Made by a program: the position numbers and the translations under genes
Shown: positions 1 through 42,500 of the stretch, one piece after another
How the letters are laid out: the number at the start of each line of letters is the position of its first letter
Position numbering within the stretch: position 1 is the first letter of the stretch
Notes under the pieces: model-generated
Database searches by the model: none
What the model was told of the DNA's origin: nothing
The model's input: only the letters and a program-made list of their open reading frames with translations
From: Candidatus Schekmanbacteria bacterium
GTDB taxonomy: Bacteria > Schekmanbacteria > GWA2-38-11 > J061
Reading direction: 5' to 3'
Assembly (NCBI GenBank): GCA_016219965.1
Contig: JACRJM010000017.1
Span: forward strand, 1 to 42,500
Length of the DNA stretch: 42,500 bases

Positions 1-1
1 A

Positions 2-406
2 TCATTCCAGATAGGCATATCCAATACTACAAACGCACGCCTGTCTTTAACAATGAATGATCTTGATTCTTCAGCTCTCGGACTTGGAGCAAGCTCTGGC
101 CAAATAACCACAATAAGCACAGTTGGAATGGCTCAGTCTGCTTTAGATCAGATAGACAGTGCGATAGATATAATCACAAGCAACCGTGGTACGTTGGGTG
201 CGCTGCAGAACAGGCTTGAATCAACAATTAGCAGTTTGATGGTAAGTTCTGAAAATGCAGGAGCAGCTCAGTCCCGTATCAGAGATGTTGACTTTGCTAG
301 TGAAACTGCAATCTATGTAAAGAACCAGATCCTGGTAAAAGCTGGTACTTCAATACTTGCCCAGGCTAATTCAGCACCACAGGCAGCACTATCATTGCTC
401 GGGTAA
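2..406 (+). CDS. Flagellin, C-terminal part (5' end outside the window)
   Basis: The open frame runs in from the left edge, so the gene is partial; the ATG at 53 is internal. The upstream residues in frame read SFQIG, which matches the FQIG motif of flagellin D1 domains. The rest is the typical C-terminal D0/D1 helix: a stretch on counting SAxxxIDxA helices, then QSRIRDVDFASET, then QILVKAGTSILAQAN and a terminal LSLLG. This region packs into the flagellar filament core and is needed for polymerisation and export. The C-terminus is complete, and a hairpin terminator follows 43 nt after the stop. The hypervariable surface domain cannot be seen. It shows that the organism is flagellated; fliC/fla naming is not attempted. 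Confidence 0.95.
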   Translation, partial: SFQIGISNTTNARLSLTMNDLDSSALGLGASSGQITTISTVGMAQSALDQIDSAIDIITSNRGTLGALQNRLESTISSLMVSSENAGAAQSRIRDVDFASETAIYVKNQILVKAGTSILAQANSAPQAALSLLG

Positions 407-448
407 ATCAAATAGATTGAACTGAAAATAGAACATTTATTATTCAAT

Positions 449-490
449 AAAGTTGCGGAGTCGAGATTAGGCTCCGCAACTTTCATTTAA
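449..490 (+). terminator. Rho-independent terminator of the flagellin gene
   Basis: A perfect 12-bp inverted repeat (AAAGTTGCGGAG at 449-460, its complement at 472-483) with an 11-nt loop is followed by a T-rich tail (TTTCATTT). It lies directly after the flagellin stop codon. Confidence 0.85.
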
Positions 491-661
491 AATATAACAT
501 TAAAAGTCCAATTTACTATTCTATTGTTTTTTCTTATCCCTTTACAGCAAAACCGACGCAGAAGACATCACGCTAATCAACTGAACGAGCAGTATTATGG
601 AAGGCTTGAACGGAATGATAAGTAAAGGAATACTTCTCCTCTCCATCAGGTTAAAAAGAGA

Positions 662-746
662 TGCCGGAGGGGGGAATCGAACCCCCATGGAGCTAAGCCC
701 CGCGGGATTTTGAGTCCCGTGCGTCTACCAATTTCACCACTCCGGC
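662..746 (-). tRNA. tRNA-Leu (anticodon CAA)
   Basis: Read on the minus strand, the acceptor arms GCCGGAG (746-740) and CTCCGGC (669-663) pair perfectly, with A as discriminator base at 662. The anticodon stem CGGGA/TCCCG encloses the loop CTCAAAA, giving anticodon CAA, which reads UUG leucine codons. A long variable arm and a GGGGG-TTCGATT-CCCCC T arm are present, as expected for a class II tRNA of about 85 nt. The 3' CCA is not encoded. Confidence 0.95.
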
Positions 747-804
747 GACAGGGGAATAACACAAAAAAATCACAAATCTTTTCTGAGATTAACAGAATTT
801 TGTT

Positions 805-833
805 TTGATATACTCAAAAAACGTTGATGTCAA
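805..833 (-). promoter_or_regulatory. Candidate sigma-70 promoter for tRNA-Leu
   Basis: On the minus strand a perfect -35 TTGACA (833-828) overlaps the stop codon of the upstream kinase gene. A TATCAA -10 lies 17 nt away (810-805); TATATC at 812-807 with a 15-nt spacer is the alternative. Transcription would start about 50 nt before the tRNA. Based on sequence match only. Confidence 0.35.
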
Positions 834-2926
834 GAATAGCTGAAAAAATCTTCCAGTTTCTTTCTTACATCATCCATAGTGAAAGGCTTTGAAAGGACTA
901 TATTGTTAATATCATTGGAATTATCAAGAGCTTTGATGCTCGATGTATCTCCGGTAATAAAAATAATCTTGTCCTCATAACCGGGGTTTATCTCTCTTAC
1001 TTTTTTAAGGAAGCTTACACCATCAAGGTCAGGCATTTTAACATCAGAGAATACTACATCATAACCATTATTACTGATCCTCTTCAAGCCTTCTACAGCA
1101 CTCTGCGTAACATCAACAACATGTCCATCCTCCTCCAGGAACAGCATCAGGATATCTGTAATAACAGGTTCATCATCAATGACAAGAATTCTTTTTTTCT
1201 CAATTTTATTATTCATTTCTGTTTTATTTTCTCCGGTATTTCCGGTTTCTGAAACAGTCTGTTTAATTAAAGGCAATTCAACTATGAAATTAGTCCCAAC
1301 CCCTTCTTTGCTGTTAAGGACAATTTGTCCTCCATGCTCTTTTACAATACCATATGATATACTTAAACCAAGACCGGTCCCTTTGCCCACTTCTTTGGTC
1401 GTAAAAAATGGATCAAATATCTTTCTGAGGTTCTTTGAAGAAATCCCGATTCCGGTATCACTGATTTCAATTAGAAATTTCTTTTTGTCAAATCTGGTAG
1501 CAACTTTTATCCTTTTTACACCGCTCTCCTTTGCTTCCACTGCATGACGCGCATTCTGAAGCAGATTTAAGATTACCTGCTGAATCCTGTTTGCATCAAG
1601 ATATGCTTCAGGCAATTCCGAACCATAGTCTTCGATTACTTCTATTCCACTCGAACGCATGTCATAAATATTTAGAGCCAATGTTGATTCAACTATTGAA
1701 TTAAGATCAATATTAACCTTTTTTGATTCGTACTTGCGCGAAAACATTAAAAGATTTGATATGATGTTCTGACAGCGCGCAGATTGTGTGTTTATTACTT
1801 CAACTTCCTTCTTAACATCAGAGGGGATGTCTCTTCCCATAAGTACCCCAGAATATCCTATTATTGCAGTTAGTGGATTATTTAGCTCGTGGGCAACTCC
1901 GGAAATAAGCTCACCTACAGATGAAAGCTTTTCAGCCTGTATCAGGTTTTCCTGAAGAGATTTTATCTCCCTCATGTCTCTTACTACCCCAAGACTTGCG
2001 AATGGTAATCCGCTTTCATCTTTTAGCAGAACAGCCCTTATGCTTGTAGGTATGATTTCTCCGCTCTTTGAGAGCAGTTCTATTTCAAGTCCATTTATGG
2101 GCTCCCCGTCTTTAAAATGTTTTTTAAGGGAACTTCTAATGAACTCATGACTTTCAGGGGGATACAAGACATAGAGTTCTTTGCCGATAAGCTCTTCTTT
2201 CTTAAAACCAAGAAGAGAACAGATGTAATAATTGACATCAGTGATCTTCTCATGGAGATCTATCACAGCTATACCATCTATAATGGAAGAAAAAACGGTT
2301 TTTAAATACCGTTCTGATTTTTCTATCTGATTTTCCGCAAGCCGCTGCTCTGTGATGTCTCTGGCCGTTGAAATCTGTCCGGATGCCTTCCCTTCGCTAT
2401 CAACCATTGCCTTGCTTGTCCAGGAAAGGATTCGCTTTTGTCCGTCCTTGCGGGAAAAGCTTAGAGGTATGCCTGGGGTTATCTGTGAGGTTTCAGCCTT
2501 ATCAATATAATCCTCTATCTTCTTCCCAACTGCATCTTCACCAAAAAAATGCAATCCCGAATCATTAAGCCACAATAGATTTCCTTCATTGTCTATATGG
2601 GCAATGATATCCGGAAAAACATCAATCAGGGTATCCCTGAATATTTTCATCTCGGCAAAGCTCTTAGCCTTACCGTCTCTATGTTTTTTCCAATACATAT
2701 ATCCGACAAAACCTGATGAAAGCAGTAATACTGTACCCACTAATGCCATAATTAAACCCAAAAACTTAAACTCCCTGATAGCTTCTCCATAATATACAAT
2801 CAATCCAAAGACTATAAATGAGTGGAGCAAGGCTATATAGAGGACTATTTGCCGGGAGGAAGCAATATTATTGTTTTTTTTCAAAGTGCTAGTCGAAACT
2901 CCTTTACTATTTTTTACTTTATGCAT
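830..2926 (-). CDS. Membrane-anchored hybrid sensor histidine kinase (PAS-PAS-HisKA-HATPase-REC)
   Basis: Order of parts in the 698-aa protein: two membrane segments (about 26-46 and 54-77), PAS domain 1 (about 95-192, followed by the ITEQRLAENQ linker), PAS domain 2 (about 203-320), HisKA with phosphoacceptor His346 in GVAHELNNP, and HATPase with N box near 447-462 and G boxes DTGIGI and GKGTGLGLS. After a linker comes a receiver domain from about 578, with acidic pair DDE and phospho-Asp628 in VVFSDVKMPD. All catalytic landmarks are intact, so it should autophosphorylate and pass phosphate to its own receiver. There is no output domain, so the signal probably leaves through a separate phosphotransfer protein or regulator. 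The ligand is unknown. The gene stands alone, with a 152-nt gap to the upstream glycosyltransferase, and has no obvious Shine-Dalgarno sequence. Confidence 0.9.
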   Translation of the reverse strand: MHKVKNSKGVSTSTLKKNNNIASSRQIVLYIALLHSFIVFGLIVYYGEAIREFKFLGLIMALVGTVLLLSSGFVGYMYWKKHRDGKAKSFAEMKIFRDTLIDVFPDIIAHIDNEGNLLWLNDSGLHFFGEDAVGKKIEDYIDKAETSQITPGIPLSFSRKDGQKRILSWTSKAMVDSEGKASGQISTARDITEQRLAENQIEKSERYLKTVFSSIIDGIAVIDLHEKITDVNYYICSLLGFKKEELIGKELYVLYPPESHEFIRSSLKKHFKDGEPINGLEIELLSKSGEIIPTSIRAVLLKDESGLPFASLGVVRDMREIKSLQENLIQAEKLSSVGELISGVAHELNNPLTAIIGYSGVLMGRDIPSDVKKEVEVINTQSARCQNIISNLLMFSRKYESKKVNIDLNSIVESTLALNIYDMRSSGIEVIEDYGSELPEAYLDANRIQQVILNLLQNARHAVEAKESGVKRIKVATRFDKKKFLIEISDTGIGISSKNLRKIFDPFFTTKEVGKGTGLGLSISYGIVKEHGGQIVLNSKEGVGTNFIVELPLIKQTVSETGNTGENKTEMNNKIEKKRILVIDDEPVITDILMLFLEEDGHVVDVTQSAVEGLKRISNNGYDVVFSDVKMPDLDGVSFLKKVREINPGYEDKIIFITGDTSSIKALDNSNDINNIVLSKPFTMDDVRKKLEDFFSYS

Positions 2927-3078
2927 GTTGATTAAATATAGAGTGTTAAGTTAATTATCCTTATTTCTTATCTGAAAAAGTGTAATGTTTATCGAATGAT
3001 TGAGTCCTCTGATAAGTTAAAAAATGCCTGAAAAAGGTTTCGTAGGTCTTTTATGGTTTAAAATTCTTCTGAAGAAAA

Positions 3079-5631
3079 CTATCTATAATAATAAAGAAGG
3101 GATGAAAGTTTGCTTGTAGAAGAATATGCAAAAATCTCTACTCTTGACGGAGCATGTTCCTCATATTCAGGTAATGTTATAGTCTTTTCCGCAAGAGGAG
3201 GAATATTAATTTCGCTTTTTACTATCTGCCATGGTTCATTCATAAGAGAATTTAACGTGTTGTTTTGCTTTTCATTATTTGCACCTTCATAAACAGAGTC
3301 TTCGCGGATAAAAAAAAGTCTGTCAAATATGATATAATTCCCTGCTCCATCAGAACTTCCCGATGCTTTGACTTCGAGTGAGCTTTCCTCACTGTTCTGC
3401 ACCTTAATTCTGCCAATAAAAGAATTGGTCATCCCCCCAGATGATAATGATGGTAATGATAAATCAAAAGATGAAAGAGTGCTTCCATTAAACAGGAAAT
3501 CCATCCGAGCTTTACCGGACTTAATTTTTGGCAGACTTAACCTTGTATAAACTTTATAGCTCCCCTCATCAAGAGCCAGCTTTCGGACAAGCTTTCCTTC
3601 AGAATAACTATCATAAAGCGGGAAAACCATAGCCGCATTGTTTGAAAAGTAATCTATTTCAGACGACATATAAGGCATGCCCTGAGACCAATGAGAATAG
3701 ACTGAAAACCAGGGATTATGCTCCTCGTCTGATTCGTAAAAGGACTCTCCTTCTACTGCATCATCAATATAATTAACCATGTATGTAAGCTTCTCCTGAG
3801 ATTTCCTGAGATTTTTTAGAGTTACAGTAGAGAAATCCAAGCCGGATTTGGGAAAAGAGCCATTGAAAAAAACTTCAATAAACTCCCCTCCCCTGTTCCC
3901 TATATATGGTCTTACAGGAAAGGCCCTGTCTGTAAAATCATCCGGTTTACCAGCCCGTTTTATGGAAGGATCATATAGGCAAATTATGGATGAATTATCA
4001 TAAATACGGTTGAGGCTTTTGGAAGACAGGAGCTCTTCATGCATCTTAGGTTCTTCCATATTCCCTCTGATGCTCATGTCCCTGTATGTAAAGAATATGC
4101 CGTCAGCATATTTGTACATAGGCATTATGATATATGAAATATCATTTCTCAGGAATACAGGCTTGTAGTCTCCGCTAAGAAGAGAAAGGCTGTCCTTTAA
4201 AGGCAGGTCCCTCAAATCTTTCGAGTCTTTACCCTCAAGTATGCCAAATGGATTGTTCTCATAAATTATACCTTTTGCAACAGAAGAAGAGGGCAAATAC
4301 TCTATGGCCCCAATATATGGCATGATTCCCGCAGAAAGCAGATTAATCCTTCTGTCAACCTGGCGGATACCTTCCGCAGAAAATACTATTAAAATCAGGG
4401 GAAGCAAAACTGAAACAGGAATCAGCATCTTCCCTTTAGATTCATTAGAGACGACAAAAGAAAATATGAAAACAATTACAAATGACATGGAAATAAAACA
4501 GAGCATCTTCAGTACTCCGGCAGATGACTGGACTTCAGTATCTAAATAGCCTGTCATTCTGCCCAATATATAAAGGACAGGAGAGAAAATAAGTGCAGAA
4601 AGGAGAAGATAGTTTCCCCCTCGTTTCAGGTTATTCACAAGATGATCAATCATCGAAGCTGACATTATGCAGAAAAATGGAATGGCAGGAACCAGAATCC
4701 TTGGAAAGTGATGACCCGGATTAATAAGAAGAAGGAACACGAATGAAAACGCATAGCAGAAACTTAAGAGACTCGCACATCTCTTTGAGCAGTCCTTCAT
4801 CATAATGAAAGGAAACAGAATAAAAACTGGGAAAAAGAGATAAGGAGAGTCAAGAAGATGATTCTCAACGTTTTCCCATTTTTCCATATAAACAAAATCC
4901 TGAGATTTGAGCCATTGAGGCATGCCGAAATCCCTGAAGAAATAAAGCCCCAGACTCCCTGCCCTCCAGAATATAATTGGCAAAAGAAATAAAAGTGCTG
5001 AAACAATAAAAATCAGTGGATGATAAAATTTTATTTGTTCTTCTCTGCCGTCCTCTCCCTTCAAAAAGAGCAGCAGGACAGACAACAACATCATCCCGAG
5101 AATCGTAAACATGGAAAATGTCCTGAATCCGAAGGCTATCGGGATACATGCACCGGCAAGGACAATAAGGTAATATCTTCCGTTCACTGCTCCAATGAGA
5201 AAAAGATATGCTGAAAGAGTAATAAAAAAAGAAAGAATCATGTACGGCTTTGCCATAATGGAAAAAAGTATGTTAAGAGGGGAGAAAGCCACAAAGAACG
5301 AAGCAAGGAGAGCAGCCCTTCCCCCATATGCTTTATTTGTAAAAAGGTAGACCAAGATTAAAATCCCAATACCTGCAAAGGCATCGCCAAGCTTCCCTAT
5401 GAGAATACTCTCACCAAAAATCTTATAAAGACTTCCGTTAAGGATTGCGGCAAATGGGCCTTCAAAGGGGACGATTCCCCGCTCATCAAATACTCTGCCG
5501 TTAAGGAGGGCTATGGCACCGTCAGTTTCAAGAAGAGGAGTGGTCAGTGCATAATAAATCCTGATAGCTATGGCTATTATCAGGATAGCAAAAAAATATA
5601 TTTTCCCGGTATGATTTTTCTCATTCCGCAT
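3079..5631 (-). CDS. GT-C fold membrane glycosyltransferase (GT39/ArnT-like) with C-terminal soluble domain
   Basis: An 850-aa protein. Residues 1-430 contain about ten to twelve hydrophobic segments. The first (about 11-29) is followed by LLETDG, which places acidic residues Glu35 and Asp37 in the first periplasmic loop; this is where GT-C enzymes (ArnT, PMT, PglB-like) keep their catalytic or metal-binding acids. Other family-like features are the YLFTNKAYGG turn near 95-104 and HFPRILVPAIPFF near 308-320. Residues from about 430 to 850 are soluble and form a mainly beta region. This family moves sugars from polyprenyl-phosphate carriers onto lipids, proteins or glycans on the outer face of the inner membrane. 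Donor and acceptor cannot be told from sequence. The gene starts 8 nt after the ZIP transporter stop, so it is probably co-transcribed. Confidence 0.75.
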   Translation of the reverse strand: MRNEKNHTGKIYFFAILIIAIAIRIYYALTTPLLETDGAIALLNGRVFDERGIVPFEGPFAAILNGSLYKIFGESILIGKLGDAFAGIGILILVYLFTNKAYGGRAALLASFFVAFSPLNILFSIMAKPYMILSFFITLSAYLFLIGAVNGRYYLIVLAGACIPIAFGFRTFSMFTILGMMLLSVLLLFLKGEDGREEQIKFYHPLIFIVSALLFLLPIIFWRAGSLGLYFFRDFGMPQWLKSQDFVYMEKWENVENHLLDSPYLFFPVFILFPFIMMKDCSKRCASLLSFCYAFSFVFLLLINPGHHFPRILVPAIPFFCIMSASMIDHLVNNLKRGGNYLLLSALIFSPVLYILGRMTGYLDTEVQSSAGVLKMLCFISMSFVIVFIFSFVVSNESKGKMLIPVSVLLPLILIVFSAEGIRQVDRRINLLSAGIMPYIGAIEYLPSSSVAKGIIYENNPFGILEGKDSKDLRDLPLKDSLSLLSGDYKPVFLRNDISYIIMPMYKYADGIFFTYRDMSIRGNMEEPKMHEELLSSKSLNRIYDNSSIICLYDPSIKRAGKPDDFTDRAFPVRPYIGNRGGEFIEVFFNGSFPKSGLDFSTVTLKNLRKSQEKLTYMVNYIDDAVEGESFYESDEEHNPWFSVYSHWSQGMPYMSSEIDYFSNNAAMVFPLYDSYSEGKLVRKLALDEGSYKVYTRLSLPKIKSGKARMDFLFNGSTLSSFDLSLPSLSSGGMTNSFIGRIKVQNSEESSLEVKASGSSDGAGNYIIFDRLFFIREDSVYEGANNEKQNNTLNSLMNEPWQIVKSEINIPPLAEKTITLPEYEEHAPSRVEIFAYSSTSKLSSLLYYYR

Positions 5632-5639
5632 GGGAACGC

Positions 5640-6374
5640 TTACGGTACATTAAAAAATAATTTTAACATATACATGGCTGCGATGCCAGAAATAAGGATG
5701 ATAAAGTTATATACATTATGCTCCCGATGAGTCTGCGGGATAAGGTCAGATGCTGATATATAAAGAAAGAAGCCTGCGGCAAAAGCAAGAAGTGCGCCCA
5801 TGGAATAGGGCACTATATCTTTCAGAAAAAGCGATGCAAGGATTGTTCCTATAGGAGTAGCAGCAGATATGACAACTGAAATAAGAACAACCTTTTTCAT
5901 TGGTTCCTTTGCATGGAACAAAATACCCCCAATCGCTATACCATCAGGTATTTTATGTGCAAGCACAGCGACCACTGCAAGGAACCCGAGCGTATTGTTT
6001 ACCTCAAAACCAGCGCCAATCGCAATCCCGTCAAGTGTGGAATGTATCAAGAGCCCGATGACAGCTAAGCTGCCGAACTCATGGTGACGCTCCCCTGACG
6101 GCTCCTCATCAGAATGGGAATGAAAAAGCATAAATGACTCGAGAAGATAAAAAGAAATAAAGCCAGCCAGCGCAAACCAGAGGGCATCTCTGTTTATTTC
6201 AAGAGACTCCGGAAGGAGATGGATAAAGACAAGTCCGAGGAATATTCCTCCTGAAAAGCTTATCAGTTTAATAGAATTTGCTCTTGCCCATTTTTCCCGG
6301 AATATTAAGAGCGTCATCCCGAGAAGTGACCCCATTGCCGCAATAAGGCTATAATAGAAAGCTAAACTATTCAA
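5640..6374 (-). CDS. ZIP family divalent metal transporter (ZupT-like)
   Basis: A 244-aa protein with about eight hydrophobic segments. The ZIP metal-binding motifs are visible: FIHLLPES (about 51-57), HSTLDGIAIG (111-120) and HKIPDGIAIG (140-149), the last two being the TM4/TM5 binuclear centre. A His/Asp/Glu-rich loop (about 84-98: HSHSDEE...GERHH) lies between TM3 and TM4, typical of zinc and iron ZIPs. It would import Zn2+, Fe2+ or Mn2+ across the inner membrane. The start codon overlaps the lipB stop by 4 bp, which indicates translational coupling. Metal supply would suit the neighbouring metalloproteins, but that link is inference. Confidence 0.88.
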   Translation of the reverse strand: MNSLAFYYSLIAAMGSLLGMTLLIFREKWARANSIKLISFSGGIFLGLVFIHLLPESLEINRDALWFALAGFISFYLLESFMLFHSHSDEEPSGERHHEFGSLAVIGLLIHSTLDGIAIGAGFEVNNTLGFLAVVAVLAHKIPDGIAIGGILFHAKEPMKKVVLISVVISAATPIGTILASLFLKDIVPYSMGALLAFAAGFFLYISASDLIPQTHREHNVYNFIILISGIAAMYMLKLFFNVP

Positions 6375-7063
6375 TCCAATGTTTCTCCATTAATATTAAT
6401 CATAGCACTGTCAGCGTACTTCATTGAAAGAGTAAATACATCAGCAAAAGATTCAACTATGCTCTTTCTTATTTCATCTATGGAGGGGAGTGCGTTGCCA
6501 AGAAGCGCTGAAAGCGATGTAACACCTTTATCCTTTATACCGCAGGGGGTGATAAGATCAAAATGACTCATGTCCGGATTTACATTGAATGCGAATCCGT
6601 GGAAGCTTACCCATTTCCTCACTGCCATGCCAATGGCGCCTATCTTTTTATTTCCCACCCAGACACCGGTTAATCCCTTTATACGCTCACCTTTAATATC
6701 ATAATGGGCAAGGACTCTTATCATGACCTCCTCAACCCTTCTTACAAAAAGATGAATGTCCTTTTCTTCACGTAAATCCAATATAGGATAACCGACTATC
6801 TGTCCCGGCCCATGATAAGTTATGTCACCTCCTCTTTCAACGCTGTGAATCTCTATGCCTGCATCTTTAAGATATTCCTCGCTCACAAGGAGGTTCTCCC
6901 TTTTTCCGGAACGGCCGATAGTTATAACAGGATTATGTTCGAGCAAAATAAGATAGTTATCTTCCTTTCCTGCAATTACTTTTTCATAAAGGAGTTTCTG
7001 AAGTTTAAGAGCCCGGGTGTAATTCACATTGCCGAGGCTAAGACAGTAACACTCTTTTTTCAT
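6371..7063 (-). CDS. lipB: Octanoyltransferase LipB
   Basis: A 230-aa protein of normal family length. It carries the LipB signature RGGDITYHGPGQIVGYPILDL split around residues 77-97, the active-site Lys140 in KKIGAIG, and the nucleophilic Cys174 in LITPCGI. LipB moves octanoyl groups from acyl carrier protein onto lipoyl domains; LipA then inserts sulfur. A likely client is in this window: the E2 subunit at 30912-32186 has a lipoyl domain. No lipA is seen here. The gene follows the midA-like gene after a 138-nt gap and overlaps the ZIP gene by 4 bp. The start has only a weak ribosome-binding site. Confidence 0.95.
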   Translation of the reverse strand: MKKECYCLSLGNVNYTRALKLQKLLYEKVIAGKEDNYLILLEHNPVITIGRSGKRENLLVSEEYLKDAGIEIHSVERGGDITYHGPGQIVGYPILDLREEKDIHLFVRRVEEVMIRVLAHYDIKGERIKGLTGVWVGNKKIGAIGMAVRKWVSFHGFAFNVNPDMSHFDLITPCGIKDKGVTSLSALLGNALPSIDEIRKSIVESFADVFTLSMKYADSAMININGETLD

Positions 7064-7201
7064 CTTAGTTTAACCCGCGTATCACAAAATCCTGCATCAA
7101 TATTACAAGAAACAACCTGTTATAGCCTGGCAGTTCCTGCGGCAGGCGCATGAATTTTTAAGCCTAAACAGGGCTGCCAGACCATGCATTATATTTTAAC
7201 C

Positions 7202-8308
7202 TCAGTATATTAAGCCATCTTCCCTTATCCCTTTTTCAAGGAGCAGGACCTTAAAAATGTCTCCCATACCGGATGGCAGTACCAGATTCTTTATCTTCTG
7301 TATTTCATTATACTTTTCTATATCAAGTCTGCCGTTTCCTGCAAGTGCGGAAAGCTGTTCAAGAATCCCCCATCGGATAAAGAAAGAACGGGAATCCGTA
7401 AAATCAGCGATACTAAAACCGGATATTATTGCCTCATATATGAGTTCAGAAAAATTCACTGAGCAGGTCACATCCTGCTCGCCTAGGAATTCATAGGGAT
7501 CATCAGAAACTTTATGGTTCCTATAACACCGCATCGTAGGATGCGGGTCTTGCTCTGCATAAAGCCTGTGTGCAAGGTCCCCATAATCTATTATCAGCAT
7601 GACTCCTTTGTTAATGGATTTCGATATCCTGTTAAGTACAATATCAAAACCGGGAGCTATCTCAACCTCACCGCTCCCAGTTAAATCAGAAAACCATCTG
7701 TTATAAATCTTCTCTACCTTTTCTTCTGATATTTCCTTTTCAATTTCATGGATTGTTTCGCCCTCAATTTTCACGAAAATTTCACTGGGCGCACCGGAGT
7801 TTAATCTTATCCTCGAAAAAGGAAGTGCGTCAAATAATTCGTTGCATATGACCACAGCGCTGTCAAAAAAGGGAAGTTCATCAAGATTTGAAAAAAAGGT
7901 AATCGGAAATTTAATATGGGAAAGCCTTTGCTTGGCCTCATTAATAAAACTTATGTTCTGCTCTATAAGTACAAGCTCTAATCTTTCTTCAGTAATGCCC
8001 GCCTGCAAAAGATTGTCAGCAATATCCTGCATAAGCATTCCCCGTCCGCTGCCAATTTCTATGATAGCAAGTTTTTCATTGGCGGGGAAAAACCTAAGCT
8101 GCGAGATAATAAATTTTGAAATGCAGATACCAAAGGCGTTAGTAAGCTCCGGAGCTGTGTAGAAATCCCTGTATATCCCTGGATGCTTCCTTCCCCTGCC
8201 GTAGTAGCCATAATCCGGATCATGGAGTATGGATGTCACGAATTCATAGAATGAAACGGAAGTTTTACTGCCAAATATCCTGTTTGTCAGTTCCTGATGG
8301 GAAAGCAT
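7202..8308 (-). CDS. MidA/NDUFAF7-family SAM-dependent methyltransferase, probable complex I assembly factor
   Basis: A 368-aa class I methyltransferase of the DUF185 (COG1565) family. The SAM-binding glycine motif EIGSGRG lies at 84-90, preceded by the family-typical DFYTAPELTNAFG (about 48-60). Later parts include a conserved NELFDALP acceptor region and a GxxLIIDYGD strand. In mitochondria the family member NDUFAF7 symmetrically dimethylates Arg85 of NDUFS2 (the NuoD homologue) during complex I assembly. Here the gene is the next gene after nuoI, 24 nt downstream, with a strong GGGAGG ribosome-binding site. The matching arginine is present in the NuoD half of the fused nuoCD product (Arg217). 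Substrate assignment is therefore inference, supported by both family and gene order. Confidence 0.88.
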   Translation of the reverse strand: MLSHQELTNRIFGSKTSVSFYEFVTSILHDPDYGYYGRGRKHPGIYRDFYTAPELTNAFGICISKFIISQLRFFPANEKLAIIEIGSGRGMLMQDIADNLLQAGITEERLELVLIEQNISFINEAKQRLSHIKFPITFFSNLDELPFFDSAVVICNELFDALPFSRIRLNSGAPSEIFVKIEGETIHEIEKEISEEKVEKIYNRWFSDLTGSGEVEIAPGFDIVLNRISKSINKGVMLIIDYGDLAHRLYAEQDPHPTMRCYRNHKVSDDPYEFLGEQDVTCSVNFSELIYEAIISGFSIADFTDSRSFFIRWGILEQLSALAGNGRLDIEKYNEIQKIKNLVLPSGMGDIFKVLLLEKGIREDGLIY

Positions 8309-8332
8309 TTGATTGCCTCCCTTAGACCGGCG

Positions 8333-8827
8333 CTATCTTGGTCTGTAACCAAGCTTAGCAGTTTTTAAGGAAGGTCTATCCTTTAAAATATCAATATTGT
8401 TAACGCGGTCTGAAAATTTATTGAATGAACATTCAAGTTCACTGCTCATTATTATGGCCTCAACCGGACACGCATCAACACAGAACCCGCAGAATATGCA
8501 GCGAAGCATATCAATCTCAAAACTCTTTGGCCTTTTTTCTATGGATGGATCAGGAGATTCTTCGGCTACTATGGTAATGCACTCTGCGGGACATATGGTC
8601 GCACACATATAGCAGGAAACACACTTCGGGGTGCCGTCTTCCCTGCGGTTAAGGATATGGACTCCTCGCAGCCTTTCTGAGTATTCACGTCTCTCTTCAG
8701 GATATTCAATTGTAGGCCTATCCTTTTTCACTACATTGCTTACAAGGTTACCCATTGTGACTATCAGGCCTTTTAAACTTGCAGCAATACTCTTATCTTC
8801 AACTTCAACTATTTTTGTTTTTATCAT
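8333..8827 (-). CDS. nuoI: NADH-quinone oxidoreductase subunit I (two [4Fe-4S])
   Basis: A 164-aa protein of typical length with two CxxCxxCxxxCP motifs: Cys69/72/75/79 and Cys110/113/116/120. These bind clusters N6a and N6b, which hand electrons from the NuoG chain to N2 in NuoB. An amphipathic N-terminal part (about 13-34) would sit against the membrane arm. In most operons nuoH lies directly before nuoI; here nuoG is immediately upstream (24-nt gap) and nuoH is missing. Confidence 0.95.
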   Translation of the reverse strand: MIKTKIVEVEDKSIAASLKGLIVTMGNLVSNVVKKDRPTIEYPEERREYSERLRGVHILNRREDGTPKCVSCYMCATICPAECITIVAEESPDPSIEKRPKSFEIDMLRCIFCGFCVDACPVEAIIMSSELECSFNKFSDRVNNIDILKDRPSLKTAKLGYRPR

Positions 8828-8851
8828 TTTATAAATCCCGGTTTTTTAGCA

Positions 8852-10456
8852 TCAGAGCTTTAATTGAACCCCTGTATCTCCAATATCTGAAAACTTAATG
8901 CTGCTGAATGCACTTACCACTCCTGCCAATTCATTAAATATGGCCGGTGCTGAAAGCTTTTTTCCGTCTCCACCAAGCTTATTAATCATGTCCTGAAATA
9001 TCTCGCTATGGCTTTTTACACTTTCCTTCCGCTTGATTGCTGATTTTATTTTCTGCACGCGACCTGCATAATTCGTAAAAGTCCCGTCAGCCTCGGCATA
9101 TGATGCTGAAGGGAATACAATCTGAGCCGGCATATCAGAAAGCGGCACAAACATTGAATGGACTATAATTGCATCAACATTCTTAAGCGCATCACGGAGC
9201 GGCTGAGATGTTGCACCGTCCCGGAGTATTTCAGGCGACATCAGATAAAGGGCCTTAATCCCGTTCTTATTTATAATATCTGCGACCCTCTCAGGAGTCA
9301 TCTTCCCATCGTCAGCCTTTATTCCAATCAGTCCCGCGCCAACAGTATTGGGGTTAGGATCAATACGGCGTAAGACCTTGTCCTCCATTACTGAAGCGTT
9401 GTTAACGCCATCCGTTTCTCCGAGGCTGATGTGCGGAGTTCTAATGACTTCAGAAAAAAACTTCTTAAAAAGATATAGGTCTTCGTTTGTCCCTTTTGGA
9501 GAGGCTATTGCCAGTATCTTGTCATTGCCATATTTTGAGGCAATGTCTTTAAGCTTTTGAGCCCCTTTTTCAACTGCGCTCTCATAAGATATTTCCTGAA
9601 AACCACTGCCGGATTTTTCAAGCGCCTGATAGAGCCTTCCTTCGTCGTTTATAAGTTTATAGGACATCCGCCCTTTGTCGCATATCCAGCTTTTATTGAC
9701 ATCTGCATTGTACCTTGGCCTTAACCTCTGGACTAAGCCGTTCTTTGATTCTACATATATATTGCACCCTGTACTGCATGTAGGACATACAGAAGGTGTT
9801 GTGTTTAAGAACCATACCCTGCACTTGAATCTAAAATCCTTGCTCGTAATCGCGCCTACCGGACATATATCAACAAGGTTTCCTGCATAGGGGTTGTCAA
9901 CTACTGCATCATAAAAAGTCCCGATCTCAGTGCGGTTGCCGCGGTTTGAAAATCCAAATTCGTTTGAGCCTGTAACATCCTCACAGAATCTTACACATCT
10001 AGAGCAAAGGACGCATCTTTCAGTGTCGAGCACAATCATGTCGCCAAGCCTCAAAACTTTCCTTTTTTTGACTTTATCATTTAACGGAATGCGGGAATCA
10101 TAAAGGCCGTAACGCATGTAATAATCCTGAAGGAAACATTCCCCAGCCTGATCGCATATGGGGCAGTCTATCGGATGATTGAGAAGGAGAAACTCCAGTA
10201 CTCCCCTTACGGCCTTTACCACCTTGGGGCTCTTTGTATAAACAACCATCCCGTCAGCTGCAACCGTTGCACATGAAATGGCAAGTTTCGGCATCTTCTC
10301 GACCTCAACCTGACACATCCTGCAGTTACCAGCCCAGCGCAGATCCTTGTGATAACAGAAGCGTGGTATCTCTATACCGATCCTGTCAGCAACCTGCAAT
10401 ATGCTTTCGCCGGTCTCAAACTCAGCTTCTATTCCATCTATTGTTATCTTAGGCAT
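8852..10456 (-). CDS. nuoG: NADH-quinone oxidoreductase subunit G, short form retaining the N7 site
   Basis: A 534-aa protein, clearly shorter than typical NuoG (about 670-900 aa). All N-terminal metal sites are intact: [2Fe-2S] N1b (Cys34/45/48/62), N5 with its histidine ligand (His94, Cys98/101/107), and N4 (Cys148/151/154 and Cys198). It also has the extra motif Cys224/227/231/259, which corresponds to the N7 site seen in Escherichia coli and Thermus but lost from mitochondria. The rest is a reduced molybdopterin-oxidoreductase-like fold; no molybdenum ligand is evident. The shortening falls in this C-terminal fold. It carries electrons from NuoF towards NuoI. The gene lies 23 nt after nuoF. 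Confidence 0.92.
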   Translation of the reverse strand: MPKITIDGIEAEFETGESILQVADRIGIEIPRFCYHKDLRWAGNCRMCQVEVEKMPKLAISCATVAADGMVVYTKSPKVVKAVRGVLEFLLLNHPIDCPICDQAGECFLQDYYMRYGLYDSRIPLNDKVKKRKVLRLGDMIVLDTERCVLCSRCVRFCEDVTGSNEFGFSNRGNRTEIGTFYDAVVDNPYAGNLVDICPVGAITSKDFRFKCRVWFLNTTPSVCPTCSTGCNIYVESKNGLVQRLRPRYNADVNKSWICDKGRMSYKLINDEGRLYQALEKSGSGFQEISYESAVEKGAQKLKDIASKYGNDKILAIASPKGTNEDLYLFKKFFSEVIRTPHISLGETDGVNNASVMEDKVLRRIDPNPNTVGAGLIGIKADDGKMTPERVADIINKNGIKALYLMSPEILRDGATSQPLRDALKNVDAIIVHSMFVPLSDMPAQIVFPSASYAEADGTFTNYAGRVQKIKSAIKRKESVKSHSEIFQDMINKLGGDGKKLSAPAIFNELAGVVSAFSSIKFSDIGDTGVQLKL

Positions 10457-10479
10457 TGCATCATAACCCTAATTTTGCC

Positions 10480-11754
10480 CTAATGTTTTTCCTTAACATC
10501 ACATTTGCCGTTCTTTATATGGTACTCAAACTCATGTCTGTATTTATTCAGGAATCCTACAACAGGCATGGCAGCAGCATCGCCGAGCGGGCAGACTGTC
10601 TTCCCCATTATGTTGTCGCAGATTTCATAGAGGAGGTCTATGTCAGAAAGCTTTCCCTCGCCATTCATTATTTTTTGAAGAATCCTATACATCCATGCAG
10701 TACCTTCGCGGCAGGGTGTACACTGCCCGCACGATTCATGCGCATAGAAATGGGCAAGCACTGTTATTGCCTCTACCATGCAGTCTGTTTCATCAAAGAC
10801 AATGACTGCCCCAGAGCCTAACATTGAACCTGCTGCTGCAATGGATTCATAATCAAGGTTTACTTTTTCTATTTCTTCGGCAGGGAGTACAGGCGTTGAA
10901 GAACCTCCGGGGATTACAGCTTTCAGTTTCTTCCCGTCTTTTACACCGCCGCAGTATTCATCCAGAAATTTTTTAAAAGGATAGCCTAAATCTACTTCAT
11001 ATACTCCGGGTTTGTTTACCTTCCCGCAGACGCTGAAAAGTTTTGTGCCCGTGCTTTTTTCAGTCCCTATCTTTGCATATGCAGCGCCGCCGTTTAAAAT
11101 TATCCACGGCACAGCCGCCAATGTTTCCACATTATTTATTACCGTAGGACAGCCAAAAGCACCAACGACCGCAGGGAAAGGAGGCTTAAGACGCGGATAT
11201 CCTCGCTTTCCTTCAAGTGACTCAAGAAGCGAAGTCTCTTCACCGCAGACATATGCACCTGCTCCTCTGTGAACGACTATATCAATATCAACTCCATCGC
11301 GTCCAAGGACATTACTGCCAAGAAAGCCCTTTGCTTTTGCCTCTTCTATGGCTTTCTCGAGCATCATTGCTCCCTTGTAAAACTCCCCTCTTATATATAT
11401 GTATGCTGTTTTTACTTTCAGGGCATAGCTTGACACTGCAATGCCTTCGACAAGAAGATGAGGGTCTCTTTCAATGATGAATCTATCTTTGAATGTTCCC
11501 GGCTCTCCTTCATCTGCATTGCATACAAGGTATATGGGCTTTTTAGTGTCCTTCGGGATGAAACTCCATTTAAGACCTGCAGGGAATCCTGCACCGCCGC
11601 GGCCTCTGATGCCTGCTTTCTTCACTTCATCAGTAATTGCCGCAGGCTCCATAGTCAATGCTTTTTCAAGAGCCTTGTATCCGCCCCGTGAAATATAGGC
11701 ATCTATATTCGGCTGGTCCTCAAAGTCAGCATTTTTTAAAATTATCTTTTCCAT
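10480..11754 (-). CDS. nuoF: NADH-quinone oxidoreductase subunit F (NADH and FMN site)
   Basis: A 424-aa protein of standard length. The FMN/NADH glycine-rich motif GRGGAGFPAG is at 51-60, and the second nucleotide-binding block GAGAYVCGEETSL is near 164-176. The [4Fe-4S] N3 ligands are Cys342/345/348 (ESCGQCTPCREG) and Cys388. NuoF oxidises NADH and starts the electron chain. Its usual partner NuoE (cluster N1a) is not encoded next to it. The start codon lies 3 nt after the nuoCD stop, and the AGG of its ribosome-binding site lies within the end of nuoCD, so translation is probably coupled. Confidence 0.95.
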   Translation of the reverse strand: MEKIILKNADFEDQPNIDAYISRGGYKALEKALTMEPAAITDEVKKAGIRGRGGAGFPAGLKWSFIPKDTKKPIYLVCNADEGEPGTFKDRFIIERDPHLLVEGIAVSSYALKVKTAYIYIRGEFYKGAMMLEKAIEEAKAKGFLGSNVLGRDGVDIDIVVHRGAGAYVCGEETSLLESLEGKRGYPRLKPPFPAVVGAFGCPTVINNVETLAAVPWIILNGGAAYAKIGTEKSTGTKLFSVCGKVNKPGVYEVDLGYPFKKFLDEYCGGVKDGKKLKAVIPGGSSTPVLPAEEIEKVNLDYESIAAAGSMLGSGAVIVFDETDCMVEAITVLAHFYAHESCGQCTPCREGTAWMYRILQKIMNGEGKLSDIDLLYEICDNIMGKTVCPLGDAAAMPVVGFLNKYRHEFEYHIKNGKCDVKEKH

Positions 11755-11757
11755 TAT

Positions 11758-13446
11758 TTACCTGTCAAGTTCTCCGGCTATAATATTCAAACTCCCTAGT
11801 ACAGCAATAAGGTCTGAAATCATTTTCCCCTTAAGCATTTCAGGAAATGCCTGGAATATTGCAAAACATGGAGGTCTCACCTTGACCCTGTAGGGATTTT
11901 TCGTCCCATCGCTTATCATGTAAAAACCAAGCTCTCCGTTTGCCGCCTCGGTAAAAGAATATATTTCACCGGGCGCTGGCTGAATGCCGTGCATTACAAG
12001 TTTGAAGTGATTCATGAGCGATTCGATATTGGAATAAGTCTCTTCCTTCGGAGGAAGTTCTACCCTCTTGTCTCCTGAGTTTACCGACCCTGAAGGGAGT
12101 GTTTGAAGCGCCTGCTTGATAATCTTAGCGCTCTGTTTTATCTCCTCGATGCGGACAATATACCGGTCGTATGTGTCTCCGTTCTTTCCGACCGGCACTT
12201 CGAAATCAAATTTCTCATAGCCATAATAAGGATGGTCTTTCCTCACATCATAATCAACTCCGCTCGCTCTCAGGCATGGTCCTGTCCATCCATACTCAAT
12301 CGCATCTTCCCTGCTCATCACGCCCACACCCCTTGTACGTTTATGGAAGATAACATTCTTATTATTGAGCTTTTCAACGAAATCCATGAATTTATCAACT
12401 TCGCTTAATATGGTTTTACAGCGGGGGAGAAAATCCTGCGGTACATCAGCCGCGAGGCCTCCGATTCTCACATAATTGGTCGTAAGCCTTGAACCGCAGC
12501 ATGATTCTATCAAACCATAGATGTCTTCCCTTGGTTTGAAGAAATACCAGAAATTTGTGAGGGCTCCGAGGTCAACAAGATTTGCCCCAAGACAGACCAT
12601 GTGATCCATCATCCTTGAAAACTCCGAAAGGATTACCCTGATGCTGATTGCCCGCGGTGTGACCTCAACCCCCATGAGCTTTTCAATAGCCATAGCATAA
12701 CCCACATTGTTCATGAAAGATGAGCAGTAGTTCAATCTGTCCGTGTATGGAATTGCAGTGTGATAGGTATGAGTCTCGCACATCTTCTCGAAACAGCGGT
12801 GTAAATATCCTATCTCGGCCTCTGCGTCTTCTATTATTTCACCGTTAAGAAGGGTCTGTATCCTCAAAGTACCATGCATGGCAGGGTGAGAAGGACCGAT
12901 ATTTACTACATACCTGTCTTCGCCGACCTTCTTAAATTCTTCTTTTAAGTATTCCCTTATCTGTGTGCATTTTGTCCTTTTCCCTGCATCATGGTCTTTT
13001 CGCAGGGCATGTCCTTCGAAGTGTTCATGGCAGAGGATTCTTACGTGGTTTGGATGCCCTTTAAATTGTATGCCGAACATGTCATAGGCTTCCCTCTCAA
13101 ACCAGTTGGCTCCCTTCCAGATTCCTGTAACTGAGCTAACGACTGCATCCTCTTCCATCAAAGGCACTTTGATCCTCACCCTCTGTTTTTTACTTAGAGA
13201 ATAAAGATGGTAAACAGCATCAAAGCGTTCTTCCCTCTTCCCAAGGTAATCTACTCCGCAGACATCGACTAACATTTTATAGTCAAGGGCAGGGTCATTC
13301 TTAAGTGTATCGCATACAGGGAGAAGGTCAGCGCGGTTTATGGTTATGGCGAGGTTGCCGCAGTCATCCCTGATATCTATTATAGCATCAGGGTGCTTCA
13401 CCATTAAGACTTTTACAGTAGATTTATCTTCAATATTGTTTGGCAT
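11758..13446 (-). CDS. nuoCD: NADH-quinone oxidoreductase fused subunits C and D
   Basis: A 562-aa fusion. Residues 1 to about 165 are NuoC (30-kDa subunit), with the signature FEREAYDMFGIQFKGHP near 116-132. Residues from about 176 are NuoD (49-kDa subunit), with NIGPSHPAMHG (182-192) whose histidines line the quinone site, HRCFEKM (216-222), and a C-terminal GELDR. C-D fusions are known in Escherichia coli and several other lineages. Arg217 in GYLHR aligns with NDUFS2 Arg85, the residue dimethylated by NDUFAF7, whose homologue is encoded in the same run. The NuoD usual Gly after that Arg is Cys here. The gene starts 2 nt after nuoB. Confidence 0.95.
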   Translation of the reverse strand: MPNNIEDKSTVKVLMVKHPDAIIDIRDDCGNLAITINRADLLPVCDTLKNDPALDYKMLVDVCGVDYLGKREERFDAVYHLYSLSKKQRVRIKVPLMEEDAVVSSVTGIWKGANWFEREAYDMFGIQFKGHPNHVRILCHEHFEGHALRKDHDAGKRTKCTQIREYLKEEFKKVGEDRYVVNIGPSHPAMHGTLRIQTLLNGEIIEDAEAEIGYLHRCFEKMCETHTYHTAIPYTDRLNYCSSFMNNVGYAMAIEKLMGVEVTPRAISIRVILSEFSRMMDHMVCLGANLVDLGALTNFWYFFKPREDIYGLIESCCGSRLTTNYVRIGGLAADVPQDFLPRCKTILSEVDKFMDFVEKLNNKNVIFHKRTRGVGVMSREDAIEYGWTGPCLRASGVDYDVRKDHPYYGYEKFDFEVPVGKNGDTYDRYIVRIEEIKQSAKIIKQALQTLPSGSVNSGDKRVELPPKEETYSNIESLMNHFKLVMHGIQPAPGEIYSFTEAANGELGFYMISDGTKNPYRVKVRPPCFAIFQAFPEMLKGKMISDLIAVLGSLNIIAGELDR

Positions 13447-13448
13447 TA

Positions 13449-13931
13449 TTATCTGGATTTTCTCTTCACTGAGCTTTTTTCAACAATCTTCTGGATCATC
13501 ATAACGCCGTTTATAAGGTTCTCCGGTGTCGGCGGACAACCTGCAACAAAAACATCAACAGGGATTATCTCTTCAATCCCCTGCACAACATGGTAAGCCC
13601 TGTAAAAACCTCCTGAACAAGCACATGCACCCATTGAAAGAACCCATTTAGGCTCTGGCATCTGGTCGTATATCTTTTTTAACACCGGCGCCATTTTGTC
13701 GGTTATGGTCCCTGCAACAAGGAGAAGGTCTGCCTGACGCGGAGAAAATCTCACAACCTCGGCACCAAACCTTGCGAGGTCATAATGAGATGATACTACC
13801 GACATGAACTCAATGGCACAGCATGCCGTACCAAAGGGCATGGGCCATAGAGAACCCTTCCTCGCCCAGTTGACGAGGGCATCAACTTTCGTGGTCAGCC
13901 AATCACCTGGAATATATTCTTCTATACCCAT
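13449..13931 (-). CDS. nuoB: NADH-quinone oxidoreductase subunit B (cluster N2)
   Basis: A 160-aa protein of normal length. Ligands of the terminal [4Fe-4S] cluster N2 are visible: the adjacent pair Cys37-Cys38 in FGTACCAIE, a Cys in [10 protein letters not shown] (Cys103), and Cys132 in [10 protein letters not shown]2 reduces ubiquinone or menaquinone at the NuoB-NuoD interface. It is the first gene of this nuo run. nuoA, which normally precedes nuoB, is absent; the next gene upstream is a signalling gene. The ATG has no visible Shine-Dalgarno sequence and sits only about 12 nt from a candidate -10 box. Confidence 0.96.
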
Positions 13932-13943
13932 AATAAGTGCGCT

Positions 13944-13972
13944 TTATTAAATGAATTGAAGTCATTTGGCAA
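13944..13972 (-). promoter_or_regulatory. Candidate promoter of the nuo run, giving a very short leader
   Basis: Minus strand: -35 TTGCCA (13972-13967), 17-nt spacer, -10 TAATAA (13949-13944). The predicted start of transcription is only about 5-8 nt before the nuoB ATG, which would make a nearly leaderless mRNA; this fits the missing Shine-Dalgarno sequence. Pattern match only. Confidence 0.4.
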
Positions 13973-14075
13973 GAAAAAATTGATGGGAGATTAGTACACT
14001 GGAACGCGCTTGTTATTAAAAATATTTTTTAAAAAGAAAACGTATTTACATTTGTCCCTGAAACAGATGGATTTT

Positions 14076-15839
14076 TTATGAGCTCACGACTTCCCCGACT
14101 ATTTCCAGAGCTTTTTTTATTCCAATGGGCATTGGCAGTGAAGCTGCAAATCCGAATTTTTTATAATCACTCATAACAGGACTATCAGCATGTTTGCTTA
14201 TAACAATAGCTTTAACTTTCGGGTCTATTTCGCGAAGTATTTCCAGCACAACGTCGCCAACCTGTCCCTGCTTCATCATTAAGGTTAATAAGACTGCATC
14301 AAATGGCCTGCTTGTGATTAAAGCTTTACTGTACAAATGGATTGCCTCAGACTTGTCCTGTGTATAAACTATTTCATATCCTTCTTTCTTCAAAGATTCA
14401 TCGTATAATTCCAGCATTGGCGATTGTTCGTGCAGCACAAGCAGTTTTTTCTGCAAATGGTTATTTGCCGGAGCAGATTTTCTTTCTGTACTTAGCTCCA
14501 TTCCGTTTATTGCTTCTTTCTTACAGGGAAGGTATATAAAAAATGTTGATCCTTTCCCTTTTCTTGATTCTACACTCATATAACCGTTGTGCTTCTTTAC
14601 TATAAAACGGCAAGCCGCAAGTCCAAGTCCTATACCTTTTGCCTGCTTCATCTCTCCATATTTTAAATAGGGAATGAAAATTTCTGAGAGGTCTTGAGCT
14701 GATATTCCAACGCCGTTGTCCTTTATCGAGACTTCAACATATTCCCCCTTGGCCGCACCAAGCTCATTTGTTTCTTCAAGAGTAACATTCCTTGCTCTTA
14801 TATTAAGATTTCCTCCGCCTGGCATGGCTTCCCGTGCATTGGTAATTAAATTGCTTAAGACCGTAGTTATTTTTTCCCGCTCAATTTCAACAGGACATTT
14901 CTCCAATGAGAAATCAAAATTATAAACAATATTTGAATCCTTAAGCAAAACGGTCGCTGTTTCTTCTATCACATTTATCATTTCTTGTTTTAAAGACATT
15001 TTCACTGCCGGAGGTCGTTCGTCAATGATGGAAACTAAGTTCTCGCTTAATTTTTTTATAAATTCGCAAATTGTTTTTGTTTGTCCCAGGTTCGTTGTGA
15101 GCTTCCCGCAGTCACCGCATTTATTCTCCATGTCCCTGAGATTGTTAAGCAGCAGAGTTGTCATATTGTCAAAATCATAGACAACCCCTGTCGCAATAGT
15201 AGTCAGTATTTTTATTTGCTCCTCTTTACCTGGCTCATTTTTAGAATCATTTTTTGAACTCTTATCACTAACAGCCAGCATAAAATGTATTTCCCCGGTT
15301 TCTTTTTCTTCTATAGCTATACCGGTTATTTCGGCATCTAATGAAGTCTTGTTGGCATCAAGAAGTTTCACCTGACAGGTAGCTCTTGTTTTATTTTTAT
15401 ACAAAGTTTTTAAAAAAACATTAAATGCCGGAAGGCTATCAGGGTTCACAAATAACTGGAAACGCCTTTTGATGAATTTTTGTTTATTAGTCTTAAACAT
15501 TGAACATCCAAAAGTGTTTGCATCAATTATAGTTCCGAATTTATCTAATGTGAAAAGCCCCTGTGGTGCAAGAAAGTAAAGCTCTGAATATTTTTCCGAC
15601 AGACTCTCAAACTTATTTTTTGTCTTCTCTAATTCTTCGTTTTGCAACTCCAGTTCAATCTGGTGTACCTGCAGCTCACGAATCACGGCGTCTTGATCAG
15701 GCTCGATTACTCCGGCTTTTGTTTTTTGTTTAATTTCAGGAGGAAGTTCAGGTTCATTACGCCGTTTCTTCTTTAATAAAAGGCTTATCTCTGCTTTTTG
15801 TTTAAGGTCATTTAATCCTTTTTTAGATGATTTTTCCAT
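14076..15839 (-). CDS. Degenerate PAS hybrid histidine kinase lacking both phosphoacceptors
   Basis: A 587-aa protein without membrane segments. Parts: Lys-rich head, coiled coil about 50-85 (RELQVHQIELELQNEELEK), PAS domain about 86-190, HisKA-like helices from about 205, HATPase about 284-440, and a receiver-like domain about 464-587. The ATPase looks intact (N box NLITNAREAMPGG, DNGVGIS, KGIGLGLA). The phosphoacceptor histidine is replaced: the H box reads GVVYDFDN with Tyr221. The receiver is also degraded: acidic pair is His-Glu (470-471), the phospho-Asp position is Thr519 (AVLLTLMM), and the conserved Lys is Leu568 (ASLPMP). It may therefore be an ATP-binding scaffold or a partner that heterodimerises with an intact kinase. 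It lies 79 nt downstream of the CheB-CheR-PAS gene and is probably co-transcribed. Confidence 0.85.
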   Translation of the reverse strand: MEKSSKKGLNDLKQKAEISLLLKKKRRNEPELPPEIKQKTKAGVIEPDQDAVIRELQVHQIELELQNEELEKTKNKFESLSEKYSELYFLAPQGLFTLDKFGTIIDANTFGCSMFKTNKQKFIKRRFQLFVNPDSLPAFNVFLKTLYKNKTRATCQVKLLDANKTSLDAEITGIAIEEKETGEIHFMLAVSDKSSKNDSKNEPGKEEQIKILTTIATGVVYDFDNMTTLLLNNLRDMENKCGDCGKLTTNLGQTKTICEFIKKLSENLVSIIDERPPAVKMSLKQEMINVIEETATVLLKDSNIVYNFDFSLEKCPVEIEREKITTVLSNLITNAREAMPGGGNLNIRARNVTLEETNELGAAKGEYVEVSIKDNGVGISAQDLSEIFIPYLKYGEMKQAKGIGLGLAACRFIVKKHNGYMSVESRKGKGSTFFIYLPCKKEAINGMELSTERKSAPANNHLQKKLLVLHEQSPMLELYDESLKKEGYEIVYTQDKSEAIHLYSKALITSRPFDAVLLTLMMKQGQVGDVVLEILREIDPKVKAIVISKHADSPVMSDYKKFGFAASLPMPIGIKKALEIVGEVVSS

Positions 15840-15918
15840 TGTCTATCCCTCAGCCAAAATCATTTAACTTGTCAATTGTTGTTATTTTGATGCAAAGCTT
15901 TACAAAAAAATTGTCTTC

Positions 15919-18903
15919 TTATCCTCTCTCATTTAAGCCTATTATGCCAAGAAGAATAAATTTCGAGGTATCACCATTCACGCTTAGCATACTTGCATTG
16001 ATCTGCTTTATTTTTCTGCCATTTACCGGAAAATCACACTCGATCTCCAGATTGTAAAACTCTCTATCGCTCATAAGAAGTTCCTTCATATGTTTCATTA
16101 CTTCACGGATATCCCACTTATTGTCGCAGAGTTCAAATAGTTTCTTACCTAACACATCTTCCCTTCTAAAATTAACAGCCTGACAAAAAGCATTGTTTGC
16201 AGTAACTATGGTTAAACTTTTGTTAAGCACTAAGAGCGGCTCGCGCATTGCTTCTATTACTAAATCAGCATGTCGCACGGCATTGTCCCAAATATCCTGT
16301 TTTTCTTTCACATATTTTTCAAGCTCTTTACAGGCACTGATATTATGGAAAGTCAGAACTGTGCCATCTATGAAGTTATCCTCAGTCTTATAGGGAACAA
16401 TCTTCATCATATACCACTCCCCTTCATTAGACTGAATCTCTATCTCCATTGGCACAAGTGTATCATTGACTTCTTTAACATCTTTTGCAAGATTGTCGTA
16501 CTTTAAATTTGAAATAATGTCTGTGATGGGGCGTCCAACATCAGCCTGTATAAAATTAAAAAGCTTTGTTACTGAAGGAGAAAATCGCCTTATGTTAGCG
16601 CTATTGTCCAGGAATATTGTTGCTAATCCGGTGCTCTCGAAGAAATTGCTTATGTCATCGTTGGACCGGGAGATGCTTTCTATTCTGCTTTGAAGCTCTG
16701 CATTTACATTAATAAGCTCTTCCTGCGAGATTGTAAGCACCTCATTAGAACTTTGCAGTTGTTCATTTAATGAAATAAGTTGTGCCTGTGATGTTTCCAT
16801 ATCATCCAGAACATTACTCAGGTGTTTTTTTGTATACTTCAATTCTTTCTCCAGAAAATTGACAATGGAATCCTGTCTGGATTGTACATCGCCTTTCTTC
16901 GCAGACCTTTTCCTCTTTTCCGGAGATTCTATAATGTCTTCAAAAACCACCATTAAGAGCCCTCTCATAGCTTCAGGTTCTGCAATGGGTATTACCCTGA
17001 TATTGATTGACTGATAGTCACTGCTCAACTTTACATCTAAATTTTTAATTTCAACATCTTTTTTTAAGGTTAACGCCTTGTTTACGGCTTTGCGAAGCTC
17101 ATATTTCAATCCTTCCCGCGCCATTGCAAAAACATTCATGTTGGCTTTTCCCGCTGCCAGCTCCAGATACTCCCCTGTCTGTTTGTTTATATAAATTATA
17201 TCTCCTTTCTCATTTATAAGAACTGAAGGAGGGGTGAAGCGTTCAACAAGTATCTTCTCTGCTATTTCCTGCTCGATTTCTTTAAAACTATGATACTTGT
17301 CCAGCATCTTATCGGTGGGCATTGTTAATGGAATTGATGGACTGTAAACCAACCCTTTCAGTTCCCCTTTATTTTGAAAAGGTGAATCCTCCCTTATGAA
17401 AATCTTCCACATGCAGTCTATAGGCTTAAAAATGTCAGGACAATCAGTGACATTTTCTGACGAACCAAGGAAAAGCATACCATCAGGATTTAAGGCAAAA
17501 TAAAAAAGTATTTTGATTTTTTTTTGAACATCTGAAGTGAAATAAATAAGAAGGTTCCTGCAGCATATTAGATCAAGCTTTGTAAATGGGGGATTATTAA
17601 TAATATTATGAGAGGCAAAAACCACCATCTTTCTTATTTCATCTTTGATTTTGTAAGAATCCCCCTCTTTAGTAAAGAACCGCTCAATGCGTGCTGGAGA
17701 CACATGAGTAATAATTTTTGATTTATCATATATCCCCTGCCTTGCCTTATCTATCCCTTCCTTATCTATGTCTGTTGCGAAGATAAGTATCTTGAAATCA
17801 TTCATTGAGCCGGACTCATCAATGCACTCCTTGATTGCAATGGCAAGGGAGTAAGCCTCTTCTCCTGTAGAACATCCCGGAGCCCATATTCTTATGACAT
17901 TTTCGTCACCCTTATTTTTTAAAATCCGGGAGATAGCGTTCTTTTTTAAGCTTACGAACGCTTGAGGGTCTCTGAAGAAATTTGTAACTCCTATTAAAAT
18001 ATCTTTGAATAAAAGGTCAATCTCCTGCGGAGTTGCCTGGAGATATGCTGCATACCCAGCTAGGTTTTTCAATCGGCAAATAGCCCTCCTTTTTTCTATC
18101 CGGCGATAAATCACATGTTTTTTATAAGATGACAAATCATTCCCTGTGCGGTGCCGAATGAGCCTGAGCACCTTCTCAAAGGCTGTTTCAGTTGTACCTT
18201 TTAAGTCAACATTAGTCTTTGCCGGCTGTTTGGAATAGTTTTTAACATATTCTATAAGCTTCATTGGCAGAGCTTCAGGGGGGGCAATAATATCTGCAAG
18301 GCCTGTGTTGATGGCGCTTCTTGGCATGCTGTCATATTTAGCTGAGCTTATCTCCTGCACCATCGCCATTCCGGAGTAGTCCTTTATCGCTTTAAGACCC
18401 ATTGTGCCGTCAGTACCCATTCCGGAAAGTATTATACAGATGCTTTTCTCCTTCTGATCTTCAGCAAGAGACTTTAAAAAGAAATTAATGCATGATTCCA
18501 ATCCACACAAATCAGACTTTTTTTCAAGATGCAGCTTACCGTCCTTAATTGACATATTCCTGTCAGGTGGGATTACATATACACAGTTTGGCTTGACCAT
18601 TACATTATCCTCTGCCTGTGACACCTTCATCTTTGTAATGTGTGTGATAATTTCCGGCATTAAATTTCTCCGGTTTGGATCAAGGTGTGCAATTAGGACA
18701 AAAGATATTCCGGTATTTGCCGGCATGGATGAGAAGAATTTTTCCAGAGCTTCAAGGCCGCCTGCTGAACTGCCAATTCCAGCTATAAATCGTTTTTGTT
18801 TGATTTTGTTAGTAACTGGATTTCGAGGTTTGTCTGAATTAGGAATTAGTTTTTTTTTATACTGCGATTTTTTTGTAAATTCACTGATGTTTTTTGTTTT
18901 CAT
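15919..18903 (-). CDS. CheB-CheR-PAS fusion (methylesterase, methyltransferase and PAS sensor)
   Basis: A 994-aa protein. CheB methylesterase domain at about 38-225, with catalytic Ser (45/46 in GIGSSAGG), His73 (IAHLDP) and Asp165 (GMGTDGTMG); it has no receiver domain. CheR methyltransferase at about 236-505, with SAM motif APGCSTGEEAYSLA at 341-354 and a CRNLLIYF block near 448-455. A PAS-like region follows (about 545-660), then a long coiled coil (about 675-750), PAS (about 752-860) and a final PAS (about 875-990). It ends without a kinase domain, unlike many family members that continue into HisKA/HATPase. It would adjust glutamate methylation on a chemoreceptor-like partner or act as a sensor; no chemoreceptor gene is in view. 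The next gene downstream is a kinase, so the two may act as a pair. Confidence 0.92.
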   Translation of the reverse strand: MKTKNISEFTKKSQYKKKLIPNSDKPRNPVTNKIKQKRFIAGIGSSAGGLEALEKFFSSMPANTGISFVLIAHLDPNRRNLMPEIITHITKMKVSQAEDNVMVKPNCVYVIPPDRNMSIKDGKLHLEKKSDLCGLESCINFFLKSLAEDQKEKSICIILSGMGTDGTMGLKAIKDYSGMAMVQEISSAKYDSMPRSAINTGLADIIAPPEALPMKLIEYVKNYSKQPAKTNVDLKGTTETAFEKVLRLIRHRTGNDLSSYKKHVIYRRIEKRRAICRLKNLAGYAAYLQATPQEIDLLFKDILIGVTNFFRDPQAFVSLKKNAISRILKNKGDENVIRIWAPGCSTGEEAYSLAIAIKECIDESGSMNDFKILIFATDIDKEGIDKARQGIYDKSKIITHVSPARIERFFTKEGDSYKIKDEIRKMVVFASHNIINNPPFTKLDLICCRNLLIYFTSDVQKKIKILFYFALNPDGMLFLGSSENVTDCPDIFKPIDCMWKIFIREDSPFQNKGELKGLVYSPSIPLTMPTDKMLDKYHSFKEIEQEIAEKILVERFTPPSVLINEKGDIIYINKQTGEYLELAAGKANMNVFAMAREGLKYELRKAVNKALTLKKDVEIKNLDVKLSSDYQSINIRVIPIAEPEAMRGLLMVVFEDIIESPEKRKRSAKKGDVQSRQDSIVNFLEKELKYTKKHLSNVLDDMETSQAQLISLNEQLQSSNEVLTISQEELINVNAELQSRIESISRSNDDISNFFESTGLATIFLDNSANIRRFSPSVTKLFNFIQADVGRPITDIISNLKYDNLAKDVKEVNDTLVPMEIEIQSNEGEWYMMKIVPYKTEDNFIDGTVLTFHNISACKELEKYVKEKQDIWDNAVRHADLVIEAMREPLLVLNKSLTIVTANNAFCQAVNFRREDVLGKKLFELCDNKWDIREVMKHMKELLMSDREFYNLEIECDFPVNGRKIKQINASMLSVNGDTSKFILLGIIGLNERG

Positions 18904-19377
18904 AATAATTGCGCTTTTATTAAAGCAATCTTAAAATATGTGGCTAGCTTAATAAAGCTGATTAAGTACAAGTATATATGAAAAAACTATTTCAGTAGTT
19001 ATAGGTTAACATGAGAACTGTCAAGGAAAAACAATTTCAGTAATGAAACAAAAAGTTCTATGACTTTTATTATAATGCTGCCAGCACTGTTTTCAGCGAA
19101 TCGTTGATGTTATCGGGGAATTATTACCAAAATGGCAATCTATTTATCTGTTTTAATTGTGAAAACCATGGACTGTCGGATTCCTGAACACTTCTCAAAG
19201 AAAATTCTTTTTATTTTTCAATTAGATATTAAAAACTATAAAATTTGAGTCTTGGAAAGATAACATAATTCACCATAAAAATTGCTTATTAAGTCCTCTC
19301 CTTCATCACTACCTCACATTGATAAACTATATATTTTTCAATACATTACATTTAATTACTATTATCGTCCTGTATTG

Positions 19378-19393
19378 TGGCATAACTTTTGCA
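19378..19393 (+). promoter_or_regulatory. Sigma-54 promoter of the multicopper oxidase gene
   Basis: The sequence TGGCATAACTTTTGCA has the -24 GG and -12 GC dinucleotides separated by exactly 10 nt and keeps TGGCA and TTGCA. Transcription would start near 19404, leaving a leader of about 178 nt before the gene. Such promoters require an ATP-dependent enhancer-binding protein; none is encoded in this window. Confidence 0.7.
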
Positions 19394-19453
19394 AATACCT
19401 GCATCGAGAAGAGCGCGCTTCTTAATAAAAATCCAAGGATTAGTGAAATTTTG

Positions 19454-19517
19454 GTTGTCTGAAGCGAAGAACTTAGCAAATGAAGACAACTAAAAGAAAG
19501 GTGGGAGGTTTGTCTTC
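19454..19517 (+). promoter_or_regulatory. Leader with two mutually exclusive stems
   Basis: The segment 19482-19490 (GAAGACAAC) can pair upstream with GTTGTCT at 19454-19460 (7 bp) or downstream with TTGTCTTC at 19510-19517 (8 bp), but not both. The downstream loop holds a purine-rich GGGAGG. The arrangement resembles a switchable leader, but no known riboswitch class is recognised and chance pairing is possible. Confidence 0.3.
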
Positions 19518-19581
19518 AAATCAGGAAAATCAGCAGAAGCACAGGTAAGCAGTAAAACGAAGTAAAATGTGGAGAGGAAAA

Positions 19582-22500
19582 ATGAAGAAAAAATGGTTGG
19601 GGATTTTAGTTTTATTTTGTTTCGTAACAGCATTTTCATGGGGAATTGGGAATAGGGTTTCCGCCCAAACAACCCAAATGGACAGCAAGGATAGCAGTGA
19701 CATTATAACAAGGATGCAAAACAGGACAACAGCAGCGCAGAGGAAAGCTGCTGCAGAACGTGCCGCAGAAGCACGTGCCGCAGCCGAGAAGAGTACACAG
19801 GATACAACAACTGTAAAGAAAAGCAACAAGAACAAGAAGTCAAAAAAAGGGAAGAAGAATAATAAGAGCGCAAAGATTGGAGTCCCCGGTGTAATGGATC
19901 CCGGTGGTACACCGGATTATTTCGGTATTTACCCGAATTACGCCAATAGTCCATTACCTACGGTAGATCCGGTTACAGGAGCGGTTTCAGGCGGAATCAG
20001 GAAGTTCGTAGATTCACTCCCCGGACTTGGTGCAGCTAATGCAAACAATCTTGGTCAGTATATCCCTGTCGCTATTCCTGATACAACAACATATCCGGGC
20101 TCAGATTATTATGAAATAGAATTAGTCGAGTACGCCGAGAAATTGCATTCTGACCTGCCCGCCACTAAACTTCGTGGTTACAGACAAACTAACACAACAG
20201 ATGCAACGGTGAGCGTGCCCCATTATCTGGGACCTCTGATAATAGCCCAGAAAGACAGACCGACACGTATTAAGTTCACCAATAGCCTTCCTATAGGCAG
20301 CGCAGGAAATCTTTTCATTCCTGTTGACACAACCGTAATGGGTGCCGGTATGGGTCCTGATGGAGCCAATTATACAGAAAACCGCGGCACCCTTCATTTA
20401 CATGGCGGATTGACTCCATGGATAAGCGATGGGACTCCTCATCAGTGGACTGTTCCTGCAGGAGAGTCAACAACACTTCCCACTGGTGTAAGCACTCAAA
20501 ACGTTCCTGACATGCCTGTCCCATCCGGCGGGTCTATAACTTTCTATTATCCGAATCAGCAGAGCGCAAGATTGATGTTCTACCATGACCATGCTTATGG
20601 AATAACCCGTCTCAATGTTTATGCAGGCGAGGCGGCAGGTTATCTGTTACAGGACACAACCGAGCAAAGTCTCGTTTCAACCGGTATAATACCTGCTGAC
20701 CAGATTCCTCTTGTTATTCAGGATAAGACTTTCGTACCGGACACTGCTCAACTCGCCCAACAGGATCCAACATGGGATATAGCCAAGTATGGTGGTAAGG
20801 GCAATCTCTGGTTTCCTCATGTATATATGCCTAACCAGAATCCATATGACATGTCCGGCGCAAATGCTATGGGCAGATGGGATTATGGTCCATTGTTCTG
20901 GCCTGTTTTCAGCATGATAACAAATGGTCCTGTACCTAATCCGCTTTTTGGCACTGATCCGGTTGAGCCTCCGGAAAATCCGGGAACACCTAATCCGTCC
21001 CTTGTACCTGAAGCCTTCATGGATACACCGGTTGTTAACGGTACAGTTTATCCAACAGTAACAGTGCAGCCAAAGTCATACAGGTTAAGAATTCTTAATG
21101 CATGCAATGACAGATTCCTTAACCTCCAGCTTTACACAGCGGATCCGCTTGTTACGACTGCTGATGGCAGGACTAACACAGAAGTCAAGATGGTTAATGC
21201 ATTCCCTGGTACGGGCTTACCTGCAACCTGGCCAACGGATGCAAGGGATGGCGGCGTACCGGATCCAACAACTGCTGGTCCGGATATGATTCAGATAGCC
21301 ACTGAAGGCGGTTTTCTTCCGGCACCGGTAGTAATACCTGCCCAGCCGGTCAACTATAACTATAACCGTAGAGACATCGTTGTCCTCAATGTATCAGACC
21401 ATGCTCTCTATATGGGTCCGGCAGAGCGGGCAGATGTCGTCGTTGATTTTTCCGCATTTGCAGGAAAAACACTGATTCTTTATAACGATGCCCCTGCGCC
21501 TGTTCCTGCATTTGACCCGAGAATCGACTACTACACTGGCGATCCGGATCAAACTGACACAGGCGGCGCACCGACAACGCTGGCTGGCTACGGTCCTAAC
21601 ACACGCACCATTATGCAGATAAATGTTGCAGCAGCAACTCCTGCGGCGCCATTTAATATCACCAACCTGAATAATGCCTTTGCATCAACTGCCACAACGG
21701 AGGGCGTATTCGCATCGTCTCAGGACCCGATCATAGTGCCTCAGGCTGCTTACAACTCAGCCTACAATACGACTGTCGTTGACCATATGGGAACATCCTG
21801 CGGAAGGATTCAGGACACTTCCATGAGCGTTACTCCATTGGGCTCTACCACCCCATTGTTGATTCAGTTCATGCCAAAGGCTATACAAGAGCTCTTTGAG
21901 ATGGAATACGGAAGAATGAATGCCACACTGGGAGTTGAGCTGCCATTTACCAATTCAACTAACCAGACAACAATCCCCTTAGGTTATGTAGATCCTACTA
22001 CCGAGACACTTGCAGACTCCATAACACCTCTCGCACCTGCGGCTGGTGATGGAACTCAGATCTGGAAGATTACACATAACGGCGTTGACACCCATGCGAT
22101 ACACTTTCATCTGTTTAATGTGCAAGTTATAAATCGCGTTGGATGGGACGGCGCTATAAGGCTTCCTGATGCGAATGAACTTGGATGGAAAGAAACAGTC
22201 AAGATGAACCCATTGGAAGATATCATAGTTGCCATGAGACCGGTTGCTCCTCAACTTCCATTCGGAATTCCCGAGAGCGTACGCCCCATGGATGTTACAA
22301 AACCGGTGGATGGCGTCACAAGCTGGCCAAGTATAGACGCGATTACCGGATTCCCAACTACAGTTGTTAATGATTATGTGAACTTTGGCTGGGAATACGT
22401 ATGGCACTGCCATCTTCTGGGGCATGAAGAAAATGACATGATGCGTCCAATAGCTTTTAACGTTGTGGTTAATGTACCAAACAAGGTAACCAGCCTGACA

Positions 22501-23562
22501 GGCTCAGGAGTATTAACAGGGATCGAACTGACATGGAAAGATCCTACACCAGCAGCTTCAGCGAGTACATTAGGCAATCCACAAAATGAGATCGGCTTCA
22601 GGATTGAGCGGGCAAACATTGGTGGAGCTTATGCATTTGTTGGAAATGCCCCTGCGAATTCAACTTCATTTATTGACACTACACTTACTGGCGCAGGTAA
22701 TTACTCGTATCGTGTTACAGTATTCAATGCTGCAGGTGACTCCCTGCCGGTGACTGTAACAGCATCGACAATGATCATTACAACAAGTAGTCCATTGCCG
22801 ACTGTGGTTATTGGAACGCCCTACAGCCAGACACTGGGTGCTACAAATGGTACCGCGCCGTACACATGGTCTAAAACTTCCGGCTCACTGCCGACTGGAC
22901 TAACCATGACCAGCGGTGGTCTCATCTCTGGTACGCCGACTACAACCGGGAACTTCACGTTCACAGTTCAGGTCGCTGATGCAGGCGGACTCATTGCAAC
23001 AAAGTCTTTGACAATCTCGGTTATTAATCCGCCTATCATTACCACGGGCACTTTACCGGGTGCAACTGTAGGAAAAGCTTACAATTATACCGTAAAGGCA
23101 AAAAGCGGTGTCCCACCGTACACCTCATGGACTATAACAGGTGGTGCGTTGCCTGATGGACTAAGCTTAACCATGACCGCAACCGGCGGCAACATAAAGG
23201 GTACCCCTGCAGTACCGGGAACCTTTAACTTTACTATACAGGTTACAGACAGCGATGGAAACAGCGGAAGTAAAAACCTGTCTATCACAGTAGGAGTAGC
23301 ACCGTTTTCGATAACAACATCCACTTTAAGTAATCCAACCAGTGGTAAAGCTTACTCAACCACTATAAAAGCAACCGGCGGGGTTAAGCCATATACATGG
23401 TCGGTAATTTCCGGCTCACTGCCGGCTGGTCTTTCTTTGAGCACCGACGGAGTTATAAGCGGTACTCCTACAGTAAAGGGTACATTTAACTTTACTGTAC
23501 AGGTTGCAGATGGATATGGGACAGCACCTGTCAGCAAGGCAATGAAACTGACTGTAAAATAA
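19582..23562 (+). CDS. Secreted multicopper oxidase with C-terminal FN3 and Ig-like (He_PIG) repeats, OmpB-like
   Basis: I place the start at the ATG at 19582 because GGAGAGG lies 4 nt upstream of it; an ATG at 19567 precedes that motif. Residue numbers below count from 19567. A Sec signal (KKKWLGILVLFCFVTAFSW... VSA) is followed by an Ala/Arg helix and a Lys/Asn-rich stretch (about 53-103). Copper motifs: HLH 277-279, HDH 340-342, HAIHFH 843-848, and HCHLLGHEENDMM 947-959 with type 1 ligands His947, Cys948, His953 and Met958. All four sites are complete. The last motif is close to CotA (HCHILEHEDYDMM). An FN3-like segment (about 970-1065) and three about 90-aa He_PIG/Ig-like repeats (about 1068-1331) complete it. 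Size and layout recall Geobacter OmpB, a surface protein needed for growth on Fe(III) oxide. Oxidation of metals or phenolics outside the cell is plausible; the substrate is unproven. Confidence 0.9.
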   Translation: MKKKWLGILVLFCFVTAFSWGIGNRVSAQTTQMDSKDSSDIITRMQNRTTAAQRKAAAERAAEARAAAEKSTQDTTTVKKSNKNKKSKKGKKNNKSAKIGVPGVMDPGGTPDYFGIYPNYANSPLPTVDPVTGAVSGGIRKFVDSLPGLGAANANNLGQYIPVAIPDTTTYPGSDYYEIELVEYAEKLHSDLPATKLRGYRQTNTTDATVSVPHYLGPLIIAQKDRPTRIKFTNSLPIGSAGNLFIPVDTTVMGAGMGPDGANYTENRGTLHLHGGLTPWISDGTPHQWTVPAGESTTLPTGVSTQNVPDMPVPSGGSITFYYPNQQSARLMFYHDHAYGITRLNVYAGEAAGYLLQDTTEQSLVSTGIIPADQIPLVIQDKTFVPDTAQLAQQDPTWDIAKYGGKGNLWFPHVYMPNQNPYDMSGANAMGRWDYGPLFWPVFSMITNGPVPNPLFGTDPVEPPENPGTPNPSLVPEAFMDTPVVNGTVYPTVTVQPKSYRLRILNACNDRFLNLQLYTADPLVTTADGRTNTEVKMVNAFPGTGLPATWPTDARDGGVPDPTTAGPDMIQIATEGGFLPAPVVIPAQPVNYNYNRRDIVVLNVSDHALYMGPAERADVVVDFSAFAGKTLILYNDAPAPVPAFDPRIDYYTGDPDQTDTGGAPTTLAGYGPNTRTIMQINVAAATPAAPFNITNLNNAFASTATTEGVFASSQDPIIVPQAAYNSAYNTTVVDHMGTSCGRIQDTSMSVTPLGSTTPLLIQFMPKAIQELFEMEYGRMNATLGVELPFTNSTNQTTIPLGYVDPTTETLADSITPLAPAAGDGTQIWKITHNGVDTHAIHFHLFNVQVINRVGWDGAIRLPDANELGWKETVKMNPLEDIIVAMRPVAPQLPFGIPESVRPMDVTKPVDGVTSWPSIDAITGFPTTVVNDYVNFGWEYVWHCHLLGHEENDMMRPIAFNVVVNVPNKVTSLTGSGVLTGIELTWKDPTPAASASTLGNPQNEIGFRIERANIGGAYAFVGNAPANSTSFIDTTLTGAGNYSYRVTVFNAAGDSLPVTVTASTMIITTSSPLPTVVIGTPYSQTLGATNGTAPYTWSKTSGSLPTGLTMTSGGLISGTPTTTGNFTFTVQVADAGGLIATKSLTISVINPPIITTGTLPGATVGKAYNYTVKAKSGVPPYTSWTITGGALPDGLSLTMTATGGNIKGTPAVPGTFNFTIQVTDSDGNSGSKNLSITVGVAPFSITTSTLSNPTSGKAYSTTIKATGGVKPYTWSVISGSLPAGLSLSTDGVISGTPTVKGTFNFTVQVADGYGTAPVSKAMKLTVK

Positions 23563-23624
23563 CTAGGCAAGTTCATGACTGAACAGCAGTATTGTTCAAA
23601 ATGACTTGTAAGACACAAACTTAA

Positions 23625-23662
23625 ACTAAGCCCCCCTCCGGGAACGGAGGGGGTAACTTAGT
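23625..23662 (+). other. Strong hairpin between the oxidase and FKBP genes
   Basis: CCCCCTCCG (23632-23640) and CGGAGGGGG (23645-23653) form a 9-bp GC stem with a GGAA loop, flanked by ACTAAG/CTTAGT that can extend it past a small bulge. There is no T-run after it, so it is more likely an mRNA-stabilising or differential-expression element than a full terminator. Confidence 0.6.
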
Positions 23663-23686
23663 ATTTGTAAATTAGAAAAGGAAAAA

Positions 23687-24391
23687 ATGATGCACATAAT
23701 AAGAATGTATAAATGGTTTGTAGTTCTTGCGATTTGCATATTGGCTGCTCAGGCAAGCGCTGAAGAGAGCCAGCTTCTTAAAACAGAAAAAGAAAAGGTA
23801 AGCTACGGTATCGGGGTAGATGTGGGTAGGAATTTCAAGAAGCTGGGCATAAATATTGATATGGATATTCTCCTAAATGGCTTGAAAGACGGATACTCAG
23901 GCAACAAGATAATGATGGATGAAAAAGATCTCCGTGAAACCATGAACACCTATCAAAGCGATCTGCTCAAAAAGCAGGCACAATCAAGAATTGCAACAGC
24001 AGAAAAAAACAAGAAATCAGGAGAGGCTTTTCTCTCTGATAACAAAAACAAGGAAGAGGTTGTAACTCTGCCGAGCGGATTACAGTATAAAATACTCAAG
24101 GCTGGTGACGGCAAAAAGCCGGCATCTTCCGACACAGTAGAATGCAATTACCGGGGTACTCTTATCAATGGTACAGAGTTTGACAGCTCCTATAACCGCG
24201 GACAATCTGCAACCTTTAAAGTCAATGGTGTGATTCCTGGCTGGACTGAAGCATTACAGCTTATGCCTACAGGCTCGAAATGGCTCTTATTCGTTCCGTC
24301 ACAACTTGCGTACGGAGAGAGGGGAGCAGGACGGGACATAGGCCCCAATGAAACTCTTATTTTCGAAGTCGAGCTCATCGCCATAAAATAA
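23687..24391 (+). CDS. Exported FKBP-type peptidyl-prolyl isomerase (FkpA/Mip-like)
   Basis: A 234-aa protein. Signal peptide about 1-25, ending in a QASA-EES cleavage site. The N-terminal FkpA/Mip-type dimerisation region (about 33-120) begins with KVSYGIGVDVGRNF. The FKBP catalytic domain (about 130-234) has the VECNYRGTLINGTEFDSS strand, VIPGWTEAL with Trp186, the LAYGERGAG loop and the LIFEVELI end. It would act on proline bonds of proteins folding in the periplasm. It follows the very proline- and glycine-rich multicopper oxidase by 124 nt on the same strand, so that oxidase is a likely client (inference from order only). A GGA motif 5 nt before ATG supports the start. Confidence 0.93.
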   Translation: MMHIIRMYKWFVVLAICILAAQASAEESQLLKTEKEKVSYGIGVDVGRNFKKLGINIDMDILLNGLKDGYSGNKIMMDEKDLRETMNTYQSDLLKKQAQSRIATAEKNKKSGEAFLSDNKNKEEVVTLPSGLQYKILKAGDGKKPASSDTVECNYRGTLINGTEFDSSYNRGQSATFKVNGVIPGWTEALQLMPTGSKWLLFVPSQLAYGERGAGRDIGPNETLIFEVELIAIK

Positions 24392-24412
24392 TGCCATAAA
24401 GAGGTAGATAAA

Positions 24413-25702
24413 ATGAAGAAGGATATATTTGATTCAAATAATCAGCATCACCTGCGCACCTCTATCAGTAAATATTCAAATGATGATGGCAAATATTCTG
24501 ACCAAAATTCTTCCATCAATGAACCTGAAGTGTATAAGTCAAAGGTTAAAATCCAAAATGAAGAAATTATCAATGTCAGGTCAGCAGCTAAAGAACTGTA
24601 TAAGAAATATGTTGAGCTTTACGATTCTGTACCCATCGGGCTTTTTACCTTTGACAGTGAATGGAACATCCATAATGTAAACATTGCAGGAGCTGCCATT
24701 CTGGGTAAGGAAAAATCTGATATTATAAACAAGTCTTTTAAACTCTTTATTGATTACCATTCTTTTCCAGATTTCAATAATTTCTGCAATACCGTAAATG
24801 ATTCCGAAGCAGGGCAATCCTGTAAAATAATGCTGTCAGTTTCCTGCAAGCCTTGCTGCGTCCAAATCATAAGTATGCCGCCAAGTTGTTCCAGCGGGAA
24901 AAATGTCATTCAAACAGCAGTTATAGATGTTACAGCGCAAATGGAAACTGAGGACAAACTTCGTCACGCATATAAAATGGAATGCATAGGGAAGATTACA
25001 AGTGATATTTCCCATGACTTTAACAAGATTCTGTCCGCTATTGTAGTTTACAGTTCGTTATTAAGGAATAAGTTAGAAGATGGCAGCCCATTAAAAGAAT
25101 ATGCAAATCAAATAGTAAGTTCATCAGAAACTGCTGCAAGTTTAATTCAGAATCTTCTCCTCTTTGCAAAAAAACCTCTAATGAACACAATTCCGACAGA
25201 TCTGAATGGAATTATCAGAGAATCAAAAATGGTGTTATCTACGATTCTCGGGGAAAATATTGAGCTTCTCATATCATTGTCAGAAGAAAGCATTATAATA
25301 AATGCCAGTACGACGCAGATTAAGCAAATACTTTGTAACTTATGCTCAAATTCAACAGATGCAATGCCTGATGGAGGAGTGTTCTATATAAGCACTGAAA
25401 AAACAACAATTGATGAAAAATTCATTCAAAGGAATGGTTTCGGCAAAATAGGGGAATACGCACTCCTTACAGTTTCTGATATAGGCTCAGGTATTGATGA
25501 AGAAACTCAGAAAAACATTTTTGTTCCATTTTTCACAACCAAAGAGGAAAAGATAGGTACCGGACTTGGATTGTCCATAGTTTATGGATTAGTAAAGAAT
25601 CACAATGGATATATTGTATGTGATAGCGCGCAGGGCAGAGGAACAATTTTTGAGATATTTTTCCCTCTTTACGGAACAAATGTCAGACTTAATCCCAAAT
25701 AA
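24413..25702 (+). CDS. Cytoplasmic PAS sensor histidine kinase (orphan)
   Basis: A 429-aa protein without membrane segments. Coiled lead-in (about 40-65), PAS domain about 66-175, HisKA with phosphoacceptor His201 in DISHDFNKIL, and HATPase with N box LCNLCSNSTDAMPDGG (about 307-322), SDIGSGID and GTGLGLSIVYG. No receiver domain. The PAS domain resembles that of the degenerate kinase at 14076-15839: both have the order GLFTxD, then a NxxGxxx turn, then FxLFxxxxSxPxFNxF. Here the catalytic residues are intact. Cysteines cluster at about 137-159 (SCKIM, SCKPCCV, SCSSG), which could sense redox state or metal. It lies 21 nt after the FKBP gene with a GAGGTAG ribosome-binding site, so it belongs to the oxidase locus. 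No partner regulator is in view. Confidence 0.9.
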   Translation: MKKDIFDSNNQHHLRTSISKYSNDDGKYSDQNSSINEPEVYKSKVKIQNEEIINVRSAAKELYKKYVELYDSVPIGLFTFDSEWNIHNVNIAGAAILGKEKSDIINKSFKLFIDYHSFPDFNNFCNTVNDSEAGQSCKIMLSVSCKPCCVQIISMPPSCSSGKNVIQTAVIDVTAQMETEDKLRHAYKMECIGKITSDISHDFNKILSAIVVYSSLLRNKLEDGSPLKEYANQIVSSSETAASLIQNLLLFAKKPLMNTIPTDLNGIIRESKMVLSTILGENIELLISLSEESIIINASTTQIKQILCNLCSNSTDAMPDGGVFYISTEKTTIDEKFIQRNGFGKIGEYALLTVSDIGSGIDEETQKNIFVPFFTTKEEKIGTGLGLSIVYGLVKNHNGYIVCDSAQGRGTIFEIFFPLYGTNVRLNPK

Positions 25703-25733
25703 AAAAAGCAGCCTCTCTTTTCAAAGAGGCTGC
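25701..25733 (-). terminator. Rho-independent terminator of the peroxiredoxin gene
   Basis: GCAGCCTCT (25708-25716) pairs with AGAGGCTGC (25725-25733). Read on the minus strand the stem is followed by seven T. The plus side lacks a T-run, so for the kinase coming from the left it is only a weak stop. A second small hairpin (CGGGC-TGTT-GCCCG, 25750-25763) lies between it and the peroxiredoxin stop. Confidence 0.85.
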
Positions 25734-25781
25734 CGGGGGGTATTACAAACGGGCTGTTGCCCGAGGGGGTCATTTTAATAT

Positions 25782-26306
25782 TTAGACTTTGCCGAGCGTT
25801 TTCTTTCCCGGTTCCCAGTTTACAGGGCATAGCTCACCGGTCTGAAGAGCTTTAAGGACTCTTAATACTTCATCAACATTCCTTCCAACACTTAGTTCAT
25901 GCATCAACTGGTACCGTACCTTACCTTCAGGGTCGATTACAAAGAGTCCGCGGTATGTTATACCTGCATCTTCAATTAAAACTCCGTAATTCCTGCTGAC
26001 TTCATGATTGTTATCGCTGAGCAATGGATACTTTAAACCTTTTAAATCCCTCTCTATCCACGCCATATGCGAAAACTTACTGTCAGTGCTTATTCCGAAA
26101 ACTTCAGCCTTTAGCGCCTTGAACTCCGACAACCTGTCGCTAAATGCCGTAATCTCTGTAGGACAGATAAATGTAAAATCAAGGGGATAGAAAAATAAAA
26201 CTGCCCATTTTCCCTTTAAATCATCAAGGCTGTATTTATTAAACTTACCTTCAAAAACTCCTTCGACTTTAAAGCCCGGTGCTTTGTCTCCTACTCTTAC
26301 TGACAT
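25782..26306 (-). CDS. Typical 2-Cys peroxiredoxin (AhpC/TSA family)
   Basis: A 174-aa protein. The peroxidatic Cys48 is in DFTFICPTE and the resolving Cys160 in ELCPVNWEPG, the arrangement of the AhpC/Prx1 class. It reduces hydrogen and alkyl peroxides in the cytoplasm and needs a thioredoxin- or AhpF-like reductant, not encoded next to it. The C-terminus stops soon after CPVNW and lacks the YF tail of overoxidation-sensitive eukaryotic forms, so it should be robust. The ribosome-binding site AGGAGGATGAAAG is strong. The gene is monocistronic, with a sigma-54 promoter 70 nt upstream and a terminator downstream. Confidence 0.95.
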   Translation of the reverse strand: MSVRVGDKAPGFKVEGVFEGKFNKYSLDDLKGKWAVLFFYPLDFTFICPTEITAFSDRLSEFKALKAEVFGISTDSKFSHMAWIERDLKGLKYPLLSDNNHEVSRNYGVLIEDAGITYRGLFVIDPEGKVRYQLMHELSVGRNVDEVLRVLKALQTGELCPVNWEPGKKTLGKV

Positions 26307-26376
26307 CTTTCATCCTCCTCATTTATAATCTCATATCAATTTGTGTATAAAAAATATCTAATTTAATTATAGTAAT

Positions 26377-26392
26377 TGCAACAAGCGTGCCA
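26377..26392 (-). promoter_or_regulatory. Near-perfect sigma-54 promoter of the peroxiredoxin gene
   Basis: Minus strand TGGCACGCTTGTTGCA matches the consensus TGGCACG-N4-TTGCA, with GG and GC 10 nt apart. Transcription should start near 26366, giving a leader of about 60 nt. A short inverted repeat, ACTCATT/AATGAGT (26392-26398 and 26406-26412), adjoins the -24 element upstream. Confidence 0.8.
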
Positions 26393-26446
26393 CTCATTAT
26401 CAATCAATGAGTTAGCTGGTAATTATGATATTATAGAGGAGTTTAT

Positions 26447-26484
26447 TGTTTCAAACATGACACATTTATTCAACTATTGAAACA
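26447..26484. promoter_or_regulatory. Inverted repeat upstream of the sigma-54 promoter, possible enhancer site
   Basis: TGTTTCAA (26447-26454) and TTGAAACA (26477-26484) form an 8-bp inverted repeat 55 to 92 nt upstream of the -24 element, where enhancer-binding proteins often bind. It also lies just beyond the stop of the DUF169 gene and could be a weak hairpin at that transcript's end. Confidence 0.35.
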
Positions 26485-26503
26485 TGGCAAGGATAAATGG
26501 TTT

Positions 26504-27274
26504 TTATTTTTCCCAGTCTTTTTCAACCAATTTGTAATGTTCAGGGAATTGTCCTTCGTAGCGCAGAAAAGATGGAATAGGATATCTGATGCCGCCTTTG
26601 TGTGTACCCTCAAGTCCGTCAGCAATCTCATCCATTTTAGAAACCGGGATTGTAAAAGCCATTTCAGTGTCCTGCGTCTGTGCAAATATGCGATCTCCAT
26701 AGCAGGGAAGAATAACCTGGCACTCCTGTGTGGTCATCGCCTCTATGACAATATCAGCGCAGTCTATCCTCCCTGAAAACCTTGATGTCAGGTATCCTCC
26801 TTTGTTATAAAGCGCAGCAACAAGTAGCCGCATCACCTGGGCTGAGCTTGCATAAATGCAGATCACGTCTGGTTCAAATTTTCCTGATGATAGCGGAGAA
26901 ACAATAATACTGCTGTATTTTTTATAAGGAAACTTCGGCGTAGCCTGCTCTGTCTTTGCCCCGGCTCCGAGTGTTTCTGTGTACATTCCACAGCACGCTT
27001 CACCGCTGAAATAATGCTCTCCTGCTTTTTCAAATCCGAAAGCTATCTTAGTAAGCGGGCAGTTTATATCCTCTCTTCCCATTGCCACAGTCCATCCGTA
27101 TTTTCTTGCCATGGATATCCCCTGGCAAATTGCTATCTGCAGGTTCATATCTTTTTTTACCCGACGGGTTTTATCTGGCAATGGTTCACCTTCTTTTAAC
27201 ATCCTTATAGCTACAGGGAATGTCTGCGGTCTTATATGGTAATTTAATTTCTCACTGAACTTGTTGATATCCAT
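26504..27274 (-). CDS. DUF169 family protein (COG2043), function unknown
   Basis: A 256-aa protein recognised as DUF169 from its opening (an alpha-helical xLNYxIRPQTFPVAI segment), CQGISMARKYGWTVAMG near 49-65, GEACCGMYTETLG near 90-102, and a SRFSGRxDCAD block near 163-173. Several cysteines are conserved in type (Cys49, Cys72, paired Cys93-Cys94), which may bind a metal or haem-like group, but no activity is established. No signal peptide or membrane segment. It lies 34 nt downstream of a triple zinc-ribbon protein and is the last gene of the long co-directional run. The ribosome-binding site is GAGG 5 nt before ATG. Confidence 0.85.
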   Translation of the reverse strand: MDINKFSEKLNYHIRPQTFPVAIRMLKEGEPLPDKTRRVKKDMNLQIAICQGISMARKYGWTVAMGREDINCPLTKIAFGFEKAGEHYFSGEACCGMYTETLGAGAKTEQATPKFPYKKYSSIIVSPLSSGKFEPDVICIYASSAQVMRLLVAALYNKGGYLTSRFSGRIDCADIVIEAMTTQECQVILPCYGDRIFAQTQDTEMAFTIPVSKMDEIADGLEGTHKGGIRYPIPSFLRYEGQFPEHYKLVEKDWEK

Positions 27275-27308
27275 AATTACCTCATCTAATAAATTTTTTT
27301 TCTATTTC

Positions 27309-27566
27309 TTACGCAATGTCTTTAGGTTTGCAGAGAAATTCTTTTTTTTCAGACACTCTGCCGCAGTTTTCGCAGACGAATTTGATTTCCGCAAGTTTCG
27401 GTTTGCAGATATGCCTTGCGTCCCCTGCAGTCCTTCCGCAATACTCGCACATATAAGCGACTTTTTTTTCCGCATAATCAGGGTTGCAAAGATGACTGCT
27501 CTCAGTACTCATTTTCCCGCATGTTTTACATGTATATGTTTTTTCTGCACCTTTATCTTCAGCCAT
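27309..27566 (-). CDS. Small triple zinc-ribbon protein, function unknown
   Basis: The ATG at 27566 is preferred because GGAGG lies 6 nt upstream; a GTG at 27572 is the longer option. The 85-aa product is three tandem copies of a 25-27 residue unit, C-x2-CG-x7-H-x-C-x-P. Numbered from the GTG: Cys15/Cys18/His27/Cys29, Cys42/Cys45/His54/Cys56, and Cys67/Cys70/Phe79/Cys81. The third copy has Phe in place of His. Each unit could hold one zinc or iron ion. I do not recognise a named family. It precedes the DUF169 gene by 34 nt, so the two probably work together. Confidence 0.75.
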   Translation of the reverse strand: MAEDKGAEKTYTCKTCGKMSTESSHLCNPDYAEKKVAYMCEYCGRTAGDARHICKPKLAEIKFVCENCGRVSEKKEFLCKPKDIA

Positions 27567-27635
27567 TTTCACCCTCCATGTTTATAATACGTTATCTGGT
27601 TTGGCAGTCCCGCTCCATTTCCAAACCAACATGTC

Positions 27636-28379
27636 TTATTTTAAATCCTGTCCGCCATCTACGGTTATTACCTGTCCTGTAATAAAATCTGAATCTGATA
27701 ATAGGAATGCAGCAAGACGGGCAATATCATTAAATGTTCCCTTTTTCTTCAAAGGTATCTTTTTAATAAAAGTCTCTTTCTGTTCATCACTATAGGAAGG
27801 TGGAAAAGTTATCATCCCAGGAGCTATGGCATTTACCTGAATGTCAGGCGCAAGTGCAAGCGCAAGGCATTTGGTAAGCATTATAAGGCCTGCTTTAGAC
27901 GAACAATAGGGAACAGAGCTTTGCCATGCCTTAATCCCCCCAAGAGATGCGATATTGACTATCCTGCCGCCGCCTCTTTGCTTCATAAATTCTGCTGCTT
28001 TACGTGCACAGTAAAAAGGACCTGTAAGATTAGTCCCGAGTGCATTTTCCCACATCTCTTCCGTTATCTCATTTATTTTTGCCGGCTGAAAGATTCCAGC
28101 GTTGTTGACAAGAAAATCAAGACCGCCAAGTGCATCTGCCGCTTTCTCTACCATCTTTTCAGTTTCAACTCTATTTCGCAGGTCGGCTTTAAGGTGTACG
28201 GAAAATGATCCATGTCTTTTAATTTCCTCAACAGTGCCGCGAGCATCATTCTCTGAGTTGCAAAAACTTATGGCAACATCAGCCCCAAGCCTTGCAAGCT
28301 CAATTGAAATGGCTTTCCCCATATTTTTGGCCCCGCCGGTGACAAGGGCTTTTTTTCCATTAAACAGTTTATCAGTCAT
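27636..28379 (-). CDS. Short-chain dehydrogenase/reductase (FabG-like)
   Basis: A 247-aa classical SDR. The nucleotide motif TGGAKNMG lies at 14-21, NNAG at 92-95, catalytic Ser145, Tyr158 and Lys162 (YCSSK), and the C-terminus ends ITVDGGQDLK. It uses NAD(P)H to reduce a keto group or oxidises an alcohol; the substrate cannot be told. The residues after the first beta strand do not settle NADH against NADPH. The start codon lies inside the last codons of the aspartase gene (8-bp overlap), so the two are translationally coupled. That pairing is unusual and gives no clear pathway. Confidence 0.88.
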   Translation of the reverse strand: MTDKLFNGKKALVTGGAKNMGKAISIELARLGADVAISFCNSENDARGTVEEIKRHGSFSVHLKADLRNRVETEKMVEKAADALGGLDFLVNNAGIFQPAKINEITEEMWENALGTNLTGPFYCARKAAEFMKQRGGGRIVNIASLGGIKAWQSSVPYCSSKAGLIMLTKCLALALAPDIQVNAIAPGMITFPPSYSDEQKETFIKKIPLKKKGTFNDIARLAAFLLSDSDFITGQVITVDGGQDLK

Positions 28380-29787
28380 TGCGTTTAAGCCTGTTGAAAA
28401 TTATTTTTTCAATTTCATCATCTGTTAACAGTTTTTTTCCTTTCACGATTTCTGCAATTGTCCTGCCTGTTCTAAGCGATTCTTTGGCAACATCGGCTGA
28501 ATTCATATATCCAATGTATGGGGTTAAAGCCGTTGCAAGACCTACGCTTCGTTCAGCATGAAGTCTGCACATCGCTCTATTAGCTTTTAGCCCATTAATG
28601 CATTTTTCCGAAAGCATTGAGAGAGCATTTGTTAAGAGCTTTATGGAGTTTGACAGATTAAAGGCAATGAGAGGCATCATCACATTAAGCTCAAGCTGTC
28701 CTGCCTGTGCGGCATAGGAAATAGCGGTATCATTCCCTATTATCTGGAATGCTGTCATTGTAACAGCCTCTGGTATAACAGGATTTATCTTACCCGGCAT
28801 GATAGATGACCCCGGCTGGACAGCAGGAAGATCTATCTCGTTTAAGCCTGTTCTTGGTCCCGAAGAGAGAAGTCTCAGATCATTGCAGATTCTAACAAGA
28901 TCTAGGCAAAAGCCTCTCAGATTTCCCGAAACATTTATAAATGGAGCCATGCTCTGCATCGCCTCGTAGAGGTCGCGGGAGCTTTTCAGATTAAACCCGG
29001 TCTCAGCCCGCAGATACTTTATTACAAGCTCCCTGTATCCCTTTCTTGTATTTATACCGCTGCCGACCGCAGTTCCTCCGATTCCAAGCTCTTCAAGGGA
29101 ATGAGAAGCTTCTAAAATATTTTTTTCCCAGCGGGCAATATTTTCGCCATATGCTGTAAACTCGTTTCCAAGAGTCAGCGGCACCGCATCCTGAAGATGT
29201 GTACGTCCTGATTTTATTATATTTTTAAATTCCTTTCCCTTTTGCAGAAATGATTTGCTGAGGGAGTCCATTTTTATGGCCAGGTCATTCAATGCTCTGA
29301 TTGAGCTTATTCTCATGGCAGTTGGGAAAACATCATTAGTGGACTGTCCAAGATTTACATGGTCATTGGGATGGACAGGTTTATATTGCCCGCGTTTTTG
29401 TCCAAGCATCTCATTCGCCCTGTTAGCGATTACCTCGTTTACATTCATATGGGTTGAAGTGCCTGCTCCGGACTGGTAAGCATCAACAGGAAATTGGCTG
29501 TCCATTTTACCATCCAGTATTTCGCGGGAAGCTTTTATAATTGCTTTCCCATTTTTTGCTGAAAGAGTTCCCAATTTCATGTTTGCCATCGCTGCTGCAA
29601 TTTTAATGAGAGCAATGGAATAAATGATTTCACAGGGCTGTTTATAAGGACTGATTACAAAGTTTTCAACTGCCCTGAAAGTCTGTATTCCATAATATGC
29701 TTTAGCCGGAACCTTTTTCACTCCAAGTGAATCTTTTTCTTCACGATACTTTCCACCGATCCCGGTTTTTCTTTTTCCGGCAGTCAC
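28372..29787 (-). CDS. aspA: Aspartate ammonia-lyase (aspartase)
   Basis: A 471-aa protein of the fumarase/aspartase superfamily. The signature GSSIMPGKINPVIPEA is at 326-341. The N-terminal YYGIQTFRAVENF (31-43) favours aspartase over class II fumarase, which reads WGAQTQRS there. SGAGTSTHMNVNE (106-118) and GRTHLQDAVPLT (194-205) complete the active site. It converts aspartate reversibly to fumarate and ammonia. It starts with GTG, with GGGGG upstream; the nearby ATG runs straight into a stop. It is coupled by overlap to the SDR gene. Confidence 0.9.
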   Translation of the reverse strand: MTAGKRKTGIGGKYREEKDSLGVKKVPAKAYYGIQTFRAVENFVISPYKQPCEIIYSIALIKIAAAMANMKLGTLSAKNGKAIIKASREILDGKMDSQFPVDAYQSGAGTSTHMNVNEVIANRANEMLGQKRGQYKPVHPNDHVNLGQSTNDVFPTAMRISSIRALNDLAIKMDSLSKSFLQKGKEFKNIIKSGRTHLQDAVPLTLGNEFTAYGENIARWEKNILEASHSLEELGIGGTAVGSGINTRKGYRELVIKYLRAETGFNLKSSRDLYEAMQSMAPFINVSGNLRGFCLDLVRICNDLRLLSSGPRTGLNEIDLPAVQPGSSIMPGKINPVIPEAVTMTAFQIIGNDTAISYAAQAGQLELNVMMPLIAFNLSNSIKLLTNALSMLSEKCINGLKANRAMCRLHAERSVGLATALTPYIGYMNSADVAKESLRTGRTIAEIVKGKKLLTDDEIEKIIFNRLKRND

Positions 29788-29815
29788 TTCATACCCCCTT
29801 CATTTTTATTCATTC

Positions 29816-30334
29816 TCACTTCAAGCTCTCTTCAAGGCGTGCCAGAAGATATACAAGGTCTGACAAACGGTTTATGAACTTTAATAGTTCCTCGCTTACT
29901 CCCCCTTCTTTAACAGAAAGCTTTGTCACCTTTCTCTCGGCTCTGCGTATCACGGTTCTTGCGACATGAAAGACAGACGATGAAAATGTCTCTCCGGGGA
30001 TGATGAAAACCGGAGGAAGGTTTAGCTCTGTCTCAAGCTCATCTATCCATGCTTCAAGCTGTTTCACCTCTTTGTCAGTTATAAATTTCTTTATCATTCC
30101 CCTGTTCTCAGGCAATGTTGCAAGCTCAGTACAAACAGTAAAAAGATTCTCCTGAATATAGAGGCTGATATTTCTTGCCTTCTCGCTTTTTGCCGCACTT
30201 CTTGCCATCCCGAGGAAGGAGCCGAACTCATCTATTGTTCCGTATGCCTCAGGGCGTAGATCAAACTTGTGAATTCTTTGTCCGCTGTAAAGACCTGTTG
30301 TCCCTTTATCTCCTGTCCCGGTTGAAATTTTCAT
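29816..30334 (-). CDS. Cob(I)alamin adenosyltransferase, PduO type
   Basis: A 172-aa protein matching the PduO-type family in full length. The ATP-binding N-terminus is TGTGDKGTTGLYSGQRIHK (5-23), followed by YGTIDEF (31-37), and the C-terminal helix carries RTVIRRAERKV. It transfers the adenosyl group of ATP to cob(I)alamin, giving coenzyme B12. No B12-dependent enzyme or biosynthesis gene lies in the window, and there is no cobalamin riboswitch nearby. The gene begins 2 nt after the cysteine hydrolase stop. Confidence 0.93.
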   Translation of the reverse strand: MKISTGTGDKGTTGLYSGQRIHKFDLRPEAYGTIDEFGSFLGMARSAAKSEKARNISLYIQENLFTVCTELATLPENRGMIKKFITDKEVKQLEAWIDELETELNLPPVFIIPGETFSSSVFHVARTVIRRAERKVTKLSVKEGGVSEELLKFINRLSDLVYLLARLEESLK

Positions 30335-30336
30335 AT

Positions 30337-30861
30337 TTAACTTTCAGTTATTTTTACGGCCAGTATTTTTCTCATATGCAGGAGAGCCCATTCGTGAGCT
30401 TTTTCATCAAAGGATGCGACACAGTTTCTCGGCACTATTACACTATAATCACGGTTTCTCAGATCCGAACATGTATAAAGCACACATATGTCAGTGCATA
30501 CACCTACCACTGTGACATCCTCGTCCTTCGATACGTTCTGAAGCAATATTTTATTGAGGTCAGTATCATAGAAGCCGGAGTATCTGGTCTTTGGGACATC
30601 AATTCCCCTCTGCCAGTAACTATGAAGCTCATTAATCACTTTTGATTGGTCTGAACCTTTTATGCAATGCCTCGGGAATACTCTGAATTCAGGGTCATTT
30701 TCGTTGTGTTCATCTCTGAGAAATATTATTGCTTCTTTCCCCTCTTTCTCTTTAAGGAGCATCTTTACCGGTTCTATTATCCTTCGCGACGACTCCCCGC
30801 AATAAAGCGGATATCCCGGTTCAAGGAAACCCCTCAACATGTCGGTCACAATCATTGCCAT
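30337..30861 (-). CDS. Isochorismatase-family cysteine hydrolase, nicotinamidase-like
   Basis: A 174-aa protein. The catalytic triad is readable: Asp7 (VTDM), Lys91 (VPKTRYSGF) and Cys126 (GVCTDICV). The block Asp50/His52 and FPRHC (His65) corresponds to the metal-binding D-H-H set of nicotinamidases (PncA), which convert nicotinamide to nicotinate in NAD recycling. Isochorismatase-like hydrolases are diverse, so nicotinamidase is a probable rather than firm call. NAD recycling would suit this redox-heavy region. There is no evident ribosome-binding site before the ATG. Confidence 0.8.
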   Translation of the reverse strand: MAMIVTDMLRGFLEPGYPLYCGESSRRIIEPVKMLLKEKEGKEAIIFLRDEHNENDPEFRVFPRHCIKGSDQSKVINELHSYWQRGIDVPKTRYSGFYDTDLNKILLQNVSKDEDVTVVGVCTDICVLYTCSDLRNRDYSVIVPRNCVASFDEKAHEWALLHMRKILAVKITES

Positions 30862-30911
30862 ACTATAACAATTAATAAACCAACCATAAAAAGCAAGCTA
30901 TAACAGCGCAG

Positions 30912-32186
30912 CTACAATAAATCGAGAAGCCATCTTTCAGGCTCTTCGAGATACTCTTTTACTCTGTGTAGGAACTGAACTGCCGGAGCTCCGTCAACCA
31001 CTCTATGGTCAAAGGAAAGACAGAGATTCATCATCCATCTTTTTGTGATTTCTCCGTCAACTACAACCGGCCGTTCCGTTATTTTGTGAATCCCAAGTAT
31101 GGCAACTTCAGGAAAGTTTATAATTGGAGTAGATGCAAGAGCGCCAAATCCTCCGGCATTTGTAATAGTAAATGTACCTTCATGAACATCCTGCAGGGTA
31201 AGCTTGTCACTTACCGCTTTTTTCTTCAGCTCATCAAGTTCCCTGGCAATCTCCATTACACTTTTCTTGTCAGCGGAATGGACAACCGGCACTATGAGGC
31301 CGCTATCACGGGCAACTGCAACACCTATATTGTAATATTTCTTTATCTTGAGGTCATCCCCTTCAAGAGATGAATTAAGGACAGGGAATTCTTTAAGCGA
31401 ATAAACCACAGCCTTAATAATAAAAGGCATATAGGTCATGTGAACATTATATTTCTTCTCTATTTCACCGGAATGTTTTTTTAAGAAATCAACCCATCTC
31501 GACATATCTGCTTCGTCCCACGTTGTTACGTGAGGTGCCTCACGCTTGCTTTTCAGCATCTGTTTTGCAATAGCGCGACGTATCGCTGAAAGATGAATTA
31601 TTTCCTCACCATTCTCCGTCTTCCCTTCTGCTTTGACCGACTTCTGCACAACCTTTACCCAGAATTCTGGATTAAGATCAAATTCTTCTTCTGTTATTTC
31701 TTCAGCCTGTCTTTCCACATAAGCCATAATATCATCTTTGGTCACACGTCCCCCGACCCCTGTACCCTGTAATTTATCAGGATCAACTCCGTATTCCCTT
31801 GCAAGCCTTCGAACAGCAGGAGAGTATCTGGTCGCTTCTGACCTTTCTTTCATGGCAAGTTCAGCCGCAACAGCCGGCTCTTCCAAAATTTTAGATTTGA
31901 CAGTTTCACCTTCTGTCTTTGCAGGCTCTTCAGTCTCTGCTTTTTCCCCTTCAAGCAATATGACGCCAAGCTTTGCCCCCACAGGAACCGTCTCACCTTC
32001 CTGCACTAATACCTTTGAAAGGATGCCGCTTGCTGGAGAAGGCACCTCTATATTAACCTTGTCAGTTGTTATCTCAACTAGCGGATCATCGCGAACTACC
32101 TTCTCTCCTTCCTTTTTATGCCATTTGGATATCGTACCTTCTACAACACTCTCTCCGAGCTGAGGCATTATTACCGGAACAGGCAT
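30912..32186 (-). CDS. 2-oxoacid dehydrogenase E2, dihydrolipoyl acyltransferase
   Basis: A 424-aa protein with one lipoyl domain (about 1-78, lipoyl-Lys43 in TTDKVNIE), a charged linker, a peripheral subunit-binding domain (about 121-157, YSPAVRRLAREYGVDPDKL), a second linker and the acyltransferase domain (about 190-424) with catalytic His394 and Asp398 in SFDHRVVDG. It moves the acyl group from lipoamide to coenzyme A. Together with the E1 pair upstream it forms a pyruvate-, branched-chain- or acetoin-type complex. E3 is not in the window. Lipoylation could involve LipB at 6371-7063. GGAG 8 nt before ATG. Confidence 0.93.
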   Translation of the reverse strand: MPVPVIMPQLGESVVEGTISKWHKKEGEKVVRDDPLVEITTDKVNIEVPSPASGILSKVLVQEGETVPVGAKLGVILLEGEKAETEEPAKTEGETVKSKILEEPAVAAELAMKERSEATRYSPAVRRLAREYGVDPDKLQGTGVGGRVTKDDIMAYVERQAEEITEEEFDLNPEFWVKVVQKSVKAEGKTENGEEIIHLSAIRRAIAKQMLKSKREAPHVTTWDEADMSRWVDFLKKHSGEIEKKYNVHMTYMPFIIKAVVYSLKEFPVLNSSLEGDDLKIKKYYNIGVAVARDSGLIVPVVHSADKKSVMEIARELDELKKKAVSDKLTLQDVHEGTFTITNAGGFGALASTPIINFPEVAILGIHKITERPVVVDGEITKRWMMNLCLSFDHRVVDGAPAVQFLHRVKEYLEEPERWLLDLL

Positions 32187-32240
32187 GACAGGTTCTCCTT
32201 CAAATAATTACTTACAAAACAAATTAGCCTTGAAATTAAA

Positions 32241-33224
32241 TTAATAGGCTGCAAGCTTCCGTGCCGCATCTGCTATCTTTTTAGGGCTGACCATAAAAAA
32301 TTCTTCCATAGGAGGCGAAAATGGAATTGCAGGGACATCAGGTCCTGCAACCCTTGTTACAGGGGCATCTAGATAATCAAAAGCTTCTTCAGCGATTATT
32401 GCCGCTATTTCTCCTCCTACTCCGCCTGTTTTATTCGCTTCATGGACAATCAGTGCTCGTCCCGTCTTCTTCACTGATTCCAATATCATATCCTTGTCAA
32501 TAGGAAGGAGGGTGCGAAGATCAATAACCTCAACCTTTATATTCTCTTTTGCTAACTCCTTTGCCGCTTCAAGTGCATAATTGACCGGCAGACCGTAAGT
32601 TATAATGCTGAGTGTTTCCCCTTCAAGCTTCCTGTCCGCTTTCCCGATCGGCACGATATAATCATCATCAGGTATATCCTGTTTCAGGCTGCGATAAAGT
32701 TTCTTATGCTCAAAATAAATTATAGGATTATTGTCTCTTATGGCGGCTTTCAGCAATCCCTTCGCATCGTAAGGGGTTGCTGGAGCTACTACTTTAAGTC
32801 CCGGCTGATCGACAAACCACGCCTCATTACTTTGCGAATGGTATAGACCACCTCCGATTCCTCCGCCGCAGCAGACGCGGAAAACTACTGGGACCCTGTA
32901 GGAACCACCTGAACGGTATCTCAGCTTTGCAGCCTGCTGAATTATCTGGTCCATGGCAGGAGTTATAAAATCAGCAAACTGTATCTCCGGTACCGCTTTC
33001 AAACCGACTAAAGTCGCACCTATTGATGCACCTGCAATAAGTGATTCAGAAAGAGGTGTGTCCAGAACCCGCATTTCGCCAAACTGCTTCTGCAATCCCT
33101 TAGTCGCTTTGAACACCCCGCCATAAAGACCGATGTCTTCTCCCATCATAAAGAGTTTATCATCTCTTTCCATCTCTTCGCGAAGCGCTTCAGTTATAGC
33201 CTCTATATACGTAACCTTATGCAC
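32241..33224 (-). CDS. 2-oxoacid dehydrogenase E1 beta subunit
   Basis: A 327-aa protein of family length. Features include the GEDIGLYGGVFKATKG N-terminal motif (about 28-43), DTPLSES, GLKAVPEIQFADF, and a C-terminal transketolase domain ending FMVSPKKIADAARKL. It pairs with E1 alpha to form the thiamine diphosphate site. The GTG start is 2 nt after the E1 alpha stop with AGGGGGA as ribosome-binding site, so the subunits are translationally coupled. Substrate is not set by sequence alone. Confidence 0.93.
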   Translation of the reverse strand: MHKVTYIEAITEALREEMERDDKLFMMGEDIGLYGGVFKATKGLQKQFGEMRVLDTPLSESLIAGASIGATLVGLKAVPEIQFADFITPAMDQIIQQAAKLRYRSGGSYRVPVVFRVCCGGGIGGGLYHSQSNEAWFVDQPGLKVVAPATPYDAKGLLKAAIRDNNPIIYFEHKKLYRSLKQDIPDDDYIVPIGKADRKLEGETLSIITYGLPVNYALEAAKELAKENIKVEVIDLRTLLPIDKDMILESVKKTGRALIVHEANKTGGVGGEIAAIIAEEAFDYLDAPVTRVAGPDVPAIPFSPPMEEFFMVSPKKIADAARKLAAY

Positions 33225-33226
33225 TT

Positions 33227-34216
33227 TTATTCCCCCTCATAGTAAAGGTCTTCAAGTGCCTCCTCTGCCTGCGGGAAGGGGCTGTTTTCAGCATATGCGA
33301 CAGCCTCATCAACATCCTGTTTTGCTTTGCTGTAGGCAGCCTTTTTTTCTTCTTCCGTTATAATCTTATGTTCAATGAGGAGTTGTTCAAACCTGGGGAT
33401 AGGATCACGGCTTTTCCAGTATTCGACCTCCTCAGGAGGTCTATAGTCAGCCGGATCTATCTCGGAATGGCCATACCATCTGTATGTTTTGCATTCAATA
33501 AAAGTCGGACCACCGCCATTTCTGGCTTTATCAAGAGCTTCTTTGGAAGTCTTCAATACTTCCATTACATCATTCCCGTCTATAGTAATTCCGGGAAATC
33601 CATAAGCTTTTGCTCTGTCAGAAAGGTCAGTCAATGCGGTCTGAAGTTTTAAAGGAACTGATTCAGCCCAGAGGTTATTCTGGCATAAAAAGACAATGGG
33701 AAGCTTATGGACGCCTGCAAAATTAAGAGCCTCGTGAAAACATCCGCGGCTTGTAGCTCCATCACCAAAAAAGCTTATTACAACATTCTTCTTATTGAGA
33801 AGCCTGAACCCCAGCGCGGCTCCGGTACCTAATACAATCTGGCCTGCAACCGTACTTGCCGGTGTAATAACGTTTAAAGGTGCATAACCATAGTGGCATG
33901 GATGTGATTTCCCCTTATCAGGGCTTGTTTTGCGGGCATATATCTGCGCCATTATTACTTTAGGAGGAACCCCTTTGCCTATATTGGCGCCAAGTTCCCT
34001 GTGTGATGGAGCTACAACATCATCTTTTTCAAGGAGAAATGACGGGACAACAGTAGTGGCCTCCTGTCCAACAGCAGAAAAATAAGTTCCGGCAAATCTT
34101 GCCTGTTTAAAAAGTTTCCTTGTTTCTTCATCGAAAGTTCTTGTAAGAACAAGATGGTAATAAAGATCTTTTAATTTTTCTTTATCGAGAATGGTATCGA
34201 TTGTCAGCACCTCCAA
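33227..34216 (-). CDS. 2-oxoacid dehydrogenase E1 alpha subunit
   Basis: A 329-aa protein. The thiamine diphosphate motif runs from GDGATSRG to CQNNLWAES (about 151-190). The phosphorylation-loop region reads YRWYGHSEIDPADYR near 250-264. It decarboxylates a 2-oxoacid and passes the acyl unit to E2 lipoamide. The start is uncertain: the called start is a TTG (34216) with no upstream ribosome-binding site. A perfect GGAGG lies inside codons 2-3, and the codon 8 nt after it is ATC (codon 6). Functional options are pyruvate, branched-chain or acetoin dehydrogenase. Confidence 0.92.
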   Translation of the reverse strand: MEVLTIDTILDKEKLKDLYYHLVLTRTFDEETRKLFKQARFAGTYFSAVGQEATTVVPSFLLEKDDVVAPSHRELGANIGKGVPPKVIMAQIYARKTSPDKGKSHPCHYGYAPLNVITPASTVAGQIVLGTGAALGFRLLNKKNVVISFFGDGATSRGCFHEALNFAGVHKLPIVFLCQNNLWAESVPLKLQTALTDLSDRAKAYGFPGITIDGNDVMEVLKTSKEALDKARNGGGPTFIECKTYRWYGHSEIDPADYRPPEEVEYWKSRDPIPRFEQLLIEHKIITEEEKKAAYSKAKQDVDEAVAYAENSPFPQAEEALEDLYYEGE

Positions 34217-34253
34217 TGAGAAAAGTTATAAGCTCTTAACAATATGTCTGAAA

Positions 34254-34748
34254 TTATGGGCCTATATGTGTAGCCCTCAGTATATCTTCTTTATCCATCC
34301 ATTCAGGAAAACGTTTTATTGCTTTAAGTTCCTCTTCAAGGGATATCTGATGTCCCTTTTCAAAGCCAGAAAGATATTCAAACATAAATCTTCCACTTTG
34401 GTCTTTAAAAAGCTTTGCATTTTCACGGTAAAATTTTGCCGCCTCTTTTTCCTTGCTTATCGCGAACCTGATAAGCTTTTCAATACCTAACTTATTTAGT
34501 TCAGCAATCTTCCCAGAGTAAAAAGCAGTCTTCATTCTTTGCGGATTTTCTCCAGTTTCTCTACTATAAATATCCGTAAGAAGTTTCGCGTGATGAGACT
34601 CCTCTCTTGCAAGTTCTATTATTTTACGCTTCACTAAAGGGTTTTTTATTTTTCCGCTCATATGTTTGTAAAGAAGGGATGCCTCCCTTTCCCTGTTTAT
34701 TGCCAGCCCCAAAGCCTCAACTGATGTTAACCTTTTATTCAACTTCAA
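34254..34748 (-). CDS. Ferritin-like diiron protein of the rubrerythrin group, without rubredoxin domain
   Basis: A 164-aa four-helix protein. The diiron pattern appears twice: Glu22 with an ExxH in REESHH (49-53), and Glu102 with ExxH at 130-133 (EKGH). This is a full set for a di-iron centre. No rubredoxin-like Cys motif follows, but a separate 36-aa rubredoxin-like protein is encoded just upstream in the same direction. The start is a TTG (34748) with TTGGAG upstream. A role in peroxide reduction or iron handling is likely from family. The next gene, 37 nt on, is the E1 alpha subunit. Confidence 0.8.
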   Translation of the reverse strand: MKLNKRLTSVEALGLAINREREASLLYKHMSGKIKNPLVKRKIIELAREESHHAKLLTDIYSRETGENPQRMKTAFYSGKIAELNKLGIEKLIRFAISKEKEAAKFYRENAKLFKDQSGRFMFEYLSGFEKGHQISLEEELKAIKRFPEWMDKEDILRATHIGP

Positions 34749-34782
34749 TAAAAAACTCCAAAATTGACTATGTTTTAAATCG

Positions 34783-34893
34783 TTAACTTACTTCCACAAA
34801 CTTTTCTTTTGGAGCCCCGCATCTGGGACACACATCAGGAGGCGTATCGCCTATGTGTACATATCCGCAAACACTACACTTCCACTTTTTCAA
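34783..34893 (-). CDS. 36-aa stand-alone rubredoxin-like protein
   Basis: Short gene found by reading the gap. Starting from TTG at 34893 (GGAGAAG upstream; no ATG or GTG exists after the in-frame stop at 34914-34912), the product begins [15 protein letters not shown] and continues with [13 protein letters not shown]. Two CxxC knuckles (Cys5/Cys8 and Cys20/Cys23) form a one-iron rubredoxin site. The match is closest to the C-terminal rubredoxin domain of rubrerythrin, here as a separate protein. It would carry electrons to the nearby ferritin-like diiron proteins. It starts 22 nt after the ferredoxin stop. Confidence 0.82.
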
Positions 34894-34914
34894 AAAATCT
34901 TCTCCGCTCTTCTA

Positions 34915-35106
<192 letters not shown>

Positions 35107-35112
35107 TTAATG

Positions 35113-35352
35113 TTAGAGATTTTTTAAATGCTCAGCTTCCAAACGTTTTTCATATTCTTTAAGAAGTTCTTCCAGATCTTTTTTATGCTCCAGTTCAACA
35201 GCAGCAAGGGATCTAAAAAGATTATTCAACTCTTCAAAGTGTTCAGCCTTAGATTTGTTGAGATAATAAACTGCCGACTCCTCTTCTCTCGAAACAGCAT
35301 CCTTGATTACTTCAATCATCACCCGAAGCTTTTTTACATCTTCTAATCCCAT
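35113..35352 (-). CDS. Half-length ferritin-like protein with one diiron half-site
   Basis: A 79-aa, two-helix protein. Helix 1 carries Glu24/Glu25 in SREEESAVYYL, and helix 2 carries ExxH (Glu53, His56) in VELEHKK, the standard rubrerythrin ligand pattern but only once. A functional di-iron site would need a dimer, as in encapsulated-ferritin-like proteins, or pairing with another ferritin-like chain. The C-terminal helix is highly charged (about 57-79). No encapsulin gene is in the window. The gene sits between the NrnA-type gene and the ferredoxin gene. Confidence 0.72.
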   Translation of the reverse strand: MGLEDVKKLRVMIEVIKDAVSREEESAVYYLNKSKAEHFEELNNLFRSLAAVELEHKKDLEELLKEYEKRLEAEHLKNL

Positions 35353-35393
35353 GAGTGCACTTTCTTTCTAATTAAAGTTTACTGTGGCTTATA

Positions 35394-36410
35394 TTATAAA
35401 TTTGCACTCCTGAAACATGTACCGAAATCCAGAGATGAACATTCAAGATCAGCCAGCAAAGAGGAAACAACTTTTTCCTCTACCATTTCAATATTTCCTG
35501 ACATAAGGATGCCTGCTGCATGAGAATGTCCTCCACCATTAAACTTAATTGCAAATCTGTTGACATCAAAACTATTCTTTGAGCGAAGACTTATTTTAAC
35601 CAACCCTTCTTTTTGTTCAAGAAATAAAAGATATACCTGTACACTTCCAATAAACCCCAGAAGATCAATAAATCCCTCTGTTTCCTCATATTTTACACCG
35701 GCAGATTCAAGCATGGCAAGAGTTACTCCCGACCATACAACTCTCCCTTCACAAGCTGAATTTAATCTCTCCAGTACTTTCCCCAACAGTTTCATCCTGT
35801 TGACACTTTTTTGTTCATAGATTTTTTCATAAATGATTGGGGGACAAACTCCAGACTCAATCAGTTGTGCAGCTATCCTGTGTACAGAAGGGGTGGTATT
35901 TGAATATTTAAAAGCACCTGTATCAGTCAAAATAGCAGTATATATTCCCACACCCATTACCTCATCAATCTTCAAACCCAGTAGCTCCGCAATTTCATAC
36001 ACGAGTTCCCCTGTCGAACTGGCAGAAGGATTTAAATAATTGAGGTCACCTATGCCTGCATTTGATGGATGATGGTCTATACATATCTTTTTAGCCTGCA
36101 TGTTCCTGAGTGGTTCAGCCATATCCCCAAGTCTTTCCCAGTTGCTTATATCAAGAACAATGAGAGTGTCCGCATCAGGAATTTTATCTCCTTTTTTAAA
36201 AATATTAAATGGTGCATAATCTTCAAGAAAGGAATAATTAGCAGGTACAGGATGAGTATTTAAAATAATTGGAGTTTTATTAAGATATTTTAAAATTCTC
36301 CACATAGCCAGCTCAGACCCCAGCCCATCACCATCAGGATTCATATGAGTAGTGATGATTATTCTTCCGGACTCCTCCAGCAGGTCTTTAAGTTCAAAAT
36401 TCAGCTTCAT
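35394..36410 (-). CDS. DHH/DHHA1 phosphoesterase, NrnA-type
   Basis: The start at 36410 is preferred: GGGTGAT precedes it, and the earlier ATG codons (36437, 36434) add a poorly conserved nine-residue head. The 338-aa protein has HMNPDGDG at 22-29, the strand VLDISN, the DHH motif IDHHPSN near 111-117, and the DHHA1 motif GGGHSHAAG near 292-300. NrnA degrades short RNA oligomers and dephosphorylates pAp, linking RNA turnover and sulfur metabolism. RNA-binding residues cannot be checked here. It lies directly behind the rubrerythrin-like gene (overlap if the first ATG is used). Confidence 0.9.
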   Translation of the reverse strand: MKLNFELKDLLEESGRIIITTHMNPDGDGLGSELAMWRILKYLNKTPIILNTHPVPANYSFLEDYAPFNIFKKGDKIPDADTLIVLDISNWERLGDMAEPLRNMQAKKICIDHHPSNAGIGDLNYLNPSASSTGELVYEIAELLGLKIDEVMGVGIYTAILTDTGAFKYSNTTPSVHRIAAQLIESGVCPPIIYEKIYEQKSVNRMKLLGKVLERLNSACEGRVVWSGVTLAMLESAGVKYEETEGFIDLLGFIGSVQVYLLFLEQKEGLVKISLRSKNSFDVNRFAIKFNGGGHSHAAGILMSGNIEMVEEKVVSSLLADLECSSLDFGTCFRSANL

Positions 36411-36433
36411 CTCATCACCCAAATGAAGACACA

Positions 36434-36961
36434 TCATCCTTCATAAATAGGACGTTCTTTTTTAGAGAACCAATCTGAGGGATTGGTGAGATATTCATAT
36501 GTTTCTTCAAGAATTCTGTAATGCTCTGACTCTTCAGAGCATAGCTGTTGATAAAATTTTTTCTCATATTCGCTGTCAGCCTTCTTTTCCTGCTTTTCAT
36601 AGAACTTATAACCATCAGTTTCCAATTTCATTGCTAACTTTATTGCCTTAGTGTCATCAGAATCAACTTCCTCATTCTTTTTAATCTTTTTTTCAGCTTT
36701 TTTAAATATTGTTTCAAAATTTACAGGCATATATTTTGCAATTTTGTCCGGAAGTGGAGCTTCACCCCAGCTTTTCCCTTTTTCAAGGGAATCCCAAATC
36801 TTTTTTATTCTCTTAATATGGTTTTGCTCCTCTTTTGCCAAAGAATCGAAGATAACCCTGCCGAGTCTGTTTTTACAGTTTTTAGCAGACTTCTTGTAAA
36901 ACTCAAAACCATCTATTTCAGTTTGATAAGCTATTTTCAAAGCATCGATTTTTCTTTTCAT
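36434..36961 (-). CDS. Rubrerythrin-like diiron protein without rubredoxin domain
   Basis: A 175-aa protein with a complete four-helix diiron pattern: Glu15 (TEIDGFEFY), Glu45 and His48 (EEQNH), Glu114 (LETDGYKFY) and Glu144/His147 (EESEH). The two halves repeat the motif ExDGxxFY ... EExxH, so the internal duplication is visible. It lacks the C-terminal rubredoxin domain of classical rubrerythrin. It lies 21 nt downstream of an FAD/NAD oxidoreductase with a GGAAG ribosome-binding site. Peroxide reduction fed by that reductase through the small rubredoxin is a reasonable model. Confidence 0.85.
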   Translation of the reverse strand: MKRKIDALKIAYQTEIDGFEFYKKSAKNCKNRLGRVIFDSLAKEEQNHIKRIKKIWDSLEKGKSWGEAPLPDKIAKYMPVNFETIFKKAEKKIKKNEEVDSDDTKAIKLAMKLETDGYKFYEKQEKKADSEYEKKFYQQLCSEESEHYRILEETYEYLTNPSDWFSKKERPIYEG

Positions 36962-36982
36962 AGTCTTCCATCCTATAAGTTT

Positions 36983-37978
36983 TTACCAGCGGTCAAGAAG
37001 CTTTTTCCCCATAAGCCTGTTAAAAAACTTTTCATCATCTGAAATGAATGAGACCCCTTCACCAAGAATATTTCTTGCACATATCTCACCCTGCAGCCAT
37101 GCGCTGCTCCATCCAAAATTATTCCGGTTTATTTTCCTGTTTATATCATATACCTGAGCAACATCACCGGCAGCAAATATATTCGAAACAGACGTACGCA
37201 ATTCTTCATTCACAACTATTCCACGATCCAGCTTAATATTGCTTTCACTGAGGAAATTAATGTTTGGATTATAAGAGTATGCTGAAATCACCATGTTGCA
37301 TTCTATTTCTTCATCATTGCTGGTAATGACAGAGTAGTTATCCGCATCAATTGCAAAAATGTCAGCAATTTTATCTCCAAGCTTAATTTTTACCTTTTCC
37401 TTATCAAACTTTGAAACAATATCTTCATTAGTAATTCCAAGGTAATTCCCGCGCCAGAGATCATTTTCAGAAGTAAGATATATAACTTCAAGACCACACT
37501 TCTTTAATCCACGCACCATTTCAATGCCAATATATCCGGTACCGGCAACAATAACCTTTTTTGAGACCAAGGCCTTTCTTTTGATTTTCATGGCATCGAT
37601 AATTGTGTAGAGAGTGAAAATGTCAGATGAAACATGATGTAAGTTTTCCGGTAATCTTGGCACGGTACCACTCGCAATAACCAGATAATTATATCCAATT
37701 CTTTCACCAGAGGAAAGAATGACAACATTATTTACACTATCCACTTTAACAACACGTTTTCCGGTAATTATTTTGCTTCCTCCGGAATCAAACATATTCT
37801 CCTTTAAAAGATCTTTTTCAGACAAATCCCCTGCAATGAAGTCAACAAGGGTAGGTTTCAAATAGAAAGGATTTTTCTCGCTACAAATCAAAACAGAGTT
37901 ACTACTCTCGTCGTTTTCCTTAAGCGTCTTGGCTGCATTGATTGCAGCCGGTCCCGATCCGACAATTACATAATTCAT
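36983..37978 (-). CDS. NAD(P)H/FAD-dependent oxidoreductase (rubredoxin or ferredoxin reductase-like)
   Basis: A 331-aa pyridine nucleotide oxidoreductase. FAD motif GSGPAAINAA at 8-17, NAD(P) motif GTGYIGIEM in the middle domain (about 166-174), and the second FAD motif IFAAGDVAQ near 273-281. There is no CxxxxC redox disulfide, so it is not a thioredoxin- or lipoamide-type reductase; it resembles NADH:rubredoxin reductases and the FAD halves of nitrite reductases. The family's C-terminal dimerisation domain is absent. It is the first gene of the long co-directional run, with a GAGGG ribosome-binding site, placed before the diiron and rubredoxin genes. Confidence 0.82.
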   Translation of the reverse strand: MNYVIVGSGPAAINAAKTLKENDESSNSVLICSEKNPFYLKPTLVDFIAGDLSEKDLLKENMFDSGGSKIITGKRVVKVDSVNNVVILSSGERIGYNYLVIASGTVPRLPENLHHVSSDIFTLYTIIDAMKIKRKALVSKKVIVAGTGYIGIEMVRGLKKCGLEVIYLTSENDLWRGNYLGITNEDIVSKFDKEKVKIKLGDKIADIFAIDADNYSVITSNDEEIECNMVISAYSYNPNINFLSESNIKLDRGIVVNEELRTSVSNIFAAGDVAQVYDINRKINRNNFGWSSAWLQGEICARNILGEGVSFISDDEKFFNRLMGKKLLDRW

Positions 37979-38051
37979 AATCTTTCCCTCTCTCCTCTCT
38001 CATTATTCTTATAAATATCAAGATTAACTTCGCTAAAATAAATATATCTCA

Positions 38052-39569
38052 TCAATTGTTATCTTTCGCAAAGAGTGATAAGAATTTTACAAATAGCCTA
38101 ATCCCGCTCCCTGAAGCGCCTCTCGCAAGATAGTCATGTTTCTTCTCTATCCAAGCTGTACCGGCTATATCAAGGTGCACCCACGGAACTTCGTCTACAA
38201 ATTGTTTTAAAAACATAGCCCCTGCAATAGTGCCTGCCGACCCGTCTCCTATGTTCTTAATATCTGCAACATCGCTTTTAATATCATCAAAGTAATCATC
38301 CCACACCGGAAGTTCCCATACGCGTTCATGTGTATTATTTCCGGCTTCATTGAGAAGTTTTTTCAATTTTTCGTTGTTACTCATCATTCCCATTGCATGA
38401 GAACCAAGCGCTATAACGCAGGCACCTGTCAATGTGGCAATATCAATAATTGCTGAAGGTTTAAAACGTAAGGCATATGTCAAACAATCAGCCAAAATAA
38501 GCCTACCCTCTGCATCCGTATTCTGTATTTCGATTGTCTTCCCCGACAGAGACTTCACAATATCACCCGGCTTTGTGGCTTTTCCGTCAGGAAGATTTTC
38601 AGTTGCAGGAATAATCCCAACCACACGCACAGGAAGCTTTAATCTTGCCACTGCAGCAATAGTCCCTATCACTGCAGCTCCACCAGCCATGTCATATTTC
38701 ATCTTATGCATATCTTTCGCAGGTTTAAGAGAAATACCACCGCTGTCAAAAGTCACACCCTTACCCACAAGTGCAACAGTCTTAAGTTTCCTCATTGCAG
38801 TTGGATTATATTCCAGGATTATTATCTTTGCAGGTTCACTGCTGCCCTTAGTAACTGATAGGAATGATCCCATACCTTTTTTTTTGGCTTCATCAGCTGT
38901 AATAATTTTACATTTTATTCTTGGAATTGATGAGGCTATAAATTTTGCTTTGTTCGCAATAATTGTAGGTGTCATATGATTAGCAGGCGATGATATGAGC
39001 TCTCTTGCCATATTAACCTGTTCACATACGCTTACTGCATCTGATATCCCTTTCTGATAATTTTTTATATTTTTTGCTTCTGTAATTGCCAAAGTTATTT
39101 CAGATATCGAATTCTCAGGCTTTGAAGATGTTTGTAATGTATATGAAAAAGATGAAAGAATTAGTCCCTCAGCTATGGATTCGCCTATTTCGTATTCACT
39201 GACACTCTTAAAATGTTCAGATATTATTAAAATTGCAGCAATCTTTATTTTCTTTTCGTTGAGCTCCCGGTATGTGATACCTGACACTCTTCTTAAAAGA
39301 TCAATGTTAAATTTGTTAATGTCACCAAGACCAATAAGAGTAATACCATCAATAGACTTAGACCCTGTAAAATTAACACTTATAGTTTTACCTACTTCAC
39401 CGGTAAAATCTTTTAAGATTTTTGTATTTGAAATACTCTGTGAAAAGAACCTTTCAATTTCGGCAAGCACTGAATCTTTAATTTTAGGTGAATCAAAAAC
39501 AAATGCAACCAGATAGTTTTTTTTAACTCCTTTCCAGTTATTTTTTTTCTGAAAAGTGTTAATCTTCAT
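38052..39569 (-). CDS. pepA: Leucyl aminopeptidase (M17 family)
   Basis: The start at 39569 is preferred because GAGGAG lies 9 nt upstream; a longer frame from 39644 adds a hydrophobic, probably untranslated 25 residues. The 505-aa enzyme has VGKGVTFDSGGISLKP (Lys270, Asp275), KYDMAGGAA (Asp293) and the family signature NTDAEGRL (350-357), which together bind two zinc or manganese ions. It removes N-terminal residues from peptides in the cytoplasm. The N-terminal macro-like domain is normal in length. It lies downstream of the sigma factor, with a 161-nt gap. Confidence 0.94.
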   Translation of the reverse strand: MKINTFQKKNNWKGVKKNYLVAFVFDSPKIKDSVLAEIERFFSQSISNTKILKDFTGEVGKTISVNFTGSKSIDGITLIGLGDINKFNIDLLRRVSGITYRELNEKKIKIAAILIISEHFKSVSEYEIGESIAEGLILSSFSYTLQTSSKPENSISEITLAITEAKNIKNYQKGISDAVSVCEQVNMARELISSPANHMTPTIIANKAKFIASSIPRIKCKIITADEAKKKGMGSFLSVTKGSSEPAKIIILEYNPTAMRKLKTVALVGKGVTFDSGGISLKPAKDMHKMKYDMAGGAAVIGTIAAVARLKLPVRVVGIIPATENLPDGKATKPGDIVKSLSGKTIEIQNTDAEGRLILADCLTYALRFKPSAIIDIATLTGACVIALGSHAMGMMSNNEKLKKLLNEAGNNTHERVWELPVWDDYFDDIKSDVADIKNIGDGSAGTIAGAMFLKQFVDEVPWVHLDIAGTAWIEKKHDYLARGASGSGIRLFVKFLSLFAKDNN

Positions 39570-39730
39570 TTTTATTAACTCCTCTATTGAAAATATAGAA
39601 AATGACTTCTGGAAGAAAGTATTACTGAAAAACAAAAAAATCAATAAATCTTTGTTAATGGCTTAATTATAAGTAAAATGTGCCTCTTTATTACCCTTTA
39701 TCTTTTTAATCTCATCAAATTATAGAGTTA

Positions 39731-41290
39731 TCAATCATTGAAAAAAAGTTTCAGATCTTTAAGCTTGCTGTTTTTTCTTAGCTTCCTAATTGCCTCCTCT
39801 TCTATCTGCCTAATCCTTTCTCTTGAAAGCTTAAAATCCTCACCTATTTCCTCTAGAGTATGATTTACACCAAAATCAATCCCATATCTCATCCTCAATA
39901 TTTTCTCTTCTCTAGGACTAAGCGTTTTTAATATTTCTCTTAATCTATCTTTCAAAGCATGCTGGGCTGTTTCAAGCTCAGGCGAAGCAGCATCTTGATT
40001 CTCTATTAAATTAACAAGACTTGTTTCATTCTCATCATCTTCTATTGATTCATCAAGAGAAACTGGCTCTTTTTGTATGCGGAGCACACTTCTCACAAAA
40101 TCCTCATCCATCCCAACTTTTTTTGACATCTCAAAAATAGTTGGCCTTCTTTCAAGATCCTGAGACATTGTTTTATAGGCCCATTTAAGCTTGCGTATCT
40201 TATCTACTATATGTACAGGAATCCTGATGGTTTTCCCCTGCGCCATCAATGCTTTCATAATAGTCTGCTGTATCCACCAGTGAGCATAGCTGCAAAATTT
40301 AATACCTCTTTTATAATCATACTTATCAATTGCAGTCATCAAGCCTATATTCCCTTCCTGAACGAGATCCAAAAGCTGCAATCCTCGATTTTGATACTTT
40401 TTTGAAATACTTACAACAAACCGTAAGTTTACTTTGACTAATTTACTTTTAATATCATTATAAGACGTTAAGAAATTTTTTATTGAATCAGAATTTTCTT
40501 TCATTTCCTTTTTGTCGCTAACTGAAAAATACTTAATCAACTTATCAGCTTTTTCCACAGAGCAATAACTTTTTAACATTTCCCTTTTCTTGGATTTATT
40601 AAATTTTAGATTATTTGATATATTGATAACTATTGATTGAGCAATCTTTTCAATCTGAGTAAAATTAAATGGGATCTTTGACAATAGACCAACAATTGAT
40701 TCATGATGTTTTCTTATTGAAGTGGCGAGTATTTTTTTACTTCTGGAAGCTTGTTTTGCTGAGTTATATTTCTCTATACAACTAAGAAGTTTTTTTTCTC
40801 GCTCTTTAATTAAAGATACAACCCCCATAAACATTTCAATTTTAGCTGAAACGTCTGCAAGATATAGCTCATCTAAAGGGTTTACATCAATAATTTCTTT
40901 AATCTTAATTTCCTTTTGTTCCAGCAAATTGGCGAGCTCAATAACTTCTGCAATGGTGATATATGAATTAATAACTAATGACATTATTTGAAACTTTACA
41001 TTTTCAAGTTGTTTGAAACACTCAAATTCTTCCTCTCTTGAAAGATATGTGTGTTCTTTTATGTCTCTGTAATAAGAGTCGAGAGTATCAATCTCACGAA
41101 CTAATTTATCCTGAACCAAATCATAAACATCTTCCTCAACATCTTGTGCGTCAGAAAGTTTTTCCAATTGGGCTGTTACGTCCTTTTCTAAAATCTTATC
41201 TTCAAGATTAAGCTCTAATTCATCCATTGAATCATCTTCTTCAATCAACTCCGTTTCATTTAGATTTATTTCATAAATATTATTAGCCAT
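39731..41290 (-). CDS. Sigma-70 family RNA polymerase sigma factor (RpoD-like, divergent)
   Basis: The start at 41290 is chosen because AAGGA lies 7 nt upstream; a longer frame from 41344 adds a Lys-rich 18 residues. The 519-aa protein has an acidic N-terminus, region 1.2 (DTLDSYYRDIKEHTYLS), a large about 200-residue insertion, region 2 with VVSISKKYQNRGLQLLDL and LVQEGNIGLM, region 3 and region 4 with HTLEEIGEDFKLSRERIRQIEEE. Region 2.4 reads YAHWWIQQTIMKAL where housekeeping RpoD reads YATWWIRQAI, and TIRIPVH is kept. It could be the main sigma factor of this lineage or an alternative group 2 type. An operator-like palindrome lies 70 nt upstream, next to the MerR gene. Confidence 0.9.
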   Translation of the reverse strand: MANNIYEINLNETELIEEDDSMDELELNLEDKILEKDVTAQLEKLSDAQDVEEDVYDLVQDKLVREIDTLDSYYRDIKEHTYLSREEEFECFKQLENVKFQIMSLVINSYITIAEVIELANLLEQKEIKIKEIIDVNPLDELYLADVSAKIEMFMGVVSLIKEREKKLLSCIEKYNSAKQASRSKKILATSIRKHHESIVGLLSKIPFNFTQIEKIAQSIVINISNNLKFNKSKKREMLKSYCSVEKADKLIKYFSVSDKKEMKENSDSIKNFLTSYNDIKSKLVKVNLRFVVSISKKYQNRGLQLLDLVQEGNIGLMTAIDKYDYKRGIKFCSYAHWWIQQTIMKALMAQGKTIRIPVHIVDKIRKLKWAYKTMSQDLERRPTIFEMSKKVGMDEDFVRSVLRIQKEPVSLDESIEDDENETSLVNLIENQDAASPELETAQHALKDRLREILKTLSPREEKILRMRYGIDFGVNHTLEEIGEDFKLSRERIRQIEEEAIRKLRKNSKLKDLKLFFND

Positions 41291-41359
41291 TTTAGTTTCC
41301 TTTTTTATCAAGTTTTTTTTTATTTTTTTCTTTTTCAACTTCATTATTTTCTTAACCTA

Positions 41360-41373
41360 TAACGTTAACGTTA
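41360..41373. promoter_or_regulatory. Palindromic operator upstream of the sigma gene
   Basis: TAACGTTAACGTTA is a perfect 14-bp palindrome sharing the 10-bp core ACGTTAACGT with the site in the merR promoter. It lies between the merR stop (17 nt away) and the sigma start. Flanking -35/-10 matches on the minus strand are poor, as expected for a promoter that needs a MerR-type activator. Binding is inferred. Confidence 0.6.
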
Positions 41374-41390
41374 CAAATAATATCTTTTTT

Positions 41391-41846
41391 TTAAATATAA
41401 AATGCTGCATAAAGATATGATAACCCACGCCTTATATCTGTGAAGTTACAATTGTTACATTGCAACACATCAATTTCTTTTTCACATTCAGTACATTCAG
41501 CTATTAATTGCCTTGAAACTTCCAATTCTCTTTTTACTTCATTCAGCTTATTTATCGTTTCAGTAACTTGATTCAACTTTAAGTGAAGTTTCGTATGTAT
41601 TATTAAAGCTGCCTTGCCTCCAATTTTATATTTTCTTCTTGCATTCAAGAGATCTCCAATTTCACAAACACCCATATTCATACTCTTAAGCATTTTAATT
41701 GTTTTAAGTTTTTTGAGGTCATCTTCATTATAGAAACGGAATCCACCTTTTGTTCTTCCTGAAGGAAATAATAGTCCTTCTTCTTCGTAATATCTTACTG
41801 TCCTGATTGTTGTATTTGCTAGCTTTGCAATTTCGCCTATCTTCAT
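41391..41846 (-). CDS. MerR family transcriptional regulator with C-terminal CxxC pairs
   Basis: The start at 41846 is preferred: GGAG lies 9 nt upstream and MKIGEIAKLA is the normal MerR beginning; the frame open to 41945 adds a non-homologous 33 residues. The 151-aa protein has the MerR winged helix-turn-helix (2-70: TTIRTVRYYEEEGLL, GGFRFYNEDDL), a dimer coiled coil (about 85-112), and a Cys cluster Cys118/Cys121 and Cys130/Cys133 (CTECEKE, CNNC). The Cys pairs could bind Zn, Cd or Cu or respond to oxidants. It controls the promoter at 41865-41893, which contains its probable operator, and likely the sigma gene. Confidence 0.92.
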   Translation of the reverse strand: MKIGEIAKLANTTIRTVRYYEEEGLLFPSGRTKGGFRFYNEDDLKKLKTIKMLKSMNMGVCEIGDLLNARRKYKIGGKAALIIHTKLHLKLNQVTETINKLNEVKRELEVSRQLIAECTECEKEIDVLQCNNCNFTDIRRGLSYLYAAFYI

Positions 41847-41864
41847 TTTATTTCTCCTGCCATC

Positions 41865-41893
41865 AAAATATATTACGTTAACGTAATTGTCAA
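41865..41893 (-). promoter_or_regulatory. merR promoter with palindromic operator in its spacer
   Basis: Minus strand: perfect -35 TTGACA (41893-41888), 17-nt spacer, -10 TATTTT (41870-41865). The spacer is almost filled by the 16-bp palindrome ATTACGTTAACGTAAT (41887-41872). Location between -35 and -10 is the classical site of MerR-family operators. The MerR ATG follows 19 nt after the -10, so the protein probably controls its own synthesis. Confidence 0.75.
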
Positions 41894-42113
41894 TGTTTAT
41901 TTGATAAACTTTCATAAAGCTTAGTTTTAATGCTATAGTTATCACAAAAATTCAAAGATTGTCTTCAGTGGATAGGCGAAGAAATTCTGTTATGGTTTAA
42001 TAAAATGGATTAATCAAAGGAATTATTGAAATAATTTCGACTGGTAATTGTTGCGCAGAAAATAACTTAATGGTTTAATTATATTATCTAATTATCAACG
42101 ACTTGCATTAACC

Positions 42114-42150
42114 AAAAAAAAGTTCCGCCTAATTTAATAGGCGGAACTTT
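42114..42150 (-). terminator. Rho-independent terminator of the rRNA operon
   Basis: A perfect 12-bp inverted repeat (AAAGTTCCGCCT at 42119-42130 with AGGCGGAACTTT at 42139-42150) and an 8-nt AT loop. Read on the minus strand, a T-run follows. It lies 10 nt after the 5S rRNA end. Confidence 0.9.
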
Positions 42151-42159
42151 ATAAAGAAT

Positions 42160-42271
42160 CCTGGCAGCGACTTACTCTCCCACCTCGAAGGGCAGTACCA
42201 TCAGCGCAGGAGGGCTTAACTTCCGTGTTCGGAATGGTTACGGGTGTTTCCCCTCCGCTATAACTACCAGG
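42160..42271 (-). rRNA. rrf: 5S ribosomal RNA
   Basis: The minus-strand sequence starts CCTGGTAGTTATAGCGG and contains the conserved loop regions CACCCG, CCGAACACGGAAGTTAAGC and TGGGAGAGTA, ending CGCTGCCAGG. The 5' and 3' ends pair (CCTGG/CCAGG). Length is about 112 nt; true ends may extend 2-3 nt. Confidence 0.95.
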
Positions 42272-42317
42272 AAAATAGTTATATCAATTAACTATAAAAT
42301 GATTTGCAAATAAGAAT

Positions 42318-42500
42318 GGTGGCTAAGCCTCACGGCTGATTAGTACTGGTTAGCTAAATCCATTTCTGAACTTACACACCCAGCCTATCAACCTGGTAAT
42401 CTTCCAGGAGCCTTTAGGTATCTTATGATACGGGATATCTTATCTTGAGGCAGGTTTCCCACTTAGATGCTTTCAGCGGTTATCCTTTCCGGACATAGCT
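42318..42500 (-). rRNA. rrl: 23S ribosomal RNA, 3' end (partial)
   Basis: The minus strand reads AAAGGATAACCGCTGAAAGC, then a TAAGTGGGAAACCTGCCTCAAGAT block, and ends CCGTGAGGCTTAGCC, all conserved at the 3' end of bacterial 23S rRNA. It continues beyond the right edge. The spacer to 5S is about 46 nt. Confidence 0.95.

Follow-up and report, generated by a model that had tools for sequence, protein, structure and literature searches.

A four-cysteine MerR-family protein as putative autorepressor of an adjacent alternative sigma-70 gene in Candidatus Schekmanbacteria

Several described systems share some features with the locus considered here. The isc and suf operons for iron-sulfur (Fe-S) cluster assembly are headed by Fe-S-sensing repressors, IscR/RisR of the Rrf2 family (PMC9973013) and SufR (PMC6034842). 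In Streptomyces coelicolor, the MerR-type B12 photosensor LitR promotes transcription of litS, which encodes an ECF sigma factor (PMC12705666). Activation by MerR proteins uses promoters with 19-20-bp spacers, and shortening of the spacer abolishes activation (PMC8113463; PMC9909328). Position 77 of metal-sensing MerR proteins is Cys or Ser, which sets the metal choice, and the cysteines of SoxR are spaced as C119-x2-C122-x-C124-x5-C130 (PMC9909328). MerR-family repressors also exist, as in the case of LiuR (PMC3223726). In the open-licence literature, no description was found of a four-cysteine MerR protein at suf or sigma genes.

The window analysed here is a stretch of 42,500 nucleotides from the uncultured Candidatus Schekmanbacteria. 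Its genome (3.58 Mb) is referred to as G000, and its relatives in the order as G001, the nearest one, G002 and G003, the last being Candidatus Schekmanbacteria bacterium GWA2_38_11 (MGDB01000151.1). At one end of the window, an rrn operon is followed by merR and, about 100 bp past it on the same minus strand, by a sigma gene, with the following features.

39731..41290, minus strand: gene for an alternative sigma-70 factor paralogous to RpoD, about 518 aa when started from ATG 41290 (Pfam Sigma70_r2/r3/r4)
41360..41373, no strand: putative operator 2, 14-bp palindrome TAACGTTAACGTTA, between merR and the sigma gene
41391..41846, minus strand: merR, four-cysteine MerR-family regulator of 151 aa, start ATG 41846 with Shine-Dalgarno AGGAG (Pfam MerR_1, 2.2e-18)
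41448..41495, minus strand: codons of the MerR Cys cluster C118-x2-C121-x8-C130-x2-C133, a presumed metal or Fe-S site
41865..41870, minus strand: -10 element TATTTT of the merR promoter, 17-bp spacer
41872..41887, no strand: putative operator 1, 16-bp perfect palindrome ATTACGTTAACGTAAT in the merR promoter spacer, directly 3' of TTGACA
41888..41893, minus strand: -35 element TTGACA of the merR promoter, kept in 4/4 genomes of the order
42119..42150, minus strand: intrinsic terminator of the preceding rrn operon, past which the merR-sigma unit begins
42159-42271: 5S rRNA (Rfam)
42319-42500: 3' end of 23S rRNA (Rfam)

The longest open reading frame of the sigma gene starts from ATG 41344, and ATG 41290, with a good Shine-Dalgarno sequence, is the likelier start. 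Operator 2 is located 17 bp past the merR stop (41391), 15 bp from ATG 41344 and about 70 bp from ATG 41290.

The original prediction placed one core palindrome both in the spacer of the merR promoter and before the sigma gene, with no other copy in the window. Both copies are confirmed, and the window holds these two against 0.35 expected, none occurring with one mismatch. By simple pattern matching, which underlies all genome-wide counts given here, the core ACGTTAACGT occurs exactly twice in 3.58 Mb, both times at merR-sigma, whereas a reversed-pattern control gives 10 copies; many unrelated copies across the genome, which would speak against a local link, were not found. When up to one mismatch is allowed, the extended form TWACGTWWACGTWA has four matches in G000 (38 for the control), two in G001, both at the merR-sigma locus (control, 43), one in G003, at this locus (control, 23), and one in G002, away from it (control, 37). 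The sites are thus nearly private to the merR-sigma locus in both f1 genomes. The extra one-mismatch sites in G000, at C1:19769 inside a TPR gene and at C7:237734 upstream of a radical-SAM-like gene, have no known counterpart in the relatives and are probably due to chance.

Orthologues of merR are present in all four genomes of the order, and in all of them the sigma gene comes next, with a response regulator gene and a short open reading frame inserted in G003. The pair of sites recurs in G001, and degenerate or shifted versions are found in G002 and G003. Past the merR stop, G000, G001 and G003 have a near-perfect site and G002 a degenerate one. The best motif match in the merR promoters of G002 and G003 is offset into the -35 element. 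In three genomes, the outer arms TWAC-N6-GTWA have their centre 8.5 bp past the -35 element; in G001 this distance is 9.5 bp. The near-unique sites and the recurrence in 4/4 genomes support the earlier suggestion that MerR and the adjacent sigma gene are tied by two sites into one local circuit, as judged from sequence. A search of viral contigs found no relatives there. Downstream of the sigma gene (window 34254-39569; L055, L056 and L057), an M17 aminopeptidase gene is followed by genes for an FAD oxidoreductase and rubrerythrin-like proteins, and a DHH phosphoesterase gene also belongs to this neighbourhood in G000 and G002. It is possible that this is a redox-defence neighbourhood. One long operon, composed of the sigma gene, ferritin/rubrerythrin-like genes, pepA and the FAD oxidoreductase gene, was also considered: these genes follow sigma in 3/4 genomes, the G001 contig ending in pepA. 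In G001, G002 and G003, however, the sigma gene is followed by terminator or hairpin sequences, which argue against such an operon.

The sigma factor had been taken for a major one. G000, however, encodes a separate RpoD of 597 aa in a dnaG-rpoD cluster, to which the merR-linked protein is a divergent paralogue with 39% identity. The latter carries regions 2, 3 and 4 only (Pfam) and falls below the RpoD cut-offs (RpoD_Cterm, 281.6 bits versus 354), unlike a primary sigma factor; with a separate RpoD in the genome and RpoD-like regions 2-4 but no region 1.1, it fits group 2 of the sigma-70 factors. Its orthologues are monophyletic and apart from RpoD, on a long and well-supported branch (100/96). 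With a sigma profile run across 290 genomes, they score about 890 bits, followed by 697 for a second copy in G003 and then by 414 or less for RpoD proteins. This second copy (L091 3374-4915; C18) is an orphan, from which both the MerR neighbour and the palindrome are absent. Region 4.2 of the merR-linked sigma keeps RERIRQIE, and thus a TTGACA-like -35 element is expected for it. Region 2.4 has Q and M at the positions that we take to be equivalent to R436 and T440 of E. coli, for which reason the -10 preference may be shifted.

The regulator has the N-terminal winged helix-turn-helix and the long dimerization helix of the MerR family (Pfam MerR_1 and MerR, both above cut-off), and its 151 aa contain no further Pfam domain. 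The two CxxC pairs read from the sequence at the outset are real (C118, C121, C130 and C133), and an alignment of 12 homologues from several lineages, in which only 11 columns are invariant, has all four Cys among them. In an AlphaFold model (pLDDT 84), a helix spans residues 76-124, and the model is weak after residue 120, leaving the four Cys unplaceable. Foldseek matches are CadR, PbrR, CueR and SoxR, and the best matches from PDB and Foldseek are 5gpe and CadR entries. The window MerR shares its fold and DNA-binding domain with CadR, PbrR, ZntR and CueR, and its helix-turn-helix and dimerization helix resemble those of PbrR, CadR and ZntR, with scores far below the cut-offs of the metal-sensor models. 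It differs from these proteins in the 17-bp promoter spacer and in its putative ligands: instead of Cys or Ser at 77-79 with two loop Cys, it has four C-terminal Cys and a Gly at position 77, which is aligned with a Cys of 5gpe and is the same in 4/4 orthologues. An ordinary metal sensor is therefore not indicated. SoxR is likewise a MerR-family protein with four Cys in the C-terminal loop and a palindromic operator in the promoter spacer, but the Cys spacing of the window protein is C-x2-C-x8-C-x2-C, and it reaches 31.8 bits with the SoxR model, for which the cut-off is 116.9. As in the case of LitR-LitS, a MerR-type protein is predicted to control an adjacent sigma gene, although here the partner is RpoD-like with regions 2, 3 and 4 rather than an ECF factor, the C-terminal domain carries four Cys instead of binding B12, and the control is probably repression. 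In being a MerR-family repressor, the proposed window MerR would be like LiuR. LiuR-like proteins encoded in L105 and L108 are unlike it in that the four Cys are absent and the neighbours are quinone oxidoreductase and thiolase genes. The Cys-free merR of L105 (1455-1910), adjoined by the quinone oxidoreductase gene, has TTAACGTTAACGTCAA sites on both sides, and that of L108/L109 (near 1904), adjoined by the thiolase gene, has a TTACGTTTACGTAA site upstream. These are ACGTnnACGT-like sites flanking LiuR-like merR genes, presumably as in the LiuR motif.

The four-Cys proteins constitute a family with a sharp boundary in profile searches, members scoring at least 182 bits and the next match 111. 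The window MerR belongs to it by its full-length match to the profile, the four invariant Cys and a TAACGTTWACGTAAGGGT-type operator before merR, the GGGT arm of the operator being missing in G000 and G001. In a third phylum (f174, f268 and f269), a four-Cys member is found in 27 of 47 genomes, and an A-type Fe-S assembly gene and/or sufC is directly downstream in 25 of the 26 members with readable neighbours, as called from sequence patterns with a Pfam check on representatives. Here the four-Cys merR heads SUF operons (L132, L133, L165-L188), whose 23 operators have the consensus TAACGTTTACGTAAGGGT; these proteins are apparently an undescribed family of Fe-S operon regulators. In G249, the four-Cys merR is followed by a gene for an IscS-type cysteine desulfurase. 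In a second phylum (f100), five of seven genomes encode a full-length four-Cys MerR, in 5/5 cases with another type of sigma-70 gene (270-315 aa, without the long N-terminal part) immediately downstream. The two genes lie close together, and their single operator precedes merR; the f100 SUF operon, where examined, has an Rrf2-like protein at its head. In a family tree made by a quick method and including some long branches, the sigma-linked groups are in different places, the f100 group being beside the iscS-linked protein and within the SUF-linked set (support 81-93), which suggests that non-orthologous sigma genes were recruited on two separate occasions. A further four-Cys MerR in G094 (L104/L122) has a 20-bp palindrome ATACAGTAACGTTACTGTAT overlapping a 17-bp spacer, and both SUF and sigma neighbours are absent; this protein counts against the reading favoured below. 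The relatives of the window MerR are like IscR/RisR and SufR in that the regulator is beside or at the head of an Fe-S assembly operon, with autorepression and cysteine ligands presumably in common, whereas the window MerR differs in its MerR fold, four C-terminal Cys and operator, and its target in this order would be a sigma factor instead of SUF/ISC.

In place of a leave-one-out motif test within the order, which is weaker than it appears because G000 and G001 are close and the best match in G002 and G003 is offset into the -35 element, a matrix trained only on the 23 SUF operators was applied. Operator 1 ranks first of about 85,000 window positions (12.2 bits), with the next unrelated position at 11.7, a margin of 0.5 bit, and operator 2 ranks seventh (6.9). 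The merR promoter is at the top of the 16-kb G002 locus (20.8; best unrelated, 9.6), both sites are at the top of the 14.7-kb G003 locus, and the gap site is at the top of the G001 contig; merR-sigma sites score highest in L055, L056 and L057. The margin in the window is small, and the operator evidence draws more strength from how the loci agree. A 15-mer, TTAACGTAAGGGTTA, is identical between the G002 merR promoter and one promoter of the second phylum.

Taken together, sequence evidence makes it somewhat probable that MerR is an autorepressor that gates the alternative sigma factor and probably responds to Fe-S, iron or redox status. MerR would bind as a dimer to both palindromes, at its own promoter and ahead of the sigma gene, and would thereby block RNA polymerase to keep merR and sigma low. 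The four C-terminal Cys would hold a cofactor, most likely an Fe-S cluster, and its loss or change upon iron limitation, oxidants or Fe-S demand might free the DNA, whereupon the sigma factor would rise and redirect transcription to its presumed regulon. Operator 2 might serve as a roadblock, in looping with operator 1, or in control of an internal promoter. The sole pointer to an Fe-S-sensing role of the window MerR is the genomic context of its family. SufB/SufD (PF01458) was found in none of G000-G003 by a search that detects it in 14/14 control genomes, and the Fe-S link therefore comes from relatives with 23-27% MerR identity. The SUF/ISC neighbourhoods suggest Fe-S status as the signal, while zinc or thiol chemistry is possible. 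The same autorepressor might use its four Cys for structural or sensory zinc or as thiol switches responding to a metal or a thiol oxidant. CxxC...CxxC is also a common zinc-ribbon pattern, and among curated models and solved structures those of the Zn/Cd/Pb sensors ZntR, CadR and PbrR come closest; the zinc or thiol reading seems rather unlikely, however, as the family's link to SUF/ISC genes in 26 loci speaks for a role in Fe-S homeostasis and the Cys/Ser of metal choice in classical sensors (PMC9909328) is Gly in the window MerR.

The mode of action may be judged from promoter geometry. The merR promoters across the order are TTGACA-16/17-TATWTT with the operator enclosed in 4/4 genomes: the -10 element is TATATT at 17 bp in G002 and G003, TATTTT at 17 bp in G000 and TATTTT at 16 bp in G001. 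Homologues with a recognised promoter have spacers of 16-18 bp, and the 19-20-bp spacer expected for distortion by MerR is not seen. In relatives, the operator is downstream of the -10 element, starting exactly 12 bp after it in 15 SUF loci and at a distance of 4-7 bp in f100 loci, which is a repressor geometry in which the bound protein is expected to hinder polymerase. With the consensus -35 element and the normal 17-bp spacer, bound MerR would most likely block polymerase also in the window. Repression is thus likelier than activation, given the 16-17-bp spacers, the perfect -35 element and the downstream operators of relatives, and repression released by a signal is the most likely mode of the predicted MerR action. 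Against this reading, the operator in Schekmanbacteria is inside the spacer, where MerR activators bind, and its centre 8.5 bp after the -35 element is like that of MerR-family promoters. The original prediction had MerR twist weak promoters open; in such a model, MerR would activate merR and sigma by twisting a suboptimal spacer upon a metal or peroxide signal. This mode is improbable, because shortened MerR spacers lose activation (PMC9909328) and the spacer is 17 bp in three genomes and 16 bp in one, because the operators of homologues are downstream of the -10 element, and because no clear promoter of its own, with a -35/-10 frame around the site, was found at operator 2. Least probable of all is that MerR regulates only itself, with operator 2 a weak secondary site and sigma transcribed for the most part from a promoter of its own. 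In favour of it, the G002 version of operator 2 is degenerate, and weak promoter-like matches occur in the 3' end of merR, though these are no more numerous in the region than in shuffles; a terminator (G001) or hairpins (G002/G003) follow the sigma gene. Against it, the pair recurs in 4/4 genomes and, with another sigma, in 5/5, and in the second phylum the two close neighbours have their single operator upstream of merR.

If the autorepressor reading is extended to the family, an undescribed group of MerR-type Fe-S sensors, apart from Rrf2 proteins and SufR, might control Fe-S assembly operons in one phylum and have been recruited separately to two non-orthologous sigma-70 genes in two others, where Fe-S or redox status would directly set the level of an alternative sigma factor; we regard this broader proposal as tentative. 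If true, it would add a MerR-fold solution to the control of Fe-S homeostasis, hitherto assigned to Rrf2 proteins and SufR, and a one-component coupling of an Fe-S signal to a sigma-70 factor that is free of an anti-sigma factor. It also provides a candidate function for a sigma factor that is specific to a lineage of an experimentally unstudied candidate phylum, and the locality of the operators allows the regulator and its targets to be tested in vitro from sequence alone, the host being without culture. Elsewhere in the window, positions 19567-23562 encode a secreted protein of 1331 aa, which by eye is multicopper oxidase-like with Ig-like repeats.
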